Positions 1-64,000 of a stretch of DNA of 64,000 bases are shown one piece after another; position 1 is the stretch's first letter, and every line of letters begins with the position of its first letter. The notes under the pieces are model-generated. The model worked only from the letters and a program-made list of their open reading frames with translations. It had not been told where the DNA came from and did not search any database. The translations under genes and the position numbers were made by a program. The stretch is from Candidatus Binatia bacterium. Lineage in GTDB: Bacteria > Desulfobacterota > Binatia > UBA1149 > CAITLU01. The stretch lies in contig DASXOZ010000053.1 in the NCBI GenBank assembly GCA_036493895.1, positions 124,001-188,000 of the forward strand, given 5' to 3'.

Positions 1-22
1 GAGGCAATGCAAGCCCGATCGG

Positions 23-724
23 TCAGATCCAGCCTTCCTGCTGGAAACGCTCCTTCATGCGTTCGCTGACGGCCTCGGCAGTGCGTTTGGCGGCCCCTTC
101 GATCGTCGTGCGTCCGCTGATCTGGCCCTCCGCTTTGGCAGCACCGGAGATGATCAGACCGATGGGGTTTGCCGTTGCGGCGGTGACGATGATCGGGACG
201 AAGAGACCGGGGCCCTTGCCGCCGGCCGAATTGACGGTGCCGGTGCCGACTCGCTGGAAGCCGTCCCTCGTTCTTACGTAACCGGTGACGACGGTCCTCA
301 GCTCGGCCTTGCCGGAGCCGAAGCCGACGACCCAGCGCTTGGCGGCGCTGCCTTCGTCCACCGACTCGAAGTGGCCCTCGATGACGATGTCGCCGGGCTG
401 GGCCGGTGCGGCGTAGTTGCCGACGACGGCCGACAAGCCCATTCCGTTGACGGAATCGACGATGCGGCGGGCGACTTCGGTGCCGAGCTTGCGTCCGAGC
501 TCGAGTTGATCGGGCGGCGGAGCGCCCATCGGATCCGAGTACGCTCCCTGCTCCTGCGGTCCGAGATCGGCCGCGCTTGCGGCGAAATTGTAGACGAGGA
601 TGCGATTCGGCCGGGCGAGCCGGCCCTGGAGCGGAACCGGATTGCTCGTCACCTGTGTCGTCGAACATCCGGCGGCGATCGCACCGCCCAGAAGGACGCA
701 CGCGGCAAAGTGGTAGCGTTTCAT
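23..724 (-). CDS. DUF4410-type lipoprotein
   Basis: This 233-residue protein begins with a lipoprotein signal ending in AAGC (Cys20), so it is probably anchored in the outer or inner membrane after acylation. The mature part starts with a proline-rich stretch followed by NRILVYNFAA, which resembles the opening strand of DUF4410 proteins. These are predicted periplasmic lipoproteins of unknown role. The start is supported by a GGAGG ribosome-binding site four bases upstream. A glycine/alanine-rich segment near residues 140-200 may contact membrane. It is divergent from the pqi operon and may share its upstream region. No enzymatic motif is visible. The DUF4410 call rests on a short resemblance only. 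Confidence 0.75.
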   Translation of the reverse strand: MKRYHFAACVLLGGAIAAGCSTTQVTSNPVPLQGRLARPNRILVYNFAASAADLGPQEQGAYSDPMGAPPPDQLELGRKLGTEVARRIVDSVNGMGLSAVVGNYAAPAQPGDIVIEGHFESVDEGSAAKRWVVGFGSGKAELRTVVTGYVRTRDGFQRVGTGTVNSAGGKGPGLFVPIIVTAATANPIGLIISGAAKAEGQISGRTTIEGAAKRTAEAVSERMKERFQQEGWI

Positions 725-958
725 GAAGCCTCCTTTGCAGCGCCGGCCGGCACACGACCTGTCGCTGGATTGGCGATGCCGACGCGAGGATGCACTTCGA
801 AGCCAGCGTCGATCGGCATCGAAACCCGCTCCGTGCCTTTGAACCGAAGCCGGCGCTCAGGGTGCGCTTTCGGTCGGCGCCCGCAAGCCGACGCCGGCCT
901 GCGAGGTGCGTATTCTGCGCCGCGCTGGCGCCGGCAGCCCCGATGAACTAGGTCAGGC

Positions 959-1726
959 ATGGGCGGCGGGCTTTCCAGCCTGTCTCGCCGTGCCGTCGTC
1001 CTGCCGCGGGGACAGCAACGCCGGGCACGAAGCGCAGGGGGCTTCAAGCGCGTGTTCCAGCAGCCGATTTCCGATGCGAGCCTCGTCGCCTGCTCCCAGT
1101 GCGACGTCGTCCAGAAGGTACCCGTGAGCGAGCCCGGGTGTGCGGCACGCTGCCTTCGCTGTGGTCACGAGCTTCGCCACTTCCGCAGGGACTCGCTCAA
1201 CCGGACGCTGGCCCTTACGGTCGCCGCCGCCATCCTCTACGTGATCGCCAACACCACTCCGATGCTCGGACTGACGGTGGCCGGGCACCAGGCTTTCACG
1301 ACCGTCTTCGGCGGCGCGCTCGAGCTCTGGGATGACGGTGAAAAGATCGTCGCGATGCTCGTACTGATGGCGGCCGTCGTGTCGCCGGCGCTGCAGATCC
1401 TGTTCATGCTGGTGATCACGACCGCTTCGATGCGCGAGCGTATGCCATACTGGGTCGGCACGCTGCTGCGCTACCATCCGATGACACGCACATGGAGCAT
1501 GATCGAAGTGATGCTGCTCGGCGTGCTCGTCGCGCTGATCAAGATCGCCGAGCTCGCGCACGTCATCCCTGGCGCGGCGCTGTTCGCGCTCGGCTTCCTC
1601 GTCGTCGTGTTCGCGGCGATGCACAGCGTCTTCGATCCGCACGAGATCTGGGAGCGCGTCGAATGGGCGTCCGAGCGCGCCGATCACCCGGCGCACCGGC
1701 ATCCCGCCGCCGAGCAGCACGCATGA
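959..1726 (+). CDS. PqiA-like membrane protein, first half
   Basis: This is an integral inner-membrane protein of the PqiA/LetA family, which works with MCE proteins in lipid transport between membranes. A zinc-ribbon of the CSQC...CLRC type (about residues 43-63) is followed by four hydrophobic segments to about residue 240. It corresponds to one of the two repeats that sit in a single polypeptide in Escherichia coli PqiA. The first 31 residues are arginine-rich and unlike the family. A GTG at 1052 with an AGGGGG about ten bases upstream is a good alternative start. The stop overlaps the ATG of the next gene (ATGA), so the two halves are probably translated in a coupled way. Confidence 0.85.
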   Translation: MGGGLSSLSRRAVVLPRGQQRRARSAGGFKRVFQQPISDASLVACSQCDVVQKVPVSEPGCAARCLRCGHELRHFRRDSLNRTLALTVAAAILYVIANTTPMLGLTVAGHQAFTTVFGGALELWDDGEKIVAMLVLMAAVVSPALQILFMLVITTASMRERMPYWVGTLLRYHPMTRTWSMIEVMLLGVLVALIKIAELAHVIPGAALFALGFLVVVFAAMHSVFDPHEIWERVEWASERADHPAHRHPAAEQHA

Positions 1727-2370
1727 CTGCCGTCGCCCCCACCGCGCTCCAGCTCGGCCTTTGCAGCTGCGAGCACTGCGGCCTGCTGTCGCGCGCATGG
1801 CCGGGCCACGAGGAAGGACGCTGCCCGCGCTGCGGCGCGGGCGTCGAGCTGCGAAAGCGCGACAGCGTGCAGAGAACCTGGGCCTTCCTTATTGCCGCGG
1901 CAGTCTGTTACGTACCCGCCAACCTGCTTCCGGTGCTCACGACCAAGACCGCCGCCGGCAGCGACTCGGACACCATCCTGCAAGGCGTCGTTCTGCTGTG
2001 GTCGCCCACCGGCTGGCCGCTGGCGCTGATCGTGCTGGTCGCGAGCGTCATGATCCCGAGCGCGAAGATCCTGGCTCTTGCCTACCTTTTGCTTTCCGTA
2101 CAGCACGAGAGGGTCGACCATCACGACCAGCACGGCCGCCTATACCGCATCGTGGAGTTCGTCGGGCGCTGGTCGATGGTCGACGTGTTCGTCGATGCCT
2201 TTACGGCCGCCCTCGTGCAGCTCCAGCCGTTGATGTCCGTGTCGCCTGCGCCGGGGCTGTTCTTCTTTGCCGCCGTCGTCGTGCTGACCATGCTCGCCGC
2301 CGAATCCTTCGATCCACGCCTGATCTGGGACTGCGACGGCGCGCCCGAGGCTCTCCATGCCGGAACCTGA
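1723..2370 (+). CDS. PqiA-like membrane protein, second half
   Basis: This 215-residue protein is the second PqiA-type module. It has a zinc ribbon (CEHC near residue 17, CPRC near residue 36) and four hydrophobic segments, and ends in a short acidic tail with the family-typical ...FDPRLIWD. The start is fixed by the ATGA overlap with the preceding gene. It overlaps the MCE gene downstream by 14 bp. In the well-studied PqiA/LetA proteins both modules are fused; here they are separate, tightly coupled genes and probably heterodimerise. The role in lipid trafficking or envelope stress resistance is inferred from the family and the operon. Confidence 0.87.
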   Translation: MTAVAPTALQLGLCSCEHCGLLSRAWPGHEEGRCPRCGAGVELRKRDSVQRTWAFLIAAAVCYVPANLLPVLTTKTAAGSDSDTILQGVVLLWSPTGWPLALIVLVASVMIPSAKILALAYLLLSVQHERVDHHDQHGRLYRIVEFVGRWSMVDVFVDAFTAALVQLQPLMSVSPAPGLFFFAAVVVLTMLAAESFDPRLIWDCDGAPEALHAGT

Positions 2371-3943
2371 AACGACTCCCGCTCCCAACGTTCCCCAGGC
2401 CCGTGTCGTCCGCCGCGGTCGCCTTTCGCGGGTCTGGATCGTCCCGGTTGTCGCTGCACTGGCCGGCGCCTGGATCGCCGTGACCAAGGTGATGAGCGAG
2501 GGACCGACCGTGACGATCCAGTTCAAGACCGCGGAAGGAATCGAGGCCGGCAAGACGAAGATCAAGTACAACGGCGTCGAGATCGGCACCTTGCAAACGG
2601 TGAAGCTGTCGGACGACCACCGCAGTGCCGTGGCTACCGCACGCATGGAACCCGACACCGAGCACTTCCTCGTCGAGGACACGCGGTTCTGGGTCGTGCG
2701 GCCACGCATCTCCGGCGCCAGCGTCTCCGGTCTCGGAACACTGATCTCGGGCGCCTTCGTGACGCTCGACATCGGCGACTCGAAGAAGTCCCAGCGCGAG
2801 TTCCTCGCGCTGGAACTTCCGCCGGTGGTCGCGCGCGAGGAGCCCGGGCGCGAGTTCGTGCTCAAGGCGCCCGACCTCGGCTCCCTGGATGCCGGCACGC
2901 CGCTGTTTTTCCGCCGCATCAAGGTCGGCGAAGTGACTTCCTACGAGCTGGCGAAGGACTCGAAGACGCTTGCGGTCAAGGTGTTCGTCTTATCGCCCTA
3001 CGACGAGCTCGTCACGGCGAACACGAGGTTCTGGAACGCCAGCGGAGTGGACGTATCGCTGACGGCTTCGGGCTTGAACGTCCAGACCGAGTCGGCCCTC
3101 TCGGTGCTGATCGGCGGCATCGCGTTCGAGACGCCGAGTACCGGCGTGGATCTGCCGGAGTCGGATGTGGACAGTGTCTTTCCGCTTTACGAAAACCACG
3201 AAGCGGCCTTCCGGACGCCGGCTCACGACCCGCAGACGTTCGTGCTCGTGTTCCATCAGTCGGTGCGCGGCCTGGCACCCGGAGCGCCGGTCGAGTTCCG
3301 CGGCATTCCGATCGGCGAGGTGGTCTCGGTCGATGCCGAGCTGGACGCGAAGAGCTTCGACTTTCGAGCACCGGTCACGATCAGCCTGGATGCCCAGCGC
3401 CTCGGCGTTCACGTCATCAGCCTCGAGCCGGGCGCGGATCCGGACGCCGTGCGACGCAACGTCATCGACAGCATGGTCCTGCACGGCGTGCGCGCCCAGC
3501 TCGAGACCGGAAACCTGCTGACCGGAGCGCTGTACGTCTCGTTCGACACGTTCCCGGATGCGCCGCCGGCCATGATCGACTGGTCGCACAAGCCTCCGCG
3601 CATGCCGACCGTGTCGGGCCAGCTCGAAACGATGGAAGCCAGCGTGAGCAGCATCCTGAACAAGGTCGACAAGATTCCTTTCGAGACGCTCGGAACCGAC
3701 CTGCAGAAATCGGTCGCCGACCTCGACCGCACGCTGGCTACCGCCAACGCTGCGCTCGTCAGCGCCAAGGGAGCTCTCGACAATACGGGCAGGCTCGTCG
3801 AGCCGAACTCTCAGCTGACGACCGACCTCGGCAACACGTTGCGCTCGGTCGACGACGCCGCCAATTCGGTGCGCGTTCTGGCCGATTATCTGGAACGCCA
3901 TCCCGAATCGCTGATTCGCGGAAAACCCCAGGGGACCAAGTGA
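2357..3943 (+). CDS. pqiB: PqiB-like MCE protein (three MCE domains)
   Basis: The protein has 528 residues. A single N-terminal membrane helix lies at about residues 27-47. Three MCE domains follow, beginning near residues 50 (GPTVTIQFKTAEGIEAGKT), 165 and 290. Each has the characteristic pattern of a strand followed by G-x-x-A/V-G and later ...G-x-x-I/V-G-x-V. The C-terminal region (about 425-528) is helical and coiled-coil-like, as expected for the segment that forms the long PqiB needle spanning the periplasm. MCE proteins assemble as hexameric tunnels that move lipids between inner and outer membranes. Three MCE domains match E. coli PqiB rather than LetB (seven) or MlaD (one). The gene overlaps both neighbours. 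Confidence 0.92.
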   Translation: MPEPETTPAPNVPQARVVRRGRLSRVWIVPVVAALAGAWIAVTKVMSEGPTVTIQFKTAEGIEAGKTKIKYNGVEIGTLQTVKLSDDHRSAVATARMEPDTEHFLVEDTRFWVVRPRISGASVSGLGTLISGAFVTLDIGDSKKSQREFLALELPPVVAREEPGREFVLKAPDLGSLDAGTPLFFRRIKVGEVTSYELAKDSKTLAVKVFVLSPYDELVTANTRFWNASGVDVSLTASGLNVQTESALSVLIGGIAFETPSTGVDLPESDVDSVFPLYENHEAAFRTPAHDPQTFVLVFHQSVRGLAPGAPVEFRGIPIGEVVSVDAELDAKSFDFRAPVTISLDAQRLGVHVISLEPGADPDAVRRNVIDSMVLHGVRAQLETGNLLTGALYVSFDTFPDAPPAMIDWSHKPPRMPTVSGQLETMEASVSSILNKVDKIPFETLGTDLQKSVADLDRTLATANAALVSAKGALDNTGRLVEPNSQLTTDLGNTLRSVDDAANSVRVLADYLERHPESLIRGKPQGTK

Positions 3944-4545
3944 TGCGAAGCATTTGCGGCGGCGGTCGCGCCGCCTTTCTCGGATCCGCCTTTGCTGCGC
4001 TCGTGCTGTCCGGCTGCGCCTCGGCATCGGTCCGCTTCTACACGCTCGGCTCGACGGCCACCCCCGGAAGCGAGCCAGCGCTGCAGGACAAGGTGCTCGT
4101 CGGGCCGGTCACCGTGCCGTCGTCAGTGGATCGGCCCCAGTTCGTCGTCCAGGTCGAATCCAACCGCGTCGACATCGATGAGTTTCACATCTGGGCAGCG
4201 CCGCTTGCGGAGAGCATCGCACGCACGGTCGCCGGTGACCTCACGACGCTGCTCGGCGATCACAACGTCGTCGTGGCGCCGGCCGCGAACTTCGCGGCGA
4301 ACTGGCGCGTCGGGATCGACGTGCAGCGCTTCGATTCGATTCCGGGAGACCACGTGGCGATCGATGCGGTGTGGTCGGTGACGCCGGCGGCCGCACCGGC
4401 AAAGGCAAGGACGGGGCGTACCCAGGCCGAGGAAAAGGTTGCCGGCGCCGACTACGCGGCCATCGCTGCCGCCCACAGCCGCGCGCTGGCTTCGGTCAGC
4501 AGGGACATCGCGTTGGCGATTCGCGCCGGCACGAAGACGAAATGA
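3943..4545 (+). CDS. pqiC: PqiC-like lipoprotein (ABC-type transport auxiliary)
   Basis: This is a 200-residue lipoprotein. The signal peptide ends in a lipobox LSGC close to residue 24, and the mature part begins SASVRFYTLGS. That opening is typical of the ABC-type transport auxiliary lipoprotein family (PqiC/YmbA), which sits on the outer membrane and receives the PqiB tunnel. The ATG at 3943 overlaps the pqiB stop (TGATG). A GTG at 3940 is in frame but unnecessary. The C-terminus is alanine-rich. The stop overlaps the ATG of the MscS-type gene, extending the coupled operon. Confidence 0.87.
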   Translation: MRSICGGGRAAFLGSAFAALVLSGCASASVRFYTLGSTATPGSEPALQDKVLVGPVTVPSSVDRPQFVVQVESNRVDIDEFHIWAAPLAESIARTVAGDLTTLLGDHNVVVAPAANFAANWRVGIDVQRFDSIPGDHVAIDAVWSVTPAAAPAKARTGRTQAEEKVAGADYAAIAAAHSRALASVSRDIALAIRAGTKTK

Positions 4546-6971
4546 ACCGATTGCGGTCGCTGGCGCCGCAGCTTGCGCTGGCGCTTGTCATCGCTGCGCC
4601 GGCTGTGGCGCGCGCGGAGGAAACCCCGCCGGCCGCAGCGGCGACTGCAGCGGCTGCGCCTGCCGCTGCCGCCGCGACGGCAGTCTCATCGCTCGCGACA
4701 GCAGGCGACTGGATCCGCAGCGAAGACATCGCCGATCGCGCCGATTCGCTCGAGCGTCGCATCCGTTCGTCACAACCTTCCTCGAGGGACCGCGAGAGCG
4801 TCGAGAAGATCGACGAGGACCTCGACGCGATCCTGCCCAGCGTGCGCGAGCGTCTGGCCGAGGCCGACACGGCCCTGGTTTCGGCCACCTCGCTGGTCGA
4901 GCTCGAGGATGCCTGGCGCGAGCTGAGGACGACGGCGGAGCCGCTGCGCCAGTGGCGCCAGGACCTCGCTGCGCGCGCCAAGAGCTCCTCGTCGCTATTC
5001 GACGACCTCCAGCGCGAGCAGGCGCTGTGGGCGAATACCGCACAGCGGCCCGAGACGAAAGCTGCCGGGGACGCCATCGTCGCACGCGTCGCCGAAATGC
5101 AGGCGATGATCCGTGACGCCGTGCTCTCCCAGCGCGAGTGGCGAGCGCGCGTCCTGGCCGTCAACGACCACGTCGTCGACATGACGACGACGATCGATTC
5201 CATGCTCGACAAGCTCACGGCCGGCTCCGAGGCCGCCGGACGCGAGATCCTGGCGGCGTCGCGCCCGGCATTGTGGAGCATGCCGTGGCAAACCCAGCTT
5301 CCGGCGGAGCTCTCCGGACTCGGCAAGGAAAGCCGGGCGTTCGCAGTCGAGACCCGTGAGTATCTCGTCCGCGACCAGAGGCCGTTCGTCGTGCACCTGG
5401 TGCTCGCGCTGCTGCTTATGCTGTGGTTCGGCCACATCTCGAGGGGAGCGAGGGCGCAGGGCGAAGCAACCCGGTTGTCGACGCGCGCCGTGGTCGTGTT
5501 CGAGCGTCCCTATGCCGCAGCGCTGATGGTCGCCGCGCTCCTGACGCCAGTCCTCCACCCGCTGGCGCCGCGGCGCCTGAACCAGATCATCGCATTGCTG
5601 GCGCTGATTCCGGCTGCCCGCCTCCTGCGACGTGCGAAGGTGCCGGTTTCAGTCGGCAGTTTCGTCCTGCTCGGCGCGATCATTCTTCTCGACCGTGCGT
5701 CGATGGTCTTCGGCGCGCTGCCGCTCGTCGCGCGCCTGTGCCAGGACACCGCATTCCTCACCACGCTGTTCCTGCTCCGGCGCGCTTCCATGAAGCTCCG
5801 CTCCACGCCGGATCTGCCGCGCTGGATCGCCGTCGCTGCTGTCGTCGGCACATGGAGCGCCGGCATTGCGCTGGTTGCCGACATCTCCGGCTGGTCCGTG
5901 CTTGCCGCCCTGCTCGGCCGTGCCGCTACCATAGGTGGCCTCATCGCTCTCTACGTCTATGCCGGCATTCTCTCGCTCGACGCCGCCGCTTCCTACCTGC
6001 TGATGCTGCCGCCGTTCGACCGCAGCCTCGTGATCCGCAGCGACTCGGTCGTCGTTCATCGCGTCGTCGGCCGCGTGCTGACGGCGCTCGGAATCCTGCT
6101 GTGGCTGCGCCTCGTGCTCGGCGGCATCGGCCTGTGGTCCGTCTCCTTCGACGCGATGTCCTCGCTGATGCAGACGGGAGTGCAGATCGGCGCCGCGACA
6201 ATCTCCATCGGCGGGATCGTCGCGGCGATGACCACACTGGTGCTGGTCCCGTTGATTGCACGCGTGACCGAGCTGATCCTCCGCGAAGAGGTGTTCCCTC
6301 GCACCGATCTTCCGCGCGGCATTCCCCTGGTCCTGTCGACGCTGCTGCGCTACTCGCTGTACACGATCGGTTTTTTCGTCGCGCTGTCGCTGGCCGGGCT
6401 GCGCATGACCGAGCTGTCGCTGCTGTTCGGAGGCGTCGGTGTCGGCGTCGGTCTCGGTCTCCAGGACGTCGTCAAGAATTTCGCCGCAGGCATATCGATG
6501 CTGCTCGAGCGGCGCATCCAGGTCGGCGACGCGCTGCAGATCCCGAGCCAGCAGGTCTTCGGGCGCGTCAAGTCGATCGGCATCCGCGCGACGCTGGTGC
6601 GCAATTGGGACGGTGCAGAAGTCGTCGTGCCGAACTCGGACCTCATCTCCGAGTCGGTCACGAACTGGACGCTCAGCGACAGTCGCCAGCGGATCGAGGT
6701 CCAGATCGGCGTCCAGTCCGCCGCCGATCCCGCCACGGTCGTCGCGCTCCTGCTCGAGACCGCCGCCGAAGATCCGAACCTGCTGAAGGAGCCGCCGCCG
6801 TCGGCGACGCTCGTTTCGTTCGACGGAGCGACGACGAAGTTCGCGCTGAGAGCGTGGATCGACGCGGAATTCGAGCGAGCCGGCGGCATCCGCAGCAGCC
6901 TCGCCATCCGCGTGCACCAGCACCTGAAGGCCGCCGGAGTGCCGCTCGGCCAACCCCAACCCGTCGCCTGA
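4542..6971 (+). CDS. Large MscS-family mechanosensitive channel
   Basis: This is an 809-residue protein of the MscS superfamily, in the size class of MscK/YbdG-like multi-domain channels. A signal peptide (about 1-25) precedes an alanine-rich linker and a long alpha-helical, coiled-coil periplasmic region to about residue 285. About ten hydrophobic helices follow. The conserved MscS pore and beta domain lies at about 620-720, with GVGVGVGLGLQ as the glycine-rich pore helix and the downstream N-W-D-G-A-E-V-V-V-P-N-S motif. The chosen ATG overlaps the pqiC stop (ATGA). It presumably releases osmolytes on hypo-osmotic shock. Its fixed position behind pqiABC suggests a shared role in envelope tension and lipid homeostasis, which is inference. 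Confidence 0.9.
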   Translation: MNRLRSLAPQLALALVIAAPAVARAEETPPAAAATAAAAPAAAAATAVSSLATAGDWIRSEDIADRADSLERRIRSSQPSSRDRESVEKIDEDLDAILPSVRERLAEADTALVSATSLVELEDAWRELRTTAEPLRQWRQDLAARAKSSSSLFDDLQREQALWANTAQRPETKAAGDAIVARVAEMQAMIRDAVLSQREWRARVLAVNDHVVDMTTTIDSMLDKLTAGSEAAGREILAASRPALWSMPWQTQLPAELSGLGKESRAFAVETREYLVRDQRPFVVHLVLALLLMLWFGHISRGARAQGEATRLSTRAVVVFERPYAAALMVAALLTPVLHPLAPRRLNQIIALLALIPAARLLRRAKVPVSVGSFVLLGAIILLDRASMVFGALPLVARLCQDTAFLTTLFLLRRASMKLRSTPDLPRWIAVAAVVGTWSAGIALVADISGWSVLAALLGRAATIGGLIALYVYAGILSLDAAASYLLMLPPFDRSLVIRSDSVVVHRVVGRVLTALGILLWLRLVLGGIGLWSVSFDAMSSLMQTGVQIGAATISIGGIVAAMTTLVLVPLIARVTELILREEVFPRTDLPRGIPLVLSTLLRYSLYTIGFFVALSLAGLRMTELSLLFGGVGVGVGLGLQDVVKNFAAGISMLLERRIQVGDALQIPSQQVFGRVKSIGIRATLVRNWDGAEVVVPNSDLISESVTNWTLSDSRQRIEVQIGVQSAADPATVVALLLETAAEDPNLLKEPPPSATLVSFDGATTKFALRAWIDAEFERAGGIRSSLAIRVHQHLKAAGVPLGQPQPVA

Positions 6972-6974
6972 CCC

Positions 6975-7883
6975 TCACCGCGCGAGACTTCGGCGCTTCT
7001 CCTCGAGCTCGGCCAGCGTGCGCGGCCAGTCGTCGTGCATCAGCCTGGCCAGGCTGCGATCCGACAGCAACCGCCCTTCGTTCTGACAGACGGCGCAGTA
7101 GTTGGTCTCGCTGTCGGCGTACGCAATACGCTGCACGGCGCTGCCGCAATCGGGACACGGCTTGCCGAAGCGGCCGTGCACGGCCATCTCGGGACGGAAC
7201 GCGGTAACGTGCTCGGGAAAATCCGCGCCGGCCTGCGCGCGCAGCCTTCCGATCCATTCCTCGAGTACCGCCCGGGTCGAGTCGAAAAGTCGCATGAGCT
7301 GGTCGTCGTCGAGACGACGAGTCAGCAGCAGCGGCGACAGTCGGGCGCGGTGCAGGATTTCGTCGGAATAGGCATTTCCGATTCCGCTCAGCAGGTGCGG
7401 ATCGGTAAGAGCCCGCTTCAGCGTGTGGTTCTCGGCAACGAGCCGCTGCGTGAATTCTTCCGGGCTTGCCGTCAGCGGTTCGAGCCCTCCGGGATCGTGG
7501 GCCGCGAGGGCGTCGCGACCGGCAACGATCGACAGCGTCGCGCGCTTTTTCGGGGACGACTCGGTCAGCACGAGCGTGCCGTCGGGGAACGACCAGGTGG
7601 CCAGCACCGTGCGCGACGCGCCGGCCGGCGCTTTTTTCTTCCAGTGCAGGCGGCCGGCGATCATCAGGTGGAGCACGGCGAACAGCTCATCTTCGAACGC
7701 GAGGACCAGCCGCTTTCCGATCCTTTCGACGCCCACGACAGATCGGCCGACGAGCGTCGAAGCCGGTGGAACGACGGTCTTCAGCAAGGAGGGACCGCGG
7801 ATGGAAAGGGAGTCGAGCGGCTGCCCGGCAATGCGGCGCTCGAGTGCCTCGCGATAGACGGTGATGTCCGGAAGCTCGGGCAT
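6975..7883 (-). CDS. Fpg/Nei-family DNA glycosylase
   Basis: This 302-residue base-excision repair enzyme starts MPELPD, giving the catalytic N-terminal proline (Pro2) and Glu3 of the formamidopyrimidine-DNA glycosylase/endonuclease VIII family. The central helix-two-turn-helix region (about 150-230, with GIGNAYSDEIL) and a C-terminal zinc finger of C-x2-C-x16-C-x2-C spacing (CPDC...CAVC) complete the fold. The enzyme excises oxidised bases and cleaves the abasic site by beta/delta elimination. The start was chosen because Pro2 must follow the initiator Met; 17 upstream codons without family similarity were dropped. The finger continues CQNEGR rather than the usual CQR, so the exact substrate preference (Fpg or Nei) is left open. 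It converges on the MscS gene with only 3 bp between stops. Confidence 0.93.
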   Translation of the reverse strand: MPELPDITVYREALERRIAGQPLDSLSIRGPSLLKTVVPPASTLVGRSVVGVERIGKRLVLAFEDELFAVLHLMIAGRLHWKKKAPAGASRTVLATWSFPDGTLVLTESSPKKRATLSIVAGRDALAAHDPGGLEPLTASPEEFTQRLVAENHTLKRALTDPHLLSGIGNAYSDEILHRARLSPLLLTRRLDDDQLMRLFDSTRAVLEEWIGRLRAQAGADFPEHVTAFRPEMAVHGRFGKPCPDCGSAVQRIAYADSETNYCAVCQNEGRLLSDRSLARLMHDDWPRTLAELEEKRRSLAR

Positions 7884-8132
7884 GTGCCAGTGCGGCGCGT
7901 CGGCGGCTGCGCTGCAGCAGCGACCCCGCGCCATGCCGGGCCTGCGCTACCGGCTTTGGCCGCTCAAGAAAAGCGCAGGATGCCTCGTGCGGGGTTTTCG
8001 CCCGCTTGCGCGTGAGGCGGTGAACCCCGCCACTTCGCAGTAACGCGGTGCGCCTGCCCTGCGCGCGGCGCGCCACGGGAACCTGCTACAACGACGACAT
8101 CGATCGGGACCAGAACCGTCCGGGGGCGGCAA

Positions 8133-10001
8133 GTGAGCCTCGCATTCGGCCAGAAAATCGCGCTGGGAATCTCCTGCCTGGTCGGCATTACCGTCGCGGC
8201 GGCGCTGTCGGTCTCCGGCGCGTGGGTCACCCACGCGGTACGCGCGAAAATCGACCGCGACCTTGCCGCCGCCGACCAGACGGTAGCCGAAGTCCTCAGG
8301 ATCCGTTCCGGCGAGCTTTCCGCAAAGACGTCGATGCTGCTGGCCGATGCGCCGTTGCGCGACGCCGTCATCGCAGATACCGCCGATCCGGAACAAGCGG
8401 GAGCAATTGCGCGCGCCGCCGGCCGCCTGGTGGGCAGCGACCTGCTGATGCTCGTCGACGATCACGCGCGCCTGCTCGCGAGCGCGACGCACGCGGAGCG
8501 TCGCGGCGAAAACATGGCTGGCAATGCCGCAATCGCCGACGCGCTCGCGGGCCGTACCTTCGAGGGCCTGCTCGGCGCCGACGACGGGATCTACCAGGTC
8601 GTCGCCGTGCCGGTGAGGGACGGAGATCGCGTCGCCGGGGCGATCGTCGCCGGCTTTGCGGTCGGCGACACGCTGCTTGCCAACCTCGAGGACATGACCA
8701 ACTCGCTGGTCGCGCTGTGGTCGCCATCGGTAGCCGAAGTCTCCAACCGGGCAAGGCCCGTCTTCGGCGACATTGCCGGCCGCATCGTCGTGACGCCGGG
8801 TCGCGCCACCAGGCTCGAGACTTCCGCAGGGCCTTACGTCGTGCGCGTCGGCGAGATCGGCAGGTCCGGGATTTCGTATGCGCTGGCTCGCTCGATGGAT
8901 GTCGAGCTGGCGTTCTTCCGCGAGCTTCGCCAGCGCCTGCTGGCTGGCGCCGCGCTGCTTCTCGCCGCTGCCCTCGCGGCCGGCTTCGTCTACTCGCGCC
9001 GAGTGACGCGGCCCATCGAAGCGCTGGTCGAGGGCACGGAGAGACTGGCCGCCGGGGATCTGTCGGCGCGAGTGGAGATCCGGTCCCGCGACGAGCTGGG
9101 TCGCCTGGCCGGGGCATTCAACCAGATGGCAGGTGAAATCCAGGACCTCGTCGAGGAGGAGCGCCATCTTGCCGCCGACGCCGCCGCGCTCAGCGAAAAA
9201 CTCGCGGCGCTGAACTCCGACCTTCAGGTGCAGATCGCCGAGCGCCGCCAGGCGGAAACCGAAGTGAAGCGGCTCAACGAGGACCTCGAAGCGCGGGTCG
9301 CCGCGCGCACGGCAGAGCTGGAGGCGGCCAACCGCCAGCTCGAATCGTTCTCTTACTCGGTATCGCACGATCTTCGCGGGCCGCTCCAGCGCATCAGCGG
9401 ATTCAGCGAGATCGTGCTGGCCGAAGCGGGACCGCGCCTGGACGAGGATCAGCGCCGCTCGCTCGAGCGCATCCGGGCAAGCGCGTTGACGATGGGCGGA
9501 CTGATCGAAAAGCTGCTCGAGTTCGCCCACGTCGGGCGCTGCCCTCTCGACCGGCGCGTGGTCGACGTGAGCACGCTCGCGCGCGGGATCGCCGAGGACC
9601 TCGCCTCCAGCGATCCGTCACGCAGCGCGAGCTTCGTCATCGCCGACGAGCTCGTAGCCAGAGGCGACGGCGACCTGGTCGGCGTCGCGCTGCAGAACCT
9701 GATGTCGAACGCGTGGAAATTCACGAGCCACAGCCCGCGGGCGCGCATCGAGCTCGGCGTCGAGGCGGGCAACGGCGATGGCCCCACCTTCTTCGTGCGG
9801 GACAACGGCGCCGGCTTCGAGACCGCCGAAGCCCACAAGCTGTTCCGCGTGTTCGAGCGGCTGCATTCGGCGCGCGAGTTCGAAGGCCATGGAATCGGCC
9901 TGGCGATCGTCAAGCGCATCGTCGAGCACCACGGCGGCCGCGTCTGGGCCAGCGGCTCACCGGGCGCCGGCTCTACGTTCCGTTTCACTCTCGGCGCTTG
10001 A
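8133..10001 (+). CDS. Orphan sensor histidine kinase (extracytoplasmic sensor, HAMP)
   Basis: This 622-residue membrane histidine kinase has a first helix at about 8-30 and an extracytoplasmic cache-like sensor to about 265. A second helix (about 268-290) leads to HAMP (about 292-345), a long coiled coil, and a HisKA domain with SVSHDLRGPLQ (phospho-acceptor His412). The HATPase domain carries N (NLMSNAWKF), DNGAGF and GIGLAIV motifs. The HD-L-R-G-P-L form of the H-box is typical of bacteriophytochrome-type and related kinases. GTG is the start; the ribosome-binding site is weak. No response regulator is adjacent, so it is an orphan here and its signal is unknown. Confidence 0.88.
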   Translation: MSLAFGQKIALGISCLVGITVAAALSVSGAWVTHAVRAKIDRDLAAADQTVAEVLRIRSGELSAKTSMLLADAPLRDAVIADTADPEQAGAIARAAGRLVGSDLLMLVDDHARLLASATHAERRGENMAGNAAIADALAGRTFEGLLGADDGIYQVVAVPVRDGDRVAGAIVAGFAVGDTLLANLEDMTNSLVALWSPSVAEVSNRARPVFGDIAGRIVVTPGRATRLETSAGPYVVRVGEIGRSGISYALARSMDVELAFFRELRQRLLAGAALLLAAALAAGFVYSRRVTRPIEALVEGTERLAAGDLSARVEIRSRDELGRLAGAFNQMAGEIQDLVEEERHLAADAAALSEKLAALNSDLQVQIAERRQAETEVKRLNEDLEARVAARTAELEAANRQLESFSYSVSHDLRGPLQRISGFSEIVLAEAGPRLDEDQRRSLERIRASALTMGGLIEKLLEFAHVGRCPLDRRVVDVSTLARGIAEDLASSDPSRSASFVIADELVARGDGDLVGVALQNLMSNAWKFTSHSPRARIELGVEAGNGDGPTFFVRDNGAGFETAEAHKLFRVFERLHSAREFEGHGIGLAIVKRIVEHHGGRVWASGSPGAGSTFRFTLGA

Positions 10002-10124
10002 AAATCCGAGGCCGCCGATCGCCGCCGTGCTCGGAGCGAAAGGCCGCACGCGGTCTCACGTCGGACTTGCATTGCCGGCTTGCGCGCATTGCGCGCGCCG
10101 CTGCGGTGCCCTATCGTCGACCGC

Positions 10125-10727
10125 ATGCGCCTTCGGATTCTTCTCTGCGTGATGGCCGTCGCCGCGCTGGCCGCGCGGTCCGGCGCTGCGGACATCGTTC
10201 AGAATGCAAAAGCGCCTGCGGAAATCCTGGCACGGGCGCAGGCCTATCTCGTATCGCAGGTCGGGCCGGAGTATGCGGCGCAAAATTACGAACTTCGCGA
10301 CGACCTGACCACGTCGACGGCCAACACGAGCCAGGCCCCTGCGCGCTCCTGGACCCTCGCCTACCGATACCGGCCCTGGACCGAGGTTGGCGCCGCGCAA
10401 TCGAACATCTACGTGATCGTTCCCGCCGACCCCGAACGCCCGGCGTCCGGATACGTCGCGACCTTCGACGGCGCCGGCAAGATCATTGCGCCGCGCGTGT
10501 CACGTGCGGAGGCGGAGACGAAGATGCGCGCGGGAGGTGGAGGCGCCGTCCTGGAAGGTCCCCTGTCGCTCGACGTACAGGGCGACGGTCGCACTGCGCA
10601 TCCGGTCTGGCTCGGAGTCTTCCCCGTCGGCGAGACGAAAGGCTCGTGCTGGATTACGCGGCGGGTGACGATCGATGCCGTCACGGGCAGCGTCACCGTC
10701 TCGCCTGACGAAACCGCCTGCGAATAG
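10125..10727 (+). CDS. Secreted protein of unknown function
   Basis: This 200-residue protein has a clear Sec signal (MRLRILLCVMAVAALAA, cleavage after about residue 21). I do not recognise the family. The mature part is compact, with few hydrophobic segments. It carries two late cysteines (GSCW and the near-terminal CE) that could form a disulfide, and ends in a strand-rich pattern VTIDAVTGSVTVSPDE. The inner ATG at 10125 was chosen over an upstream in-frame ATG at 10080 because only the former puts the signal peptide at the N-terminus. It stands alone, tail to tail with the adenylate cyclase gene. Confidence 0.65.
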   Translation: MRLRILLCVMAVAALAARSGAADIVQNAKAPAEILARAQAYLVSQVGPEYAAQNYELRDDLTTSTANTSQAPARSWTLAYRYRPWTEVGAAQSNIYVIVPADPERPASGYVATFDGAGKIIAPRVSRAEAETKMRAGGGGAVLEGPLSLDVQGDGRTAHPVWLGVFPVGETKGSCWITRRVTIDAVTGSVTVSPDETACE

Positions 10728-10736
10728 AGCGCAAGC

Positions 10737-12008
10737 TCAGACGCGAACGGCGGGTTGGGACACCGGCGAAACCAGGGCGTCTCCGGGGCTTTCCGCGGCA
10801 GGCGCGTAAACCGCGATCGCCTCGCTGCGCCCGCGCAGCACCACCCGATCGACCAGCCGAAACGCGAGCGTGTCGCCGCAGGCAAGCATCGTCGCCTCCG
10901 ATACAAGCATCGGTGAGTCGAGCTGCTTGGTGAGCTGCTCGAGCCTGGAGGCAACGTTGACCGTATCGCCGATCACCGTGAACTCGCGCCGGGATTCCGC
11001 ACCGATGTCGCCGACGACCGCCGGTCCTCCGTGGATGCCGATGCCCATGCGCAGCAGCTCCTCCGAAGGCCTCTGCAACCGCGCGAGCTCCTTCTGCATC
11101 GCGAGCGCGCAGCGTACCGCACGCGTCGCCTGGTCCGGCTGATCCACCGGCGCACCGAAGTACGCCATCAATCCGTCGCCGAGGAACTTGTCGAGGGTGC
11201 CTCCGTGCGCGAAGACGACCTCCACCATCGCCGAGTGGAAGCGGTTGAGCAGGATGACCACCGCATGCGAATCGAGGCGTTCGGCGATGCGGGTAAAATC
11301 GCGAAGGTCGGCGAAGAGCACCGTGACGTCGCGACGTTGCGCACCGCCTGCCGTCGCGCCGGCCTCGACCGCAGCGGCGACCTGCGGCGAGAAATATCGA
11401 CCGAGACGCTCGCGACGCAGGTGCTCGATCGAAGCTTCGGCGACGATGCGCACCGACTGCTCCCGCCAGTAGACGCACACCGCCGCCACCAGCGTCGTCA
11501 GCGCCGTCACCATCGCGAGGAACGTGTAGTCGTGCCCGGCACCCGTCAGCCCGAACACCTGCAGCACGATGGCAACGACCGCAGCCGTCACCGTCTGCCG
11601 CACGTCCAATGCAAGCGAGGCAAGAACGACGAATGCCGCGAATGCCAGCGGCAGCATCATCAGGATCGAGTCCGCCAGAAACGGCGTGTCGCTTGCCCGC
11701 GCCGCCCGCGCGGTTGCGCGCACGATCCAGTACACCATCGGCATGTCGAGGAACGCGATCGTGTAGCCGCTCCAGGCCGCCCATGCGTCGAAACGGTGTC
11801 GCAGGCGCCACGCCAGCGCTGCGACGGCCGTGTAGCCCAGCAGAGGCCCGTACGGTGCGCCTTCCCATCCGCGCACGGCGATGGTGAAAATTCCCTGGAG
11901 CAGCACGACGACGACGAGGGCAGCGAGGCGAAACGCCGCGATCTGGCGGCTGTTGCGCTCCCTCTCGACCGCCAGCGCGGCGCGAAAGCCGGGATCTGCG
12001 CGTTGCAT
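10737..12008 (-). CDS. Membrane-bound class III adenylate cyclase
   Basis: The protein has 423 residues. The N-terminal half has about six hydrophobic segments (residues 25-195). A short helical linker of the ...[12 protein letters not shown] type follows, then a class III nucleotide cyclase domain at about 225-400. The two metal-binding aspartates are visible in LFADLRDF (Asp234) and [10 protein letters not shown] (Asp278). [13 protein letters not shown] carries the Asp-Thr that favours ATP, so the product is most likely cAMP. The architecture resembles bacterial six-helix cyclases in which the membrane part is a receptor. No cAMP-receptor protein gene is nearby. The C-terminal 20 residues are low complexity. 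Confidence 0.9.
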
Positions 12009-12066
12009 GGTCCCGATCTCATCAGAGGGGCCGGGCCAGAAACAGCCCGGCCGCTACTGCGGCGGC

Positions 12067-12106
12067 GGCGCAGCCGTGATTCCATGGAACGGCGCAGCCG
12101 TGATTC
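12067..12106. repeat. Direct repeat, 16 bp, period 24
   Basis: The 16-mer GGCGCAGCCGTGATTC occurs at 12067-12082 and again at 12091-12106. This looks like a 24 bp tandem duplication just in front of the pcm coding region. If translation began at the ATG at 12084 the second copy would be coding. Confidence 0.8.
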
Positions 12107-12119
12107 AAAGGCAGGAGCC

Positions 12120-12767
12120 GTGGTCGATCGCACCCAGGAGCGCAACCGGATGGTTCGCGAACAGCTCGCGCAGCGCGGAATCGCCGACCGCGCCGTCCTT
12201 GCTGCGTTCAGCGCGATTCCCCGCGAGCTGTTCGTGCCGCGTACCCTTGCGAGTCGGGCCTACGAGGACTGCGCGTTGCCGATCGCGTGCGGCCAGACGA
12301 TCTCCCAACCGTTCGTCGTCGCGTACATGTTCGAAGCGCTCGCGCTCACGGGGCGCGAGCGCGTGCTCGAAGTCGGAACCGGATCGGGCTACTCCGCGGC
12401 GATCCTTTCCCATGTGGCGCGCACGGTATTCTCGGTCGAGCGTTTCGCCAGGCTCGCAGCGTCGGCCGAGCGAAGATTGCACCGGCTCGGCATCGTCAAC
12501 GTCCACGTCTCGCGCGCAGACGGGACTCTCGGGCTCGCATCCGAGGCACCGTTCGATGCGATCGTCGTGGCGGCCGGCGCACGGGAGGTACCGCAGCCTC
12601 TCGTCGACCAGCTCATCGCGGGCGGGCGTCTCGTGATGCCCGTCGGCGGCGACGGGGAGTTCCAGAGCCTGATGCGTATCACGCGGAGTGAGAGCGGCGG
12701 CGTCAGCGAGGAAGACCTGGGACAATGCCGCTTCGTGCCGCTGGTCGCCGGTACCGCACGCCGATAG
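12120..12767 (+). CDS. pcm: Protein-L-isoaspartate O-methyltransferase
   Basis: This enzyme methylates isoaspartyl residues with S-adenosylmethionine so that damaged Asn/Asp sites can be repaired. The 215-residue protein shows the family order: MVREQLAQRGI, then AFSAIPRELFVP, then the substrate loop GQTISQPFVVAYM, then the SAM-binding motif LEVGTGSGYSAAIL. FDAIVVAAGAREVPQPLVDQL follows. The start is uncertain. GTG at 12120 keeps the conserved D...R-x-x-M-V lead-in. ATG at 12150 has the best ribosome-binding site (AGGAG, 9 bases upstream). ATG at 12084 lies between repeat copies. It is divergent from the adenylate cyclase. Confidence 0.93.
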   Translation: MVDRTQERNRMVREQLAQRGIADRAVLAAFSAIPRELFVPRTLASRAYEDCALPIACGQTISQPFVVAYMFEALALTGRERVLEVGTGSGYSAAILSHVARTVFSVERFARLAASAERRLHRLGIVNVHVSRADGTLGLASEAPFDAIVVAAGAREVPQPLVDQLIAGGRLVMPVGGDGEFQSLMRITRSESGGVSEEDLGQCRFVPLVAGTARR

Positions 12768-12849
12768 AACACCACCTGCTGCGCAGCCACGGCGTCGTTC
12801 CCGTCGCGCCCGGCTCGCGGATGCGACTACGAACGTGTCGCGACGGCGA

Positions 12850-14049
12850 TCAGCGCGAGAACGCCATCGACATCGTGTTCGTCGGCATTTCTTCGGATGC
12901 CAGCGGACGCGCCACCTCTGCGGGCGTCGGTCCGATCCGGTCGACGACCGGAGCCAGGGCCTCGAGGTCGAAGCCGAACAACGCGGCGGCGTTGGTCCCG
13001 AGCATGCAGCGCGCTTCGGTTTCCGGCACGTCGTGGAACGTGTGCCGCAGTGCCTGGCGCGTGTACGGATACGTCCCCTCGTAGTGTGGATAATCGGTTC
13101 CCCAGCAGAATCGCTCGACCCCGACCGCGTGGCGCTGGCGAACTTCCTCCGGGGAGGCGGCGCTGGCGCCGTACCAGATGTTGCGCCGCGCATAAAAGCT
13201 CGGCGGCTCCGGCGTCACCGCCTCGACGTTGAACTCGAACTCGCCGACGAAACCTTTGCGCACGAAACTCCAGATGCGGTCGAGCTGCTCGAGCGTCGCC
13301 GGCACCCAGCCGCAGCCGGACTCGGTGATGATGTAGCGTAACTTCGGAAAGCGGTGGAAGACGCCGGCCAGGATCAGGTGCGAGAAGCTGCGCGTCGAGA
13401 ACCACGGCGTCTCGAGAAAACGGATCGGAAGCGAGATCGGGTAGTTGCCGTAGCTCGGTGATCCGGTTCCGCCGTGGTGGTTGAGCACGACTCCCGTGTC
13501 TTCGCAGACTTTCCAGAACGGATCGTAATCCGGCGCGTACAGCGGCTTGATGTGCGTGCAGTCGTCGGGGACGTGAGGCAGCAGCACGCCGCCCTTCAGG
13601 CCGCTGTTCGCGATCCACTCGACGTCGCGTATCGCCTCGTCGATGTCGTTGAGGTAGACGATGCCGACTCCGGCGCGGCGCTGGCGCTGCTCGTTCTGGA
13701 AGTCGAGCAGCCAGCGGTTGTGGGCGCGGATACCTTCGAGCCACAGCGGATAGTCTTCGCGCGACGGATTGCCGCAGATGAGCACGCTGCTGCGGAAGAA
13801 CGGCGGCACCGTGTTCGGAAACAGGATCTCGCCGGCCACCCCTTCACGATCCATGTCGGCGATGCGCTCGGCATCGTCCCAGTTCTTGTGCTTCTTCGAT
13901 CCGATGTGCTCGCGCTGCGGGTTGCGGTAGCTGCCTCTCCATTCATCGAAGAGGGCCTGGTGCCCGGCGTCGAGATAGTCGCGGTAGCCGGCGACGCTGG
14001 CACCGGCGTGGGCGTCCGACGTGATGACGGCGTAGGGCCTGTTGTCCAT
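12850..14049 (-). CDS. Amidohydrolase-2 family metal-dependent hydrolase
   Basis: This 399-residue TIM-barrel protein belongs to the amidohydrolase-related (amidohydro_2) family. ITSDAHAG near the N-terminus replaces the usual D-x-H-x-H metal motif, keeping D-x-H only. VLNHHGG (middle), an internal histidine/glutamate-rich region and the C-terminal FCWGTDYPHYEGT with its metal-binding Asp are all present. The family contains decarboxylases and ring-cleavage-product hydrolases that act in degradation of aromatic or xenobiotic compounds. The GST and hydrolase genes next door fit such a pathway, but the substrate cannot be read from sequence. Confidence 0.85.
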   Translation of the reverse strand: MDNRPYAVITSDAHAGASVAGYRDYLDAGHQALFDEWRGSYRNPQREHIGSKKHKNWDDAERIADMDREGVAGEILFPNTVPPFFRSSVLICGNPSREDYPLWLEGIRAHNRWLLDFQNEQRQRRAGVGIVYLNDIDEAIRDVEWIANSGLKGGVLLPHVPDDCTHIKPLYAPDYDPFWKVCEDTGVVLNHHGGTGSPSYGNYPISLPIRFLETPWFSTRSFSHLILAGVFHRFPKLRYIITESGCGWVPATLEQLDRIWSFVRKGFVGEFEFNVEAVTPEPPSFYARRNIWYGASAASPEEVRQRHAVGVERFCWGTDYPHYEGTYPYTRQALRHTFHDVPETEARCMLGTNAAALFGFDLEALAPVVDRIGPTPAEVARPLASEEMPTNTMSMAFSR

Positions 14050-14122
14050 GCGCGCATCGTAGCCGCGCGTCGCGCCGACGCGAGCGGACGATCCGCCCCT
14101 GTGGAGCCGGCTCGCGGCCGCG

Positions 14123-14776
14123 TCAGAGCGGGGGTAGCTTCAGCCCGGCGTCCCCGAGGAACTTGTGCATCGCGCCGGCCACTTTGCGCACGCTCGGGCG
14201 CAGCGCGACCCGCGAGCGCCACGCCGCGAGGTTGGCCAGCGCCGGATCGGCCGGCGCGCCCAGGAAGGACGCGAAGAACTGGGCCATGAAAAATGCGATG
14301 TCGGCGTACGAGAAGGTCCCGGCCAGGTATTCGCGCCCGGCCAGCCGCGAGTCCGTCTTCCCGTAGAACGCGACGATCGCGGCGCGCGCCGCATCGGCGA
14401 CCGCGTCGCCGCCGGGCAGGCCGCGCGAGCGCGGCATCAGCGCAATGACGTTCGGGAAGAACACTTCGTCCGACTCCAGCTCGAGCAGGCGCGCCCTCGC
14501 CCTTTCCTTGCGGTCGCGCGGCCACATCGGAGGCGCGGGGGCCAGCTCTTCGAGATACTCGAAGATCTGCGTCGAGTCGTAGATCTCGAGGTCGCCGTCG
14601 ATCAGGACCGGCACCTGCTGCTTTGGATTGATGCGCGCGACGTCGCCATGTTTCGGCTCGTACAGCGTCGCGAGCGAGAACGGCACGAACTCGCGCGGAC
14701 AATCGATGCCCTTTTCGAGCACGGCAATCTCGGTCTTGGAGCCGAACATGCTGAGCGGACCCGAGTAGAGCTTCAT
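14123..14776 (-). CDS. Glutathione S-transferase family protein
   Basis: The protein has 217 residues. The N-terminal thioredoxin-like domain starts KLYSGPLSMFGSKTEIAVLEKG and includes the cis-Pro motif QVPVLIDGD followed by the glutathione-contacting I-Y-D-S-T-Q-I-F-E-Y-L-E. The all-helical C-terminal domain covers about residues 85-217 and contains the N-capping-type segment YLAGTFSYADIAFF. It probably conjugates or dehalogenates electrophiles with glutathione or a similar thiol. It lies between an amidohydrolase and an alpha/beta hydrolase in the same direction, consistent with a small detoxification or catabolic cluster. Confidence 0.9.
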   Translation of the reverse strand: MKLYSGPLSMFGSKTEIAVLEKGIDCPREFVPFSLATLYEPKHGDVARINPKQQVPVLIDGDLEIYDSTQIFEYLEELAPAPPMWPRDRKERARARLLELESDEVFFPNVIALMPRSRGLPGGDAVADAARAAIVAFYGKTDSRLAGREYLAGTFSYADIAFFMAQFFASFLGAPADPALANLAAWRSRVALRPSVRKVAGAMHKFLGDAGLKLPPL

Positions 14777-14841
14777 CGTCGCCTCCGTCTGCGCCGGTGC
14801 GAGCCCGGCGAACCGGGGTTTCCCGCAACGTGCTGGAGGTT

Positions 14842-15816
14842 CTACATCGCGGTCGCGGCTTTCCAAGGGCCACTTGGCAACGACGCGCCAGGACCACCGC
14901 GCCGCGAGGCAAGGTCCGCGATGTTCGCGTGCTCACGCGTTGTTTCGGCCGCCTCAGGCAAGCTCGCAGCGAAATTGCGGAAAACCTCCGCGAAGCGGTC
15001 CGGCTGCTCCAGGAACGCCGCGTGTCCGGCATCGAACATCTCGATGCGATGGTCGGGGAACGTCGATGCCGCCGGCTGGGTTCGCGACCACGGGATCACG
15101 CGATCCTGCCGCGCCCATGCGAACAGCGTGGGACACAGCACGTGCGGAGCCAGCGCGCGGATGTCGGCCTCCGGCGCGTTGAAACTGGTCCAGGCCTCGA
15201 CCAGCACCGGAGCCACCTGCCTGCAGCCCGCGACGATGCGCTCGCGCTGGGCGCGCGCGGCCGGCTGCGGCAGCACCACCCGGTAGTACATCGCGAAAGC
15301 ACGACGGAACCACCACGCGCCACGCGCACCCGCTTCGAAGAAAGACGTCATGTGACCGATCACGAAGCGCGTCGTGCGATCGGCACCGATCAGGCCGCCA
15401 GTATCGCAGAGCACGAGGCCGCGCACGAGGTCGGGCCTTCGCGCTGCCGTCTGGATCGCCGCAGCGCCGCCGATCGAGCAACCGATCACGATCACCGGCT
15501 CGCTCGAAAGTTGCGGAATCAACTCGTCCAGAATCTGCGAGTAGCGCGCGGCGCTGGCCTTCTCTTTCTCGCGGGGGCTGCTGCCCTGCCCCGGCCAATC
15601 GACCGCGATCACCTCGAAATCGTCGCTGCAGCGCTCGGAGAAGGGTTCGAAGTCGCGTGCACCGTGACCGGTGGCGTGAAGGCACACCACTTTCGGGCCC
15701 GCCCCTTTTCTGTTCAGCGCAATCGTCGCGCCCGCGGCCTCATGGAATTCGATCGGGTTCCAGGCTCCGGCGGCGGCAACGATCGGGTCGATGGTCGGCT
15801 GGTGGATCGATTTCAT
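14842..15816 (-). CDS. Alpha/beta hydrolase
   Basis: The protein has 324 residues with an alpha/beta-hydrolase fold. The oxyanion region is VVCLHATGHGARDF, the nucleophile elbow GCSIGG (Ser), and the C-terminal catalytic His lies in DAGHAAFLEQPDRF. This is the pattern of serine hydrolases such as haloalkane-type, meta-cleavage-product or epoxide hydrolases; the substrate is unknown. The ATG at 15816 was preferred over one 12 codons upstream because that would lie within the operator-proximal leader. It is transcribed divergently from a TetR regulator and faces the palindrome at 15853-15874, so it is very likely that regulator's target. Confidence 0.88.
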   Translation of the reverse strand: MKSIHQPTIDPIVAAAGAWNPIEFHEAAGATIALNRKGAGPKVVCLHATGHGARDFEPFSERCSDDFEVIAVDWPGQGSSPREKEKASAARYSQILDELIPQLSSEPVIVIGCSIGGAAAIQTAARRPDLVRGLVLCDTGGLIGADRTTRFVIGHMTSFFEAGARGAWWFRRAFAMYYRVVLPQPAARAQRERIVAGCRQVAPVLVEAWTSFNAPEADIRALAPHVLCPTLFAWARQDRVIPWSRTQPAASTFPDHRIEMFDAGHAAFLEQPDRFAEVFRNFAASLPEAAETTREHANIADLASRRGGPGASLPSGPWKAATAM

Positions 15817-15852
15817 TGGGTGTCTTCGCTGGAAAGTGCCGGCGACGTGCAT

Positions 15853-15874
15853 GACGTGATAGATATATCACGTC
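15853..15874. promoter_or_regulatory. TetR-type operator palindrome
   Basis: A perfect inverted repeat GACGTGATA-N4-TATCACGTC lies in the 80 bp gap between the divergent hydrolase and TetR genes, 36 bp from the first and 22 bp from the second start codon. Its size and position are typical of an autoregulatory TetR operator covering both promoters. A TATAGA just downstream (15881-15886) could be the -10 element of the regulator gene. Confidence 0.75.
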
Positions 15875-15896
15875 GGAAAGTATAGAGTCGCGTGTC

Positions 15897-16568
15897 ATGA
15901 GTCAAGGGGAATCGACCGGCCGCGATTTGCCGACGCCTGCGGGCGCCGCAGGTAGTCCGGGCCGGCGCCGGCCGGGGCGTTCCGGGCCGGCGAAGCCCGC
16001 AGGGTCACGCGACGCCGGCGGTCGTCCGGAGCCCGGCGTCGCTCGCCAGGCCCTGCTGGATGCGGCGCGCGCCGAGTTCGACGAGGCCGGTTTCGAAGGC
16101 ACCGACACGAACCGCATCGCGCGCCGCGCCGGCTACGCGCCGCAGACGTTCTACCGCCACTTCCGCGACAAGACGGAGATCTTCGTCGAGATCTACAAGC
16201 GCTGGTTCGACGACGAGTGGAGGGACCTCGAGAACGCGCAAGCCAAAGGCGCCGAAGGGGCCGCGCGCGTGACGCTCGCACACCACGCTCGCCATCGCGA
16301 GTTCCGCCGCAGCCTGCGTCGGCTCACCGTCACTGACCCGGTCGTGCGCACGGCGCGAGCCGAGAGCCGGCGCCGCCAGGTCGCACTGCTCGCGGCAGAA
16401 GACGCCGCGCGTGGGCGCGAGCGCAGCGATGCAACCCGCATCGCACTGCTGCTCGCCGTCGAGCGCATCGCCGACGCCGCGGCCGACGGCGAGCTTCACG
16501 ACCTCGGCGTGACGCACGAGCAGGAAGTCGCGATGCTCGCCGACGTGATTCGTCGTTTCGCGCGCTGA
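15897..16568 (+). CDS. TetR-family transcriptional regulator
   Basis: The protein has 223 residues. After a 40-residue proline/arginine-rich disordered lead there is a TetR DNA-binding domain (about 45-95). It has ARQALLDAARAEFDEAGFEG, the helix-turn-helix around NRIARRAGYAPQTFYRHFRDK, and the family's K-x-x-I/L-F end. The ligand-binding C-terminal domain is helical and not assignable. It is divergent from the alpha/beta hydrolase gene, with a perfect 22 bp palindrome between them, so it is probably a local repressor of the hydrolase and perhaps the GST and amidohydrolase genes beyond. Confidence 0.92.
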   Translation: MSQGESTGRDLPTPAGAAGSPGRRRPGRSGPAKPAGSRDAGGRPEPGVARQALLDAARAEFDEAGFEGTDTNRIARRAGYAPQTFYRHFRDKTEIFVEIYKRWFDDEWRDLENAQAKGAEGAARVTLAHHARHREFRRSLRRLTVTDPVVRTARAESRRRQVALLAAEDAARGRERSDATRIALLLAVERIADAAADGELHDLGVTHEQEVAMLADVIRRFAR

Positions 16569-16581
16569 ACACTGCGCGGAA

Positions 16582-16599
16582 GCCGGCGCATTCGCCGGC
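16582..16599. terminator. Hairpin between convergent genes
   Basis: A 7 bp perfect stem GCCGGCG / CGCCGGC with a CATT loop lies in the 42 bp gap between the TetR gene and the PQQ-propeller gene. There is no clear T-run, so it may act as a bidirectional attenuating hairpin rather than a strong intrinsic terminator. Confidence 0.5.
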
Positions 16600-16610
16600 C
16601 GACGCGGGTT

Positions 16611-18059
16611 TCAGGGCGCAATGCCCTTGCCGGTGAGATGGGTCGTCACGGAAGACTCGTTCGGATCGTCGCTCGCAACCGTGAGCGTGGCGCCCGTCTT
16701 GCCGACCGCCGCCGGCGTGAACGTGACGGGAACGGCTTTCTGGCCGTGCGCGGCGATCGTGAAGCCCTTCGTCGGCACCTCGAATAGGGTCGAACTGGAG
16801 GTCACGGACGTTATTTGCAGAGGATGATCGCCGAAATTGCGGATCGTGAGCGATCGAGTCACGGGAATACCGAGTCTGGATCGACCTTCGGCGAACGATA
16901 CGGGCACCGAGATGTCCTGGACTCCCAGGCCGATCGCATGGACAACGCCATCGACGCCGGCGATGTAGAGCGTGCCCTCGGCGATGGCCAAGGCGCCTGG
17001 CGAGGGCCACGACCATATTGAACTCTTCGCGTCGAGGTCGATGCAGTAGACCGCCTTCGCGCCCGACACGAAGGCATGGGTCTGCGTGACGACGATATTC
17101 CCGCCCAGATTGTCGTTCGGGATCTCGACGGCCCACTGCCTCTCGCCAGTCTTGCGGTCGTATGCGGCGAATGTCCCGGCGTCGATCGCGTAGACCACGC
17201 CTCCGTGCACGGCCGGCTCGCCGCTGAACGTGGAAAACAGCTGCCACGCGATCGCCTGACCTTTCAGGTCCCATTTCGTCAGGCGCCCGTCGTGGATGGT
17301 GAACGCACCGCCCTGCCCGTCCAGGACCGGCGCCGGTCCCATCGTCCACCCATCCCAACGGAAATTCGGGTCGACGATCGTGTATGCGGGCGTTCCGCTG
17401 ATTCGATCGAACACGTACAGCCCGGGCGCGTATTCGCCGAGGTATGCATACGTGTGGCCGGCATCCACTGCCGGCGTCCATCCGTCGTACTGCGGAAGGC
17501 CGACGTACCAGCCCTCGCTGCCCGAAACGGCGTCGAAGCTGTACATCCCGCCGTACTCGCCACCGTCGACGTAAACGGCACCGTCGAAGATCGTGGGCGC
17601 CGAATAGCGCTCCCATTGTGCTCCGTGCAGCGTGCGGAAGCGGAAGCGTCCGTCACGGGCGCGGTACGAGCGCAGATACGTGTCGCCCGCGTTGTTGCAC
17701 GTCTGGATGTAGACGTTGCCGAAGCCGTAGCTCGGCGGATTGACGGAGAAGACACCTTCGTAATCGACGCTCCATCGCACACTGCCGTTGCGGGCGTTCA
17801 ATGTGAAAAGCGACTGTACGCCGAAGTAGCCTCGCTGGGTTACGAACACGAGACCGTCGGCACCTGTCACCGGATTGAGGCTGGCACCGCCGAGGTCCGC
17901 GTCCCACAGCGAATGAAACCGCGACGGGTCCAGCGGCACCGGCATGAAGCCGTTGTGCGAAGCGTTCTGCTGGAACATCGGCCATTGATCGCTCGCCCAC
18001 GTCTCGCGGGCGATGCAGGCGAGAAAAGCCAGTGAGACGACCACTCGTGCGATTGTCAT
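16611..18059 (-). CDS. Secreted PQQ-like beta-propeller protein with ASPM-type C-terminal domain
   Basis: The protein has 482 residues with a Sec signal (MTIARVVVSLAFLACIA). Residues about 25-375 contain repeated beta-propeller blades of the PQQ_2 type, such as LFTLNARNGSVRWSV, MYSFDAVSGSEGWYV and FAAYDRKTGERQWAV. The last 110 residues form an Ig-like domain of the ASPM/choice-of-anchor D type (LTIRNFGDHPLQITSV...VPVTFTPAAVGKTGATLTVASDDPN), often found in secreted or surface proteins. It lacks obvious quinone-binding dehydrogenase residues, so it is more likely a scaffold or binding protein than an enzyme. It sits downstream of, and in the same direction as, the HzsA-like gene. Confidence 0.85.
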   Translation of the reverse strand: MTIARVVVSLAFLACIARETWASDQWPMFQQNASHNGFMPVPLDPSRFHSLWDADLGGASLNPVTGADGLVFVTQRGYFGVQSLFTLNARNGSVRWSVDYEGVFSVNPPSYGFGNVYIQTCNNAGDTYLRSYRARDGRFRFRTLHGAQWERYSAPTIFDGAVYVDGGEYGGMYSFDAVSGSEGWYVGLPQYDGWTPAVDAGHTYAYLGEYAPGLYVFDRISGTPAYTIVDPNFRWDGWTMGPAPVLDGQGGAFTIHDGRLTKWDLKGQAIAWQLFSTFSGEPAVHGGVVYAIDAGTFAAYDRKTGERQWAVEIPNDNLGGNIVVTQTHAFVSGAKAVYCIDLDAKSSIWSWPSPGALAIAEGTLYIAGVDGVVHAIGLGVQDISVPVSFAEGRSRLGIPVTRSLTIRNFGDHPLQITSVTSSSTLFEVPTKGFTIAAHGQKAVPVTFTPAAVGKTGATLTVASDDPNESSVTTHLTGKGIAP

Positions 18060-18228
18060 GGGAAGGCTCCGGACCGACCGCTGTCCCCCGGGAAGCGACG
18101 GCGCGTCCCGCCTATCGGCCGGACCGGCCGGAGTCAACGAGAGTTCGTCATCGATCACCGCGGCCACGTTCGATAACCCGTGGCAACCTGCGCCGGAAGG
18201 ACTGGAATGTGACCGACTACACGCCGCG

Positions 18229-21200
18229 TCAGCGGCTTTCCCAGCACTGACCGTCGCTGTTCGCCCACTGCGTCGTAACGACGGCGCCGTCCGGAATGTC
18301 GCCGGCCGACAGCGGAATGGATGCGCCCGCCGCCTTGACGAGCAGGCCGCCGGCGCCGGTGCTCTTGGCGAGAAGCTTGACGCGCGTGATGCCCGACGAG
18401 CCGCCGCTGTCGTTGCGGTACTGGAAGCCGAGGCTTCGCCGCGCGATCCACGCCGAGCCCGCCGCAACGCCGAGATCGGCAACGAGCGCCGGTCCGCTGC
18501 CCGTGTCGGCGTAGATGCAAAGCGCCGCCGACGTCGTCGAGCGCGGGTCGCCGAACTCGGAGACGCCGGTGGGATCGCCGCTCTTCCACTTCCACATGAG
18601 GCGCTTGCGCGTCGGATCCGAAAGGCGCGTCGCCAGGCTGGCCGTCGTGGTCTGGTGGCAGCCGGTCATCGGCGCGGCGTCGCACGAGAACGGCGGCGGC
18701 GGCGAGAACGGCGCGGCCGATCGCGAGCGCGAGACCCACGTCGTGTTGCCCTGGTTGTCGCGCACCGAGAACTTGATCTCGCCGTCGTCGGGAACAGTAA
18801 CCGCGCCTCCGAGGTCGATGCGATAGATGCCATCGCCAACCTCGGAGGCGAGGTCTGCCAGCTCGCTTCCCGCAGAGCGACCGGCAAGACTGAAATTCGC
18901 GACGATCGACAGGGAACCCATTGCGACGCCGCTGTCGGCATCGGCAATGCCGACGACGATCTCGGAAAGATTCGTCATCGTGCGGCCCTCGCGCGGGACG
19001 CTCACCTCGAGCGTCGGCCGTATTTCATCGAGGAACCAGCCCCAAGGCGTCGCGCCGCCGTCGCCGTTGTTGATGGGGCAGCCGAGGTCGATCCAGCGCG
19101 CGATCGTCATCTTCTCGTCGATCGTCAGCGCCGCAACACCGCTGCCGACCGGCGGCATGATCGTGCCGGTGAAGTCGAGGTCGGCGTCGTTGGCCGAAGC
19201 GCCCGGCGGCAGCGTTGCCGCATTTCCCGGTGTCGTTTCGGTCGGATGATCGGCATTGGTCCAGCCGTCCAGCCGCTGGCCGAAGATCTTCCACATGAGA
19301 AGGCTGCGGCGGCTCTGGAAGCTGCGGATATAGCGGCTCGCGTTGGTCTGCCGCCAGCCGGCGCCGGTCACAGGCGGATAGCCCCAGCTTGCGTCCTGGT
19401 CGTCGGCAAGGCGCGCGTAGTCGCCGGGCACGCCGCCGTAGTCGGCGTAGTCGTCGAGCACGAGGTTTGCGCCGGGCATCGCGTTCATCTGGCTGTGGCA
19501 CGGCACGCAGCTTCGCTGCAGCAGCGGCCGGATGTCGCGGTAGAACTCGACGTTGACGATGCCCTGGCTGACGACGTTCAGCGTCGGATTGCCCGAGACG
19601 TCGTGACTGACCAGGGGCGTCAGCTTCGAAAGATCGTAGACGTGGTAGCCGGGCTGGTCGGCGGCCGTCGTCTCGAAATCGAGCGGCTGCTGGCTGTGCG
19701 CGTGGCAGCCGCCGCAATCGTAGCGCGACTCGCCGGGCCGCACCTGATGCCAGGTCTGCGCCATCGCCAGCGACATGCCGTTGCGGTCGAGGAGCTGGAA
19801 CGTGAACGGAGTGTCGGCAGGAATCTTCGCGAGGAAGCTCGTGTCGGGATTTCCTTCCGGATCGAGCAGCGCGCCGCCGCCCGGTGCAGTCTTGCGCAGC
19901 GGAATCTCGCCGAGAATGCGCAGGCGCTCCATCGCGTGGCTGAAAAAAAGCTGTCCGCCGCTCGGGCCGCCGTTGGGCCCGTAGCTTCGATGCGTGCCCG
20001 GCTCCATCGCGAGCAGGCGCACTGCCCAGATGTCATCGTTGGTGTACTTGCCGTCGTCGGAGCCCTGCGTCGACCAGTTGTAGCTCTGCCCGTTCTCGGC
20101 GGTGTTGAAAACGTCGAGCCCGTCGTAGTCCTCGCTGCCGGCCGAGGCGAAACCCGGAAAGCTGTCGCGCTTGTAGAAACTGCTCGTGCCTACGAGGCCG
20201 TACGGGGTTCCGGCCGGAAGAAGATCGGGATGCTCGCTGCCGTCGTTGGGCAGCCACGGGAGCTCGGCCGGTTCGGCGATGCCGTGCACGTCGGAGTACG
20301 GCACGACGGCGCGAGGCCACGCTTCGTTGTAGCGACTGTCGTTCTTGATCTCGACGAGCTGCGATGGATCGGTGACGACGTTGCCGCCGGGAATCAGGTA
20401 AATGCCTGCGTCGTAGTACGGAGTGGGCGTGGGCCGGTCGAGATTGTTCGCCGGGCCGGGCGTCCACACCACGAGCAGGTCTCCGCCGGGCGCGGCCGAG
20501 GGTTGCGTGAACTTCCCGACGCGAACGCCGCCCGCTCCCACCGGCGCGGCCTCGTCCTGTCCGGTCGTGAACGGCGTAATCGAGTACATGCCGCCGCGAG
20601 GCGTGAACGGCATCGTGAACGGATAGTGGTAGCCGGCGCCGACAGTCTGGTCGATCGAAGGATTCTGGTCGAGAAATGCGGGATAGAACGGCGGCTGGCC
20701 GGCCGGAGGAGAAAGCGGCATGCGGTAGAGCGCGCCGAAGCCGTTGTTGTTCAGGTTGTAGTAGTCGACGACGACGAGATCGCCGCCGGAGAGCTGCGTC
20801 ATGAAGTGGAAAGCCTGACCGTCATGGAACGCGCTGACGACGGGTCCCCAGTGGCGGCCGTCGGGATCGATCGACCACAGGCCCCACATCCGCGGATCGC
20901 GAAGACCCTGCGATTCGTGGGAGCTGAACACGAGGCGGCCGTCGGCCAGTGGCGTCGGATGCAGCGCGCTGCTGATGTTCATCGGCGCGATTTCGGTCAC
21001 GTTGCGACCGTCGTCGTCCATCACGTACAGCTGCAGGCTCGGATTGGTGTAGCCTTTCGGCGGCAGGAAGCCGTTGCGATTGCTGACGAACGCGATCTTG
21101 CCGCCGGCAACCGGAGCCGGGCCGAGATTGAGAATGCCGTACCCGAGGTGATCCCACGAGTACTGGTCCGGAGTGTCCACCGGCTGGTAGTTCCCGCTCG

Positions 21201-21663
21201 GGTCCTGGTACCAGTGCGCCGCGCCGGTGTTCGGCGTGAACTCGCCGTGCGTGAGCTGCTGCACGGTGCGCGAGGCAAGGTGGATGCGATAGATGTCGGA
21301 GCCCGCGTACGAAAGCCCGCGCTGGTCGTTGATCCCTGCCGGCTGCTGGTCGTGGAAATACGCGAAGTACACCCACTGCGCATCGAACGAGACGAAAGGA
21401 TCGGTAACCGACCCGTCGCCGCCTGCGAACAACACTTCTTCGCTGCCATCGGGATGCAGCAGCACGAGGTCGGCGCCGGGATCGATGCGTGCGGGATGGA
21501 ACACTTCGGGCCACAGCGTGTTCTGGCTGTTGCCGAAGCGCGGCTGGCGTACGTAGACGATGTCGTAGGGAACGACGCCGGCCTGCGACGCCGTCGCGAC
21601 TACGAGAATCAAGAGTGCCGCTGCTCGCGCTGCGGCCGCGTGGACCCGTCCCCCGATCCGCAT
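18229..21663 (-). CDS. Secreted di-haem protein related to hydrazine synthase alpha subunit (HzsA-related)
   Basis: This is a 1144-residue exported protein; the signal peptide lies around residues 8-28. The region after it starts VVPYDIVYVRQPRFG and reads as an HzsA-like/TolB-type beta-propeller (to about residue 550). Two CxxCH haem-binding motifs follow, CGGCH at residue 650 and CVPCH at residue 719, matching the di-haem C-terminal domain layout of hydrazine synthase alpha. A further Ig-like region and a Trp/Cys-containing tail of about 130 residues close the protein. The partners HzsB and HzsC are absent, so hydrazine synthesis is not implied; a periplasmic redox or hydrolytic role is possible. 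The start was set to place the signal peptide at the N-terminus. Confidence 0.8.
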   Translation of the reverse strand: MRIGGRVHAAAARAAALLILVVATASQAGVVPYDIVYVRQPRFGNSQNTLWPEVFHPARIDPGADLVLLHPDGSEEVLFAGGDGSVTDPFVSFDAQWVYFAYFHDQQPAGINDQRGLSYAGSDIYRIHLASRTVQQLTHGEFTPNTGAAHWYQDPSGNYQPVDTPDQYSWDHLGYGILNLGPAPVAGGKIAFVSNRNGFLPPKGYTNPSLQLYVMDDDGRNVTEIAPMNISSALHPTPLADGRLVFSSHESQGLRDPRMWGLWSIDPDGRHWGPVVSAFHDGQAFHFMTQLSGGDLVVVDYYNLNNNGFGALYRMPLSPPAGQPPFYPAFLDQNPSIDQTVGAGYHYPFTMPFTPRGGMYSITPFTTGQDEAAPVGAGGVRVGKFTQPSAAPGGDLLVVWTPGPANNLDRPTPTPYYDAGIYLIPGGNVVTDPSQLVEIKNDSRYNEAWPRAVVPYSDVHGIAEPAELPWLPNDGSEHPDLLPAGTPYGLVGTSSFYKRDSFPGFASAGSEDYDGLDVFNTAENGQSYNWSTQGSDDGKYTNDDIWAVRLLAMEPGTHRSYGPNGGPSGGQLFFSHAMERLRILGEIPLRKTAPGGGALLDPEGNPDTSFLAKIPADTPFTFQLLDRNGMSLAMAQTWHQVRPGESRYDCGGCHAHSQQPLDFETTAADQPGYHVYDLSKLTPLVSHDVSGNPTLNVVSQGIVNVEFYRDIRPLLQRSCVPCHSQMNAMPGANLVLDDYADYGGVPGDYARLADDQDASWGYPPVTGAGWRQTNASRYIRSFQSRRSLLMWKIFGQRLDGWTNADHPTETTPGNAATLPPGASANDADLDFTGTIMPPVGSGVAALTIDEKMTIARWIDLGCPINNGDGGATPWGWFLDEIRPTLEVSVPREGRTMTNLSEIVVGIADADSGVAMGSLSIVANFSLAGRSAGSELADLASEVGDGIYRIDLGGAVTVPDDGEIKFSVRDNQGNTTWVSRSRSAAPFSPPPPFSCDAAPMTGCHQTTTASLATRLSDPTRKRLMWKWKSGDPTGVSEFGDPRSTTSAALCIYADTGSGPALVADLGVAAGSAWIARRSLGFQYRNDSGGSSGITRVKLLAKSTGAGGLLVKAAGASIPLSAGDIPDGAVVTTQWANSDGQCWESR

Positions 21664-21754
21664 CGGCTGTTCCCCCCGACCAAGGAACCACGACGGCCGC
21701 CGGCCATCAAGGGGCCGCGCGCAAATTCGCTGGCGAAGGGAGCTGAGCCTGTAT

Positions 21755-22219
21755 TCAGCCCGGAGTCGCGGCCGTGGTGTCGCTGGCAACGGCAAACACG
21801 TGAGGATTCAGCTTGATCCAGGCGAGCAGGTGCCGCTCGGCCAGCTCCGAAGGCTCTTCCTCGAGCATCACGATGCGGCCGTCTTCGAACGTGATGCGCT
21901 CGGAGCCTTCGATCATCAGGTCGGCGGCGCCGTCGATGTGGAACGTGACGACCCAGCTTCGCAGCACGCGGTTTCCGTCCACTTCCGGACCCTGGGTCGT
22001 GCGCACGCGACGCGACTGGCAGCGACGGTCGAATGCATCGAGCTCGCGGCGAAGGCGGCGGAATATGGCGGCGCGGCCTTTGGTGCGACGTCCGGTGCTG
22101 CCGTAAGTCTGGTAGACCGCGTCCTCTGCAAAGTACGGCTCGAGCCGCGTCCAGCGATCGTCGCCAACGGTCTTTTCGAAATCGGCTTCGTAAGCCGCGA
22201 AAGTGGTGAGCAGGTCCAT
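21755..22219 (-). CDS. NTF2-like (SnoaL-type) protein
   Basis: The protein has 154 residues with an NTF2/SnoaL-like fold signature: an N-terminal helix pair with W-x-x-L-x-x-Y-F-A-E-D-A-V-Y, then strands including VLRSWVVTFHIDGAADLMIEG. Such small cone-shaped proteins are isomerases, dehydratases or ligand-binding proteins of many pathways; no catalytic assignment is possible here. The start at 22219 removes a 21-codon arginine-rich lead. It is likely a single gene between the HzsA-like gene and the glycosyltransferase operon. Confidence 0.75.
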   Translation of the reverse strand: MDLLTTFAAYEADFEKTVGDDRWTRLEPYFAEDAVYQTYGSTGRRTKGRAAIFRRLRRELDAFDRRCQSRRVRTTQGPEVDGNRVLRSWVVTFHIDGAADLMIEGSERITFEDGRIVMLEEEPSELAERHLLAWIKLNPHVFAVASDTTAATPG

Positions 22220-22324
22220 TGCGCGAGACAATGGACCGCGGGCCGTGCCGATGGAAGTGCCGCCCCGCCCCCGTTCGCGCACGCCCTGCTGACAATCACG
22301 TCCGCGCCGGTCGGCGTCGCCCCC

Positions 22325-23497
22325 TCATGGAACACCGAGGCTGCGACGTACGGCATCATCGAGGCGGGCCTGGCCGAAGCGCGTGGTGACGTGCCGGTGA
22401 GCCTCGGCGGCCAGCCTCTCGCGAAGTGCTGGATCGCGCAGCAACTGTGCGACCGCTGACGCAAAATCCGCGTATTCGCACACGAGGCCGTGGCGCCCGT
22501 GCTCGATCTCGAGGCCGCTCGCGCCCACCGGCGTCGTCACCAGGGCACGTCCCGCAAGCATCGCCTGCAGCAGCTTGAACTTCGTGCCCGAGCCGGCACG
22601 AAGCGGCGCCGCAAAAATGCCGCACCGTTCCAGCCAGGGCTCCATGCTCTCGACCTCGCCGGCAATCGCCACCGCCGGCGTCGCGAACGCCGCGGTCCTC
22701 ATTCGCCGCGTCGGCCCGCGGCCGACCAGGGTGATGCTGTGCCCTACGGTGCGGCGTGCGAGCTCCTGTGACACGCCGATGAGGGCGAGCGCCGCATCTT
22801 CGTTCGGCGGATATTCGAAAAATCCGCTCAGGAGGATTTCGCTGGATGTAGACGGGGCCAGTGGCGCACGACCCGGCAGCACATTGGGCACCACGTCGAC
22901 ACGCGGCAAAGCGAGCGTTCGCGAAAACCACGCGGCATCTTCGCCGCTTGCGGTCCAGACGCGATCGGCAAGCGGAAGCACACGCCGCTCGAGTGCGTCG
23001 GTATTCGTCGCGAGCAGCGAATACAGCGCCCTGGCCGCCGGTGTGCGCGTTACGGACGCAACGTTTTTCCACAACACCGATTCCACGTTGAAGTTGTCGA
23101 CGACGAGCATCGGCGTCACATCGCGCAGCGCCGGCGCCGCCTCACCGAGAAACGTATCGCCGAGCACGACGACGTCGGGACGGCGGGCGAGGATTTCCCC
23201 GCGAAGCTTTTCGCCGAGCCGTCCTTCGGCAAGCCGCAGCGCCGGTATCGAGCGACCGGTAGCCGCGCCGCGCACGATGCGTGCGGCGCGAGGGAGCGCT
23301 CCGCGCTGCGGCGTCGCCCACAGCGTCGCACCGCGGGCCGCGAGCCAGGCGCGCGCGCGCTGGCCCGGCTCGTCGGCGACCACGATCAGCTCGACGGATC
23401 CACATTGCCCGAGTGCAGCGAGAACGGCGGCGCATCGCATCGCTCCGCCGAAGTGGGCCGGGAAAGGAGACGCCGGCGCAATGTACAGGATCTTCAA
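22325..23497 (-). CDS. Glycosyltransferase, GT4-like
   Basis: This is a 390-residue GT-B glycosyltransferase. The N-terminal domain starts KILYIAPASPFPAHFGGAMR with the glycine-rich acceptor-side loop. The C-terminal domain has LLSGFFEYPPNEDA, then AAPLRAGSGTKFKLLQAMLAGRALVTTPVGASGLE, the typical nucleotide-sugar-binding helix of GT1/GT4 enzymes. It probably adds a sugar to a surface polysaccharide or glycan in the cytoplasm. The start is a TTG whose last two bases overlap the stop of the preceding GT2 gene (TTGA), indicating translational coupling; no better ATG exists before the first conserved strand. Confidence 0.87.
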   Translation of the reverse strand: MKILYIAPASPFPAHFGGAMRCAAVLAALGQCGSVELIVVADEPGQRARAWLAARGATLWATPQRGALPRAARIVRGAATGRSIPALRLAEGRLGEKLRGEILARRPDVVVLGDTFLGEAAPALRDVTPMLVVDNFNVESVLWKNVASVTRTPAARALYSLLATNTDALERRVLPLADRVWTASGEDAAWFSRTLALPRVDVVPNVLPGRAPLAPSTSSEILLSGFFEYPPNEDAALALIGVSQELARRTVGHSITLVGRGPTRRMRTAAFATPAVAIAGEVESMEPWLERCGIFAAPLRAGSGTKFKLLQAMLAGRALVTTPVGASGLEIEHGRHGLVCEYADFASAVAQLLRDPALRERLAAEAHRHVTTRFGQARLDDAVRRSLGVP

Positions 23498-24327
23498 CGG
23501 CGCGGCTCGAGCGCGGCCTGCCACGCGCCACGGATCGCATCCCGGCGACCGTGCCTCAGCATCGCGGCGCTGTGATGGAACAGCCGCACCGCCAGCGCCG
23601 TTCGCGGGAGCGGCGCGTTGGCGAACAGGAAGCGCTTCATGCCGCGGAACATGTGGTACCAGCGCTCGCGGCTCCAGCGGCCCAGCGTCGAGCCCTCCAG
23701 ATGCACGACGGCCGGCGCGTCGGCCACCGCGAACGTCCAACCGGCCTTGCGCGCGCGGAAGCCGAGGTCCACGTCTTCCCAATAGAAAAAATAGGCTTCG
23801 TCGAAGAGGCCGATCTCGCGCAGCATGCTCGATCTCAGCAGCAGGCACGCTCCCGTCAGGTAGTGGCACGGCTCACCTCGTGCGATCACGTGACGGGACG
23901 ATCCGGTCCACAGGTTGACGCGACCTCCGCCGCGGGCCTGCACCTCGCCCCCCGTCTCGACCAGGAGCGACGCCGCCATTCCGCAGCGCGCATCGCTGCG
24001 CGCGACGTTGACGAGCGAAGCGAGCGTGTCCTTCTCGAGCTCGACGTCGGTATTGAGAAGCCAGACCCACCCGGCACCGCAGCCGAGCGCTTCGCGGATG
24101 CCGCGATTGGCCGCAGCGGCGAAGCCCGAGTTGTACCCGAGCTCGATCACGGTCAACCGGGGATGCACGGCGATAAGTCGCGCAACGTGGTCGCCCGCCG
24201 AGCCGTTGTCGACGACGATGATGCGGTCGGGAGCGGGCACGAGGCGAGCGAGCGCGTCCATAAGTGCCAGCACCCGCGCGCTGTCGTTCCAGCACAGCAT
24301 CACGGCGCACACGGGCTCGTTGCTCAA
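23494..24327 (-). CDS. Glycosyltransferase family 2
   Basis: The 277-residue GT-A enzyme is similar to rhamnosyltransferase-type family 2 proteins. IIVVDNGSAGD near residue 40, NSGFAAAANRGI, the metal-binding LLNTDVE and the catalytic-base region FFYWEDVDLGFRARKAGW are all in order. The start is TTG, overlapping the flippase stop as TTGA, and the gene in turn overlaps the downstream glycosyltransferase the same way. The protein works in the cytoplasm on a lipid-linked glycan. With the flippase it belongs to an O-antigen, capsule or exopolysaccharide operon. The acceptor and donor sugars cannot be told. Confidence 0.9.
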   Translation of the reverse strand: MSNEPVCAVMLCWNDSARVLALMDALARLVPAPDRIIVVDNGSAGDHVARLIAVHPRLTVIELGYNSGFAAAANRGIREALGCGAGWVWLLNTDVELEKDTLASLVNVARSDARCGMAASLLVETGGEVQARGGGRVNLWTGSSRHVIARGEPCHYLTGACLLLRSSMLREIGLFDEAYFFYWEDVDLGFRARKAGWTFAVADAPAVVHLEGSTLGRWSRERWYHMFRGMKRFLFANAPLPRTALAVRLFHHSAAMLRHGRRDAIRGAWQAALEPRR

Positions 24328-25838
24328 TCGAGACTCCCGGCGGCGGATCGCGCGGCGCCCGGCGCGGCTCCGCCGGCCATTGCCAGGACAAGTTGGGCGC
24401 GCAGCCAGCGAAGAGCGGTCGTCGTCCTGTCCCTGGCCGCCAGGTAGAGGAATACCGAATAGGTAGCCAGGCACGCGGCCAGCAGCACGGCCAGCGACAG
24501 CGGCGAGGACGGAGGCCACGCCCGCGCGACCAGTGCCGTGACGAACGCGCTGGCAAGCCCGGAGATCCACACCGGAACGACGATGGCGAGCGAGCGCGTG
24601 TCCGTCGTCGCGTCGGCCTCGGCCACGAGCCTCCACTTGATCGCGAGCATGAGGGTCGCGGCGATACCGTAACCGGTCGGGCCCACCAGCAGCAGCAGCG
24701 GCACGCCGGCCAGCCACAGGAACGCCGTCGTCGTCGCGACGAAGCGCAGCGTGCGATCGGCGTGGCCGAGCGCATTGAGCAGCGCGATCGCGACGACGAG
24801 CTCGGGCTCGAGCGTCGCGGCAAACCAGAGCCAGCGGTAGACGGGAAGCGAGTCGAGCCACTGCGATCCGAACACGATGCGCACGACAGGCTCCTGCAAA
24901 GCCCAGACAGTCGTCTGCACCGGGACGACGAGCGCCGCGACGGCGAATACCGAAAGCTCGACCGCGCGGCGCAGGTCCTTGGCGCTCGCCTGCAGGCGCG
25001 CGAACAGCGGCATCAACAGGCGCTGCATCATGTAGACGATCACGAAAGGATAGAACGCGAGCATGCGGCCGAAGAAGATCCTGCCGACGGCGGCGTTGCC
25101 GAGAGCGGCGCCGACGAAGACGGTCACGAGACCGTCGCGGATCAGGTTCACCAGCGCCGCGCCCTGGTAGGACAACCCGAAATGCAGTCGCGATCGCACC
25201 CGCGTCCAGTCCCAGTGCCATGCGATCGGCCGGCGCGTCACTGCGTGCACGCAGACTGCGCCGGTGGCAGCGCGTGCAACCAGCGCTGCTGCCATCGAGT
25301 CGGCACCGACGCCCCCCAGCGCGCACGCCACCGCGACGCCGTTGAATGCCAATGCCTGCATCACTTCGACCACCGCGAGCTTGTCGAACTCGAGGTGACG
25401 CTCGAGCCGCGCCGCCGCAGTCGTCTGGAACGACGCGAGCACCAGCGCGGCAAACAGGGCCGGGACGAGATGGCCGATACCGGCGCCGGGCCACGCGCGC
25501 GCGAACAGCGGGCCCGCTACCGTGAAACCGACCGCGGCAACGATGAACACCAGCACCTGCTGGAACGTGAAGATCGCCTGGTAGTCGCGCTCATGGGGCT
25601 CGGCGTGCTCGCGCACGAGGCCGGCCGCAAGCCCTGCGTCGCCGAAAACGACGAGGAAGCTCATCACGAAGACGGTGATGCCGTAGACGCCGAACTCGGC
25701 GGTCGTCAGCACGCGGGCGAGCACGATGGCGCCCGCCATGTTGAGGAGCTGCACCACGGCCTGGCGCACACCGAGCGCCAGCGCGCCGCGCGCTCCGCGC
25801 GACAGCACGTCGCCGGTTTCTGGCGACGCCTCGCTCAT
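24324..25838 (-). CDS. Wzx-like oligosaccharide flippase
   Basis: This is a 504-residue, very hydrophobic protein with about 12-14 membrane helices and the MATE/MOP-like start VRQAVVQLLNMAGAIVLARVLTTAEFGVYG. That pattern is diagnostic of the polysaccharide biosynthesis (Wzx/RfbX) flippase family, which moves undecaprenyl-linked oligosaccharide across the inner membrane. ATG is the start. The stop overlaps the TTG start of the GT2 gene, so flippase, GT2 and GT4 genes form one coupled operon. ppnP lies 58 bp upstream in the same direction. Confidence 0.88.
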   Translation of the reverse strand: MSEASPETGDVLSRGARGALALGVRQAVVQLLNMAGAIVLARVLTTAEFGVYGITVFVMSFLVVFGDAGLAAGLVREHAEPHERDYQAIFTFQQVLVFIVAAVGFTVAGPLFARAWPGAGIGHLVPALFAALVLASFQTTAAARLERHLEFDKLAVVEVMQALAFNGVAVACALGGVGADSMAAALVARAATGAVCVHAVTRRPIAWHWDWTRVRSRLHFGLSYQGAALVNLIRDGLVTVFVGAALGNAAVGRIFFGRMLAFYPFVIVYMMQRLLMPLFARLQASAKDLRRAVELSVFAVAALVVPVQTTVWALQEPVVRIVFGSQWLDSLPVYRWLWFAATLEPELVVAIALLNALGHADRTLRFVATTTAFLWLAGVPLLLLVGPTGYGIAATLMLAIKWRLVAEADATTDTRSLAIVVPVWISGLASAFVTALVARAWPPSSPLSLAVLLAACLATYSVFLYLAARDRTTTALRWLRAQLVLAMAGGAAPGAARSAAGSLD

Positions 25839-25896
25839 GCCCGAAGCCGGGCGCAGGCGGCGAGGACGATATGGATCGTCATCGCCCCTCTCCGGA

Positions 25897-26175
25897 TCAG
25901 AGGAACTCGCAGAGATACGCGGCCGGCGCCGAAACCTCGACGTCGAAGCCGCTGTGGGCGGGCACTTCGAAGCACGTTCCCGACGGATAGACCCTCGAGA
26001 CTTCCCCGGGAAGCCGCACGCGCAGCTCGCCGCTGAGCACGGTCATGCGCTCGGGCGCATCGGTGTTGAAGTGGAACGCGCCGACGTCGAACACTCCCGC
26101 CGAGTAGCGGCGTCCGTTGCGCTCGAAGCCGATGCTCTGGACCAGTCCGTCGAAGAAGGTGTTGTGGAGGAGCAT
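25897..26175 (-). CDS. ppnP: Pyrimidine/purine nucleoside phosphorylase
   Basis: The protein has 92 residues, almost the length of E. coli PpnP (about 94), and is a single-domain cupin. It keeps the family framework: an N-terminal S-I-G-F near residue 14, FNTDAPERMTVLSGELRVRLPG in the middle, then FEVPAHSGFDVEV and the end YLCEFL. PpnP proteins (formerly DUF1255) split nucleosides phosphorolytically to base and ribose-1-phosphate with broad specificity. Nothing in the sequence suggests a link with the downstream sugar genes beyond co-direction. Confidence 0.9.
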   Translation of the reverse strand: MLLHNTFFDGLVQSIGFERNGRRYSAGVFDVGAFHFNTDAPERMTVLSGELRVRLPGEVSRVYPSGTCFEVPAHSGFDVEVSAPAAYLCEFL

Positions 26176-26404
26176 GGAGCGCTGTCTAGCCGATAACCAT
26201 GCTCAGGGCCAGTGCGAAAATGCGCCGGTCCAAACTGGACGCGGCCTTGCGCGGCCCGAGCCGGTGATCGGATCGCGCAGAGCCGCAAGTGCGCGCTGCG
26301 GCCCGCTGCCGGCCGCGTTGAATCCGCGGCCTGCACCCGCAATGTAGACACTTCGCGTATCCACCGGGCGCTCTGCAACGCGCCCTTCGACCCGAGGGAA
26401 ATCC

Positions 26405-27556
26405 ATGCCGACCAAGCCCACCTCCAGGCCTGCCTGCCCGAATTTTTCATCCGGTCCTTGTGCCAAGCGTCCCGGCTGGAGCCTGGCCGGGCTCGGCGGG
26501 GCTGCCCTCGGCCGCTCGCATCGGGCCAAGGTCGGCAAGGAAAAACTCGCTGCCGTCATCGAGCGCAGCAAGTCCGTTCTCGGCATGCCAAAGGACTGGC
26601 GCCTCGGCATCGTCGCCGGCTCCGACACCGGCGCGGTCGAGATGGCGATGTGGTCGCTTCTCGGATCGCGCGCGATCGACCTGCTCGCATGGGAAAGCTT
26701 CGGCGACGGCTGGATCACCGACGTCACCAAGCAGCTCAAGCTCGAAGCCCGCGCGGTTCGCGCCGACTACGGCGAGATTGCCGATCTTTCCTCGGTCAAC
26801 TTCGACAACGACGTCATCTTCACGTGGAACGGCACGACTTCGGGAGTGCGCGTGCCCGACGGCAAGTGGATCCCGGCCGATCGCAACGGCCTGGCGATCT
26901 GCGACGCGACCTCTGCGGTGTTCGCAATGGACGTCGCGTGGGACCGCCTCGATGTCGTGACCTGGTCCTGGCAGAAAGTGCTCGGCGGCGAAGGCGGCCA
27001 CGGCATGCTCGCGTTGTCTCCGCGCGCCGTCGAGAGGCTGCAGAGCTGGACGCCGGCGTGGCCGATGCCGAAGATCTTCCGCATGACCAAGAAGGGCAAG
27101 CTCGACGAGGAGATCTTCCAGGGATCGACGATCAACACGCCGTCGATGCTCTGCGTCGAGGATGCGCTCGATTCCCTGTCGTGGGCGGAGAGCGTCGGCG
27201 GGCTTCGCGGTCTCATCGCGCGCTCGGAAGGAAATCTTGCGGCGATCTCGGCATGGGTGGCCGAGTCACCGACATTCGCGTTCCTCGCGCGTGACGACAA
27301 GACGCGTTCGTGCACGTCGATCTGTCTCAAGGTGGTCGAGCCGTGGTTCGAGGCGCTCGACGGCGACGCGCGGGCGGCGGCGATCAAGAAGATGTGCTCG
27401 ATCCTCGAAAAGGAAGGGGTCGCCTACGACATCGCCGGTTACCGCGATGCACCGGCAGGTCTTCGCATCTGGGGCGGTGCCACCGTCGAGCGCAGTGACA
27501 TCGAGGCTTTGCTGCCTTGGCTCGATTGGGCTTTCGCCGAAGTTCGCGGGGTGTAG
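26405..27556 (+). CDS. serC: Phosphoserine aminotransferase (alphaproteobacterial/archaeal type)
   Basis: The protein has 383 residues. [13 protein letters not shown]-like opening (here [13 protein letters not shown]), [15 protein letters not shown] and the PLP-lysine region [16 protein letters not shown] match the serC subfamily found in alphaproteobacteria and archaea rather than E. coli SerC. It converts 3-phosphohydroxypyruvate and glutamate into phosphoserine, the second step of serine synthesis. The start ATG is preceded by GAGGGAAA. serA and serB are not adjacent. The 229 bp upstream of it, divergent from ppnP, carries its promoter but I see no clear elements. Confidence 0.92.
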
Positions 27557-27563
27557 TGCCCTG

Positions 27564-27652
27564 GCGGGCGAAAGGGATGCCCGCGCTCGCTACGTCCTCG
27601 GGCCGCTTCGCGGCCCTGCGGAGCCGCTCGCACGGGGATGCCTTTCGCCCGC
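27564..27652. repeat. Long imperfect inverted repeat between convergent genes
   Basis: The outer arms GCGGGCGAAAGG (27564-27575) and CCTTTCGCCCGC (27641-27652) are perfectly complementary. Inner bases continue the pairing with mismatches, and a second palindrome GGCCGC-TTC-GCGGCC sits at 27601-27615. The 89 bp unit fills the gap between serC and the spherulin-4 gene. It could be a bidirectional terminator or a REP-like dispersed element. Confidence 0.75.
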
Positions 27653-27668
27653 TAGTGGCGTTGAGGTT

Positions 27669-28952
27669 TTATTTGCAGCGGACGCCGGTGGTGGTGCCGG
27701 TCGGGAGGCAGCCGTCGGCGGCGAAGGTGGCGGTCGCGCAGTTGGTGGTTGGCGTGGTCGGTTCGAGGAGGACGGCGCCGCTTAGCGGGAGTTGGGCGGG
27801 ATTGACTGGATAGGAGCCGGCCGATCCGAAGATTCGGAACGACACTGTCGTCGAGACGCCGTCGCTCTTCGATTTGAGCTGCGCCTTGGTGATGCCGGAG
27901 GCGGCAATGGCGGTCCTGTCCTGGTATTTCCACTTTCCGGATGAGCCGGTCCAGCCGCTTCCCGGGTCGCCGCTGTAGGCTCCGGCCGCAATCGTCACGT
28001 CGACCGTGGTTCCGCTGCCGTCGGCGATCACGAAACGAAGGCCGTTCGTGACCGGATCGATCGACGGGGTGCCGGCGAGGACGAAGGTTCCGGAGAACTT
28101 GAGTGAATCGTCGGCGTCGGGCGTGTCGATGCCGCGGATCTGCAGCTTCGGCTTCGCGACCGGCGGCGAGCAGCCCCCGCTGGTCGGCTGCACGTACGAA
28201 AGCTCAGTGGACCAGTAGGTGGGCGACGGCAACGTGTCCCAGGGATTGGGCAGCTGGTCCGTCGTCACGTAGACGAAGCCGGCATTGCGCTGCTGGCTGA
28301 GCAGCACGGCCTGTGGAACGTCGGCTTCGGACGTGGCGTAGATCAGGTGCCAGAAGCGGGAGGAATCGTAGCCCGACTCCCATCCGGTCGGCATCCACGT
28401 CTGGTACTGGGCCCAGGAACCCTCGAAGTCCAGGATGATGTCCGCTGCGGCGGCGTAGCATTCGAGCGTGGGATTTCCCGGGTTGATCACCGTCAACCCG
28501 AGGCCGCCTTTGGCCTTCACGTACGTGTCGAGATCGGCGTAGTACGGCTCGTTGGCGCACGTGTCGTCGGCTTCGTCGATGAAGATTCCGTCGACGCCGT
28601 ACCACGCGTAGTAGTTGTCGATGTCGGTCTTGAGCAGCGCCGGATCGCGCGTCGCATAGCTCGAGTAGACGTAACCCAGCACCTTGATGCCGGCAGCACG
28701 GGTGTGGGCAATCTGGCTCGTGTAGTTCGAGTCGGGCATCGGCCCGGCGCCGTTTGCCGGATTCATGACGGCGAACGACACCGTCGGCACGGCGTGCTCC
28801 ATCTGGGTCCACAGCGGATCCGGATAGCTCGGGTAGAAATACGCGGGAATCGCGATCGACTGGAGCGGAGAAGCGGCGGCGAGCTTCGCACCGGACGCCG
28901 GCATGCAGCAGGCCGCGAGCACTGCCGCGCGCAACGCCATGCGCAATACCAT
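27669..28952 (-). CDS. Secreted spherulation-specific family 4 protein
   Basis: The protein has 427 residues with a Sec signal (MVLRMALRAAVLAACC..). Residues about 30-255 are a spherulin-4-type TIM-barrel domain: IAIPAYFYPSYPDPLWTQM, KVLGYVYSSYATRD, the acidic GVDGIFIDEADDT and GLTVINPGN. This domain is related to glycoside-hydrolase-like barrels and occurs in secreted proteins of fungi and bacteria. The last 150 residues form a separate beta-rich domain (starting near KLQIRGIDTPDADDSLKF) that recurs at the end of the HzsA-like protein. Upstream in-frame extension into the dnaK gene was rejected because the signal peptide fixes the start at 28952 or 28940. Confidence 0.82.
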   Translation of the reverse strand: MVLRMALRAAVLAACCMPASGAKLAAASPLQSIAIPAYFYPSYPDPLWTQMEHAVPTVSFAVMNPANGAGPMPDSNYTSQIAHTRAAGIKVLGYVYSSYATRDPALLKTDIDNYYAWYGVDGIFIDEADDTCANEPYYADLDTYVKAKGGLGLTVINPGNPTLECYAAAADIILDFEGSWAQYQTWMPTGWESGYDSSRFWHLIYATSEADVPQAVLLSQQRNAGFVYVTTDQLPNPWDTLPSPTYWSTELSYVQPTSGGCSPPVAKPKLQIRGIDTPDADDSLKFSGTFVLAGTPSIDPVTNGLRFVIADGSGTTVDVTIAAGAYSGDPGSGWTGSSGKWKYQDRTAIAASGITKAQLKSKSDGVSTTVSFRIFGSAGSYPVNPAQLPLSGAVLLEPTTPTTNCATATFAADGCLPTGTTTGVRCK

Positions 28953-28987
28953 GCGAAGGCCCGCAGCGCGGCCGGAGTGAACCCGGG

Positions 28988-30964
28988 TCACCGCGCGCGC
29001 CGCTGCAGCAGCGCTTCCTTGATGCGACCGACGACGCCGCGCAGCGCCGATCGCGAGCGCTCGACTTCCTCGGAAGCGGCCTGCTCGCTGAGCAGGCCGC
29101 GCAGCTCGCGCGCGTTCTTCTCGAGATGCACGCGGTCGTTGGCGGCAAGTTTGTCGCCGACCTGACCGAGCAGACGGTCCACTTCCTGCAGCGTCGGATC
29201 GACCGGCGGCGGCGGGCTCGCTTCTTTTTGCCGCGCGTCGCTCGCGGCGGAGTGCGACGCACCCTTCGCGCCGGCGTCCCTGGCAGCCTGCGTTGCGCGT
29301 TGCTGCACCGGGTGCTGCCCGGCCGGCGGCCCCGGTTGCCATGCGGCGTGCTGCGCGACGGGCTGGTCGAGGGTCTGCGCCGAGCGCGCCGTGCCCTCGT
29401 GCAGCGGCCGAGTCGTCGTCGTATTGGTCTCGGCGGTCTTCCCGCCGAGGGCAGGCTCGTTGGCGACGGCGGTGCGCGCCGAGACCGATACGGTCTGGGA
29501 GCGGCCGGTGGCGCGGTCGCGAGCGCTGACCTTGACCATGCCGTTGAGGTCGATCGCGAACGTCACGTCGATCTGCGGTGCACCTTTGGGCGCTGCCTCG
29601 ATTCCGTCGAGATCGAAGCGGCCGAGCGAGTCGTTGAGCTTGGCGCGGTCGGCTTCGCCCTGCACGACGTGCACTTCGACGCTGGTCTGCCCGTCGGCAG
29701 CCGTCGTGAACGTGCGCATCGCCTCGGTCGGAATCGTCGTGTTGCGCGGGATCACGCTGGCGGTCAGCCCGTCGAACGTCTCGACGCCGAGCGACAGCGA
29801 CGTGACGTCGAGCAGCACCAGCCCCTTGATTTCGCCCGAAAGCACGCCGGCCTGGACGGCCGCGCCGAGCGCCACGACTTCGTCGGGATTGACGGTGCGG
29901 CGCGGCTCCTTGCGAAAGTACTCGGTGACTCGCTTCTGCACGAGCGGAATGCGCGACGATCCGCCGACGAGCACGATCTCGTCGATCTCGGCCGCGCCGC
30001 GCCCGGCGTCGCTCAGCGCCTGCACGCAGGAAGAGAGCGTGCGTTCCACGAGGTCGGCGATCATCTCCTCGAGCGCGCCGCGCGACATCGCGACTTCCAG
30101 GTGCTGGGGTCCACTCGCGTCGGCGGCAAGGAACGGCAGGTTGATATCGGTCGCGGTGCGCGAAGAGAGATCGATCTTGGCGTGCTCGGCCGCTTCGCGC
30201 AGGCGCTGGTGCGCGACGGCATCGCCGTTGATGTGGATGCCGGTCTTCTCTTCGAATTGCGCGATCAGCCACGCGACGATGCGCGCGTCGATGTCGTCGC
30301 CGCCGAGATGGGTGTCCCCGTGCGTCGAGATGACCTCGATGACGTCGTCGCCGACCGTCAGGATGGAGACGTCGAAAGTGCCTCCGCCGAAGTCGTAGAC
30401 TGCGACGCACTTCTCGTGGTTCTTGTCGAGGCCGTAAGCCAGCGCGGCCGCCGTCGGCTCGTTGATGATGCGGCGTACGTCGAGCCCCGCCAGGCGGCCG
30501 GCCTCCTTGGTCGCCGTGCGCTGCGCGTCGTTGAAGTACGCAGGCACCGTGATCACCGCGCCGTCGACGGGCTCGCCGAGGAAGAACTCGGCCGAGCGCT
30601 TGAGCTCGCGCAGCACGTGCGCCGAGATCTGCTCGGGCATCCACCGCTGGTCGCCGACGAGAATCTGGGCTTCGCCGTGATCGCCGGCGACGACTTCGTA
30701 AGGCACGACCTCGCGGTCGGCGGCAACGGCTTCGAACTGCTGCCCCATGAAGCGCTTGGCCGAAAAAATCGTGCAGCGCGCGTTGGCCACGGCCTGGCGG
30801 CGCGCAACTTCCCCGACGAACACGTCGCCGTTGGCACCGAACGCGACCACGGACGGCGTCAGCCGCGAGCCCTGCTGGCTCGCGATCAGGCGCGGCTCGC
30901 GCCCGTCCCACACGGCCATCACCGAGTTGGTCGTACCGAGATCGATTCCGAGGATTTTTCCCAT
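28988..30964 (-). CDS. dnaK: Hsp70/DnaK-type chaperone
   Basis: The protein has 658 residues. The nucleotide-binding domain (about 1-375) is canonical: [14 protein letters not shown], the phosphate loop [12 protein letters not shown], and [16 protein letters not shown]. The linker [14 protein letters not shown] and the substrate-binding beta domain follow. After about residue 500 the helical lid is replaced by a low-complexity Gln/Pro-rich linker and a short helical end, so it is not a housekeeping-type DnaK tail. It refolds proteins with a J-protein partner, here encoded 26 bp upstream in the same direction. No grpE is nearby. It is likely an accessory Hsp70 of the cell. Confidence 0.92.
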
Positions 30965-30990
30965 GCGGCCTTTCGGTTGATCCGGAATCG

Positions 30991-31569
30991 TTACGCGCGT
31001 GCGCGGCCGGCCCTGCGGCCGGCGGGCAGTCCCGCCAGAGCCTCAGCCCGTTCCGGCAGCCCGTTCTGGTCGAGGTAGTCGACACCCGTCGACGTGATGG
31101 TGCAGCCGCCGCCGTCGGTGCGCGCGATCAGGCTCTTCTCGCGCAGGAACCAGAACGTGAACTCCAGGTGCTCGCGCGGGATGCCGAGCAGGCCTTCGAT
31201 CTCGTACATCGCGATCGACGGGTGCTCGGGGTCGCGACGCCGCTTGTTGTACAGCAAGCTCAGCACGCCGAAGCGGATCTCGCGGTCGGAGGAAACGCCG
31301 CCGGCGGCCTCCTGCGCGTCGAACAGGCGCCACTTGACCGCCTTGTGGTGCTGGTGGTGAACGTCGAACTGGGCGCGGAGCTCGGGATCGCCAAGCACCT
31401 TGTAGGCCTGGAGGATCTGCGTGAATCGCTCGACGTCACCGGTTTCCTTGTTGTCGGGATGAAAGCGCTGGGCCAGCATCCGGTACACGCGCGCAACCGT
31501 GTCCGGATGCGCATTCGGGCTGATCTCGAGCACCTCGTAGAAATCGATGAAAACGTCCTGAGAGCTCAT
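30991..31569 (-). CDS. J-domain protein with winged-helix-like tail
   Basis: The protein has 192 residues. Residues 8-75 form a J domain with HPD at 37-39 (RFHPDNKETG) and QILQAYKVLGDPELRAQFD. Residues about 95-170 (EIRFGVLSLLYNKRR...YEIEGLLGIPREHLEFTFWFLREKSLI) look like a winged-helix fold, unlike the zinc-finger/G-F regions of DnaJ. The J part would stimulate the ATPase of the Hsp70 encoded directly downstream. The tail could bind protein or nucleic acid and target the chaperone. The start at 31569 has GGTGAGGGGGCG upstream. It is one operon with dnaK. Confidence 0.85.
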   Translation of the reverse strand: MSSQDVFIDFYEVLEISPNAHPDTVARVYRMLAQRFHPDNKETGDVERFTQILQAYKVLGDPELRAQFDVHHQHHKAVKWRLFDAQEAAGGVSSDREIRFGVLSLLYNKRRRDPEHPSIAMYEIEGLLGIPREHLEFTFWFLREKSLIARTDGGGCTITSTGVDYLDQNGLPERAEALAGLPAGRRAGRARA

Positions 31570-32024
31570 CGCCCCCTCACCCCCAGCCAAGAAGATGTCG
31601 GCTATACGCGCCGCAACCCTTAGTCAAAACTAAAAGACGCCGCGACGACGCTTCGCACGCGTCGTCCGGACAAGGCAAACCCCTGAACCTGGGCGGTTCT
31701 TTTCAGCGGAGTGTGACCGTTCCCACAGCAGATCGGCTTCCCGCGAGCCGTGCCGTCCGAACGGCCGTCCTCCCACCCATCTTCCTATAGCGCTTCGATG
31801 GTCCTGTCTCCAAGCTGATCGGGCAAGATGGCCCGGCAACGCAGATCACCTGAAACATCCGATTTTCGGTCGATGTCGCTGTTTTAACGCAGATTTTTCT
31901 GCTCTGCGGTGCTGTCTAGGCCACCAGGTCGCCGGGGCTGTCCGGGCGGCCTCGCTAGCACAGGCTCCGGGGGACGCCGTGGCCTCGCTCCTGCGGAACG
32001 CCGCCGCTGGAGCTCGATCGCGAG
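31570..32024. other. Non-coding gap of about 455 bp
   Basis: The region between the J-protein start and the pgl stop shows no convincing gene. It holds the J-protein leader and a candidate promoter (31601-31627). The rest has only short frames without family similarity, and I see no clear terminator for either side. Confidence 0.6.
31601..31627 (-). promoter_or_regulatory. Candidate promoter of the J-protein/dnaK operon
   Basis: On the minus strand TTGACT (31627-31622) is followed after 15 bases by TATAGC (31606-31601). The spacing is short for sigma-70, but position (about 30 bp before the start codon) fits. The -35 overlaps a small inverted repeat TTAGT-N4-ACTAA (31620-31633). There is no CIRCE element. 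Confidence 0.4.
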
Positions 32025-32795
32025 TCAGGGCGCCTGGGCACCGAGGCGGGCGGCGGCGGCAGAATCGACGAGCCAGGTCAGCTTTCCGCCTGCGGGATGG
32101 ACGAGGGCGGCCGGAAGTTCCGTCGCACCGCCTGACAATACTTCGGCCAGCGGCGCGGCTTTGTCCGGTCCGGCGACGAGGAACGCCACCGAGCGTGCAG
32201 CGTTGATGACGCCGGCGGTGAGCGTGACTCGCCACGTGCGAAGGCCGGGAGCCCAGTTCGCGACGCAGAGGCTCTCCGGCGGTGCTGCCAGCGCCGCCGA
32301 TCCTGGAAACAGCGATGCCGTATGGCCGTCCGGGCCGAGGCCGAGCAGCACGAGATCGAGGCTCGGCAGGCCGCGGGCGCCCGGCGGCACATGGCGCCTG
32401 AGGGTAATGGAATACAGCGTCGCTGCCTTTTCGGGAGAGCCGGACGAGGTGTCGATCGCGAAGACGTTGCGCTGCTGGATCGGCACGTGGTCGAGCAGCG
32501 CCTCGTGCGCCATCCTCGCGTTGCTGTCGGGATGGTCGGCCGCAACCCAGCGCTCGTCGCCGAAGAAGACCTGCCAGCGTGCGAACTGCGCGGCGCTCGA
32601 CCTGGCGAGCCGCTCGTAAAGGCGACGCGGAGTGGAGCCGCCCGACAGCGCAATGCGAAAGACCCCGCTGCGCGCCAGCGCAGCGTGCTCGCATTCGAGG
32701 ACGAGGTGGCAGGCGGCTTCGGCCAGGGCGTCGGGATCCGCGACGGTGACGACACCGGGCGCGCCTGCCTGCGCCGATGAGGCGGAAGCGGCCAT
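32025..32795 (-). CDS. pgl: 6-Phosphogluconolactonase
   Basis: The protein has 256 residues. It carries the family motifs ALSGGSTPRRLYERLA, VFFGDERWVAADHPDSN and LLGLGPDGHTASLFPGS. It hydrolyses 6-phosphoglucono-1,5-lactone to 6-phosphogluconate, the second step of the oxidative pentose phosphate pathway. The ATG shares one base with the stop of zwf (TGATG), so the two are translationally coupled. It is the last gene of the gnd-zwf-pgl operon. Confidence 0.94.
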   Translation of the reverse strand: MAASASSAQAGAPGVVTVADPDALAEAACHLVLECEHAALARSGVFRIALSGGSTPRRLYERLARSSAAQFARWQVFFGDERWVAADHPDSNARMAHEALLDHVPIQQRNVFAIDTSSGSPEKAATLYSITLRRHVPPGARGLPSLDLVLLGLGPDGHTASLFPGSAALAAPPESLCVANWAPGLRTWRVTLTAGVINAARSVAFLVAGPDKAAPLAEVLSGGATELPAALVHPAGGKLTWLVDSAAAARLGAQAP

Positions 32796-34318
32796 CAACG
32801 GTCCTGGCGATGCCAGCGGCGGCCGTCGCGCGTCATCAGCTCGTCGGCCGCCTTCGGTCCCCAGCTGCCGGCGGCGTAGTTCGGGAAGTCGCGCGCGGCC
32901 AGGGCCGACCACACATCGAGAACCGGCGCGACGATGCGCCAGCCGGCCTCGACCATGTCGGCGCGCTGGAACAGGGTCTGGTCGCCGACGAACGCGTCGT
33001 GCAGGAGTCGCTCGTAGCCCGTGGCGACTTCGGTGCCGAAATGCTCCGAGTACTTGAAGTCCATGTCGACGCTGCCGATGCGCATCGTCGCGCCCGGGAT
33101 CTTGGCGCCGAAGCTGAGCGATATGCCTTCGTCCGGCTGCACCTGGATGACGAGCTCGTTCGGATCGATGTCGTTGATCGTCGTCTCGCGGAACAGCGCG
33201 AACGGCGGCCGTCGGAACTGCACGACGATCTCCGTGTCACGCTGGGCCATCGCCTTGCCGACGCGCAGGTAGAACGGGACGTCCTTCCAGCGCCAGTTGT
33301 CGATCTCCAGTTTCATCGCGACGAAGGTCTCGGTCTTGGACAGCGAGTCGACGCGGTCTTCCTGGCGGTAGTCGGGCAGGCGCCGGTTGCCGATCGTGCC
33401 GGCGCCGTACTGGCCCCGAACCGCCTTCTGCAGCACTTCCTCGGGAGTCATCGGCTGCACCGCGCGCAGCACCTTGCTTTGCTCGTCGCGCACGGCGTCG
33501 GCGTGGAAAGAGATGGGCGGCTCGAGGGCGACCAGGCTGATCAGCTGCATGATGTGGTTCGGCACCATGTCGCGCAGAGCGCCCGTCTCGTCGTAGTAGC
33601 CTCCCCTGCCCTCGACGCCGACGGTCTCGGCCACCGTGATCTGCACGTGGTCGACGTAGCGGCGATTCCAGATCGGCTCGAAGATGCCGTTGGCGAAGCG
33701 GAACACCAGGATGTTCTGGACGGTCTCCTTCCCGAGATAGTGATCGATGCGATAGATCTGGCTTTCGTCGAGAACCTTGAGGAGCGAGTCGTTGAGCGCT
33801 TTGGCCGTCGCAAGGTCGCGGCCGAACGGCTTCTCGATGACGACGCGCCGCCACCTGCCGTCGTTCTGCTTGACCATCCCCTGCACTGCCAGCTTCTGCA
33901 CGATGGGATCGAAGAATTCCGGCGCGACGGCAAGGTAGAACAGGACGTTGCCGCCGGTGTGATGCTGGTCTTCGACTTCCTTGATCTTTGCCTCGAGGCG
34001 CTTGTAGGCCTCGTCGTCGTGGAACTCGCCACCGACGAAATACAGGCGGCTTTGGAGCCATGCCCACGTCCGCTCGTCGACGCCGTCGGTGGCGTACTCG
34101 CTGATGTTGCGTCGCATCTGGTCGCGGAAATCCGCGTCGCTGGTGTCGCGGCGCGCGAATCCGATCACCGCGAACTCCTCGGCGAGCAACCGGTCTCCGA
34201 CGAGATTGTACAGGGCCGGGATCAGCTTGCGCTTGGTCAGGTCCCCCGAGGCGCCGAACAGCACGAGCAGGCAGGGCCCGGCGGCGGCGACCGTGCTGCC
34301 GGAGCGATCAGTAGCCAT
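32795..34318 (-). CDS. zwf: Glucose-6-phosphate 1-dehydrogenase
   Basis: The protein has 507 residues, normal for the family. The coenzyme-binding FGASGDLTKRKLIPALYNL is near residue 20 and the active-site signature RIDHYLGKETVQN, containing the catalytic His and Lys, is near residue 190. It oxidises glucose-6-phosphate to the lactone with NADP+ (or NAD+) and supplies NADPH. It lies between gnd and pgl in one operon, so all three oxidative-branch enzymes are made together. The 72 bp between gnd and zwf contains 18 bp imperfect tandem repeats. Confidence 0.96.
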   Translation of the reverse strand: MATDRSGSTVAAAGPCLLVLFGASGDLTKRKLIPALYNLVGDRLLAEEFAVIGFARRDTSDADFRDQMRRNISEYATDGVDERTWAWLQSRLYFVGGEFHDDEAYKRLEAKIKEVEDQHHTGGNVLFYLAVAPEFFDPIVQKLAVQGMVKQNDGRWRRVVIEKPFGRDLATAKALNDSLLKVLDESQIYRIDHYLGKETVQNILVFRFANGIFEPIWNRRYVDHVQITVAETVGVEGRGGYYDETGALRDMVPNHIMQLISLVALEPPISFHADAVRDEQSKVLRAVQPMTPEEVLQKAVRGQYGAGTIGNRRLPDYRQEDRVDSLSKTETFVAMKLEIDNWRWKDVPFYLRVGKAMAQRDTEIVVQFRRPPFALFRETTINDIDPNELVIQVQPDEGISLSFGAKIPGATMRIGSVDMDFKYSEHFGTEVATGYERLLHDAFVGDQTLFQRADMVEAGWRIVAPVLDVWSALAARDFPNYAAGSWGPKAADELMTRDGRRWHRQDR

Positions 34319-34340
34319 TTGCTGCGTCTCCTTTTTCACT

Positions 34341-34394
34341 CTGGCTTCGCACTTCACACCGGCTTCGCGCGTCACTCCGGATTCGCGAGCTCAC
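34341..34394. repeat. Three 18 bp imperfect tandem repeats between gnd and zwf
   Basis: The copies are 34341-34358, 34359-34376 and 34377-34394. The middle one reads CCGGCTTCGCGCGTCACT; the others differ at a few positions. The third copy includes the gnd stop codon. They could form part of the intergenic leader of zwf. Confidence 0.6.
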
Positions 34395-35395
34395 GCAGGT
34401 TTCTTGCCGGCCGCGGGCTGCTGCGGAGGCTCGACGTGCCCGCCGAATCCGTGGCGCATCGCCGACAGGATTTTTTCGGCGAACGTGTGGTCCTGGCGGG
34501 AACGGAAGCGGGCAAAGAGCGACGCCGTCAGCACCTCGGCTGGAACCGCCTGCTCGACGGCCGTCTCGACGGTCCAGCGTCCTTCGCCCGAATCCGCCAC
34601 GGTGCCGGAGTACTGGCCGAGGTCGGGACTGGTCGCAAGCGCGGACGCCGTCAGGTCGAGCAGCCACGACGTCACGACCGAGCCGCGGCGCCAGAGCTCG
34701 GCGACGTCGGCAAGATTGATGTCATAGCGGTAGCCGGCGCCGGACGGAGCCGTCGCGGCCCCTTTCATGATGTCGAACCCTTCGGCGTACGCCTGCATCA
34801 GGCCGTATTCGATGCCGTTGTGAATCATCTTGACGAAATGACCGGCGCCGACGCCGCCGCAGTGCAGGTAGCCGTTCTCGGCAGTGCTGCGCCGGCCTTC
34901 ACGGCCGGGGGATGCGGCGATGCCTGATGGCCCCGGAGCGAGCGTCTTCAGGATCGGCTCGACGATTGCGAACGTCTCGGGCTCGGCGCCGATCATCAGG
35001 CAGTAGCCGCGCTCGAGGCCCCAGACTCCGCCGCTGGTGCCGACGTCGAGGAAGCGGATGCCTTTTGTCGCAAGCATCGCTGCGCGCCGGATGTCGTCCT
35101 TGAAATGCGAGTTGCCGCCGTCGATGGCGACGTCGCCCGGCGACAGCAGGCCGGCAAGCTCGTTGAATACCGAATCGGTGGCCGCACCGGCCGGCACCAT
35201 CACCCACACGACGCGCGGCGCGTCCAGTTTCGAGACCGCGTCAGCCAGGCTCGAGGCCGACTGCGCCCCGGCGCCGGCAAGCTCCTGGACCGCCGCGGTG
35301 CTGCGGTCGCTGGCGACCACCTGGTGGCCGCCGGCCATCAGGCGGCGGCTCATGTTGGCACCCATGCGTCCCAGTCCGACCATTGCGATTTTCAT
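34391..35395 (-). CDS. gnd: 6-Phosphogluconate dehydrogenase, short (GntZ-like) type
   Basis: The protein has 334 residues, like the shorter NAD-preferring class rather than the roughly 470-residue E. coli Gnd. The Rossmann start is [22 protein letters not shown], the substrate motif [12 protein letters not shown], and the active-site region [24 protein letters not shown] carries the catalytic Lys. It oxidatively decarboxylates 6-phosphogluconate to ribulose-5-phosphate. It is first in the leftward operon gnd-zwf-pgl. Coenzyme preference is inferred from the short class, not proven by residues. Confidence 0.93.
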
Positions 35396-35549
35396 CGACT
35401 GACCTCCTGAGCGGAAAACCGGCCAAGCCCGCGACGGCAAAGCATTTCACGCGCGGCAGCCGGCTCATGCGTGCCATTCCCGCAATACCGGGCATCCATC
35501 GCGAGCCGGCGCGCGGGCGCGAGCGGGCGCGCCGAATGTGTACCTGGCC

Positions 35550-35566
35550 CGGATTTCGCCAATCCG
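35550..35566. promoter_or_regulatory. Candidate activator site (inverted repeat)
   Basis: CGGATT-N5-AATCCG is a perfect inverted repeat centred about 150 bp upstream of the sigma-54-type promoter. That is the usual place for the binding site of an NtrC-class activator. The link to the activator gene downstream is inference. Confidence 0.4.
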
Positions 35567-35704
35567 AGCACGGGTGGCGCGCCGTTCCCAGCGCCCTCGC
35601 CAGCTGTGTTGCAGATCGCACGACGCCCCGGCGGACAATCCTGCATCCTGCACGACCCGTCCGGGGAGGCTGCCGAAAACGCGTGAATTCCCGGTGCTCG
35701 CGCA

Positions 35705-35720
35705 TGGCACGCCGCCTGCT
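35705..35720 (+). promoter_or_regulatory. Sigma-54-type promoter upstream of the KimA operon
   Basis: TGGCACGCCGCCTGCT matches the -24/-12 consensus TGGCAC-R-N4-TTGC-W with a single difference (C for the first T of the -12 element), and keeps GG and GC ten bases apart. It lies just in front of the small membrane protein and the KimA gene. The operon encodes an NtrC-class activator, so autoregulation is plausible. Confidence 0.6.
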
Positions 35721-35731
35721 CCAGAGCCCGT

Positions 35732-36061
35732 GTGGCACCGTCCCATTCGACACCGGCTGCGCAAGGTCTGGCGGCCGCTCGCACGAGCAGCTGGCTCGCC
35801 GGCGCGCTGCTCGCGATGGTGGTCGCCGGATGGTGGAGCGGCCGCGAGCAACGCGGGCTGCTGTCGCTGCCGGCACCGATCCGGCGCGAAATCTACCTTC
35901 GCACGCTTTCGAGCGTCACCGCTTTGTGCACCGACCAGCGCGCCGCCGACGCCGTCGCTTCGCGCTGCCAGGACAGCGCCCGCTTCCTCGTCGAGTTTCC
36001 GGAATGCGACGAAGCCTGCCGCACCCTTGCGCGGCCCTTCCTGCCGGAGCCGACCCGCTAG
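35732..36061 (+). CDS. Small single-helix membrane protein, unknown function
   Basis: This possible 109-residue protein has one hydrophobic segment (SWLAGALLAMVVAGWW, about residues 20-35). The soluble part carries four cysteines (about residues 65-96) that could form disulfides if periplasmic. I do not recognise a family. It precedes the KimA-type gene by 31 bp in the same direction and lies directly behind the sigma-54-type promoter. The predicted transcription start falls next to the GTG used here, so a later start (for example ATG at 35815) is possible. Confidence 0.5.
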   Translation: MAPSHSTPAAQGLAAARTSSWLAGALLAMVVAGWWSGREQRGLLSLPAPIRREIYLRTLSSVTALCTDQRAADAVASRCQDSARFLVEFPECDEACRTLARPFLPEPTR

Positions 36062-36092
36062 ATGAGAAAATGAGAAAAGGAGAGAGCTTGCC

Positions 36093-38119
36093 GTGGGGAT
36101 GACCAACCAGAGTTTTACTGCGTCGCGCCTGCTGCGTGCCGTCATCGGCGACAAGAGGGAGATCGACGAGGGCGTGTTCCACAAGGTCTCGCTGGTGGCG
36201 TTCCTGGCCTGGGTGGGCCTCGGCGCCGACGGTCTGTCGTCGTCGGCCTACGGCCCCGAGGAAGCGTTCAAGGCCCTCGGCGGCGAGACCTACCTCGCGA
36301 TCATGCTCGCGCTCGCGACGACGCTGACGGTCGTCATCATCGCGTACTCGTACAGCCGCATCATCGAGCATTTTCCGCTGGGCGGCGGCGGGTACATCGT
36401 CGCGTCGCGACTTCTCGGAGCCGGCGCGGGCGTGACATCGGGATCGGCGCTCGTGATCGACTACGTTCTGACGATCTCGATCTCGATCGCGGCGGGCGGC
36501 GACGCGATCTTCAGCTTCCTGCACCCGGAGTGGAGCACCAAACTGGTCTTCGGGCTGTTCCCGCTGAAGCTTCCGATTGAATTTCTCGCCATCGTCGTGC
36601 TGATCCTGCTCAACCTGCGCGGGGTCAAGGAGTCGGTGACGGCGCTGGCGCCGATTTTCCTCACCTTCCTCGTCACGCATGCGATCCTGATCGTCGGCGT
36701 CATCCTCAGCCGCTCGGGCGAAATTCCGGTCGTCGTCGCCGGCGTGCGCGAAGGTTTCGCCCACGGGCTGCAGAGTCCGCCGCTCGGGCTCGGCGCAATC
36801 GGAATGATCGCGCTGTTCCTGCGCGCCTACTCGATGGGTGCCGGTACCTACACGGGCATCGAGGCCGTCTCCAACGGCCTTTCGATCATGCGCGAGCCGA
36901 AGGTACAGACCGGCCGCCGCACGATGGCGCTGATGGCCTCTTCGCTGGCGCTCACCGCCGGAGGGCTGATCGTCGCGTACCTTCTCGCGCACGTGATCCC
37001 GGTCGAAGGCAAGACGATGAACGCCGTTCTCGCCGAGAAGTTCAGCGAGGGCATGCACATCGGCGGTTTCTCGTACGGCACCGCGTTCGTGTTCGTCACG
37101 CTCGTCTCCGAGGCTGCGCTGCTCGTCGTCGCCGCGCAGGCCGGCTTCATCGACGGTCCGCGCGTGATGGCCAACATGGCCTCCGACTCGTTCCTCCCGC
37201 ACCGGTTCAGCCAGCTTTCCGACCGCCTGACGATGCACTACGGCGTGCTGCTGATGGGCGGCCTTTCCGCTGCCGCGCTCTGGTACACCAGTGGCGACGT
37301 CACGCACCTGGTCGTCATGTACTCGATCAACGTGTTCGTGACGTTCTCGTTGTCCCAGCTCGCGATGTGCCGCTTCTGGGTGCGCCACCGCAGCGACCAC
37401 GAGTTGTGGAGGCGGCGCCTGGGCGTGCACGTGATCGCGCTGGCGCTTTGCGTGTTCATCCTTTGCGCCACCGTCTACGTGAAGTTCGCCGAAGGCGGCT
37501 GGGTCACGCTGGGGCTTACCGCGGTGCTGATCGCCACCTGCTTCGTGATCCGGCGCCACTACCGCACCGTGCAGGGCGGGCTGAACCGGCTCGACGACAT
37601 CGTCGAGGCGCTGCCGACCACCTGCAACGGCCATACGCCGGAGCTGCAGCCGGAAGCGCCGACCGCAGTGCTGCTGGTCGGCTCCTACGCGGGACTCGGC
37701 ATCCACACGATGCTGTCAATCGAGAGGCTGTTCCCCCGCTATTTCAAGAACTACGTGTTCGTCGCGGTCGGGGTCATCGATTCGGCGTCGTTCACCAACG
37801 TGAGCGCCGTCGACGAAGTGCGCGAGCGCACGCAGACCGAGCTCGCGCGTTACGTCGAGCTGGCCAACCGCCTCGGGCTGGCTGCGCAGATGCGCATGGC
37901 CATCGACACCGAAGTGCTCGGTCCCGCGCTGCGCCTGTGCACCGACGTCCAGCGCGACTACCCGCGCTCGATCTTCTTTGCCGGCAAGCTCGTGTTCGAG
38001 CGGGAGCGCTGGTACCAGCGCCTGCTGCACAACGAGACGGCTTACCAGCTCCAGCGAAGCCTGCAGTTCGCCGGCCTGAACGCGATGGTGCTTCCGACCC
38101 GCGTGCTGGAGACCGCTGC

Positions 38120-38123
<4 letters not shown>
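36093..38123 (+). CDS. kimA: KimA-type potassium uptake permease (APC superfamily)
   Basis: The protein has 676 residues. About 12 membrane helices span residues 30-490, followed by a cytoplasmic alpha/beta domain (about 515-676) similar in position to the Usp-like domain of KimA. Diagnostic stretches include GADGLSSSAYGPEEAF (KimA: SSDALSSVAYGTEE), FPLGGGGYIVAS, ILLNLRGVKES and LSQLAMCRFW. KimA of Bacillus subtilis is a high-affinity K+/H+ symporter controlled by c-di-AMP. An amino-acid substrate cannot be excluded, but the KdpD-derived gene in the operon supports K+. The GTG start is favoured by AAGGAGAG about 9 bp upstream; ATG at 36099 is an alternative. The stop overlaps the next ATG (ATGA). 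Confidence 0.82.
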
Positions 38124-39661
<1,538 letters not shown>

Positions 39662-39700
39662 CGGCGGCGCTCGCGGCCGCCTGCAAGCAAAGCCTGCTCG

Positions 39701-41551
39701 ATGCTCGGACTGCGCCGCAAACTCACGCTCGCCTTCGGCGGCCTGCTCGCGCTGCTTCTCGTGCTCGGCGCGACCAGCATCGCGCTGCTCAACGAATACA
39801 GCTCGACGCTCGAGAGGATCTTCCGCGAGAACTACGACACCGTCCTTTATGCGCAGCACATGAAGGACTCGATCGACGTCCTCGACGGCCTGGCCGAGCG
39901 CTCGCTGTGGAACGAGAACACCGACGCATCGCAGGCACACGACGCGACCGATTCCTTCGAGCGCAACCTTGCCAGCGAGTTCGGCAACATCACGCTGCCG
40001 GGGGAGGCCGAAGCCGCCGACCAGCTCGGCGCCCAGTGGAAAACCTACCGCCAGAACCTCGAACGCCAGCTTGCCAGCGAGGATCCGGTGCCGGCCAGAC
40101 GCGAGGCTTACCGCACGGTGCTGCTTGTCCAGGCCCAGGCCGTCAAGGCGACGGCCCAGCACATCATCGACCTCAACCTTGCCAACATGGTCTCGGTCGA
40201 CGGCCAGGTACGTTCCCAGGCCGAGACGTCGCGCCGCGAGATGCTGGCGATCATGGGGCTGGCCGCACTGTTCGCCGTCGCGCTCACGGTGCTGATCGGA
40301 CGATCCATCCTCGATCCGCTTCGCGCACTGACTGCGTCGGTGCGCGAGATCGAGCGCGGCAATCTCGACCTGGCGGTGGCCGTTCCGTCGGGCGACGAGA
40401 TCGGCGAGCTGGCCGAGGCGTTCAACAACATGACGGCACGCCTGCGCGAGTTCCGCCGTTCCGACCGCGCGCGCCTGGCGCGCACCGAGCGCACGACGCT
40501 GCTGGCGCTCAACAGCTTTCCCGACGCCGTGGCGGTCGTCGGTCCCGACGGTCGCATCGAGATGGCCAACGAGACCGCCGAGCGCGAGTTCCAGCTCGCA
40601 CCCGGAGTGGACCTGGCGCGCTCGGAGAACAAGGCCCTGTGGAACATCGTCGGGCAGACGCTGGCGACCCAGCAGCCGTTCCGTCCGAGGGGCTACGAGT
40701 CGGCGATCGGAATCTTTCGCGAGACCGAGCGCTACTTTCAGCCTCAGGCGGTGCCGATCCTGTCGGAAGACAAGACGCTCGTCGGTGTGACGCTGGTGCT
40801 GAGCGACGTCACGAGCCTGCGCATTCTGGACATGATGAAGAGCGGCCTGTTGTCGGTCGTGTCGCACGAGCTCAAGACTCCGCTCACGTCGATCCGCATG
40901 GCCACGCACCTTCTGCTCGAAGGCAGGGTCGGACCGCTGACGGCACAGCAGGCCGACCTCCTGCAGGCGGCGCGCGAGGACGGCGACCGCCTGCACGGCA
41001 TCATCGACAACCTGCTCGACCTCGGGCGCCTGCAGTCGGGGCGCGGCCTTCTCGACCTGGAGCCGGTACCGGTGCAGAGCCTGGTCGAGGATGCGGTCGC
41101 CGAATTCGCGACCCGTTACCGCAGCCGCGGCGTGCAGCTCGAGGTTGGGTGCGCGCCGGATTCGGGCGCAGCGCTCGTCGATACCGGGCGCGTCCGTCAC
41201 GTCTTCGCGAACCTGCTGGAAAATGCGCTGCGCTTTACGCCCGGCGGCGGCCGCGTGTCGATCACTTCTTCGCGCAGCGGCGAGTTCGTCGAATTTGCCG
41301 TCGCCGACACTGGCAGCGGCATCGCACCCGAGGATCTCCCGCGCATTTTCGACCGCTTCTATCGCGCAGCCCACCAGGCCGCCCACAGCGGCGCGGGGCT
41401 CGGCCTGGCGATCGTCAAGGAGATCGTCGAGGCGCACGGCGGAACGATCTTCGTGCAAAGCGAGCCCGCGCGCGGCACAACGTTCCGCTTCTCGCTGCGG
41501 GCGGCCAGCTCAGCCGACGCCGCCGCGAGCCGGGGCGAAGCCGCATCGTGA
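39701..41551 (+). CDS. KinB-like sensor histidine kinase
   Basis: This 616-residue membrane kinase has helices at about 8-30 and 178-200 that frame a helical periplasmic sensor. HAMP (about 200-255) and a PAS domain (about 262-375) follow. The HisKA domain has LSVVSHELKTPLTSIRMA (His389), and the HATPase domain carries NLLENALRF, DTGSGI and GLGLAIV. The sensor-HAMP-PAS-kinase order and MKSGLLSVVSHELKTPLTS sequence resemble KinB of Pseudomonas, the partner of AlgB. It lies 39 bp behind the AlgB-like gene and 34 bp before the KdpD-derived gene. The signal is unknown; the operon suggests K+ or envelope status. Confidence 0.9.
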   Translation: MLGLRRKLTLAFGGLLALLLVLGATSIALLNEYSSTLERIFRENYDTVLYAQHMKDSIDVLDGLAERSLWNENTDASQAHDATDSFERNLASEFGNITLPGEAEAADQLGAQWKTYRQNLERQLASEDPVPARREAYRTVLLVQAQAVKATAQHIIDLNLANMVSVDGQVRSQAETSRREMLAIMGLAALFAVALTVLIGRSILDPLRALTASVREIERGNLDLAVAVPSGDEIGELAEAFNNMTARLREFRRSDRARLARTERTTLLALNSFPDAVAVVGPDGRIEMANETAEREFQLAPGVDLARSENKALWNIVGQTLATQQPFRPRGYESAIGIFRETERYFQPQAVPILSEDKTLVGVTLVLSDVTSLRILDMMKSGLLSVVSHELKTPLTSIRMATHLLLEGRVGPLTAQQADLLQAAREDGDRLHGIIDNLLDLGRLQSGRGLLDLEPVPVQSLVEDAVAEFATRYRSRGVQLEVGCAPDSGAALVDTGRVRHVFANLLENALRFTPGGGRVSITSSRSGEFVEFAVADTGSGIAPEDLPRIFDRFYRAAHQAAHSGAGLGLAIVKEIVEAHGGTIFVQSEPARGTTFRFSLRAASSADAAASRGEAAS

Positions 41552-41585
41552 GCCGGTCTTTCGTCGCCGGCCTGCCGGAACGGCA

Positions 41586-43217
41586 ATGAGCAGGGAACGA
41601 AGCGATCACTTCCTCGAGCTGATTCGCCGCGCGCACCGCGGCCGCCTCAAGGTCTATCTTGGCTACGGCCCCGGTGTCGGCAAAACCTGGCAGATGCTCG
41701 AGGAAGCGCACCGCCTGCGGCAGCAGGCCGTGGACGTCGTCGTCGGGTACGTCGAGACGCACGGACGCGACGACGTCGCCAGGCTCGCCGCCGGACTCGA
41801 GACGCTTGCGCGGCGCAAGGAAGACTACCGCGGCCTGGTGCTCGAGGAATTCGACGTCGAGGCGGCGCTCGCGAGAAAACCGGAAGTCGTGCTCGTCGAC
41901 GAGCTCGCGCACGCCAACCTTCCCGGAAGCCGCAATGCCAAGCGATACGAAGACGTCCAGGAGCTGCTCGCCGCCGGCATCCACGTGCTGACGACGCTGA
42001 ACGTCCAGCATCTCGAAAGCCTCTACGACACGGTCGAACGACTGGTCGGCATCAAGGTGCGCGAAAGGCTGCCCGACTCGGTGCTCGCCGACGCCGACGA
42101 AGTCGTCAACGTCGATCTTTCGCCGCAGGATCTTCGAAGGCGCGTCGCCGACGGCAAAGTCTATCCGCGCGGCGGCAGTGACGGCGAAACGGCCGGGCTT
42201 TTCGCAGAGACGAGCCTCGAGCGGCTTCGCGAGTTGACGATGCGGGAGATCGCATCCCAGATCGATTTCCGTCGCCGCGCAATCCCGCGCGCCGGCGAAG
42301 GATCCTCTCCCGACCAGATCATGGTCTGCCTCGGCACAGGCGCCGCCGCCAATGCGAGCCTGCTGCGCTTCGCGTCGCGCCTGGCCGGGCGCCTCAACCG
42401 CAACTGGTACGCGGTGCACGTGCAGGGCTCGGTTGACGCCGGCGAGGCGGCGGCGCGAGCGCTCGCCGACACGATGGTGCTGGCCAACGAGCTCGGCGCG
42501 ACCGTCTTCACGTTCCGCGGCGACAGCGTCGTCGATACCATCGTCCGCTTTGCCGGCGAATACCGCGTCGGCCAGATCGTCGTCGGCAGGTCGAGACAAT
42601 TGGCGTGGTGGCAGCACCGGCTCGGTCGCACGACGCTGTGCTCGGATCTGATCGAGCGCTCGGCCGGCTTCACCGTGGTCGTCGTCGACACCGATCGCGA
42701 CGAGCCTGTAGCGATCGAGGGCGACACCGCACCGACACGAAGCACGGCGGAATCGTCGCGACGCCTGTCGCAGCTTCTCGGCGAGAATCATATCGAGATC
42801 TTCGATCGACCGATGGCCACCGAGCAGGTGCTGAGAACCCTGCTCTCACGCATCGGGGCCGGACGCGCGCAGTGGAACGCCGACGAGGCGCTCGCGCGCC
42901 TTCACGAACGCGAAAGCCAGGGCTCGACGTTCCTGAACGAAGGCATCGCGCTTCCCCACGCCCGGCTCGATGGCCTCGCCGCTCCCGTAGCAGCGCTGGC
43001 CGTGACCAGGGCCGGAGTCAGCGACGTCGCGCGCGAGCACCCCATCGAGGTCGTCTTCCTTCTGCTGGCGCCCGCGACGCAGGCCCACGAGCACCTTCAA
43101 TGGATCGGCACGGCCGTACGCGTGTTCCGCAACGCGTCGGTGCGGCGGCGTCTGGCAGCAGCTGCCGGTCCCGGGGACGTGCTCCGGGCGCTCGAGGATG
43201 GAGAGCCGTTCACCTGA
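41586..43217 (+). CDS. N-KdpD - Usp - PTS EIIA(Ntr)-like fusion protein
   Basis: This 543-residue soluble protein has three parts. Residues 20-235 are the KdpD sensor domain, with Walker A GYGPGVGKT (26-34) and the DELAH box (Asp105-Glu106) followed by N-x-P-G-S-R-N-x-K-R. Residues about 245-370 are a Usp-like domain with GRSRQLAWWQHRLGRT near its end. Residues about 395-540 are a PTS EIIA type-2 (EIIA-Ntr-like) domain with the phospho-accepting His458 in GIALPHAR. The membrane and histidine-kinase parts of KdpD are missing. Usp and EIIA(Ntr) are both known to bind KdpD, so the fusion could act as a K+-status integrator for the neighbouring KimA permease or the AlgB-like regulator. Confidence 0.85.
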   Translation: MSRERSDHFLELIRRAHRGRLKVYLGYGPGVGKTWQMLEEAHRLRQQAVDVVVGYVETHGRDDVARLAAGLETLARRKEDYRGLVLEEFDVEAALARKPEVVLVDELAHANLPGSRNAKRYEDVQELLAAGIHVLTTLNVQHLESLYDTVERLVGIKVRERLPDSVLADADEVVNVDLSPQDLRRRVADGKVYPRGGSDGETAGLFAETSLERLRELTMREIASQIDFRRRAIPRAGEGSSPDQIMVCLGTGAAANASLLRFASRLAGRLNRNWYAVHVQGSVDAGEAAARALADTMVLANELGATVFTFRGDSVVDTIVRFAGEYRVGQIVVGRSRQLAWWQHRLGRTTLCSDLIERSAGFTVVVVDTDRDEPVAIEGDTAPTRSTAESSRRLSQLLGENHIEIFDRPMATEQVLRTLLSRIGAGRAQWNADEALARLHERESQGSTFLNEGIALPHARLDGLAAPVAALAVTRAGVSDVAREHPIEVVFLLLAPATQAHEHLQWIGTAVRVFRNASVRRRLAAAAGPGDVLRALEDGEPFT

Positions 43218-43246
43218 CGGCCAGGCCATGCCTGGCGGCCGTTTTT
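43217..43246 (+). terminator. Rho-independent terminator of the KimA operon
   Basis: Directly behind the stop of the KdpD-EIIA fusion gene, a 7 bp stem GCCAGGC-CAT-GCCTGGC (43220-43236) with extra pairing at its base is followed by TTTTT (43242-43246). It separates the kimA operon from the ammonium transporter gene. Confidence 0.8.
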
Positions 43247-43398
43247 CGCGGTGCCCCGCGCAGTTCGACCAGGCCGATGCCTGCACAGCGCGCACCCTGT
43301 CCTTTCCCCCGGCGCATGCGCTATAGGGGCGGCGGCGTTCCGGTGCCGTCGTCGCCGCCTCCGCGACACGGCCAATCTATCGCCACAAGGGACCAGCC

Positions 43399-44895
43399 AT
43401 GAAAGGAAGTTCGCGAGTTCTCTTCGTGGGCGGCAGCGCCTGCGCTCTCCTGCGGCCTCTTGCCGCTGTCACCGTCATCGCGGCCCTTGTCGGCGTCTTC
43501 GCGCCGGCGATCGCCTCGGCGGCCGACGCAGCGACGCGCTCCGACCCGACCATCGAGCAACGGGTGGCCGACCTCGAGGCCTACGTGAACAACGCCGCGC
43601 GCGGAGCCGACGCAACCAATGCGACGGTCGCGTCGAAGGTCTCCGGTTCCGGCCCCGGCCATAACGGCTGGATGATGACGTCGGCGGCACTGGTGCTGTT
43701 CATGACGCTGCCGGGGCTGGCGCTGTTCTACGGCGGCCTCGTGCGCACGAAGAACGTGCTGTCGGTGCTGGCCCAGTGTTTCGGCATTGCCGGCCTCGTG
43801 ACGATCCTTTGGTGGGCCTTCGGCTACAGCATGGTCTTCGACAGGGGCGGCGGCATCATCGGCGGCTTCTCCAAGATGTTCCTGCGAGGCGTGACGAGCG
43901 CACCCAATACCGACTACTCGTACTGGGTCTCCGAGAACGTCTTCGCGATGTACCAGATGATGTTCGCGATCATCACGCCGGCGCTGATCATCGGCGCGAT
44001 CGCCGAGCGCATGAAGTTCTCGGCAATCCTGCTGTTCGTCACGCTTTGGATGCTCGTCGTCTACTTCCCGCTGGCCCACATGGTCTGGGGTGTCACCGGG
44101 ATGATGAACGGCGTCTGGAACGCCGACGCCCCGATCAAGGCCATCGACTTCGCCGGCGGCACTGTCGTGCACATGTCGTCGGGATGGTCGGCGCTGATCC
44201 TGTGCCTGATCCTCGGGCCCCGCATCGGATTCCGCAAGGAGGCATTCGCGCCGCACAGCATGGTGATGTGCATGATCGGCACCGGGATGCTGTGGGTCGG
44301 CTGGTACGGCTTCAATGCAGGAAGCGCGGTGGCTGCCGACGGCGTTGCCGCCAACGCGTTCACGACCACGACGCTGGCAACGGCGGTCGCGTCGTTTACG
44401 TGGGCGATGGCCGAATACTTCGAGCGCGGCAAGCCCAGCGTGCTCGGCTTCTGTTCGGGTGCGGTGGCCGGCCTCGTCGTGATCACGCCGGCCTGCGGCT
44501 TCGTCACGCCCGGCTCGAGCGTCCTCATCGGCATCCTGGCCGGAATCGTTCCGTTCATCGCGTGCACGCGCATCAAGCACATATTCCAGTACGACGACGC
44601 GCTCGACACCTTCGGCGTGCACGCCGTCGGCGGAACTCTCGGCGCCTTCGTCACCGGAATCTTCGCGACTCCCGACGTCAACTCGAACCTCGCGACGAAC
44701 CTGTCGAAGATCGTCGGCAGCACGCTGTGGATGGAGCAGCTCAAGGCGATGGGCATCACGATCGTGATGGCCGTCGTCGGCACGGTGGTGATCGCCAACG
44801 TCGTGCGCGCGCTGGTCGGGCTCAGGCCGGAGACCGAGGTCGAGCGCCAGGGTCTCGACATCAGCGAACACGGCGAAGTGGGGTACAACTTCTGA
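43399..44895 (+). CDS. amt: Ammonium transporter
   Basis: The protein has 498 residues, longer than E. coli AmtB. The extra length is an N-terminal segment with a signal-like helix (18-45) and a short coiled region (TIEQRVADLEAYVNNAA) before the first Amt helix. Eleven membrane helices follow with AALVLFMTLPGLALFYGGLVR, VVHMSSGWSAL (first pore His) and FGVHAVGGTLGAF (second pore His). It conducts ammonium/ammonia across the inner membrane. No glnK lies beside it. Its position right after the K+/EIIA(Ntr) operon is notable, but a terminator separates the two and I find no sigma-54 promoter in front of it. Confidence 0.95.
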   Translation: MKGSSRVLFVGGSACALLRPLAAVTVIAALVGVFAPAIASAADAATRSDPTIEQRVADLEAYVNNAARGADATNATVASKVSGSGPGHNGWMMTSAALVLFMTLPGLALFYGGLVRTKNVLSVLAQCFGIAGLVTILWWAFGYSMVFDRGGGIIGGFSKMFLRGVTSAPNTDYSYWVSENVFAMYQMMFAIITPALIIGAIAERMKFSAILLFVTLWMLVVYFPLAHMVWGVTGMMNGVWNADAPIKAIDFAGGTVVHMSSGWSALILCLILGPRIGFRKEAFAPHSMVMCMIGTGMLWVGWYGFNAGSAVAADGVAANAFTTTTLATAVASFTWAMAEYFERGKPSVLGFCSGAVAGLVVITPACGFVTPGSSVLIGILAGIVPFIACTRIKHIFQYDDALDTFGVHAVGGTLGAFVTGIFATPDVNSNLATNLSKIVGSTLWMEQLKAMGITIVMAVVGTVVIANVVRALVGLRPETEVERQGLDISEHGEVGYNF

Positions 44896-44911
44896 ACGCG
44901 CGGAGCGGCTG

Positions 44912-46108
44912 ATGCCGCTGGATCTCGTAGCCGCCTCCACGTTCGGCGTGGAGGCGGTCGTCGCGCGCGAGCTCGACGCGCTCGGCTACCAGGCCAGCCC
45001 CGCGCAGACCGGGCGCATCCACTTCGAGGGCGATCGCCTCGCGCTGGCGCGCGCGAACATCCAGCTGCGAAGCGCCGACCGCGTCTTCGTGCGGCTCGCC
45101 GAGTTTCCCGCGCCCGATTTCGATGCGCTGTTCGAGACCGTGCTGTCGATCCCGTGGCAAGACTGGATCGCGCGCGACGAGGCCTTTCCGGTCACGGGAC
45201 GATCGGTACGAAGCACGCTGTCGAGCGTGCCGGCGCTGCAACGGACCGTCAAAAAGGCCATCTCCATGCGGCTCGGCGAGGCGTTCGGCGTGCGCAGCCT
45301 TGCCGAGACCGGCGCTGTCGTTCCCATCGAAATCGCGTTGCTCCACGACACCGCCACCTTGCTCCTCGACACCAGCGGCGACGGGCTGCACAAGCGCGGC
45401 TACCGCGACCTGGTCGGCGCCGCTCCGCTGCGCGAGACGCTGGCGGCCGCCCTCGTCGATCTTTCGTTCTGGAAAAACGGCAAGGCCCTGATCGATCCGT
45501 TCTGCGGCAGCGGAACGATCGCCATCGAAGCGGCGCTGGCCGGCCGCAGGATCGCGCCCGGTGTGGCACGCAGCTTCGCGGCCGAAGGCTGGAGCTGGAT
45601 GCCGGCGGAGGTCTGGGCGCAGGCACGCGAAGAAGCGCAAGACCAGGCGCTGGAGCGCCTCGACGAACGCATCATCGCGACCGACATCGACGCCGAAGCG
45701 CTGTCGCTCGCGCGCCGCCACGCCGCGCGCGCCGGAGTCGAGGCCGACATCCACTTCCAGAAGCGCGCCTTTGCCGACCTCGAGACCAGTCACCATTACG
45801 GCTGCATCGTCACCAACCCGCCCTACGGGGTGCGTCTCGAGGACGATGACGACGTGCGCCGCCTGTACGAATCGATGGCGGCCGTGTTCGAGCGCCTGCC
45901 GACCTGGTCGTTCTTCGTTCTTACGCCGTGGCGCGATTTCGAGAGCATCGTCCGGCGGCGCGCCGACCGGCGCCGCAAGCTCTACAATGCCCGCATCGAG
46001 TGCACGTACTTCCAGTTCCACGGGCCCAAGCCTCCGCGGGCCGACGGCGGCGGCACCGGCACCGGCACCGGCGAAGACCGGGAAGCACGCGAAAGCGGGC
46101 CCCGGTAG
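44912..46108 (+). CDS. THUMP-domain 23S rRNA (guanine) methyltransferase, RlmL-like
   Basis: The protein has 398 residues. A THUMP/ferredoxin-like RNA-binding part (about 1-170) is followed by a Rossmann methyltransferase with [17 protein letters not shown] (SAM loop) and the catalytic [11 protein letters not shown] (N-P-P-Y). It resembles the N-terminal half of E. coli RlmKL and Bacillus YpsC, which methylate guanine N2 in 23S rRNA; the exact base is not assignable. The last 30 residues are Gly/Thr-rich. It follows amt by 16 bp and is probably co-transcribed. Confidence 0.9.
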
Positions 46109-46193
46109 GCTTTTCCGCCGGCCTTTGGCAAGACAAGGTCCCGGCTCCCGCCGCTGGCGGGGCCTTCACCGCGACCGAAACTGGAGAACGAAC

Positions 46194-46667
46194 ATGAAGA
46201 CCTTCGTCACGACGACGGCGATTGCCGTCGCCCTCACGTCCACCCTGGTAGCGTGCGCGCAGGACGCCACCAAGGACAGCAAGCCTGCGGCACAAGCCGC
46301 CAAACCGGCTGCCGCCGACAGCAAGGAGCAAGGCAAGGTGACCACCACGGCCAGCGGCCTCAAGTACGAAGTGTTGCGCGAAGGAACGGGCGCCAAGCCC
46401 ACCGCAGCCAGCAACGTCACCGTCAACTACAAGGGCACGCTGACCGACGGCACCGTGTTCGACAGCTCCTACGACCGCGGCCAGCCGGCCACGTTCCCAC
46501 TGAGCGGCGTGATCAAGGGCTGGACCGAAGGCCTGCAGTACATGACGGTGGGCTCCAAATACCGTTTCACGATTCCGCCCGAGCTTGCGTACGGACCGCG
46601 CAACATGGGCAAGATTCCGCCCAACTCGACGCTGGTCTTCGAAGTCGAGCTGCTCGGCATCAACTGA
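46194..46667 (+). CDS. FKBP-type peptidyl-prolyl isomerase lipoprotein
   Basis: The protein has 157 residues. The signal peptide ends in LVAC, so it is a lipoprotein. After an alanine/lysine-rich linker the FKBP domain begins [18 protein letters not shown] and carries [42 protein letters not shown] and [28 protein letters not shown]. It catalyses cis-trans isomerisation of prolines in the periplasm. The ATG has CTGGAGAAC upstream. It lies 85 bp behind the rRNA methyltransferase gene. Confidence 0.94.
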
Positions 46668-46692
46668 GCGAGGCTGCGCGCAGGATTTCCGG

Positions 46693-47271
46693 CTACGGCG
46701 TCACCGTTCCCGCCAGCGGGCACGGTGCGCCGTGGCCGGACCTCGTGTCGCAAAGCGCGACGCTGCGCAGGTAGTCCTCCCATTGACGCAGCTCGGCGTC
46801 CTGCGGAGCGGCGCCCCAACGACGGATCAGCAGGTAGTGCGCATCGGCGCCGCGAAGATAGAGAAGCAGGTTCGCCAGATGCTTCGCGTCGCGGGTGCTG
46901 CAGGTCTTGAGCCACAGCAGACGCGGGGTGCCGCCGGCCGCGGACTCATCCAGAGTGTCGGAAGTCTCCGTGAGGCAGGCGGGATTGCCTCCCTGCTCGG
47001 CCATGCGGCGAAAATCCGCGGGATTGGGCCCAGGCCCCTCGCGCATCACACGAACGACGAAGACGCCCGGGCTGCCCGGCTGCGTCCACTCGGACACGTC
47101 GGTCTGGTCCTCACGGCCACGACGCACCTGCCAGCTTTTTCCCGGCATCTGCGCGGGAAGCCTCAGGTTCTCGCCGCGGCCGTAGCCTTGCGGGGCCATC
47201 GTGCTGCACGCCGTGAGCGAGCAGCAGAAAAGGGCGCCGATCGCGGCTCCTCGAATGCGTCGTTGGTGCAC
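46693..47271 (-). CDS. Lipoprotein of unknown function
   Basis: This 192-residue protein has a signal ending in the lipobox LTAC. The start is a GTG with an ideal AAGGAGG eight bases upstream; no ATG is available. The mature part is polar with cysteine pairs (CLTETSD..., KTCSTRDAK, ALCDTRSG...CP) that may form disulfides. I do not recognise a family. It is divergent from the copper ATPase region (150 bp between starts) and convergent with the FKBP gene. A longer open frame continuing upstream is antisense to the ATPase gene and was ignored. Confidence 0.7.
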   Translation of the reverse strand: MHQRRIRGAAIGALFCCSLTACSTMAPQGYGRGENLRLPAQMPGKSWQVRRGREDQTDVSEWTQPGSPGVFVVRVMREGPGPNPADFRRMAEQGGNPACLTETSDTLDESAAGGTPRLLWLKTCSTRDAKHLANLLLYLRGADAHYLLIRRWGAAPQDAELRQWEDYLRSVALCDTRSGHGAPCPLAGTVTP

Positions 47272-47421
47272 GTGTTGGTCCTCCTTCGGTGCGGCTTGCG
47301 GTGCGGGCCGACGGGAGGGGTTTTTCCGCAGCCTGCTTCTGCCAGATAGCGCGCGGCGCCGGCTGAGGACAGCGACACACCGCCGGGTTGTGCCCGCACA
47401 CCCAGGACTTATTGTCGCACG

Positions 47422-47622
47422 ATGGGTGGGATCAACGGCGAGGGCGAGACGGCGGCAGGCTCCGCGAGCGCGACGAGGTCGAATGCGTCCTCGTTCCTCG
47501 ACCCCGTCTGCGGCATGACCGTCGATCCCGACGTCAAGCCGTGGCGCGCGCGGCACGAAGGCCGCACGTACTACTTCTGCAGCGAAAAATGCCAGCGGCG
47601 CTTCGTCGCCGCGCCCGCGTAA
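47422..47622 (+). CDS. YHS-domain fragment, N-terminal piece of a split copper ATPase
   Basis: This 66-codon frame encodes a YHS-type metal-binding domain: FLDPVCGMTVDPD followed by YYFCSEKCQRRFV. It ends at TAA (47620-47622). The next codons stay in the same frame and read through a heavy-metal-binding motif into the P1B-ATPase, exactly as in intact YHS-HMBD-CopA proteins. A single C-to-T change (CAA to TAA) would explain the break. It could still be made as a separate small metallochaperone. Confidence 0.75.
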   Translation: MGGINGEGETAAGSASATRSNASSFLDPVCGMTVDPDVKPWRARHEGRTYYFCSEKCQRRFVAAPA

Positions 47623-47685
47623 TTTGCGGGCGAGGCGCGGCCGCCAGCATACGATGCCGATCCGCGTGCGATCTATACCTGCCCG

Positions 47686-49776
47686 ATGGATCCGCAGGTG
47701 CGCCAGACCGGCCCCGGTGCCTGCCCCCTCTGCGGCATGGCGCTGGAGCCGGAGACTGTCACAGCCAACGAAACACCGAACGCCGAGCTTGCGTCGATGA
47801 AGCGGCGCTTTGCCGGCGCGGCACTGCTGACTTTGCCTGTGTTCGCACTCGAGATGGGGCAGCACGTCGCGGGGCACGCGGTGGTGCTCGATCCGCGAAG
47901 CTCGCAGTGGGTGCAGGCCGCGCTGGCGACGCCGGTGGTCGCTGCGGCAGGCTCCGTGTTTTTCCGTCGCGGCTACGACTCGGTCCGGGTGCGAAGCCTC
48001 AACATGTTCACGCTGATCGCGCTCGGCACCGGCGTGGCGTGCCTCTACAGCATCGTCGCCCTGCTCGCTCCCGGCCTGTTTCCCGCGACGATGCTCGAGC
48101 ACGGCGGCACCGTACCCGTCTATTTCGAGGCGGCGGCCGTGATCGTGACGCTGGCACTTCTCGGACAGGTGCTCGAACTGCGCGCGAGGGATCGCACGTC
48201 GGATGCCATCCGCGCGCTGCTTCGGCTCGCGCCGAAAACCGCGCGACGCGTTGCTGCCGACGGCAGCGACGAAGAGATTGCACTCGAGGACGTGCAGCCC
48301 GGAAACCTGCTTCGCGTGCGACCGGGAGAGAGAGTTCCGGTGGACGGCAGCGTCATCAGTGGAAACTCGACGGTCGACGAGTCGATGATCACGGGCGAGT
48401 CGATGCCTGTCGCCAAGAGCGAGGAATCGAGCGTCATCGGCGGCACCGTCAACGGCTCGGGGTCTTTCGTCGTGCGCGCGGAAAGGCTCGGGCAGGCCTC
48501 GATGCTCGGCAGAATCGTCCGCCTCGTCGCGACCGCGCAGCGAAGCCGCGCCCCGGTGCAGGCCCTCGTCGATCGCGTCTCCGCGCTCTTCGTTCCGTCG
48601 GTGATCGTCGTCGCCGTGCTTTCGTTCGCCGCGTGGCTCGTGCTCGGCCCCGAGCCGCGGCTCGCCCACGCGATCGTCTCGGCCGTCAGCGTCCTGATCA
48701 TCGCGTGCCCCTGCGCTCTTGGCCTTGCCACTCCGATGTCGGTGATGGTCGGCATCGGCCGCGGTGCCGGCGCCGGCATCCTGATCCGCAACGCCGAGGC
48801 TCTCGAGCGCATGGAGAAAGTCGACACGGTCGTGCTCGACAAGACCGGCACCGTGACCGAAGGGCGACCCGAGGTGACTGCGATCGTCGCGGCGCCGGGC
48901 GCTACGGAAAACATGGCACTCGAAGCCGCCGCAGCGGTCGAGCGTGCAAGCGAGCATCCGCTGGCCGAAGCCGTCGTGCGCGAAGCAGCGCGGCGCGGCG
49001 TTGCCATTGCCGACGCGGAAGCCTTCGAGAGTTTCGCGGGAAAGGGAGCCGTCGCGACGGTTGCCTCGCTGGCAGTCGTCGTCGGCAACGCCGAGTTGCT
49101 GGCCGAACGCGGCATCGATACCCAGGCACTGGCCATCGATGCCGAACGACTGAGAAGCCAGGGAAATACGGTGATCTTCGTTGCGCGCGCGGGGCTTCTG
49201 GCCGGCCTGGTCGCGATCGCCGATCCGGTCAAGGCCACGACGCCGCCGGCGCTCGAGAGCCTGCGCCGCGCGGGCCTTCGCATCGTCATGCTGACGGGCG
49301 ATCATCGGGCCACCGCCGAAGCGATCGCGCGTCGCCTCGGGATCGACGACGTCGAAGCCGGCGTACTTCCCGACCGCAAGCAGGATGTCGTCGAAGAGCT
49401 GCGCAGGCGCGGCCGCGTCGTCGCGATGGCGGGCGACGGCGTAAACGACGCACCGGCGCTGGCTGCCGCCGACGTCGGGCTCGCGATGGGCAGCGGCACC
49501 GACGTCGCGATGGAGAGCGCGTCGATCACGCTGGTGCGAAGCGATCTGCGCGGCATCGCGAACGCGCGCACGCTGTCGCGCGCGACGATGCGCAATATCC
49601 GCCAGAACCTGTTCTTCGCGTTCGTCTACAATGCCGTCGCCGTCGCGGTCGCCGCCGGAGTGCTCTATCCGTGGCTCGGCTGGCTCCCGTCGCCGGCGCT
49701 CGCGGCCGCTGCGATGTCGCTCTCGTCGGTCAGCGTGATCACGAATGCCCTGAGGCTCAGGAGTGTGGATCTTTAG
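47686..49776 (+). CDS. copA: Copper-translocating P1B-type ATPase (5' end cut by in-frame stop)
   Basis: From the ATG at 47686 the frame encodes 696 residues of a heavy-metal P-type ATPase. TGES in the actuator, the metal-site CPC in [13 protein letters not shown] (Cys341), DKTGT with the phosphorylated Asp385, HPLAEAVV and [10 protein letters not shown] are all present, as is [16 protein letters not shown] at the end. The metal-binding motif [13 protein letters not shown]...CPLCGM begins upstream of this ATG in the same frame. The true protein therefore probably started at 47422 before a TAA at 47620. It exports Cu(I) from the cytoplasm. The pump domains are intact, so function from an internal start is possible. 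Confidence 0.88.
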
Positions 49777-50819
49777 AGGTGCTGAGAGCGCCAGCGGATC
49801 ATGCCGCCGGTCACATTGGCGACGTCGGGGACGGAGGCCTGCTCGAGGATGGCAACGGCCTGGGCCGAGCGGCGTCCGGAGCGGCAGATACAGACGACCG
49901 GCTTGTCTCGCGGCACTTCGTCCACGCGTTTTCTCAGCTCGCCGAGCGGAATATGCATGCTGCCCTCGATGCGGCCGAGCTCGCCGGTCAGCTCGGCCGG
50001 CTCGCGAACGTCGAGCATCGTCACCAGCGACGGGTGCTCGTGAACCCACACCGGCTCGATCTCGGATACTCCGGCGAAAGTGCGGTGCACGGGTCCCCAG
50101 GTCGGACGGTCCGTCGAAATCGCGGTTTCCGGCTTTCCGCAGCGGCGATTGGCCGGTACCGCAATGTCGAGCTGCTTCGGATGCGGCAGACCGAGGTTCT
50201 GCATGTAGCCGACGAAATCGCTTTCGCTGGCATCGCCGCCGATGCGCGGGTTCCAGCGTTTCTCTTCCCCGACGCTGGTCACCGTGCGGCCGCCGTAATC
50301 GTGGCCCGGATACAGCAGGCAGTCCTCGGGCAGCGAGAATATCTTGTCGCGAATCGAATGGTACAGCGCGTGCGCGTCGCCGTGCTGGAAGTCGGTGCGT
50401 CCCGCGCTGCGGATCAGCAGTGCATCGCCCGTGAAGGCCATGCGCCAGTCGCCGGTCACGTAGGTCACGCAGCCGTCGGTGTGGCCCGGTGTTGCGACGA
50501 CGCGCAGCTCCACGCCGGAAAAACGGATCGGGTCGCCGTCGTCGACGTAGATGTCGGCGCCTTCGGCCTCGCTCCGGCGGCTAATGACGATCTTCGATCC
50601 AAGCGCTTCGCGAAAGCGCCACGCGGCGGTGACGTGGTCGGCGTGCACGTGCGTCTCGAGCGTGTACAGGAGCTTGAGACCGAGCTCTTCGAGCAGCGCG
50701 CGCTCGCGCTCGAACTTTTCGAACACGGGGTCGATGAGCAGCGCCTCGCGCGTTCGCTCGTCGCCCAGCAGGTAGGTGTAAGTGGAGGAGACGGGGTCGA
50801 ACAGCTGGCGGAAGATCAT
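49773..50819 (-). CDS. Persulfide dioxygenase-like MBL hydrolase fused to rhodanese
   Basis: The protein has 348 residues. Residues 1-235 are a metallo-beta-lactamase domain of the ETHE1/persulfide dioxygenase type: ETHVHADH (57-62), [29 protein letters not shown] and [15 protein letters not shown]. Residues about 245-348 are a rhodanese domain with the active Cys312 in CRSGRRS. ETHE1 oxidises glutathione persulfide to sulfite; rhodanese moves sulfane sulfur. The fusion channels persulfide in sulfide detoxification. It ends 4 bp inside the copA stop region, tail to tail. Confidence 0.9.
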
Positions 50820-51002
50820 GAACCCGACTACCACGGCGCCCGCGCCCAGGCGATGCCGAAGCACCGGAGCCGCAGCCGCTTCAACTTCCGGGAGGCCCAC
50901 CAAGGTCGGGTGGAACTCGCAGCGGCGCGTCGAAGTCTCGTTCCACTTCGAAAACCACCTCCGTCGATTTCCCTTCATCCATTACCAAGGTACTCTACTT
51001 TC

Positions 51003-51266
51003 ATGGCACTGCCTCAATCCAGGGTCACCGCACAGGGCCAGATCTCGGTCCCGGCCGAAGTACGCCGGAAACTGGGCATCGGCCCCGGATCCATCCTCGA
51101 ATGGGACGAAGACGGGGAACGCATGGTCGTGCGGAAGGCCGGACGGTTCTCCTCACTCGAGATCCACAACGCGCTCTTTGCCAAGCGACGCGTCAAGCCT
51201 CGCAAGCTGCAGGACTCGAAGGTCGCCGTCGCCCGGCACCTCCAAGAGAAGAATGCGCGCCGTTGA
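51003..51266 (+). CDS. AbrB/MazE-type antitoxin
   Basis: This 87-residue protein has a SpoVT/AbrB-type DNA-binding fold at its N-terminus (SRVTAQGQISVPAEVRRKLGI, then GSILEWDEDGERMVVRKAG). The C-terminal tail is basic and likely binds the toxin. It would neutralise the PIN toxin and repress the operon. The ATG gives the conserved start. The toxin gene overlaps by 14 bp, the usual arrangement for vapBC modules. Confidence 0.88.
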   Translation: MALPQSRVTAQGQISVPAEVRRKLGIGPGSILEWDEDGERMVVRKAGRFSSLEIHNALFAKRRVKPRKLQDSKVAVARHLQEKNARR

Positions 51267-51633
51267 CAGCAACGTTCTCGTGCGTCTCATCACGCGGGAC
51301 GATGAAAAGCAGGTCGCGTCGGCGGAATCGTTCGTCGAAAAAGGAGCGTGGGTGTCCCATCTCGTGCTCGCCGAGACGACCTGGGTGCTCTCGGCGGCGT
51401 ACGAGTTGGAGCACGCCGACATCGCTACAGCGGTCGAGATGCTGCTCAGTCACGAGCGCCTTACGTTGGAGAATGCGGACGTGATCGTCGCGGCGCTCGA
51501 ACGCTACCGCAATCGTCCCGCACTTGGCTTCTCGGATTGCCTGGTTCTGGAGATCGCGCGCAAGGCCGGGCACCTCCCGCTCGGGACCTTCGACAGGAAT
51601 CTTGGCCGGCTGGAAGGCGCCGAGAGACTGTAG
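51253..51633 (+). CDS. vapC: VapC-type PIN-domain toxin
   Basis: This 126-residue protein has the four acidic residues of a PIN ribonuclease in order: Asp5 (AVDSN), Glu41 (LAETTW), Asp95 (FSDCLV) and Asp114 (TFDRN). VapC toxins cleave tRNA or rRNA when released from their antitoxin. The ATG at 51253 overlaps the antitoxin gene by 14 bp, so the pair is coupled. The module looks intact. Confidence 0.9.
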   Translation: MRAVDSNVLVRLITRDDEKQVASAESFVEKGAWVSHLVLAETTWVLSAAYELEHADIATAVEMLLSHERLTLENADVIVAALERYRNRPALGFSDCLVLEIARKAGHLPLGTFDRNLGRLEGAERL

Positions 51634-51741
51634 CCGCGGTACTTCGGGCATCTGTGCACGCCAATTCGACGACGCCGCTCTGCATTTCCCGCTTCGATCA
51701 ACCCAACTGAACTTTCTTCCGCACTCTGCATCGTATACGCA

Positions 51742-52869
51742 GTGCCCCCCGTGAGTACGGGGGACACGTTCGACATCCACGATATCGATCTGGACGGATT
51801 CGCGAGTGCGATCGGCGAGCTTCGCGAAGAGCTGCGCGCATCGCTCGGAGACGACGACCTGCGTCATCTCGCGAACATCGAGCGCTGGGGAAGGGTAGCG
51901 ACGCTTGTCGGGCTGGCCACTTCGTGGATCGCGCCGAACCCGCTGTCGGCCGTGCTGCTTTCGCTCGGCAGATCGACGCGCTGGCTGCTGATGCACCACA
52001 TCGGCCATCGCGGTTACGACAAGGTTCCAGGCGTCGCCGACCGACACACCTCGCGCGTCTTTGCGCGAGGGAAAAGGCGTTTCATCGACTGGGCGGACTG
52101 GATGACACCGGAAGCCTGGATCTACGAGCACAATATCCTGCATCACCAGCACACGGGCGAGATGCGCGATCCCGACCTCATCGAGCAGAACCTCGAGGGC
52201 ATCCATCGCTCGCGGCTGCCGATGTTCGCGCGCTACGCTCTGCTGGCGCTGCTCGCAGGTACCTGGCGCGCCTCCTACTACGCGTCGAAGACATTGACGG
52301 CGTGGTGGCATCGCCGTGCCCCGGACGGCGCGCCGCGCCCGGTGCCGGTGGCAGCGCTGGTCACGCAATGCCTGGCTCCGTACGCGCTGCTCCAGTTCGT
52401 GCTCCTGCCGGCACTGTTCACGCCGCTCGGCGCGTGGGCGGTATTCTCGGTGCTGTGCAACTCGATCCTGGCCGACGTCCTGACCAACGTGCATACGTTC
52501 TTCGTCGTCGGTCCAAACCACACGGGTGACGATGTCTGGCGATTCGAAGACGCCCCCGCATCACGCGGCGAGTTCTACGTTCGGCAGGTGATCGGGTCCG
52601 TGAACTACAGGACCGGCGGAGATGCCGTCGATTTCGCGCACCTCTGGCTCAACTACCAGATCGAGCACCACCTGTTTCCCGACGCGCCGATGCTCGCCTA
52701 CCGCCGCATCCAGCCGAGAGTAAAGGAAGTATGCGCGCGCTTCGGCGTGCCGTACCTCGAGGAGCCGGTCACGACGCGCTTCCTCAAGATGAGCCGTGTG
52801 TTCGTCGGCCGTGCGAGCATGCGCCGTCTCGAAGCGGGGACCCCGCCGGTGCAATTGAAGGCGGCGTAG
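51742..52869 (+). CDS. Membrane fatty acid desaturase
   Basis: The protein has 375 residues. It contains the three histidine boxes of di-iron desaturases: HHIGH (85-89), HNILHHQH (130-137) and QIEHHLFP (about 305). Two pairs of membrane helices lie at about 55-80 and 160-235. It inserts a double bond into an acyl chain at the inner membrane, needing an electron donor not encoded nearby. No cytochrome b5 domain is present. The start is GTG at 51742; a GTG at 51751 is also in frame. Confidence 0.9.
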   Translation: MPPVSTGDTFDIHDIDLDGFASAIGELREELRASLGDDDLRHLANIERWGRVATLVGLATSWIAPNPLSAVLLSLGRSTRWLLMHHIGHRGYDKVPGVADRHTSRVFARGKRRFIDWADWMTPEAWIYEHNILHHQHTGEMRDPDLIEQNLEGIHRSRLPMFARYALLALLAGTWRASYYASKTLTAWWHRRAPDGAPRPVPVAALVTQCLAPYALLQFVLLPALFTPLGAWAVFSVLCNSILADVLTNVHTFFVVGPNHTGDDVWRFEDAPASRGEFYVRQVIGSVNYRTGGDAVDFAHLWLNYQIEHHLFPDAPMLAYRRIQPRVKEVCARFGVPYLEEPVTTRFLKMSRVFVGRASMRRLEAGTPPVQLKAA

Positions 52870-52902
52870 GCTCCTCGCTCGCGCGGCGGCCTGGCCTGGG
52901 GC

Positions 52903-54072
52903 TCAGTTGATCTTCACTCCCGCGGAAGCGTAGGAGCCGTAGAATTCCATCGAATCGGCGCAGCCGCCCGGCATCATCGTCGTCGAACAGTAGTCGCCGG
53001 TGAAGACGATGGAACCGCCGCTGCGCTTGCAGTGAGTCGGGCTGGCGCCGTCACCATAGGTGGCCGCGTCGCCCGAAAGCAACACACACAGGCTCTCGCT
53101 GAGCGGCGCGACGACGATCGCGTCCGCATCTTCGAGATTGATCGCCGCCAATACCGTTCCGCCATCGATCCAGCCCGGATGCATCGGGTCCGGCTGGCAG
53201 CCGGCGGCCGGATCGAGGCTCGATACGTCGTAGCCGCCGATGCAGTCCTGGTCTGGCGAAATCTGCCCTGTTACCTGCAGGCCGCGCATCGGTAACAGCA
53301 ACACGCCGGCGCCCATCGCGTCGAGGTAGACCGGGATCGTGACGCTGCCGACCTGCGACGAGAAAGTCTGATTCATCCCAAGGCCGAGCGTTCCCGTGAC
53401 CGGCGCGACCGAGTGCGACTGGACCGTCTCGTTCACGAAGGAATATCCCATGGTCGGATCGAGCACCGGCTTGGCGCCGCCGACAGTAAGATTGCCGCCC
53501 GACGTGTCGACCTGCATCAGCCAGTTGAAGGTTGCCGAGCCATTCAGGTTGCACGTCGGCTGATCCGGCGTCACGCCGTTGGAAATCGTATTGCCGACGG
53601 GACCGGTCGCGAGGACGGTCGGCAGAGTGAGAGCCAGGTGCGAGACTCTCAGCCCGAACGTACTCAGGACGCTGTTGTCGTTCTGGGTCGGACACTGCAC
53701 TCCGAAAGGGCAGGCCATCGGAATCGTGCAGGCGGCCGATGCGGGCGTGAGTGCGAGCACGTCGTTGATGCAGCTCGTGACGGCGCCGCCGATCGCGGAT
53801 GCGTCGTTGATATTGACGCAGCCACCTTTACCGTCTGCCTTGGCGATCGCCGAGTCGAACTTCAGGTCGGCTTTATCGAGGCAGATGCTGTCCACGTTGG
53901 TCCCGCTCTTGAGAGCAGCCTGCCAGCACTTGCCCTTGGCTGCCGCCTGCTGGAAGGCGGCCTTGTTCTTGGCCGCCGCACAGGCGCCGGCCGCAGTTCC
54001 ACTTGCGGAAAAGGCAGGTACGGTGGCGACGAGAAGGGCGATTGTCGCCAGCACCGCGATTCGATTGTTCAT
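52903..54072 (-). CDS. Secreted protein with Cys-rich N-terminal module, unknown function
   Basis: The protein has 389 residues with a Sec signal (MNNRIAVLATIALLVATVPAFSA). Residues 25-125 are helical and Cys-rich (ACAAAKNKAAF, KGKCWQAALKSG, ICLDKADLKF, KGGCV), a style seen also at the start of the amidohydrolase chimera at 55.6-59.1 kb. The rest is predicted beta-rich and low in charge with several Cys pairs (DQDCIGGYD, AAGCQPDP, HCKRSG, YCSTTM, GGCAD). I do not recognise a family. It is probably extracellular or on the surface, stabilised by disulfides. It is divergent from the acyl-CoA dehydrogenase gene. Confidence 0.7.
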   Translation of the reverse strand: MNNRIAVLATIALLVATVPAFSASGTAAGACAAAKNKAAFQQAAAKGKCWQAALKSGTNVDSICLDKADLKFDSAIAKADGKGGCVNINDASAIGGAVTSCINDVLALTPASAACTIPMACPFGVQCPTQNDNSVLSTFGLRVSHLALTLPTVLATGPVGNTISNGVTPDQPTCNLNGSATFNWLMQVDTSGGNLTVGGAKPVLDPTMGYSFVNETVQSHSVAPVTGTLGLGMNQTFSSQVGSVTIPVYLDAMGAGVLLLPMRGLQVTGQISPDQDCIGGYDVSSLDPAAGCQPDPMHPGWIDGGTVLAAINLEDADAIVVAPLSESLCVLLSGDAATYGDGASPTHCKRSGGSIVFTGDYCSTTMMPGGCADSMEFYGSYASAGVKIN

Positions 54073-54296
54073 GAGTCCCCTTGAGTCGACGCGCCAGAGA
54101 CGAAGCGTCGACGCCAGCGTCCCTACAGGGCTTCTGCAGGCTTCGCAAGGTTCCAGCTGTGGCTCGGGTCGAGTGGAAGACCGCGCCCGCGCCCCCGGCG
54201 ATCACGATTGGCCCTCTGCCCGTTTCTGCTATGGCGGTGACGCCCTCCCCGGCCTGTCAATGCGAGCACTCCGGGCAGCGGGCAAGGAGAAATGCC

Positions 54297-55547
54297 ATGC
54301 GAATGAACGTGCACCCGATTCCCACCGTATCCGACCGCATCAACCAGATCCGCGAGCTCACGGCGAAAATCGTCAATCATGAGATTCTTCCGAACGAGAA
54401 CGAGTTGTGGGTCGGACGCCGCGGCGGCGAGGCAACCAACGGGGCGCGCCAGCGCGCCCACGATCTTCGCGCCGGCATCCGCGACAAGGTGAAGCAGGCG
54501 GGCCTGTGGGCGCCGCATCTTCCGCGCGAATACGGCGGCGCAGGCCTCAATTTCCTCGAGCACGCGTACATGAACGAGGTGCTCGCGTACGCGGTAGGCG
54601 CAGCGGCTCTCTTCGGCGTCGTCGCGCCAAACTCGGGCAACCAGTCGATCCTCGTCAAGTACGGCACCGACGAGCAGAAAAAGAACTGGCTGCTGCCGAT
54701 GATCGAAAGCGGCATGGAGTCGGGATTCTCGATGACCGAGCCGGAAAATCCCGGCTCCGATCCGCGCTCGATCCGCACCAGCGCGCGCCGCGACGGCGAC
54801 GACTGGGTGATCAACGGGCACAAGTGGTTCACGTCCAACGGCAAGCGCGCCGATTTCTTCATCGTGATGTGCCGCACCGAAGACCCGAACGCGCCTGCGG
54901 AGCGCAACGGCAAGATGACGCAGATCATCGTGCCGTCGGACACGCCGGGCGTGCGCATCGCGCGCGGCATTCCGGTCTGGGGCCGCGACAGCGACCACTG
55001 CGAGATCTACTACGACGACGTTCGCGTGCCGCTCGGCAACGCACTCGGTCGCGCCGGTTCGGGCCACCAGGCCGCGCAGGACCGCCTCGGCGCCGGCCGC
55101 GTCTACCACTGCATGAATTCGGTCGGGCAGATGTGGCGTGCCTTCGACCTGATGGTCGAGCGCTCGATGATGCGCGAGGTGCACGGCGGCAAGCTCGAGA
55201 CCAAGCAGTTCATCCAGGGTTTCATCGCCGAGAGCTACATCGACATCCAGGCCGCGCGCCTGATGACGCTGCACTGCGCCGAGAAGATGGAAAGCGGTGG
55301 CGATCCGCGCACCGACATCTCGGCGATCAAGATCTTCGTTCCGGCCGCCTACCACCGCGTCGTCGACCGCGCGATCCAGGTCTGGGGCGGCGCCGGCGTC
55401 TCCGGCGATCTTCCGCTGGCCGAGATGTACCAGGGCGCAAGGACGCTGCGCATCGCCGACGGCCCCGACGAAGTCCACAAGATCCTCATCGCGAAGAACG
55501 TCCTCAAGGCGTATCGCGAAGGGGACGGGTGGGACTTCGGGAACTGA
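54297..55547 (+). CDS. Acyl-CoA dehydrogenase, ACAD10/11-like
   Basis: The 416-residue flavoprotein has FSMTEPENPGSDP (flavin-contacting loop), WVINGHKWFTSNG and the C-terminal WGGAGVSGDLPLAEMYQGART followed by IADGPDEVHK. This last pattern is typical of ACAD10/11-type acyl-CoA dehydrogenases. It introduces the alpha,beta double bond in acyl-CoA during beta-oxidation, reducing an electron-transfer flavoprotein. ATG at 54297 has AAGGAG seven bases upstream. Etf genes are not nearby. Confidence 0.93.
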   Translation: MRMNVHPIPTVSDRINQIRELTAKIVNHEILPNENELWVGRRGGEATNGARQRAHDLRAGIRDKVKQAGLWAPHLPREYGGAGLNFLEHAYMNEVLAYAVGAAALFGVVAPNSGNQSILVKYGTDEQKKNWLLPMIESGMESGFSMTEPENPGSDPRSIRTSARRDGDDWVINGHKWFTSNGKRADFFIVMCRTEDPNAPAERNGKMTQIIVPSDTPGVRIARGIPVWGRDSDHCEIYYDDVRVPLGNALGRAGSGHQAAQDRLGAGRVYHCMNSVGQMWRAFDLMVERSMMREVHGGKLETKQFIQGFIAESYIDIQAARLMTLHCAEKMESGGDPRTDISAIKIFVPAAYHRVVDRAIQVWGGAGVSGDLPLAEMYQGARTLRIADGPDEVHKILIAKNVLKAYREGDGWDFGN

Positions 55548-55551
55548 GTTG

Positions 55552-55587
55552 CGGGGACCGGCACCAGCAAACCGGTGCCTGTCCCCG
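55552..55587. repeat. Palindromic element between convergent genes
   Basis: GGGGACCGGCACC (55553-55565) and GGTGCCTGTCCCC (55574-55586) pair with one mismatch across an 8-base loop, in the gap between the acyl-CoA dehydrogenase and the amidohydrolase chimera. There is no T-run. It may be a terminator hairpin or a dispersed repetitive palindrome. Confidence 0.7.
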
Positions 55588-55624
55588 ACTCAAGCGGAAG
55601 CGATCCGGCGCGCCACGGCGCCCC

Positions 55625-58600
55625 TCACGGCACGTTGGCGGCGCCGGGCGTCGGCGTGCTGGAGAATTTCCAATCGGTGGCTGCGTCATTGGTATCCGAG
55701 CCGTCCGGCAGACGGGACAGCGAACCGTTGACGGTGTTCGAATCGGCCACGGATACGGGGAGTGCGGTGCCTTCCACAAGCGATACGGTGCCCGGGAACC
55801 CGGTGATCTGGGCCATCGTCATCGACCCTTCGTACGAGAGCGCGTCGATGAGGGTCGAGTGGACAGCATCGATCAGCGCCACTCCGTCCGGTGCGCCGTT
55901 CTGGATGAGACTGGTCACAGCGCCCGCGTCGATCGTCTCTACGCCGGCGGGAACGCTGGACACGACACTGGTGGCACCGACGACGAGATACTGGGAAGCG
56001 GCGAGCGAGCCCGCGGGGCTGAGGTCGAACCGATCGTACTCCGTGTTGCTCCCGCCGTTGACGAGCACGAGCGCGATGCCGCTGAGGCTGATGGGCGCGG
56101 AGGTCGGGTTGAAGACCTCGACGAACTCCGCCGCATCGGTGCCGACGTTGTCGTAGTCGATTTCGTTGATGACCAGGCTGGTCGCGCTGCCGGGCGCCAC
56201 GATGGTCAGGTCCGCCGACAGCATCGAGCCGAGGGTCGCGTCGATCTGCGCGGACGTCTCCGTGTTCGCATCGTCATAGTCGAACGTCGCGCTGAACTGG
56301 TCGGCCGGCACGAGGACGCTGGGCGGAATGGTGCCCGCATCCGCGGGAGTCAGCGACAACGCGACCGAGCTGCCGCCGGGTGACGCCGGGATGTCCAGCG
56401 TCACCGTGAAGGTGCGCGTCCCGCCCTGCACCACCGATGTCGTCGCAGGCTGAAGGTCCACGAGCACCGGCGTTTCCGAGGTGCCGATCACGCGAACGTG
56501 CGCAACGAGATTTGCCGCTCCGAACGTCGCCGTCAGCGTCACGTCGGCGGACTGCGCCAGGCCGTTGATGTGCACCTGCGCGCTCGTCTGCCCCGAGAGG
56601 ATCGTCACGCCGCCGCCGACGATCGTCAGCGAAGCCGGATCCGAGGTGGCGATCGCCACGAAGGTGTCCTGCGCGACCGGCCCGTTCATCGTCACCGCCA
56701 GCGGAGTCTGGAAGGTCGGCACGTCGCTGTCGCCTTGGCGCGCGTACGAGAGCGGCGGCGAAAAACCCGTCATCGCCGGGCACGGGATCGCGCCAGGGTT
56801 CGGATAACTCGGGCACGCATCGCACGCGTCCCCCTTGCCGTCGCCGTCGATGTCCGCCTGGTCGGCGTTGGCGACGTTCGGACAGTTGTCCGTTGCGTTC
56901 GGGATGCCGTCGCTGTCGCGGTCATTCCCGTTGAAGCTGCAGGTCGTTGTGTTCGCGTCCAGAGGGCACGGGTCGCACGCGTCACCGACGCCGTCACCGT
57001 CGGTGTCGGGTTGGACGCCGTTATCGACCGGGCGCGCCGGGTTGAAGATGGTGGGGCAGTTGTCGGTGGCGTTGGCGTAGCCGTCGCCGTCATCGTCGGT
57101 GCCGGTGATGTTGCCGTCGTAGACCGCGGAGCCGTTGACGCTGACGCCGCGGCTCGGAATGCACGTGGGCTCGTTCTGTGGCGTTCCGCAGAAGAAATCC
57201 GGGTAGACGCTGCCGACGGAGGTCTGGAGCGCGGAATACGTCTTCCCGATCTCGCCCGTCAGGCAGACCTGCTTGCTGCTGCCGCAGACATCGACGGTGT
57301 CGCAGGAGCCCGTGTCCGGGATGGCCCCGATGGTGGCGGCATCGCCGTAGAGCGGCTTGCCGCTGCGAAGGACGAGCGAGACGTCCTGGGGTTGTGCATC
57401 GATCACCGCGCGGTAACCGTCGTGGTCGGCCTCGCTGAAAACGGCAATGTCCGCCGCGTAGCCCGGCGCGAGCAGGCCGATGGCGTCGTCCAGGGCCGCA
57501 GCGGCAGCGCTGTTGGTGGTCGCCATCGACCAGAGGTCCCGGTTGCTGAAGCTGTGATGGAGGTAGCCAGCGTTGAACTGGTCGGCGCACTCGAGCTCGC
57601 GCAGCATGTTCATCGAGCCGGAAACGTTCCAGTCCGTCCCGAGCGCGACGGTGCCGCCCATTCGCGCGAATACCTGAGCCGCCGCCGTATCGCCGTAGAG
57701 CGCAATGTTCGAACGCGGCGACCAGATGAGCTTGCTGCCCTCGGCCTCCATCACTGCGAGATCGACGGAGGTCAGACCCACGCCGCCGATCACGGCCGTC
57801 TTGCTCTGCACGATGTCGTTCGGAGAATTGCTGAGGCAGTAGAATTCGTTTTCCGAGTACGCATCGACACCTTCGGCAATGTGCGGCTCGTAGGAGTCGG
57901 CGGCTGTGAAGGTCGCGTCGGACGGCGTGATGGCGCCCGTAAACTGATCGCAGGTGGGCGTGGGCGGGAACGTCGGCGGACTGCTGTCGTTGAGCGGGAA
58001 GTTGTCGTAGTCCACCGCCGGACGAGCGAGCCCTTCCTCCATCGTGGCCTTGTCGAGGTTTCTCAGCAGGCCGGTCTGACCGCCGCTGCCGGCGATCGAG
58101 GTCGTGCCTGCCATCAACCCGCGCAGCTCGGCCCAGCTGATCTCGTCCCCACTTGCACCACCGGCAGCCGGGATCAACGTGTGGCCGTGAAGGCCACTGC
58201 GCCACTCGTGGCGATCCTCGTAGCGCTCGGCCGTCGCGGCATACGGGGAGTTCTGGTCGAAGGTGAGGTGGTCGTGCGTGTTGACCAGGCCAGGCGAGAT
58301 CGCCGCCTGCGGACAACTGATGACGGTAGCAGTGGACGCCGTCGTCGCGCAGCTTCCCGCGCAGGCGGCCGAGCAACCTGCCTGAACGATGATGCCCTGG
58401 GAATCGATCACGACCTGTCCGCCGCGGTAGATCGTCGTCGGCGTCAGGACGTCTCCGAGGATCACCCGGCCGGCGTCGCCCGCGGTCACTTCGCAAGTGC
58501 CCGATGAAAGCGGCGCAAGCTGCTGGCAGAAGGTCTCGCCGGCAGGTGCATAGCACTGGCCGCTGTCGCCCGGTGCGGCAATGAGAAGATCCTGGTTCGT

Positions 58601-59086
58601 GTCGGCCGCGTCGATGCAGGTGTCCACGCCGGCGCACTCGGTTGCCGTTGCCTTCGCGCTGCTGAGGCACTTGTCGGCGAGCGTTCCGTCGGTCTTGTAC
58701 TTCGTGCGGATCTTGCAGTTCACCGAGCCGTCGGCAACGCTGGTGTAGATGCAAGGCCGCGCGCCGACGATCGCGCTGCGGCCGCAGCGCGAGTTCTTGT
58801 AGAACTTCTTGAGCGTGCCGAGGCAGGGCTTGCGCACGGACGTGAGCGAGGCCATCTGCGTCTTGATGCAGGCGGCAAAATCGGAGCGGGCGTGGCCGTC
58901 GCTGCCGTCATAGGTGGCGCAGGGACAGGCGGCGTCGATGGTGGTGCGCGCGTCGCGCAGTGCCTGCGCGTCGCCGGCGACGATCGGGTCGCTGCCGATC
59001 AGGCACGACGTCGGGCCCGCGACGGCTGCGGTCGGCGCAAGAAAAACAATCGACGCGGCAACGGCGCACCAGAACGATCGAAGCAT
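55625..59086 (-). CDS. Secreted amidohydrolase - TSP3 repeat - lamin-tail chimera
   Basis: The protein has 1153 residues. After a signal peptide (1-23) come a Cys-rich helical module (about 25-205), an amidohydrolase barrel (about 215-600), calcium-binding thrombospondin type 3 repeats (about 660-755), Ig/Calx-like beta domains, and a lamin-tail domain (about 966-1110). Metal-binding NTHDHLTF is near 269 and GTDWNVSG near 485. The TSP3 region reads [15 protein letters not shown] and [18 protein letters not shown] domains occur in secreted bacterial proteins, often with nucleases or other surface enzymes. The amidohydrolase resembles cytosine-deaminase/imidazolonepropionase-type enzymes acting outside the cell; the substrate is unknown. 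Confidence 0.85.
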
Positions 59087-59233
59087 GGCTAACCCCCCGG
59101 CTGCGGCCCCTCCGGCCGCGAAATCGAAGGTCGCATACTCGCCTGCCGCCGGGGCTCACGCAACAGCCTGGCGGGGCCTGCGCTCGAAGCGGCGGCGCGT
59201 ATCGCCGGGTGGGCCGGCCAGCGCCGTGGTCTC

Positions 59234-59974
59234 TCAGCTGCCGGCGTTTCGTACCGCCCGAACGCTGAACGTGCTGACCTTCGGCGAAGCGAACGCACCA
59301 CCGACCGAGAACGACACTGCGAACGCGTCGGCGGGAATGCTCGCCAGCGTCGTCGACGACCAGTACTGCAGGCCTTCGGTGCAGCTGCACTGGGACAACG
59401 TGCAGCTCGGGGCGCAATCATGATTGAAAATCGACTTCACGGTCGAGCCGCTGGAAGCCGCATCGGCACTGTAGTCGACGATCGACTCGAGCTCGCGGAC
59501 GTTCGGCAAGCGCCAGTCGTTGTGACCGGCGAAGTTGTCCGAGTTGAGCCCCGCGATCTTCTCGAAGGACTGAACCCAGGTGAGCGCCTGGGCAACGTCA
59601 TGGACTCCGCCGGCGTGGCCGAGTTTCTCCCACACCAGATTCGTTGAAGTGTCGGCAATGGTGCCGTCGCCGTTGGAGACGTAGTGAAGGTCGACACCGA
59701 TTTGCAGCGCTCCGTCTTCACGCGGCGTCGATTGGCACGAGATCGGCGTGCCGTCCGCCGTCCAGCAGGTCGTCTGCCCGGTAACCAGGGGATTGGCGTC
59801 GTCGCAGGTCAGCGTCACCTGTTGCCCGACCGAAAATTTGAGGACTTTGAGCGCATCCGACGCGGTGACGCTTCCACTCTTGTCGACGTCGCCGCAGTCG
59901 CCGGCACCGAGATGGGGCGATGCGACGAGGATCAAAAGGGTGACAACCGCGGACAGGCCACAACGACGGCGCAT
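59234..59974 (-). CDS. Secreted DUF1566 protein with dockerin-like calcium repeat
   Basis: The protein has 246 residues with a Sec signal (RCGLSAVVTLLILVASP). GDVDKSGSVTASDALKVLKFS at about residues 27-47 resembles one half of a type I dockerin/EF-hand. The C-terminal domain carries the DUF1566/Lcl pattern: WEKLG, DWRLPNVRELESIVDY, YWSSTT and VRAVRN. DUF1566 domains are found on cell surfaces and adhesion proteins. It sits between two other secreted-protein genes in the same direction, and may be part of a surface set. Confidence 0.82.
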   Translation of the reverse strand: MRRRCGLSAVVTLLILVASPHLGAGDCGDVDKSGSVTASDALKVLKFSVGQQVTLTCDDANPLVTGQTTCWTADGTPISCQSTPREDGALQIGVDLHYVSNGDGTIADTSTNLVWEKLGHAGGVHDVAQALTWVQSFEKIAGLNSDNFAGHNDWRLPNVRELESIVDYSADAASSGSTVKSIFNHDCAPSCTLSQCSCTEGLQYWSSTTLASIPADAFAVSFSVGGAFASPKVSTFSVRAVRNAGS

Positions 59975-60102
59975 GGAATTCCTCCTCCTCCCCGATTACC
60001 CCGACCCGCAAGATGGGCGCGCGTGCGCGGGGGGAACAAGCGGGAGGCGTTTGGTGCGCCCCCCATGTTGCGGGAAATTCCACCGCTGCGGGGTTGTCTC
60101 CT

Positions 60103-61461
60103 CTAGAGGCCGCCCGAGCCCTTGCCTTCGACGCACTCGGGCGCGTCGAAATGCGCCTGGTCCACGGTCGCCGGCGCAAGCGTCGGTGAGGACACGAAGC
60201 TCGGCGTCGTGAAATCGAACAGCTCGAGCAGCGGCCTCGCATTCGCGTCACGCGCCGTCAGTGCCGGCAGGTCGAAGCGGTTCTCGATGAAGCGCAGGAT
60301 CGACGTGTGGTCGTAGACCTTGTGGCCGACATAGTGAGGCCGCGCCCACGGGGAGACCGCGACGAACGGCACGCGGAATCCGTAGCGGTCGAACTGGCCG
60401 GGCTCGTCGGTCGCCGCCAGCATCGGCGGGATGTCGTCGGGGATGCAGGCCGGCGGCGGCGCAACGTGGTCGTAGAAGCCGCCGTGCTCGTCATAGGTAA
60501 GAAACAGCGCCGAGCGGTCCCACTGCGGGCTCGTCATCAGCGCATCGACGACCTGCGCGACGTGCTGCTGCCCGAGCTGGATGTTGGCCGTGGGATGCTC
60601 GTCATCCTCGGTGTCCGAGCTCGCGATGAACGTCGGATCGATGAACGCGACCTGGGGGAGGTTGCCGGCCGCGGCATCGACGAGGAACTGGCTCATCGGC
60701 GCGAGGTGGCTCGCGTCGCTGTTGCGCACGTACGCGAACAGCGCCGCGAACGGAATCTCCTCGAAGTAGATCTTCCACGTAACCTGCGGCGTCGCCTCGT
60801 CCATCAGGTTGAAGATCGAGCGCTGGTCGTAGGCGGTGGCAGGATCGCACGGCTGCTGGCAGTCCTGCGGAAAATCGTTCGCGATGTGGCCGAACGAAGT
60901 GCCGGCCAGGAGGAAGAAGCGATTCGGGAAGGTCTGCGACAGCACCGAGCAGAAGTAGCGGTCGGCCATCGCGAAGGTGCTCGCGAGCGAGTAATAGAAC
61001 GGGATGTCGGCGCTGTCGTGCCAGCCCATCGTGCGGCTTCCGGTGGGGTCGGCGCTGTTGACGTTCTGCGCGGTGAATCCGTCCATCTTCCCGTTGTCCC
61101 ACTCCTTGTGGGAACCACTCCATGAGTGGTCGAGGTCGGCAACCTCGCAGTACAGGTCCTGGTGGAACGGAGCGATCGGCATCGTCGCATCGACGGGATT
61201 CGGATTGGGAGTCGTCGGTTCGGCCGCAGTCTTCGGCTGCCCTTCGCTGTGGAGCTGACCGAAGTAGTGATCGAAGGAGCGGTTCTCCTGCATCACGACG
61301 ACGATGTGATCGATCGGGATCTGATCGCCGTGAATCTGCTTTCCCGGAGACTCGGACGGAAGCGCGCCGGCGGCGTACTTGCAGCGGGCGCCGGCAAGAC
61401 CGGCCGTGGACGTGGCGAAGACGACGGCAAGCGTCGCGGCGAAAATGACGACAGGCTTCAT
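60103..61461 (-). CDS. Secreted phospholipase C/acid phosphatase-like phosphoesterase
   Basis: The protein has 452 residues, exported by a Sec signal (1-23). It has the phosphoesterase-family core VVMQENRSFDHYFG (Glu59, Asn60 as metal ligands), then FLTYDEHGGFYDHVAPP in the C-terminal half. This is the alkaline-phosphatase-superfamily group including bacterial phospholipase C and AcpA-type acid phosphatases. The acceptor (phospholipid or phosphomonoester) cannot be told from sequence. It would scavenge phosphate or remodel lipids outside the cell. Confidence 0.9.
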   Translation of the reverse strand: MKPVVIFAATLAVVFATSTAGLAGARCKYAAGALPSESPGKQIHGDQIPIDHIVVVMQENRSFDHYFGQLHSEGQPKTAAEPTTPNPNPVDATMPIAPFHQDLYCEVADLDHSWSGSHKEWDNGKMDGFTAQNVNSADPTGSRTMGWHDSADIPFYYSLASTFAMADRYFCSVLSQTFPNRFFLLAGTSFGHIANDFPQDCQQPCDPATAYDQRSIFNLMDEATPQVTWKIYFEEIPFAALFAYVRNSDASHLAPMSQFLVDAAAGNLPQVAFIDPTFIASSDTEDDEHPTANIQLGQQHVAQVVDALMTSPQWDRSALFLTYDEHGGFYDHVAPPPACIPDDIPPMLAATDEPGQFDRYGFRVPFVAVSPWARPHYVGHKVYDHTSILRFIENRFDLPALTARDANARPLLELFDFTTPSFVSSPTLAPATVDQAHFDAPECVEGKGSGGL

Positions 61462-61538
61462 GGCTCCTCCCTCACCCGCGGCGCCGGAGCCCGGCGTTCA
61501 CTTCGGGTGATCGTGATGTGCGGCCCAGCAACCGCCTT

Positions 61539-61583
61539 ACAAAATTGTTAGCTGGCCTTCGTCGTACCTGTCAACAACGTTGT
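61539..61583 (-). promoter_or_regulatory. Candidate promoter with two ACAA-N2-TTGT motifs
   Basis: On the minus strand a consensus -35 TTGACA (61574-61569) is followed after 18 bases by TAACAA (61550-61545), about 85 bp before the phosphoesterase start. Perfect palindrome ACAACGTTGT (61574-61583) touches the -35, and ACAAAATTGT (61539-61548) overlaps the -10. The two motifs are 35 bp apart and could be a pair of regulator sites. Confidence 0.5.
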
Positions 61584-61678
61584 AAGTAAGTTCCCGGTTC
61601 AGACGCGATCCACGCGTGCGACCTCGCCGCTCGCTGAAGAACACCTAACTGACCGAACTCTCAGGGGAATTGAGGGAT

Positions 61679-62152
61679 CTACGACCGTGGGTTCCAGAGC
61701 AGCGGCGTCACGTCCGGCTCCACCCATCCAAGGCGGGCCGGGACCGACATCAGCCTTTCGCGAGACCAGTACTGCAGCGGGAGGTCTTTTGCCCCGAAGC
61801 GTTCGATCAGATCGGCCGCAAGCTCGTCGAGGCCGCGGGCACGGTCGGCCGACGCCAGGAACGTCGCGATGCGCCAGACGTAGAACCGCGTGATCGACTC
61901 GTGGTAGCCGCCGGTTTCGGTATTGGCGACGCCGTGACTTTCGTTGAGGGCGCGGATGCGGGCGCGAAGCAGCGCGAGCGCTTCGTCGGCGCCGTGATGC
62001 GCGACGTGCCACAGTCCGACGCGAAGGTGCGCGTGATGGGTCCAGCACGTTTTCGGCAACGTGAGCGCGACGAACGCAGCCGCGATTTCTTCGACGCTCC
62101 CGCCGCCGGCGGCAACCCGCGAAGCGACCAGCGTCCCCTCCCCTGCGCTCAT
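61679..62152 (-). CDS. Conserved-type protein of unknown function (His-rich)
   Basis: This 157-residue soluble protein has a helical pattern with CWTHHAHLRVGLWHVAHHG, then ALALLRARIRALNESHGV and GYHESITRFYVWRI. These resemble an uncharacterised family of about 150 residues with conserved His and H-E. The histidine/glutamate content hints at metal binding, which is inference. The start ATG overlaps the stop of the RND gene (ATGA), so both belong to one operon. Confidence 0.7.
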   Translation of the reverse strand: MSAGEGTLVASRVAAGGGSVEEIAAAFVALTLPKTCWTHHAHLRVGLWHVAHHGADEALALLRARIRALNESHGVANTETGGYHESITRFYVWRIATFLASADRARGLDELAADLIERFGAKDLPLQYWSRERLMSVPARLGWVEPDVTPLLWNPRS

Positions 62153-64000
62153 GGCACCACCGGCACCGCCGTGCGTCGCGACGAAGACCAGCGCTCCAGG
62201 TACAGGTAAACCACCGGCGTGATGTAGAGCGTCAGCACCTGGGAGACGATGAGCCCGCCGACCACGGCGACGCCGAGCGGCTGGCGCAGCTCGGCGCCGG
62301 AGCCGATGCCGAGCGCGATCGGCAAGGTGCCGAACATCGCCGCCATCGTCGTCATCATGATCGGGCGGAAGCGCAGCAGGCACGCCGCGCGGATCGCACC
62401 GAACGCATCCTGTCCTTCGGCGCGCGCCGAGATTGCGAAGTCCACCATCATGATCGCGTTCTTCTTGACGATGCCGATCAGCATGATGACGCCGACGAAT
62501 GCGATGACGCTCAGGTCCATGCCCATCACCCGCAGCGCGACGACGGCGCCGATGCCGGCCGACGGCAGTCCCGAAAGAATCGTGATCGGATGGATGAAGC
62601 TCTCGTAGAGCATCCCGAGAATGATGTAGATGACGATGATCGCCAGCACGATCAGCGTGCCCTGTCCCCTGGCCGAGTCCTCGAATACCTGCGCCGAGCC
62701 CGCGAAACCGCCGGTAATCGTCTCCGGAATCTCCAGGCGCCGCGAGATCTGGTCGATCCCCGTGACCGCGTCGCTAAGAGCCGCGCCGCCGGCAAGATCG
62801 AACGAGATCGTCACCGCGGGCATCTGGCCCTGGTGATTGACCGACAGCGGGCCGATTGCGCGCTGCACCGTCGCCAGCGACGACAGCGAGATCGAGGTCG
62901 GCCCCTCGCCCTTGATCGGGGTGTTCTCGATGTCCTCGGGAGTCGGATCGCGGCCGACAGTGCGCTCGAGGATTACCGCGTACTGGTTGGACGGAGTGAA
63001 CAGCGTCGCGATCTGCGCGTCGCCGAATGACGCGTACAGCGCGCGGCGCACGTCGTCGTCGGTGACTCCGAGCGAGGCGGCCTTGGCGCGGTCGATGTCG
63101 ACGATGGCCTTGAGGCTCTTGAGCTGAAGGTCGGAGGTCACGTCGCGAAAGCGTGGGTCGGCCGCCATCGCTTCCTGCATCTTTTCCGACCACACCGAAA
63201 GCTGCGGGAAATCGGACGACTGAAGGGTGTACTGGTACAGGCTCTTGGTCAGCCGCGTTCCGACCGACAGGTTCTGTACCGGCTGAAGAAAGATGTTGAG
63301 GCCCTCGACCTCGCGCGTGGCTGCGCGGATGCGACCCATGACCGTGAAGATCGAGTCGCGCTGGTCGGCGGGCTTCAGGCTCATGAACATGCGGGCGGCG
63401 TTGGTCGCACCGCGGCCTCCGCCGATGCCGAAGAAGATGGAGTCGACGGCGGGGTCGGCGTTGACGATGTCGCTGACGCGCTGGAGCTTGGCGACCATCG
63501 CGTCGAACGAAACGTCCTGGGCCGCCTCGGCCTGCCCGAAGATGAAGCCGATGTCTTCGAGCGGGAAAAAGCCCTTCGGGACCGTCATGAAAGACCAGAC
63601 GCTGGCGCCCAGCGTCAGGAACGTCACCCCGAGCATGATGCGCCGGTGGTGAAGCGTCCAGTCGAGAGTGCGCGCGTAAAAGCGCGTGAGCGCCTGGAAG
63701 CTGCCGACCGACGCAGCCGCGTGGCCGTGCGCGGAGTCCTCCGGCGCCGACTTCAGCACGCGACTGCACATCATCGGCGTCAGCGTCAGCGCGACGAACG
63801 CCGAGATCAGGATCGCCATGCTGATCGTGACGGCGAACTCGTGGAAGATGCGCCCGACCACGCCGCCCATGAACAGGATCGGGATGAACACGGCGACCAG
63901 CGAGAACGTGATCGAAAGGATCGTGAACTGGATTTCGCGGGCACCGCGCAGCGAGGCTTCCATCGCCGAAAGGCCGCCTTCCATGTGACGCACGACGTTC
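62149..64000 (-). CDS. RND multidrug efflux permease, partial
   Basis: The C-terminal 617 or so residues of an HAE-1/AcrB-type resistance-nodulation-division transporter; the 5' part lies beyond the window. FMGGVVGRIFHEFAVTISMAILISAFVALTLTPMMCSRVL, read in parts, and the terminal VIMLIGIVKKNAIMMVDFA and GLIVSQVLTLYITPVVYLY are characteristic. Sequence is closest in style to MdtB/MdtC permeases. It pumps drugs or metabolites with proton antiport through a tripartite system whose membrane fusion protein and outer-membrane gene should lie upstream. The proton-relay aspartates sit in the missing part. Confidence 0.92.
   Translation of the reverse strand, partial: NVVRHMEGGLSAMEASLRGAREIQFTILSITFSLVAVFIPILFMGGVVGRIFHEFAVTISMAILISAFVALTLTPMMCSRVLKSAPEDSAHGHAAASVGSFQALTRFYARTLDWTLHHRRIMLGVTFLTLGASVWSFMTVPKGFFPLEDIGFIFGQAEAAQDVSFDAMVAKLQRVSDIVNADPAVDSIFFGIGGGRGATNAARMFMSLKPADQRDSIFTVMGRIRAATREVEGLNIFLQPVQNLSVGTRLTKSLYQYTLQSSDFPQLSVWSEKMQEAMAADPRFRDVTSDLQLKSLKAIVDIDRAKAASLGVTDDDVRRALYASFGDAQIATLFTPSNQYAVILERTVGRDPTPEDIENTPIKGEGPTSISLSSLATVQRAIGPLSVNHQGQMPAVTISFDLAGGAALSDAVTGIDQISRRLEIPETITGGFAGSAQVFEDSARGQGTLIVLAIIVIYIILGMLYESFIHPITILSGLPSAGIGAVVALRVMGMDLSVIAFVGVIMLIGIVKKNAIMMVDFAISARAEGQDAFGAIRAACLLRFRPIMMTTMAAMFGTLPIALGIGSGAELRQPLGVAVVGGLIVSQVLTLYITPVVYLYLERWSSSRRTAVPVVP

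What the first reader, a model, noticed from the sequence alone, without database searches (positions are those of the whole stretch)
35550..43246. A self-contained potassium-uptake signalling island under sigma-54 control
Seen: a KimA-type permease, an AlgB-like NtrC-class activator, a KinB-like kinase and an N-KdpD-Usp-EIIA fusion lie in one rightward operon (ATGA overlap, then gaps of 39 and 34 bp) that ends in an intrinsic terminator. A near-consensus -24/-12 promoter (35705-35720) and a perfect inverted repeat 150 bp upstream precede it. Known: KimA imports K+, the KdpD N-domain and EIIA(Ntr) both take part in K+ control, and NtrC-class proteins act at sigma-54 promoters. Inference: the operon senses K+/PTS status and autoregulates, a Kdp-independent K+ system I do not know to be described.
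Basis: partly seen in the sequence, partly recalled or inferred. Interest (0 to 1): 0.8.

Follow-up and report, generated by a model that had tools for sequence, protein, structure and literature searches.

The report
Sigma-54 potassium importer operon, Kdp-derived
This is a bacterial operon in which a known switch for a potassium pump appears to have been re-wired to a different, proton-driven potassium importer, with a protein that joins a potassium-control kinase domain to a nutrient-signal (PTS) domain.

Summary
The transporter matches KimA (6s3k, E 2e-50); all ten ion-path residues tested are kept. The NtrC-type regulator, histidine kinase and KdpD-Usp-EIIA fusion are not a new Kdp-independent design. 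They are the module that elsewhere sits with kdpFABC: 27 of 28 full-length fusions examined elsewhere have kdp genes next door (the 28th starts at a contig edge). In Desulfovibrio vulgaris the counterpart (DVU3334-3336) targets its own kdp operon (PMC3333781). Here kdpFABC is absent from the operon and kimA stands in front; one genome has kimA-RR-HK-kdpABC-KdpD-EIIA, an intermediate. The -24/-12 site is the best in the window, and most relatives examined carry one before the kinase or kdpA. I found what is probably the activator's operator: two TTGCA-N3-TGCAA-like boxes 32 bp apart (35609, 35641), conserved in relatives and the only such pair found in the 4.5-Mb genome. Trees show a mosaic. 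The genome lacks a c-di-AMP cyclase and keeps a separate kdp locus. A new variant of a known kind; fusion and KimA version seem undescribed in the library searched.

The parts
35609..35621 (.). upstream operator box 1 of the activator (TTGCA-N3-TGCAA type, 8 of 10)
   Evidence: pairs 31-32 bp apart are conserved in relatives
35641..35653 (.). upstream operator box 2 (8 of 10), exactly 32 bp from box 1
35705..35720 (+). sigma-54 (-24/-12) promoter TGGCACGCCGCCTGCT; predicted start of transcription near 35731
35732..36061 (+). orf0: small protein with a hydrophobic stretch and four conserved Cys; start codon uncertain
   Evidence: homologues before kimA in L106 and between regulator and kdpA in L168
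36093..38123 (+). kimA-like K+/H+ symporter (GTG 36093 or ATG 36099)
38267..39661 (+). NtrC-class response regulator (REC, AAA+ sigma-54 activator with GAFTSA, Fis-type HTH); start 38267 or 38279 rather than 38120
39701..41551 (+). membrane histidine kinase (N-terminal sensory region, HAMP, PAS, HisKA, HATPase)
41586..43217 (+). KdpD(N)-Usp-EIIA fusion protein, 543 aa
41634..42263 (+). KdpD N-domain (residues 17-226) with all seven tested serine-kinase residues of E. coli KdpD
42315..42686 (+). Usp domain (about residues 244-367), E. coli type (RXXXR-X8-WXAV), without the S. aureus c-di-AMP motif
42777..43196 (+). EIIA domain of the Ntr type (residues 398-537), phospho-acceptor candidate His458
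43216..43246 (+). intrinsic terminator-like hairpin and T run

Best explanation
It is an autoregulated K+-uptake operon made by re-using the sigma-54 Kdp regulatory module on a KimA-type K+/H+ symporter. Inferred working: when K+ is short the membrane kinase phosphorylates the NtrC-type regulator; it binds the two boxes at 35609 and 35641 and drives sigma-54 polymerase at 35705-35720; orf0, kimA and the regulators are transcribed together, so the response feeds itself, and KimA brings in K+ with H+. The soluble KdpD(N)-Usp-EIIA protein is the brake and signal input: its KdpD domain is a potential serine kinase (E. coli KdpD phosphorylates Ser162 of KdpB this way), acting here on the KdpB made from the separate kdp locus or on KimA, while its EIIA domain reads the phosphorylation state of the nitrogen PTS and tunes the kinase, a tethered version of the known PtsN-KdpD contact. 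Shown here by sequence: domain make-up, kept active residues, promoter and operator conservation, kdp linkage in relatives. Inferred: signal, direction of control, targets of the KdpD domain, co-transcription.
For: KimA homology, and all ten tested residues identical in 34 of 34 homologues including the window. In 27 of 28 full-length fusions elsewhere kdp genes lie next door. G186 has kimA-RR-HK-kdpABC-KdpDN-EIIA on one strand, with box pairs before kimA and between RR and HK. -24/-12 sites at or above the background 99th percentile lie within 120 bp upstream of HK in 22 of 27 loci (one record counted twice) and upstream of kdpA in 10 of 15 class relatives, but in 0 of 29 kdpA loci of a control group. 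Boxes at 9 of 10 or better in 18 of 20 kinase-type regions against a shuffle mean of 0.145. The window's box pair is the only exact hit to a pair pattern in the genome (pattern written after seeing the window). D. vulgaris DVU3334 regulates its own kdp operon with a split sensor.
Against: The exact order without kdp was seen only here. The HK-KdpDN-regulator triad follows TRAP-transporter genes in genomes of one genus (L224 and L228), so the module is not tied to K+ everywhere. The regulator has GAFTSA instead of GAFTGA. The kdpA regions of L094 and L097, near in the regulator tree, have no box at 8 of 10; among the 14 kdpA-type regions only 2 reach 9 of 10, no more than the best of 200 shuffles. 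Most kimA genes elsewhere lack the promoter: 3 of 44 rows reach the 99th percentile, the window and one locus held twice. The window's boxes are 8 of 10 each. The KdpD part sits on a long branch (1.14), which may mean relaxed constraint. No expression or transport data exist.
Confidence: 0.62

Rival explanations
1. The permease carries another substrate (amino acid or other cation), and the KdpD-EIIA regulator reports nitrogen status through the PTS; amtB directly downstream would fit a nitrogen role.
For: Pfam calls it AA_permease_2; amtB follows at 43399; EIIA is of the Ntr type; a TRAP transporter sits with the same triad in one genus.
Against: The only PDB match at E 0.01 is KimA, and every tested K+ and H+ residue is kept in 34 of 34; a terminator-like hairpin separates amtB; the module sits with kdpFABC in nearly all full-fusion relatives seen.
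Confidence: 0.08
2. KimA is an ordinary K+ importer here, but the KdpD-Usp-EIIA protein serves the separate kdp locus (C17), silencing KdpB by serine phosphorylation; the operon is then a switch between the two K+ systems rather than a self-contained island.
For: All seven tested serine-kinase residues are kept and the genome's KdpB has the TGES motif; KdpD phosphorylates KdpB Ser162 in E. coli.
Against: The kdp locus has its own full KdpD with the same domain; it shows no box pair 30-33 bp apart and no -24/-12 site above 11.2, so no shared control is visible.
Confidence: 0.2
3. The operon is a decaying remnant of a transferred kdp cluster that lost its pump; the regulators no longer work together.
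For: Long KdpD branch and mixed origins; GAFTSA variant; no KdpD-domain match in the one congener, five family mates and six order mates searched.
Against: All frames are open, the tested active residues are kept, and the promoter with both boxes stands in register with relatives.
Confidence: 0.08

Closest known systems
D. vulgaris DVU3334-DVU3339 (sigma-54 regulator, split KdpD/HK, kdpFABC; Rajeev et al. 2011, PMC3333781, passages read)
   Same: sigma-54 response regulator, separate histidine kinase, separate KdpD-Usp protein, autoregulated K+-uptake operon with an upstream motif
   Different: there the transporter is KdpFABC and no EIIA is described in the KdpD-Usp protein; here the transporter is KimA and EIIA is fused. 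The letters of the DVU3334 motif were not seen
Bacillus subtilis KimA (PMC6994465, PMC10284832, passages read)
   Same: family, K+ and H+ residues, H579 and N580 of the c-di-AMP pocket
   Different: no c-di-AMP cyclase found in this genome; Arg337 is His and Gln581 is Glu; a sigma-54 promoter, and no Rfam match at gathering score in the window, so no c-di-AMP riboswitch seen
Short KdpD/Usp proteins without kinase core (NF038185, matched below its cut-off; PMC11018627, passages read)
   Same: KdpD N-domain plus Usp, atypical serine-kinase residues
   Different: extra EIIA(Ntr) domain; Usp of the E. coli type; no pump in the operon
ptsN copy inside kdp operons and PtsN-KdpD binding (review PMC13104625, passages read)
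   Same: EIIA(Ntr) tied to KdpD; the genome's own kdp locus also has an EIIA gene before kdpD
   Different: here the two are fused in one protein, without a histidine-kinase core
Acidihalobacter aeolianus kdp cluster (PMC9062700, passages read)
   Same: a sigma-54 regulator is reported in the same genomic context as kdp
   Different: gene arrangement said to be like that of E. coli, with KdpD and KdpE; no KimA mentioned in the passages seen

Membership tests
KimA (KUP family) K+/H+ symporter | sequence homology to solved KimA | tested here: met
   6s3k E 2e-50, the only PDB hit at 0.01
KimA (KUP family) K+/H+ symporter | ion and proton residues D36, Y43, D117, Y118, T121, S125, T230, E233, N237, Y377 | tested here: met
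   all identical, 34 of 34 homologues
KimA (KUP family) K+/H+ symporter | transports K+ with H+ | not testable with these tools
   no assay
KimA c-di-AMP regulation | diadenylate cyclase in the genome | tested here: not met
   PF02457: 0 in G000; found in 1 of 12 other genomes of the order
sigma-54 Kdp regulatory system (DVU3334 type) | sigma-54 response regulator, separate HK and KdpD-Usp protein in one cluster | tested here: met
sigma-54 Kdp regulatory system (DVU3334 type) | kdpFABC in the same operon | tested here: not met
   kimA instead; kdp is on another contig, C17
sigma-54 Kdp regulatory system (DVU3334 type) | same operator motif as DVU3334 | not tested
   the motif is in a figure and supplement that were not read
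KdpDE two-component system | KdpD with its own histidine-kinase core | tested here: not met
   543 aa, no HisKA or HATPase match
KdpDE two-component system | OmpR-type regulator KdpE | tested here: not met
   the regulator is NtrC class
KdpD atypical serine kinase | Walker A GKT, W39, D109, E110, R190 | tested here: met
   all identical to E. coli KdpD
KdpD atypical serine kinase | phosphorylates KdpB Ser162 | not testable with these tools
   the genome's KdpB keeps TGES
c-di-AMP-binding Usp domain (S. aureus KdpD) | SXS-X20-FTAXY motif | tested here: not met
   window has R-FAS-R-X8-WYAVH, the E. coli pattern RXXXR-X8-WXAVY except for the last residue
EIIA(Ntr) | fold and phosphorylatable His | tested here: met
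   best PDB hits of that stretch are IIA-Ntr by sequence and fold; His458 in 9 of 9

The most novel reading that the evidence does not exclude
A tethered PTS-KdpD serine kinase controls a proton-coupled K+ importer in a lineage without a detectable c-di-AMP cyclase: the KdpD(N)-Usp-EIIA protein phosphorylates KimA (not only KdpB) or gates the kinase according to nitrogen-PTS state, so that the EIIA domain does the job that c-di-AMP does in Bacillus. More broadly, the sigma-54/KdpD(N) module is a transferable promoter-plus-sensor cassette that can swap transporters (Kdp, KimA, TRAP).
Probability: 0.25. Interest if true: 0.78.

Novelty: new variant of a known kind. Interest (0 to 1): 0.58.

Why it matters
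It suggests that a K+ pump was replaced by a K+ symporter under the same switch, with DNA sites that show the kinship, and reveals a KdpD-Usp-EIIA fusion found in several phyla that gives a direct handle on an open question: how nitrogen-PTS state is passed to K+ uptake. The operator pair offers a way to predict regulon members from sequence.

Tried and rejected
The idea that EIIA fusions replace c-di-AMP in general: rejected, since 7 of the 8 fusion genomes L033-L040 have a cyclase; the absence concerns the window's order. A broad regulon: the pair pattern gave one exact hit in the genome; with up to 2 mismatches 6 forward and 5 reverse against 3 and 6 for the reversed control. The genome's own kdp locus as a target of the regulator: no pair 30-33 bp apart; best -24/-12 score 11.2, just before kdpA; but two boxes 21 bp apart (8 and 9 of 10) lie 140-165 bp before the DUF4118-GAF gene there, so a link is not excluded. 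Foreign base composition: none seen. Usp in the window alone is weak in Pfam (E 0.14); supported by 7 of 9 members and by a fold match to 7ji4, though the model is of modest confidence (pLDDT 63.5). Attempt to name the host: not possible beyond phylum; G445:C2 has the exact length of Desulforhabdus record NZ_BQXM01000002.1, so the window's phylum seems to be that of Desulforhabdus. The names AlgB-like and KinB-like were not tested separately; the best NCBIfam models (AtoC, PnpS) are far below cut-off.
Full report
WHAT IS THERE. The ORFs claimed are present. The permease has AA_permease_2 (E 1.8e-16) and one PDB match at E 0.01, KimA 6s3k (2.1e-50). The regulator has REC, sigma-54 activator and Fis-type HTH domains; the kinase has HAMP, PAS, HisKA and HATPase; the last protein has the KdpD domain (E 1.4e-84) and PTS_EIIA_2 (4.8e-17). 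Its middle part is Usp: weak in the window (E 0.14), found in 7 of 9 aligned fusions, and the predicted model matches the KdpD domain 2r8r, IIA-Ntr 1a6j and the KdpD Usp domain 7ji4 (mean pLDDT 63.5). A terminator-like hairpin follows, then amtB. No Rfam family reaches its gathering score in the window.

CORRECTIONS TO THE ANATOMY. The regulator probably does not start at 38120: nearly all relatives align from residue 59-73 of that frame (L099 alone from residue 1), and the extension lacks the GC pattern of coding DNA (0.79/0.67/0.80 against 0.74/0.50/0.88 for the whole frame). A small gene, orf0, lies between promoter and kimA; homologues stand before kimA in L106 (held twice, also L123) and between a regulator and kdpA in L168 (E 1e-7 and 3e-7), with four shared Cys. 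Its start is uncertain, because the predicted transcription start (about 35731) is one base before the GTG.

THE TRANSPORTER IS A K+ TRANSPORTER BY SEQUENCE. Residues that PMC6994465 and PMC10284832 (passages read) discuss for K+ binding, gating, H+ coupling and inhibition (D36, Y43, D117, Y118, T121, S125, T230, E233, N237, Y377) are identical in 34 of 34 homologues including the window. Of the c-di-AMP pocket, H579 and N580 are kept in 34 of 34; R337 is His in 24 of 34, the window among them, and Q581 is Glu in 3 of 34, the window among them.

THE MODULE ELSEWHERE. A scan of named genomes with the fusion protein gave 60 loci; L033-L040 match over the full length. A draw of 395 genomes of the phylum, the window's own included, gave 27 genomes at 1e-105: the window's, 20 others with full-length fusions (L203-L222), and 6 with the KdpD part only. 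Of these 28 full-length fusions, 27 have kdp genes next door: 26 directly upstream (in L206, L210 and L214 only kdpC fits on the contig) and L208, where kdpA follows. L033 has only 206 bases upstream and no kdp match on its 9-kb contig. Where the kinase is on the contig the usual order is regulator-kinase-kdpABC-KdpDN-EIIA; L034 has the kinase last. In the window's class (148 genomes searched) no other full fusion was seen at 1e-60; 54 genomes have a KdpD match and 62 a KimA match. By my count of those tables 41 genomes have both, and in 5 of them (G000, G052, G097, G055, G132) the two lie within 10 kb on one contig. In a second set of 37 genomes, 15 have KimA, and in 3 (G000, G186, G471) it lies beside the module. 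G186 (L218) reads kimA-regulator-kinase-kdpABC-KdpDN-EIIA on one strand: the window's order plus the pump. KimA also lies next to kdpA in L172 and L089 (28% identity).

PROMOTER. With a recalled matrix, 35705-35720 scores 17.0 of 19.5, the best of both strands of the window; next 13.8. In relatives a site at or above the background 99th percentile lies within 120 bp upstream of the kinase in 22 of 27 loci, 20 of these 39-48 bp before its start (L041 and L226 are the same record, so 21 of 26 distinct); upstream of kdpA in 10 of 15 class relatives; but in 0 of 29 kdpA loci of a control group (within L049-L092: Acidobacteria, Nocardia, Bacillota and others, beside which at most the receiver part of our regulator finds a match). 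Upstream of kimA 3 of 44 rows reach it, the window and one locus held twice; L218 scores 12.7, just below 13.1. G000 has one rpoN, followed about 1.1 kb on by a ptsN-like frame, and an enzyme I gene.

OPERATOR. An unbiased dyad count in 36 upstream regions gave TTGC-N5-GCAA (and TGCA-N3-TGCA) in 14, against at most 4 for any dyad in five shuffles. As TTGCA-N3-TGCAA it occurs at 9 of 10 or better in 18 of 20 kinase-type regions (mean of 200 shuffles 0.145, maximum 2) and at 8 of 10 or better in 11 of 14 kdpA-type regions (mean 0.71, maximum 4); only 2 of these 14 reach 9, equal to the shuffle maximum. In random 220-bp stretches of the same loci 6.1% have a site at 8 and 1.4% at 9. It comes as a pair 31-32 bp apart: 32 pairs in 1.84 Mb, in 28 of 116 loci; 29 of the 32 lie within 900 bp upstream of a kinase, kdpA or kimA gene, 20 of them 142-167 bp before the kinase (the Desulforhabdus record counts twice). 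Fifteen kinase- or fusion-type loci lack a pair: 11 do not hold the module's kinase and its upstream region, while L043, L045, L220 and L221 do and still lack it. The window has the pair at 35609 and 35641 (each 8 of 10, 32 bp apart), the only pair at that threshold in the window. A pair pattern relaxed to suit relatives and window gave 0 hits in 100 shuffles of the window and 1 exact hit in the 4.5-Mb genome. L218 has one pair before kimA and one between regulator and kinase. So the window's promoter region is probably homologous to the kdp promoters of the relatives.

MOSAIC ORIGIN. In trees the window's regulator lies inside the class clade (8 rows, 100/99), its kinase with four phylum-type rows (5 rows, 100/99), and its KdpD part inside the fusion-type clade (37 rows, 100/100) on a long branch of 1.14 (part of the kinase tree was cut from the output). 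The operon was therefore probably assembled from parts of different descent; the congener G001 has neither KimA nor KdpDN at the thresholds used.

SIGNALS. The KdpD domain of E. coli KdpD is an atypical serine kinase that inhibits the pump through KdpB Ser162, and a short KdpD/Usp form is stimulated by c-di-AMP (PMC11018627, passages read). All seven tested kinase residues are intact here and the genome's KdpB has TGES. But no diadenylate cyclase was found in G000 nor in 11 of 12 other genomes of the order, while 22 of 24 other genomes with the KdpD part have one. The Usp domain follows the E. coli and not the S. aureus motif. The EIIA domain is of the Ntr type with an invariant His. PtsN is known to bind KdpD, and ptsN copies occur in kdp operons (review PMC13104625, passages read); G000's own kdp locus carries an EIIA gene before kdpD. 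I therefore read the fusion as a built-in PtsN-KdpD contact; this step is inference.

RESULTS AGAINST. The triad follows DctP-DctQ-DctM genes in one genus: seen in L224 (named by Pfam) and, by like ORFs, in L228; L227 is too short to show it. The regulator has GAFTSA; among the rows printed only L104 shares this. L094 and L097, whose regulators are near the window's, lack boxes at 8 of 10 before kdpA. The strict order was seen in this genome only. The terminator and the TGGCAC pattern are modest statistically.

PRIOR ART. Rajeev et al. 2011 (passages read): DVU3334 regulates its own kdpFABC operon, the sensor being split into DVU3336 (K+ sensor and UspA) and DVU3335; S. fumaroxidans has the ortholog and motif. 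Kazakov et al. 2015 (PMC4641369, passages) list DVU3334 for potassium uptake. A sigma-54 regulator beside kdp is also reported in Acidihalobacter (PMC9062700, passages). In the held library I found no paper on a KimA version or on a KdpD-EIIA fusion (searches; listings only, apart from the papers named). Hence: known kind, new variant.

Noticed in passing
L093 4735-15403 (G000:C17): The genome's own kdp locus runs DUF4118-GAF protein, kdpF-like frames, kdpA, kdpC, kdpB (C before B), EIIA, kdpD: an unusual order with a free EIIA gene before kdpD. Two operator-like boxes 21 bp apart lie before its first gene (4572, 4593).
   Followed up: partly
L224 3122-8225, L228 3632-8612; L227 1999-3903: In one genus the HK-KdpDN-regulator triad follows TRAP-transporter genes (DctP, DctQ, DctM; seen in L224 and L228), with the tandem boxes before the kinase in all three loci.
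   Followed up: partly
window 35732-36061; L106 15903-16160; L168 14651-14860 (-): A small uncharacterised protein with four conserved Cys; the window copy has no Pfam or NCBIfam match. It recurs beside K+ transporter genes in two other loci.
   Followed up: partly
L212 4742-5398, L207 2383-3183, L218 13740-14600: An extra open frame of about 220-270 codons sits between regulator and kinase, with the box pair at or before its 5' part, in three genomes of one family (f43).
   Followed up: no
G001-G012 against other genomes of the class: The window's order seems to have lost diadenylate cyclase (found in 1 of 12 genomes, G011), although KimA is present in some members (G002, G006).
   Followed up: partly
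L042 10569, L037 5441: Further box pairs away from known K+ genes; possible extra targets of the regulator, or chance.
   Followed up: no
window 43399-44895: An ammonium transporter gene stands directly behind the terminator of the operon.
   Followed up: no

What the first reader, a model, noticed from the sequence alone, without database searches (positions are those of the whole stretch)
41586..43217. Fusion of KdpD sensor domain, Usp and EIIA(Ntr) without a histidine kinase
Seen: Walker A and DELAH box of the KdpD N-domain, a Usp-like module, then a PTS EIIA type-2 domain with His458 replacing the membrane and kinase parts of KdpD. Known: in E. coli EIIA(Ntr) and UspC bind KdpD as separate proteins, and kinase-less N-KdpD proteins exist in other bacteria. 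Inference: here the regulator and its ligand domain have been joined, so phosphorylation of His458 may gate KimA or the AlgB-like regulator.
Basis: partly seen in the sequence, partly recalled or inferred. Interest (0 to 1): 0.72.

Follow-up and report, generated by a model that had tools for sequence, protein, structure and literature searches.

The report
Potassium serine-kinase module fused to EIIA(Ntr)
This gene encodes a soluble potassium-control protein that joins the serine-kinase half of the sensor KdpD to a nitrogen-PTS relay domain; the design recurs across about six bacterial phyla next to the Kdp potassium pump, but here the pump genes are missing and a different potassium importer (KimA) sits beside it.

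Summary
The 543-aa ORF is KdpD N-domain (E 1e-84), a Usp domain (missed by Pfam, clear by fold) and a PTS_EIIA_2 domain (E 5e-17) with His458; there is no transmembrane or histidine-kinase part. It is not a one-off: fused proteins from about six phyla fall, with two EIIA-less members, in one fully supported clade. His458 is invariant and the residues required for E. coli KdpD's recently found serine-kinase activity are kept. In nearly all relatives with readable flanks the gene adjoins kdpABC, whose KdpB keeps the target TGES serine, usually with an NtrC-type regulator and a histidine kinase. So the fusion is best read as a PTS(Ntr)-gated version of the known short serine-kinase KdpD. The window copy is special: kdpABC is absent from the cluster, KimA lies upstream, the genome lacks any c-di-AMP cyclase, and the Usp loop has lost c-di-AMP-type residues while the kinase domain is conserved. 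New variant of a known kind.

The parts
41586..43217 (+). KdpD-N / Usp / EIIA fusion gene, 543 aa
41634..42263 (+). [quoted passage not shown]
   Evidence: Pfam KdpD E 1.4e-84; 2r8r TM 0.95; E. coli W39, D109, E110, R190 equivalents kept
41661..41687 (+). Walker A, residues 26-34 (GYGPGVGKT)
41898..41903 (+). Walker B Asp105-Glu106 (VDELAH)
   Evidence: invariant in fusions; equal to E. coli KdpD D109/E110
42306..42695 (+). Usp domain, residues about 241-370; beta1-alpha1 loop altered (CLGTGAAAN instead of CLSSxGPNS)
   Evidence: 7ji4 TM 0.83; loop comparison
42777..43196 (+). PTS EIIA type-2 / EIIA(Ntr)-like domain, residues 398-537
   Evidence: Pfam PTS_EIIA_2 E 4.8e-17; 1a6j/3urr TM 0.84-0.86
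42957..42959 (+). His458 codon (GxAxPH), predicted phosphoacceptor
   Evidence: invariant in 11 fusions
43220..43236 (+). terminator-like hairpin with T run, 3 nt after the fusion stop; marks the likely operon end
   Evidence: 4 such sites in the region, shuffles give 4.4, so only the position is telling
39701..41551 (+). histidine kinase (HAMP, PAS, HisKA, HATPase), 34 nt upstream; sister to the kinase of a planctomycete RR-HK-fusion-kdpABC cluster
38267..39661 (+). NtrC-family sigma54 response regulator (start uncertain; an ATG overlapping the KimA stop lies at 38120)
36093..38123 (+). KimA-type K+ permease (APC superfamily)
   Evidence: phmmer to KimA 6s3k E 2e-50

Best explanation
The protein is a soluble KdpD-type atypical serine kinase whose activity is set by the nitrogen PTS. 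Steps: (1) the N-domain binds ATP through Walker A and the Trp/Arg pair and transfers phosphate to a serine of a K+ uptake protein, closing it when K+ is sufficient (chemistry shown elsewhere for E. coli KdpD on KdpB Ser162; here only the residues are shown). (2) EI(Ntr) and NPr phosphorylate His458 of the EIIA domain according to PEP/nitrogen status; the phospho and dephospho forms switch the kinase in cis, replacing a diffusible PtsN (inferred). (3) In most relatives the substrate is KdpB of the adjacent kdpABC genes, and the Usp domain may add c-di-AMP or other nucleotide input (inferred). (4) In this genome kdpABC is absent from the cluster and c-di-AMP synthesis is absent (shown), so PTS(Ntr) is the main remaining input I can identify; the substrate is either KimA next door or KdpB encoded elsewhere in the genome (about even). 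The neighbouring NtrC-type pair supplies transcriptional control (inferred).
For: Catalytic residues kept in the fusions. KdpB TGES serine and preceding Glu kept in every KdpB read beside a clade member and in the own genome's KdpB. Fusion adjoins kdpABC in L036-L042, L141 and (kdpC) L140. A short KdpD/Usp protein (D. geothermalis) was shown to be a serine kinase of KdpB (PMC11018627). One clade for fusions plus two EIIA-less proteins, support 100/99. His458 invariant in 11. HPr/NPr in 11 of 11 genomes searched; EI(Ntr), NPr, PtsN in the own genome. No diadenylate cyclase in the own genome nor in 10 of 11 other members of its order, against 116 of 143 genomes in the class sample. The window protein has 24 lone changes at otherwise invariant clade sites over the aligned N-domain plus Usp, only 6 of them in the kinase domain; lost positions include the equivalents of S. 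aureus Ser244 and Asn249. KimA adjoins split KdpD kinases or kdpA in many class members.
Against: No activity is shown for any fused protein. Two clade members lack EIIA yet keep a similar context (L043, L044), so EIIA is dispensable there. The second active-site His of EIIA(Ntr) is not conserved in several fusions. KimA has no TGES motif, and the window kinase domain is little changed, which would fit KdpB in trans better than a new substrate. Most relatives carry a c-di-AMP cyclase, so PTS may be a secondary input there. The relatives' Usp domains match the E. coli-type motif, with only part of the c-di-AMP motif.
Confidence: 0.5

Rival explanations
1. It is a trans-acting input subunit for the neighbouring histidine kinase: the detached N-half of KdpD plus EIIA binds that kinase (or its NtrC-type regulator) and tunes transcription, without serine-kinase output.
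For: HK and RR genes on the same strand with gaps of 34-39 nt; RR-HK-fusion order also in L141, and RR-HK in the clusters of L037, L038, L040-L043; window HK is sister to the L141 HK. In E. coli and Sinorhizobium PtsN acts on KdpD's kinase or GAF part.
Against: All residues needed for phosphotransfer are kept, more than a scaffold needs. L039 has kdpABC-fusion with no RR/HK homologue within the 13 kb read. The RR of the window has a different history from the HK and fusion.
Confidence: 0.25
2. It is a serine kinase acting only on KdpB of the separate kdp locus (contig C17); the KimA neighbourhood is incidental.
For: Own KdpB keeps TGES; kinase domain strongly conserved, 6 lone changes in 235 residues; KimA is widespread in the class without the fusion.
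Against: The C17 locus already has a full-length KdpD with intact N-domain plus its own EIIA gene; kdpABC is absent from the fusion cluster; KimA shares the cluster and strand.
Confidence: 0.15
3. It is a decaying import: after losing its pump partner the gene is drifting, and has no present function.
For: Longest branch of the clade (0.66); no other fusion in the class sample; lower GC3 than neighbours, 0.825 against 0.87-0.90.
Against: Intact 543-codon frame with both active sites conserved and a terminator-like hairpin placed just after it; changes are concentrated in one domain.
Confidence: 0.1

Closest known systems
Short KdpD/Usp atypical serine kinases (e.g. Deinococcus geothermalis KdpD; PMC11018627)
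   Same: KdpD N-domain with all catalytic residues, Usp domain, no membrane or histidine-kinase part, usually just downstream of kdpABC
   Different: Extra C-terminal EIIA domain; in the window no kdpABC in the cluster and no c-di-AMP cyclase in the genome
E. coli-type KdpD sensor kinase
   Same: N-domain and Usp homologous (about 43% identity over 380-390 aa); PtsN is a known partner
   Different: Lacks the four TM helices, GAF, DHp and CA domains
PtsN / EIIA(Ntr)
   Same: Same fold and GxAxPH phosphoacceptor motif
   Different: Only about 25-39% identical over the aligned part, fused, below the TIGR01419 cut-off; second active-site His variable in the family
ptsN2 encoded within rhizobial kdpDE clusters (PMC13104625, PMC9239096)
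   Same: EIIA gene tied to kdp regulation; an unfused equivalent lies between kdpB and kdpD in this very genome
   Different: Separate protein acting on a full-length KdpD

Membership tests
KdpD sensor histidine kinase | KdpD N-domain (PF02702) | tested here: met
   283 bits, cut-off 26.1
KdpD sensor histidine kinase | TM helices, DHp with phospho-His, ATPase domain | tested here: not met
   No such Pfam match; NF007793 matches only 3-389, 343 bits against cut-off 1123
Short KdpD/Usp atypical serine kinase | Walker A, Walker B DE, Trp/Arg adenine pair | tested here: met
   W39, D109, E110, R190 equivalents present
Short KdpD/Usp atypical serine kinase | Usp fold after the N-domain | tested here: met
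   7ji4 TM 0.83 on an AF2 model with pLDDT 89.9
Short KdpD/Usp atypical serine kinase | encoded with kdpABC | tested here: not met
   Absent from the window cluster; kdpA-kdpC-kdpB is on another contig. Met in relatives
Short KdpD/Usp atypical serine kinase | phosphorylates KdpB Ser162 | not testable with these tools
   Activity needs biochemistry; the extra EIIA domain makes this a variant in any case
KdpD_non_kinase (NF038185) | model cut-off 550 bits | tested here: not met
   318 bits
EIIA(Ntr) / PTS_EIIA_2 | domain match over cut-off and fold | tested here: met
   62.7 bits, cut-off 27; TM 0.84-0.86
EIIA(Ntr) / PTS_EIIA_2 | phosphoacceptor His in GxAxPH | tested here: met
   His458, 11 of 11
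EIIA(Ntr) / PTS_EIIA_2 | phosphorylation by NPr | not testable with these tools
   NPr and EI(Ntr) present
PtsN (TIGR01419 equivalog) | score over 138.7 bits | tested here: not met
   50.4 bits
c-di-AMP-binding KdpD Usp domain | (A/G/C)XSXSX2N(Y/F) loop | tested here: not met
   Window loop CLGTGAAAN lacks the Ser244 and Asn249 equivalents; other fusions (CLSSxGPN) keep a part

The most novel reading that the evidence does not exclude
A KdpD-type serine kinase has been moved from its P-type pump to an unrelated K+ importer (KimA) in a lineage without c-di-AMP, its second-messenger input discarded and replaced by direct control through a built-in nitrogen-PTS phosphorelay domain.
Probability: 0.25. 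Interest if true: 0.8.

Novelty: new variant of a known kind. Interest (0 to 1): 0.58.

Why it matters
Short KdpD serine kinases were described only in 2024, with K+ or c-di-AMP as inputs. A clade in which the same kinase carries its own PTS(Ntr) relay domain would put carbon/nitrogen status and K+ uptake in one polypeptide, and bears on the long-known but mechanistically disputed link between PtsN and K+. It gives a compact purified-protein test (NPr to His458 to serine kinase) and, in the window, a candidate for the first KdpD-type kinase acting beyond KdpFABC.

Tried and rejected
sigma54 promoters: 14 sites with up to 2 mismatches against 21.6 expected by chance, so nothing can be said. sigma70 promoter scan: none. 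The first structure model, from 9 sequences, was poor (pLDDT 63.6) and was replaced. Plasmid search: 435 records, only KdpD parts, no fusion over the whole length among the best rows; a second search did not bring up Deinococcus KdpD for comparison. A PII-like gene upstream of L035 was suspected by eye but Pfam gave no match. TGES-like target motif in KimA: none; one Glu-Ser at 180-181 in a motif common in APC permeases (from own knowledge) is not taken as evidence. Literature: no paper found in the library describes this fusion; the library lacks most subscription papers. Interdomain geometry of the model was not used (pTM 0.54).

Full report
Observation. The ORF at 41586-43217 encodes 543 aa. 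Pfam gives KdpD (17-226, E 1.4e-84) and PTS_EIIA_2 (398-537, E 4.8e-17). The Usp part is not called by Pfam, but the full KdpD model extends to residue 389, and an AlphaFold2 model built on 51 sequences (pLDDT 89.9) matches KdpD-N 2r8r, the S. [quoted passage not shown] His458 is in the GxAxPH motif.

Family. A scan of GTDB species genomes brought eight full-length relatives (46-54% identical; L035-L042) and two without EIIA (L043, L044); a sample of the phylum of L035 (392 genomes) added two more fused genes in one genome (L141/L138 and L140). Titles and taxonomy labels name Planctomycetota, Aminicenantes, a deltaproteobacterium filed under Myxococcota, Thermodesulfobacteriota, Bdellovibrionota (Oligoflexus) and Lentisphaerota; the window's own class is not named by the tools. 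A tree of N-domain plus Usp puts the fusions and the two EIIA-less proteins in one clade (100/99); a single clade of fusions alone is not rejected (p-AU 0.27), and one gain with losses is the simplest reading. Sister proteins are short forms from Verrucomicrobiota and a planctomycete. Within the window's class sample (148 genomes) only this genome has the fusion, while 46 others have a short KdpD-Usp, mostly about 390 aa, at the threshold used. Acquisition by horizontal transfer is therefore likely.

Neighbourhood. In L036 to L042 the fusion directly follows kdpC of a kdpA-kdpB-kdpC set; in L037, L038 and L040-L042 an NtrC-type regulator and a histidine kinase precede kdpA. In planctomycete L141 the order is RR-HK-fusion-kdpA-kdpB/C. 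L035 begins 206 bases before the fusion, so its upstream genes are unknown, and no kdp gene follows it in 7 kb. The window has the same RR-HK-fusion core, but the pump genes are missing: KimA (36093-38123) precedes, a terminator-like hairpin follows 3 nt after the fusion stop, and an ammonium transporter comes after. The genome's own pump is on another contig, in the order kdpA-kdpC-kdpB-EIIA-kdpD-kdpE. HK and fusion group with planctomycete genes, whereas the regulator groups with regulators of kdp loci in the window's class: the cluster is a mosaic. KimA occurs in 59 of 143 class genomes and is often beside a split KdpD C-half kinase (for example L147, L157-L160, L163, L167) or kdpA (L156, L162), so KimA and Kdp-type regulators are repeatedly neighbours in this class.

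Chemistry. The 2024 study of E. coli KdpD showed that the N-domain is an atypical serine kinase inhibiting KdpFABC through KdpB Ser162, using Walker A, D109/E110 and W39/R190, and that a short KdpD/Usp protein from Deinococcus geothermalis does the same under c-di-AMP control (PMC11018627). All these residues are present in the window protein (F or Y for W39 in some relatives), and KdpB keeps TGES in every partner read and in the own genome. His458 is invariant in 11 fusions. NPr/HPr is present in all 11 genomes tested, and the window's genome has EI(Ntr) and the rpoN-hpf-ptsN-rapZ-ptsO cluster (gene names other than HPr, EI and EIIA read from the sequences by eye).

What is special here. The genome has no diadenylate cyclase, nor have ten of the eleven other genomes of its order that were sampled, although 116 of 143 class genomes and nine of the ten genomes with clade members do. 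Over N-domain plus Usp the window protein carries 24 lone changes at sites otherwise fixed in its clade (next highest 10); only 6 lie in the kinase domain. Lost positions include the equivalents of S. aureus Ser244 and Asn249, which matter for c-di-AMP binding (PMC8214093). Cautions: the relatives' Usp domains resemble the E. coli-type motif RxxxR-x8-WxAVY (PMC4686210) and carry only part of the c-di-AMP motif, so c-di-AMP binding by relatives is a guess; and the Tyr-to-His change in the WYAVY motif is common in other short KdpDs.

Judgement. Shown: architecture, conserved active sites, clade, kdpABC synteny in relatives and its absence here, presence of PTS(Ntr) genes, absence of a detectable c-di-AMP cyclase. 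Inferred: serine-kinase activity, gating by His458, and the substrate. KimA and KdpB in trans are about equally likely substrates in this genome.

Noticed in passing
L097:7525-15588 (G000:C17, about 165.5-173.6 kb): The genome's separate kdp locus has the unusual order kdpA-kdpC-kdpB, then an unfused EIIA gene, then full-length kdpD and kdpE; like the ptsN2 of rhizobial kdp clusters.
   Followed up: partly
G000:C17:164275-164400 and L097:4735-5724: A short kdpC-like remnant on the minus strand and a DUF4118-GAF protein without kinase domains lie upstream of the kdp locus, perhaps relics of another kdp set.
   Followed up: no
L147-L149, L157-L160, L163, L166, L167; L156, L162: In the window's class KimA genes often adjoin a split KdpD C-terminal half (DUF4118-GAF-kinase) or kdpA, suggesting that KimA is under Kdp-type control there.
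   Followed up: partly
L043:7986-9209 and L044:2275-3429: Two Thermodesulfobacteriota members of the clade lack the EIIA domain but keep the histidine kinase gene upstream; L043 also keeps kdpABC.
   Followed up: partly
window 43399-44895; L037:12064-13284: An Amt ammonium transporter lies downstream of the fusion in the window and, further off, in an Aminicenantes relative; a nitrogen link or chance.
   Followed up: no
L038:10885-12720: A Kup-type K+ transporter lies downstream of the fusion in a Desulfobacteraceae genome, another K+ importer near this kinase.
   Followed up: no
window 38267-39661: The NtrC-type regulator is 64-71% identical to regulators at kdp loci of the same class, whereas the adjacent HK and fusion have planctomycete-type kin: the cluster is mosaic.
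   Followed up: yes
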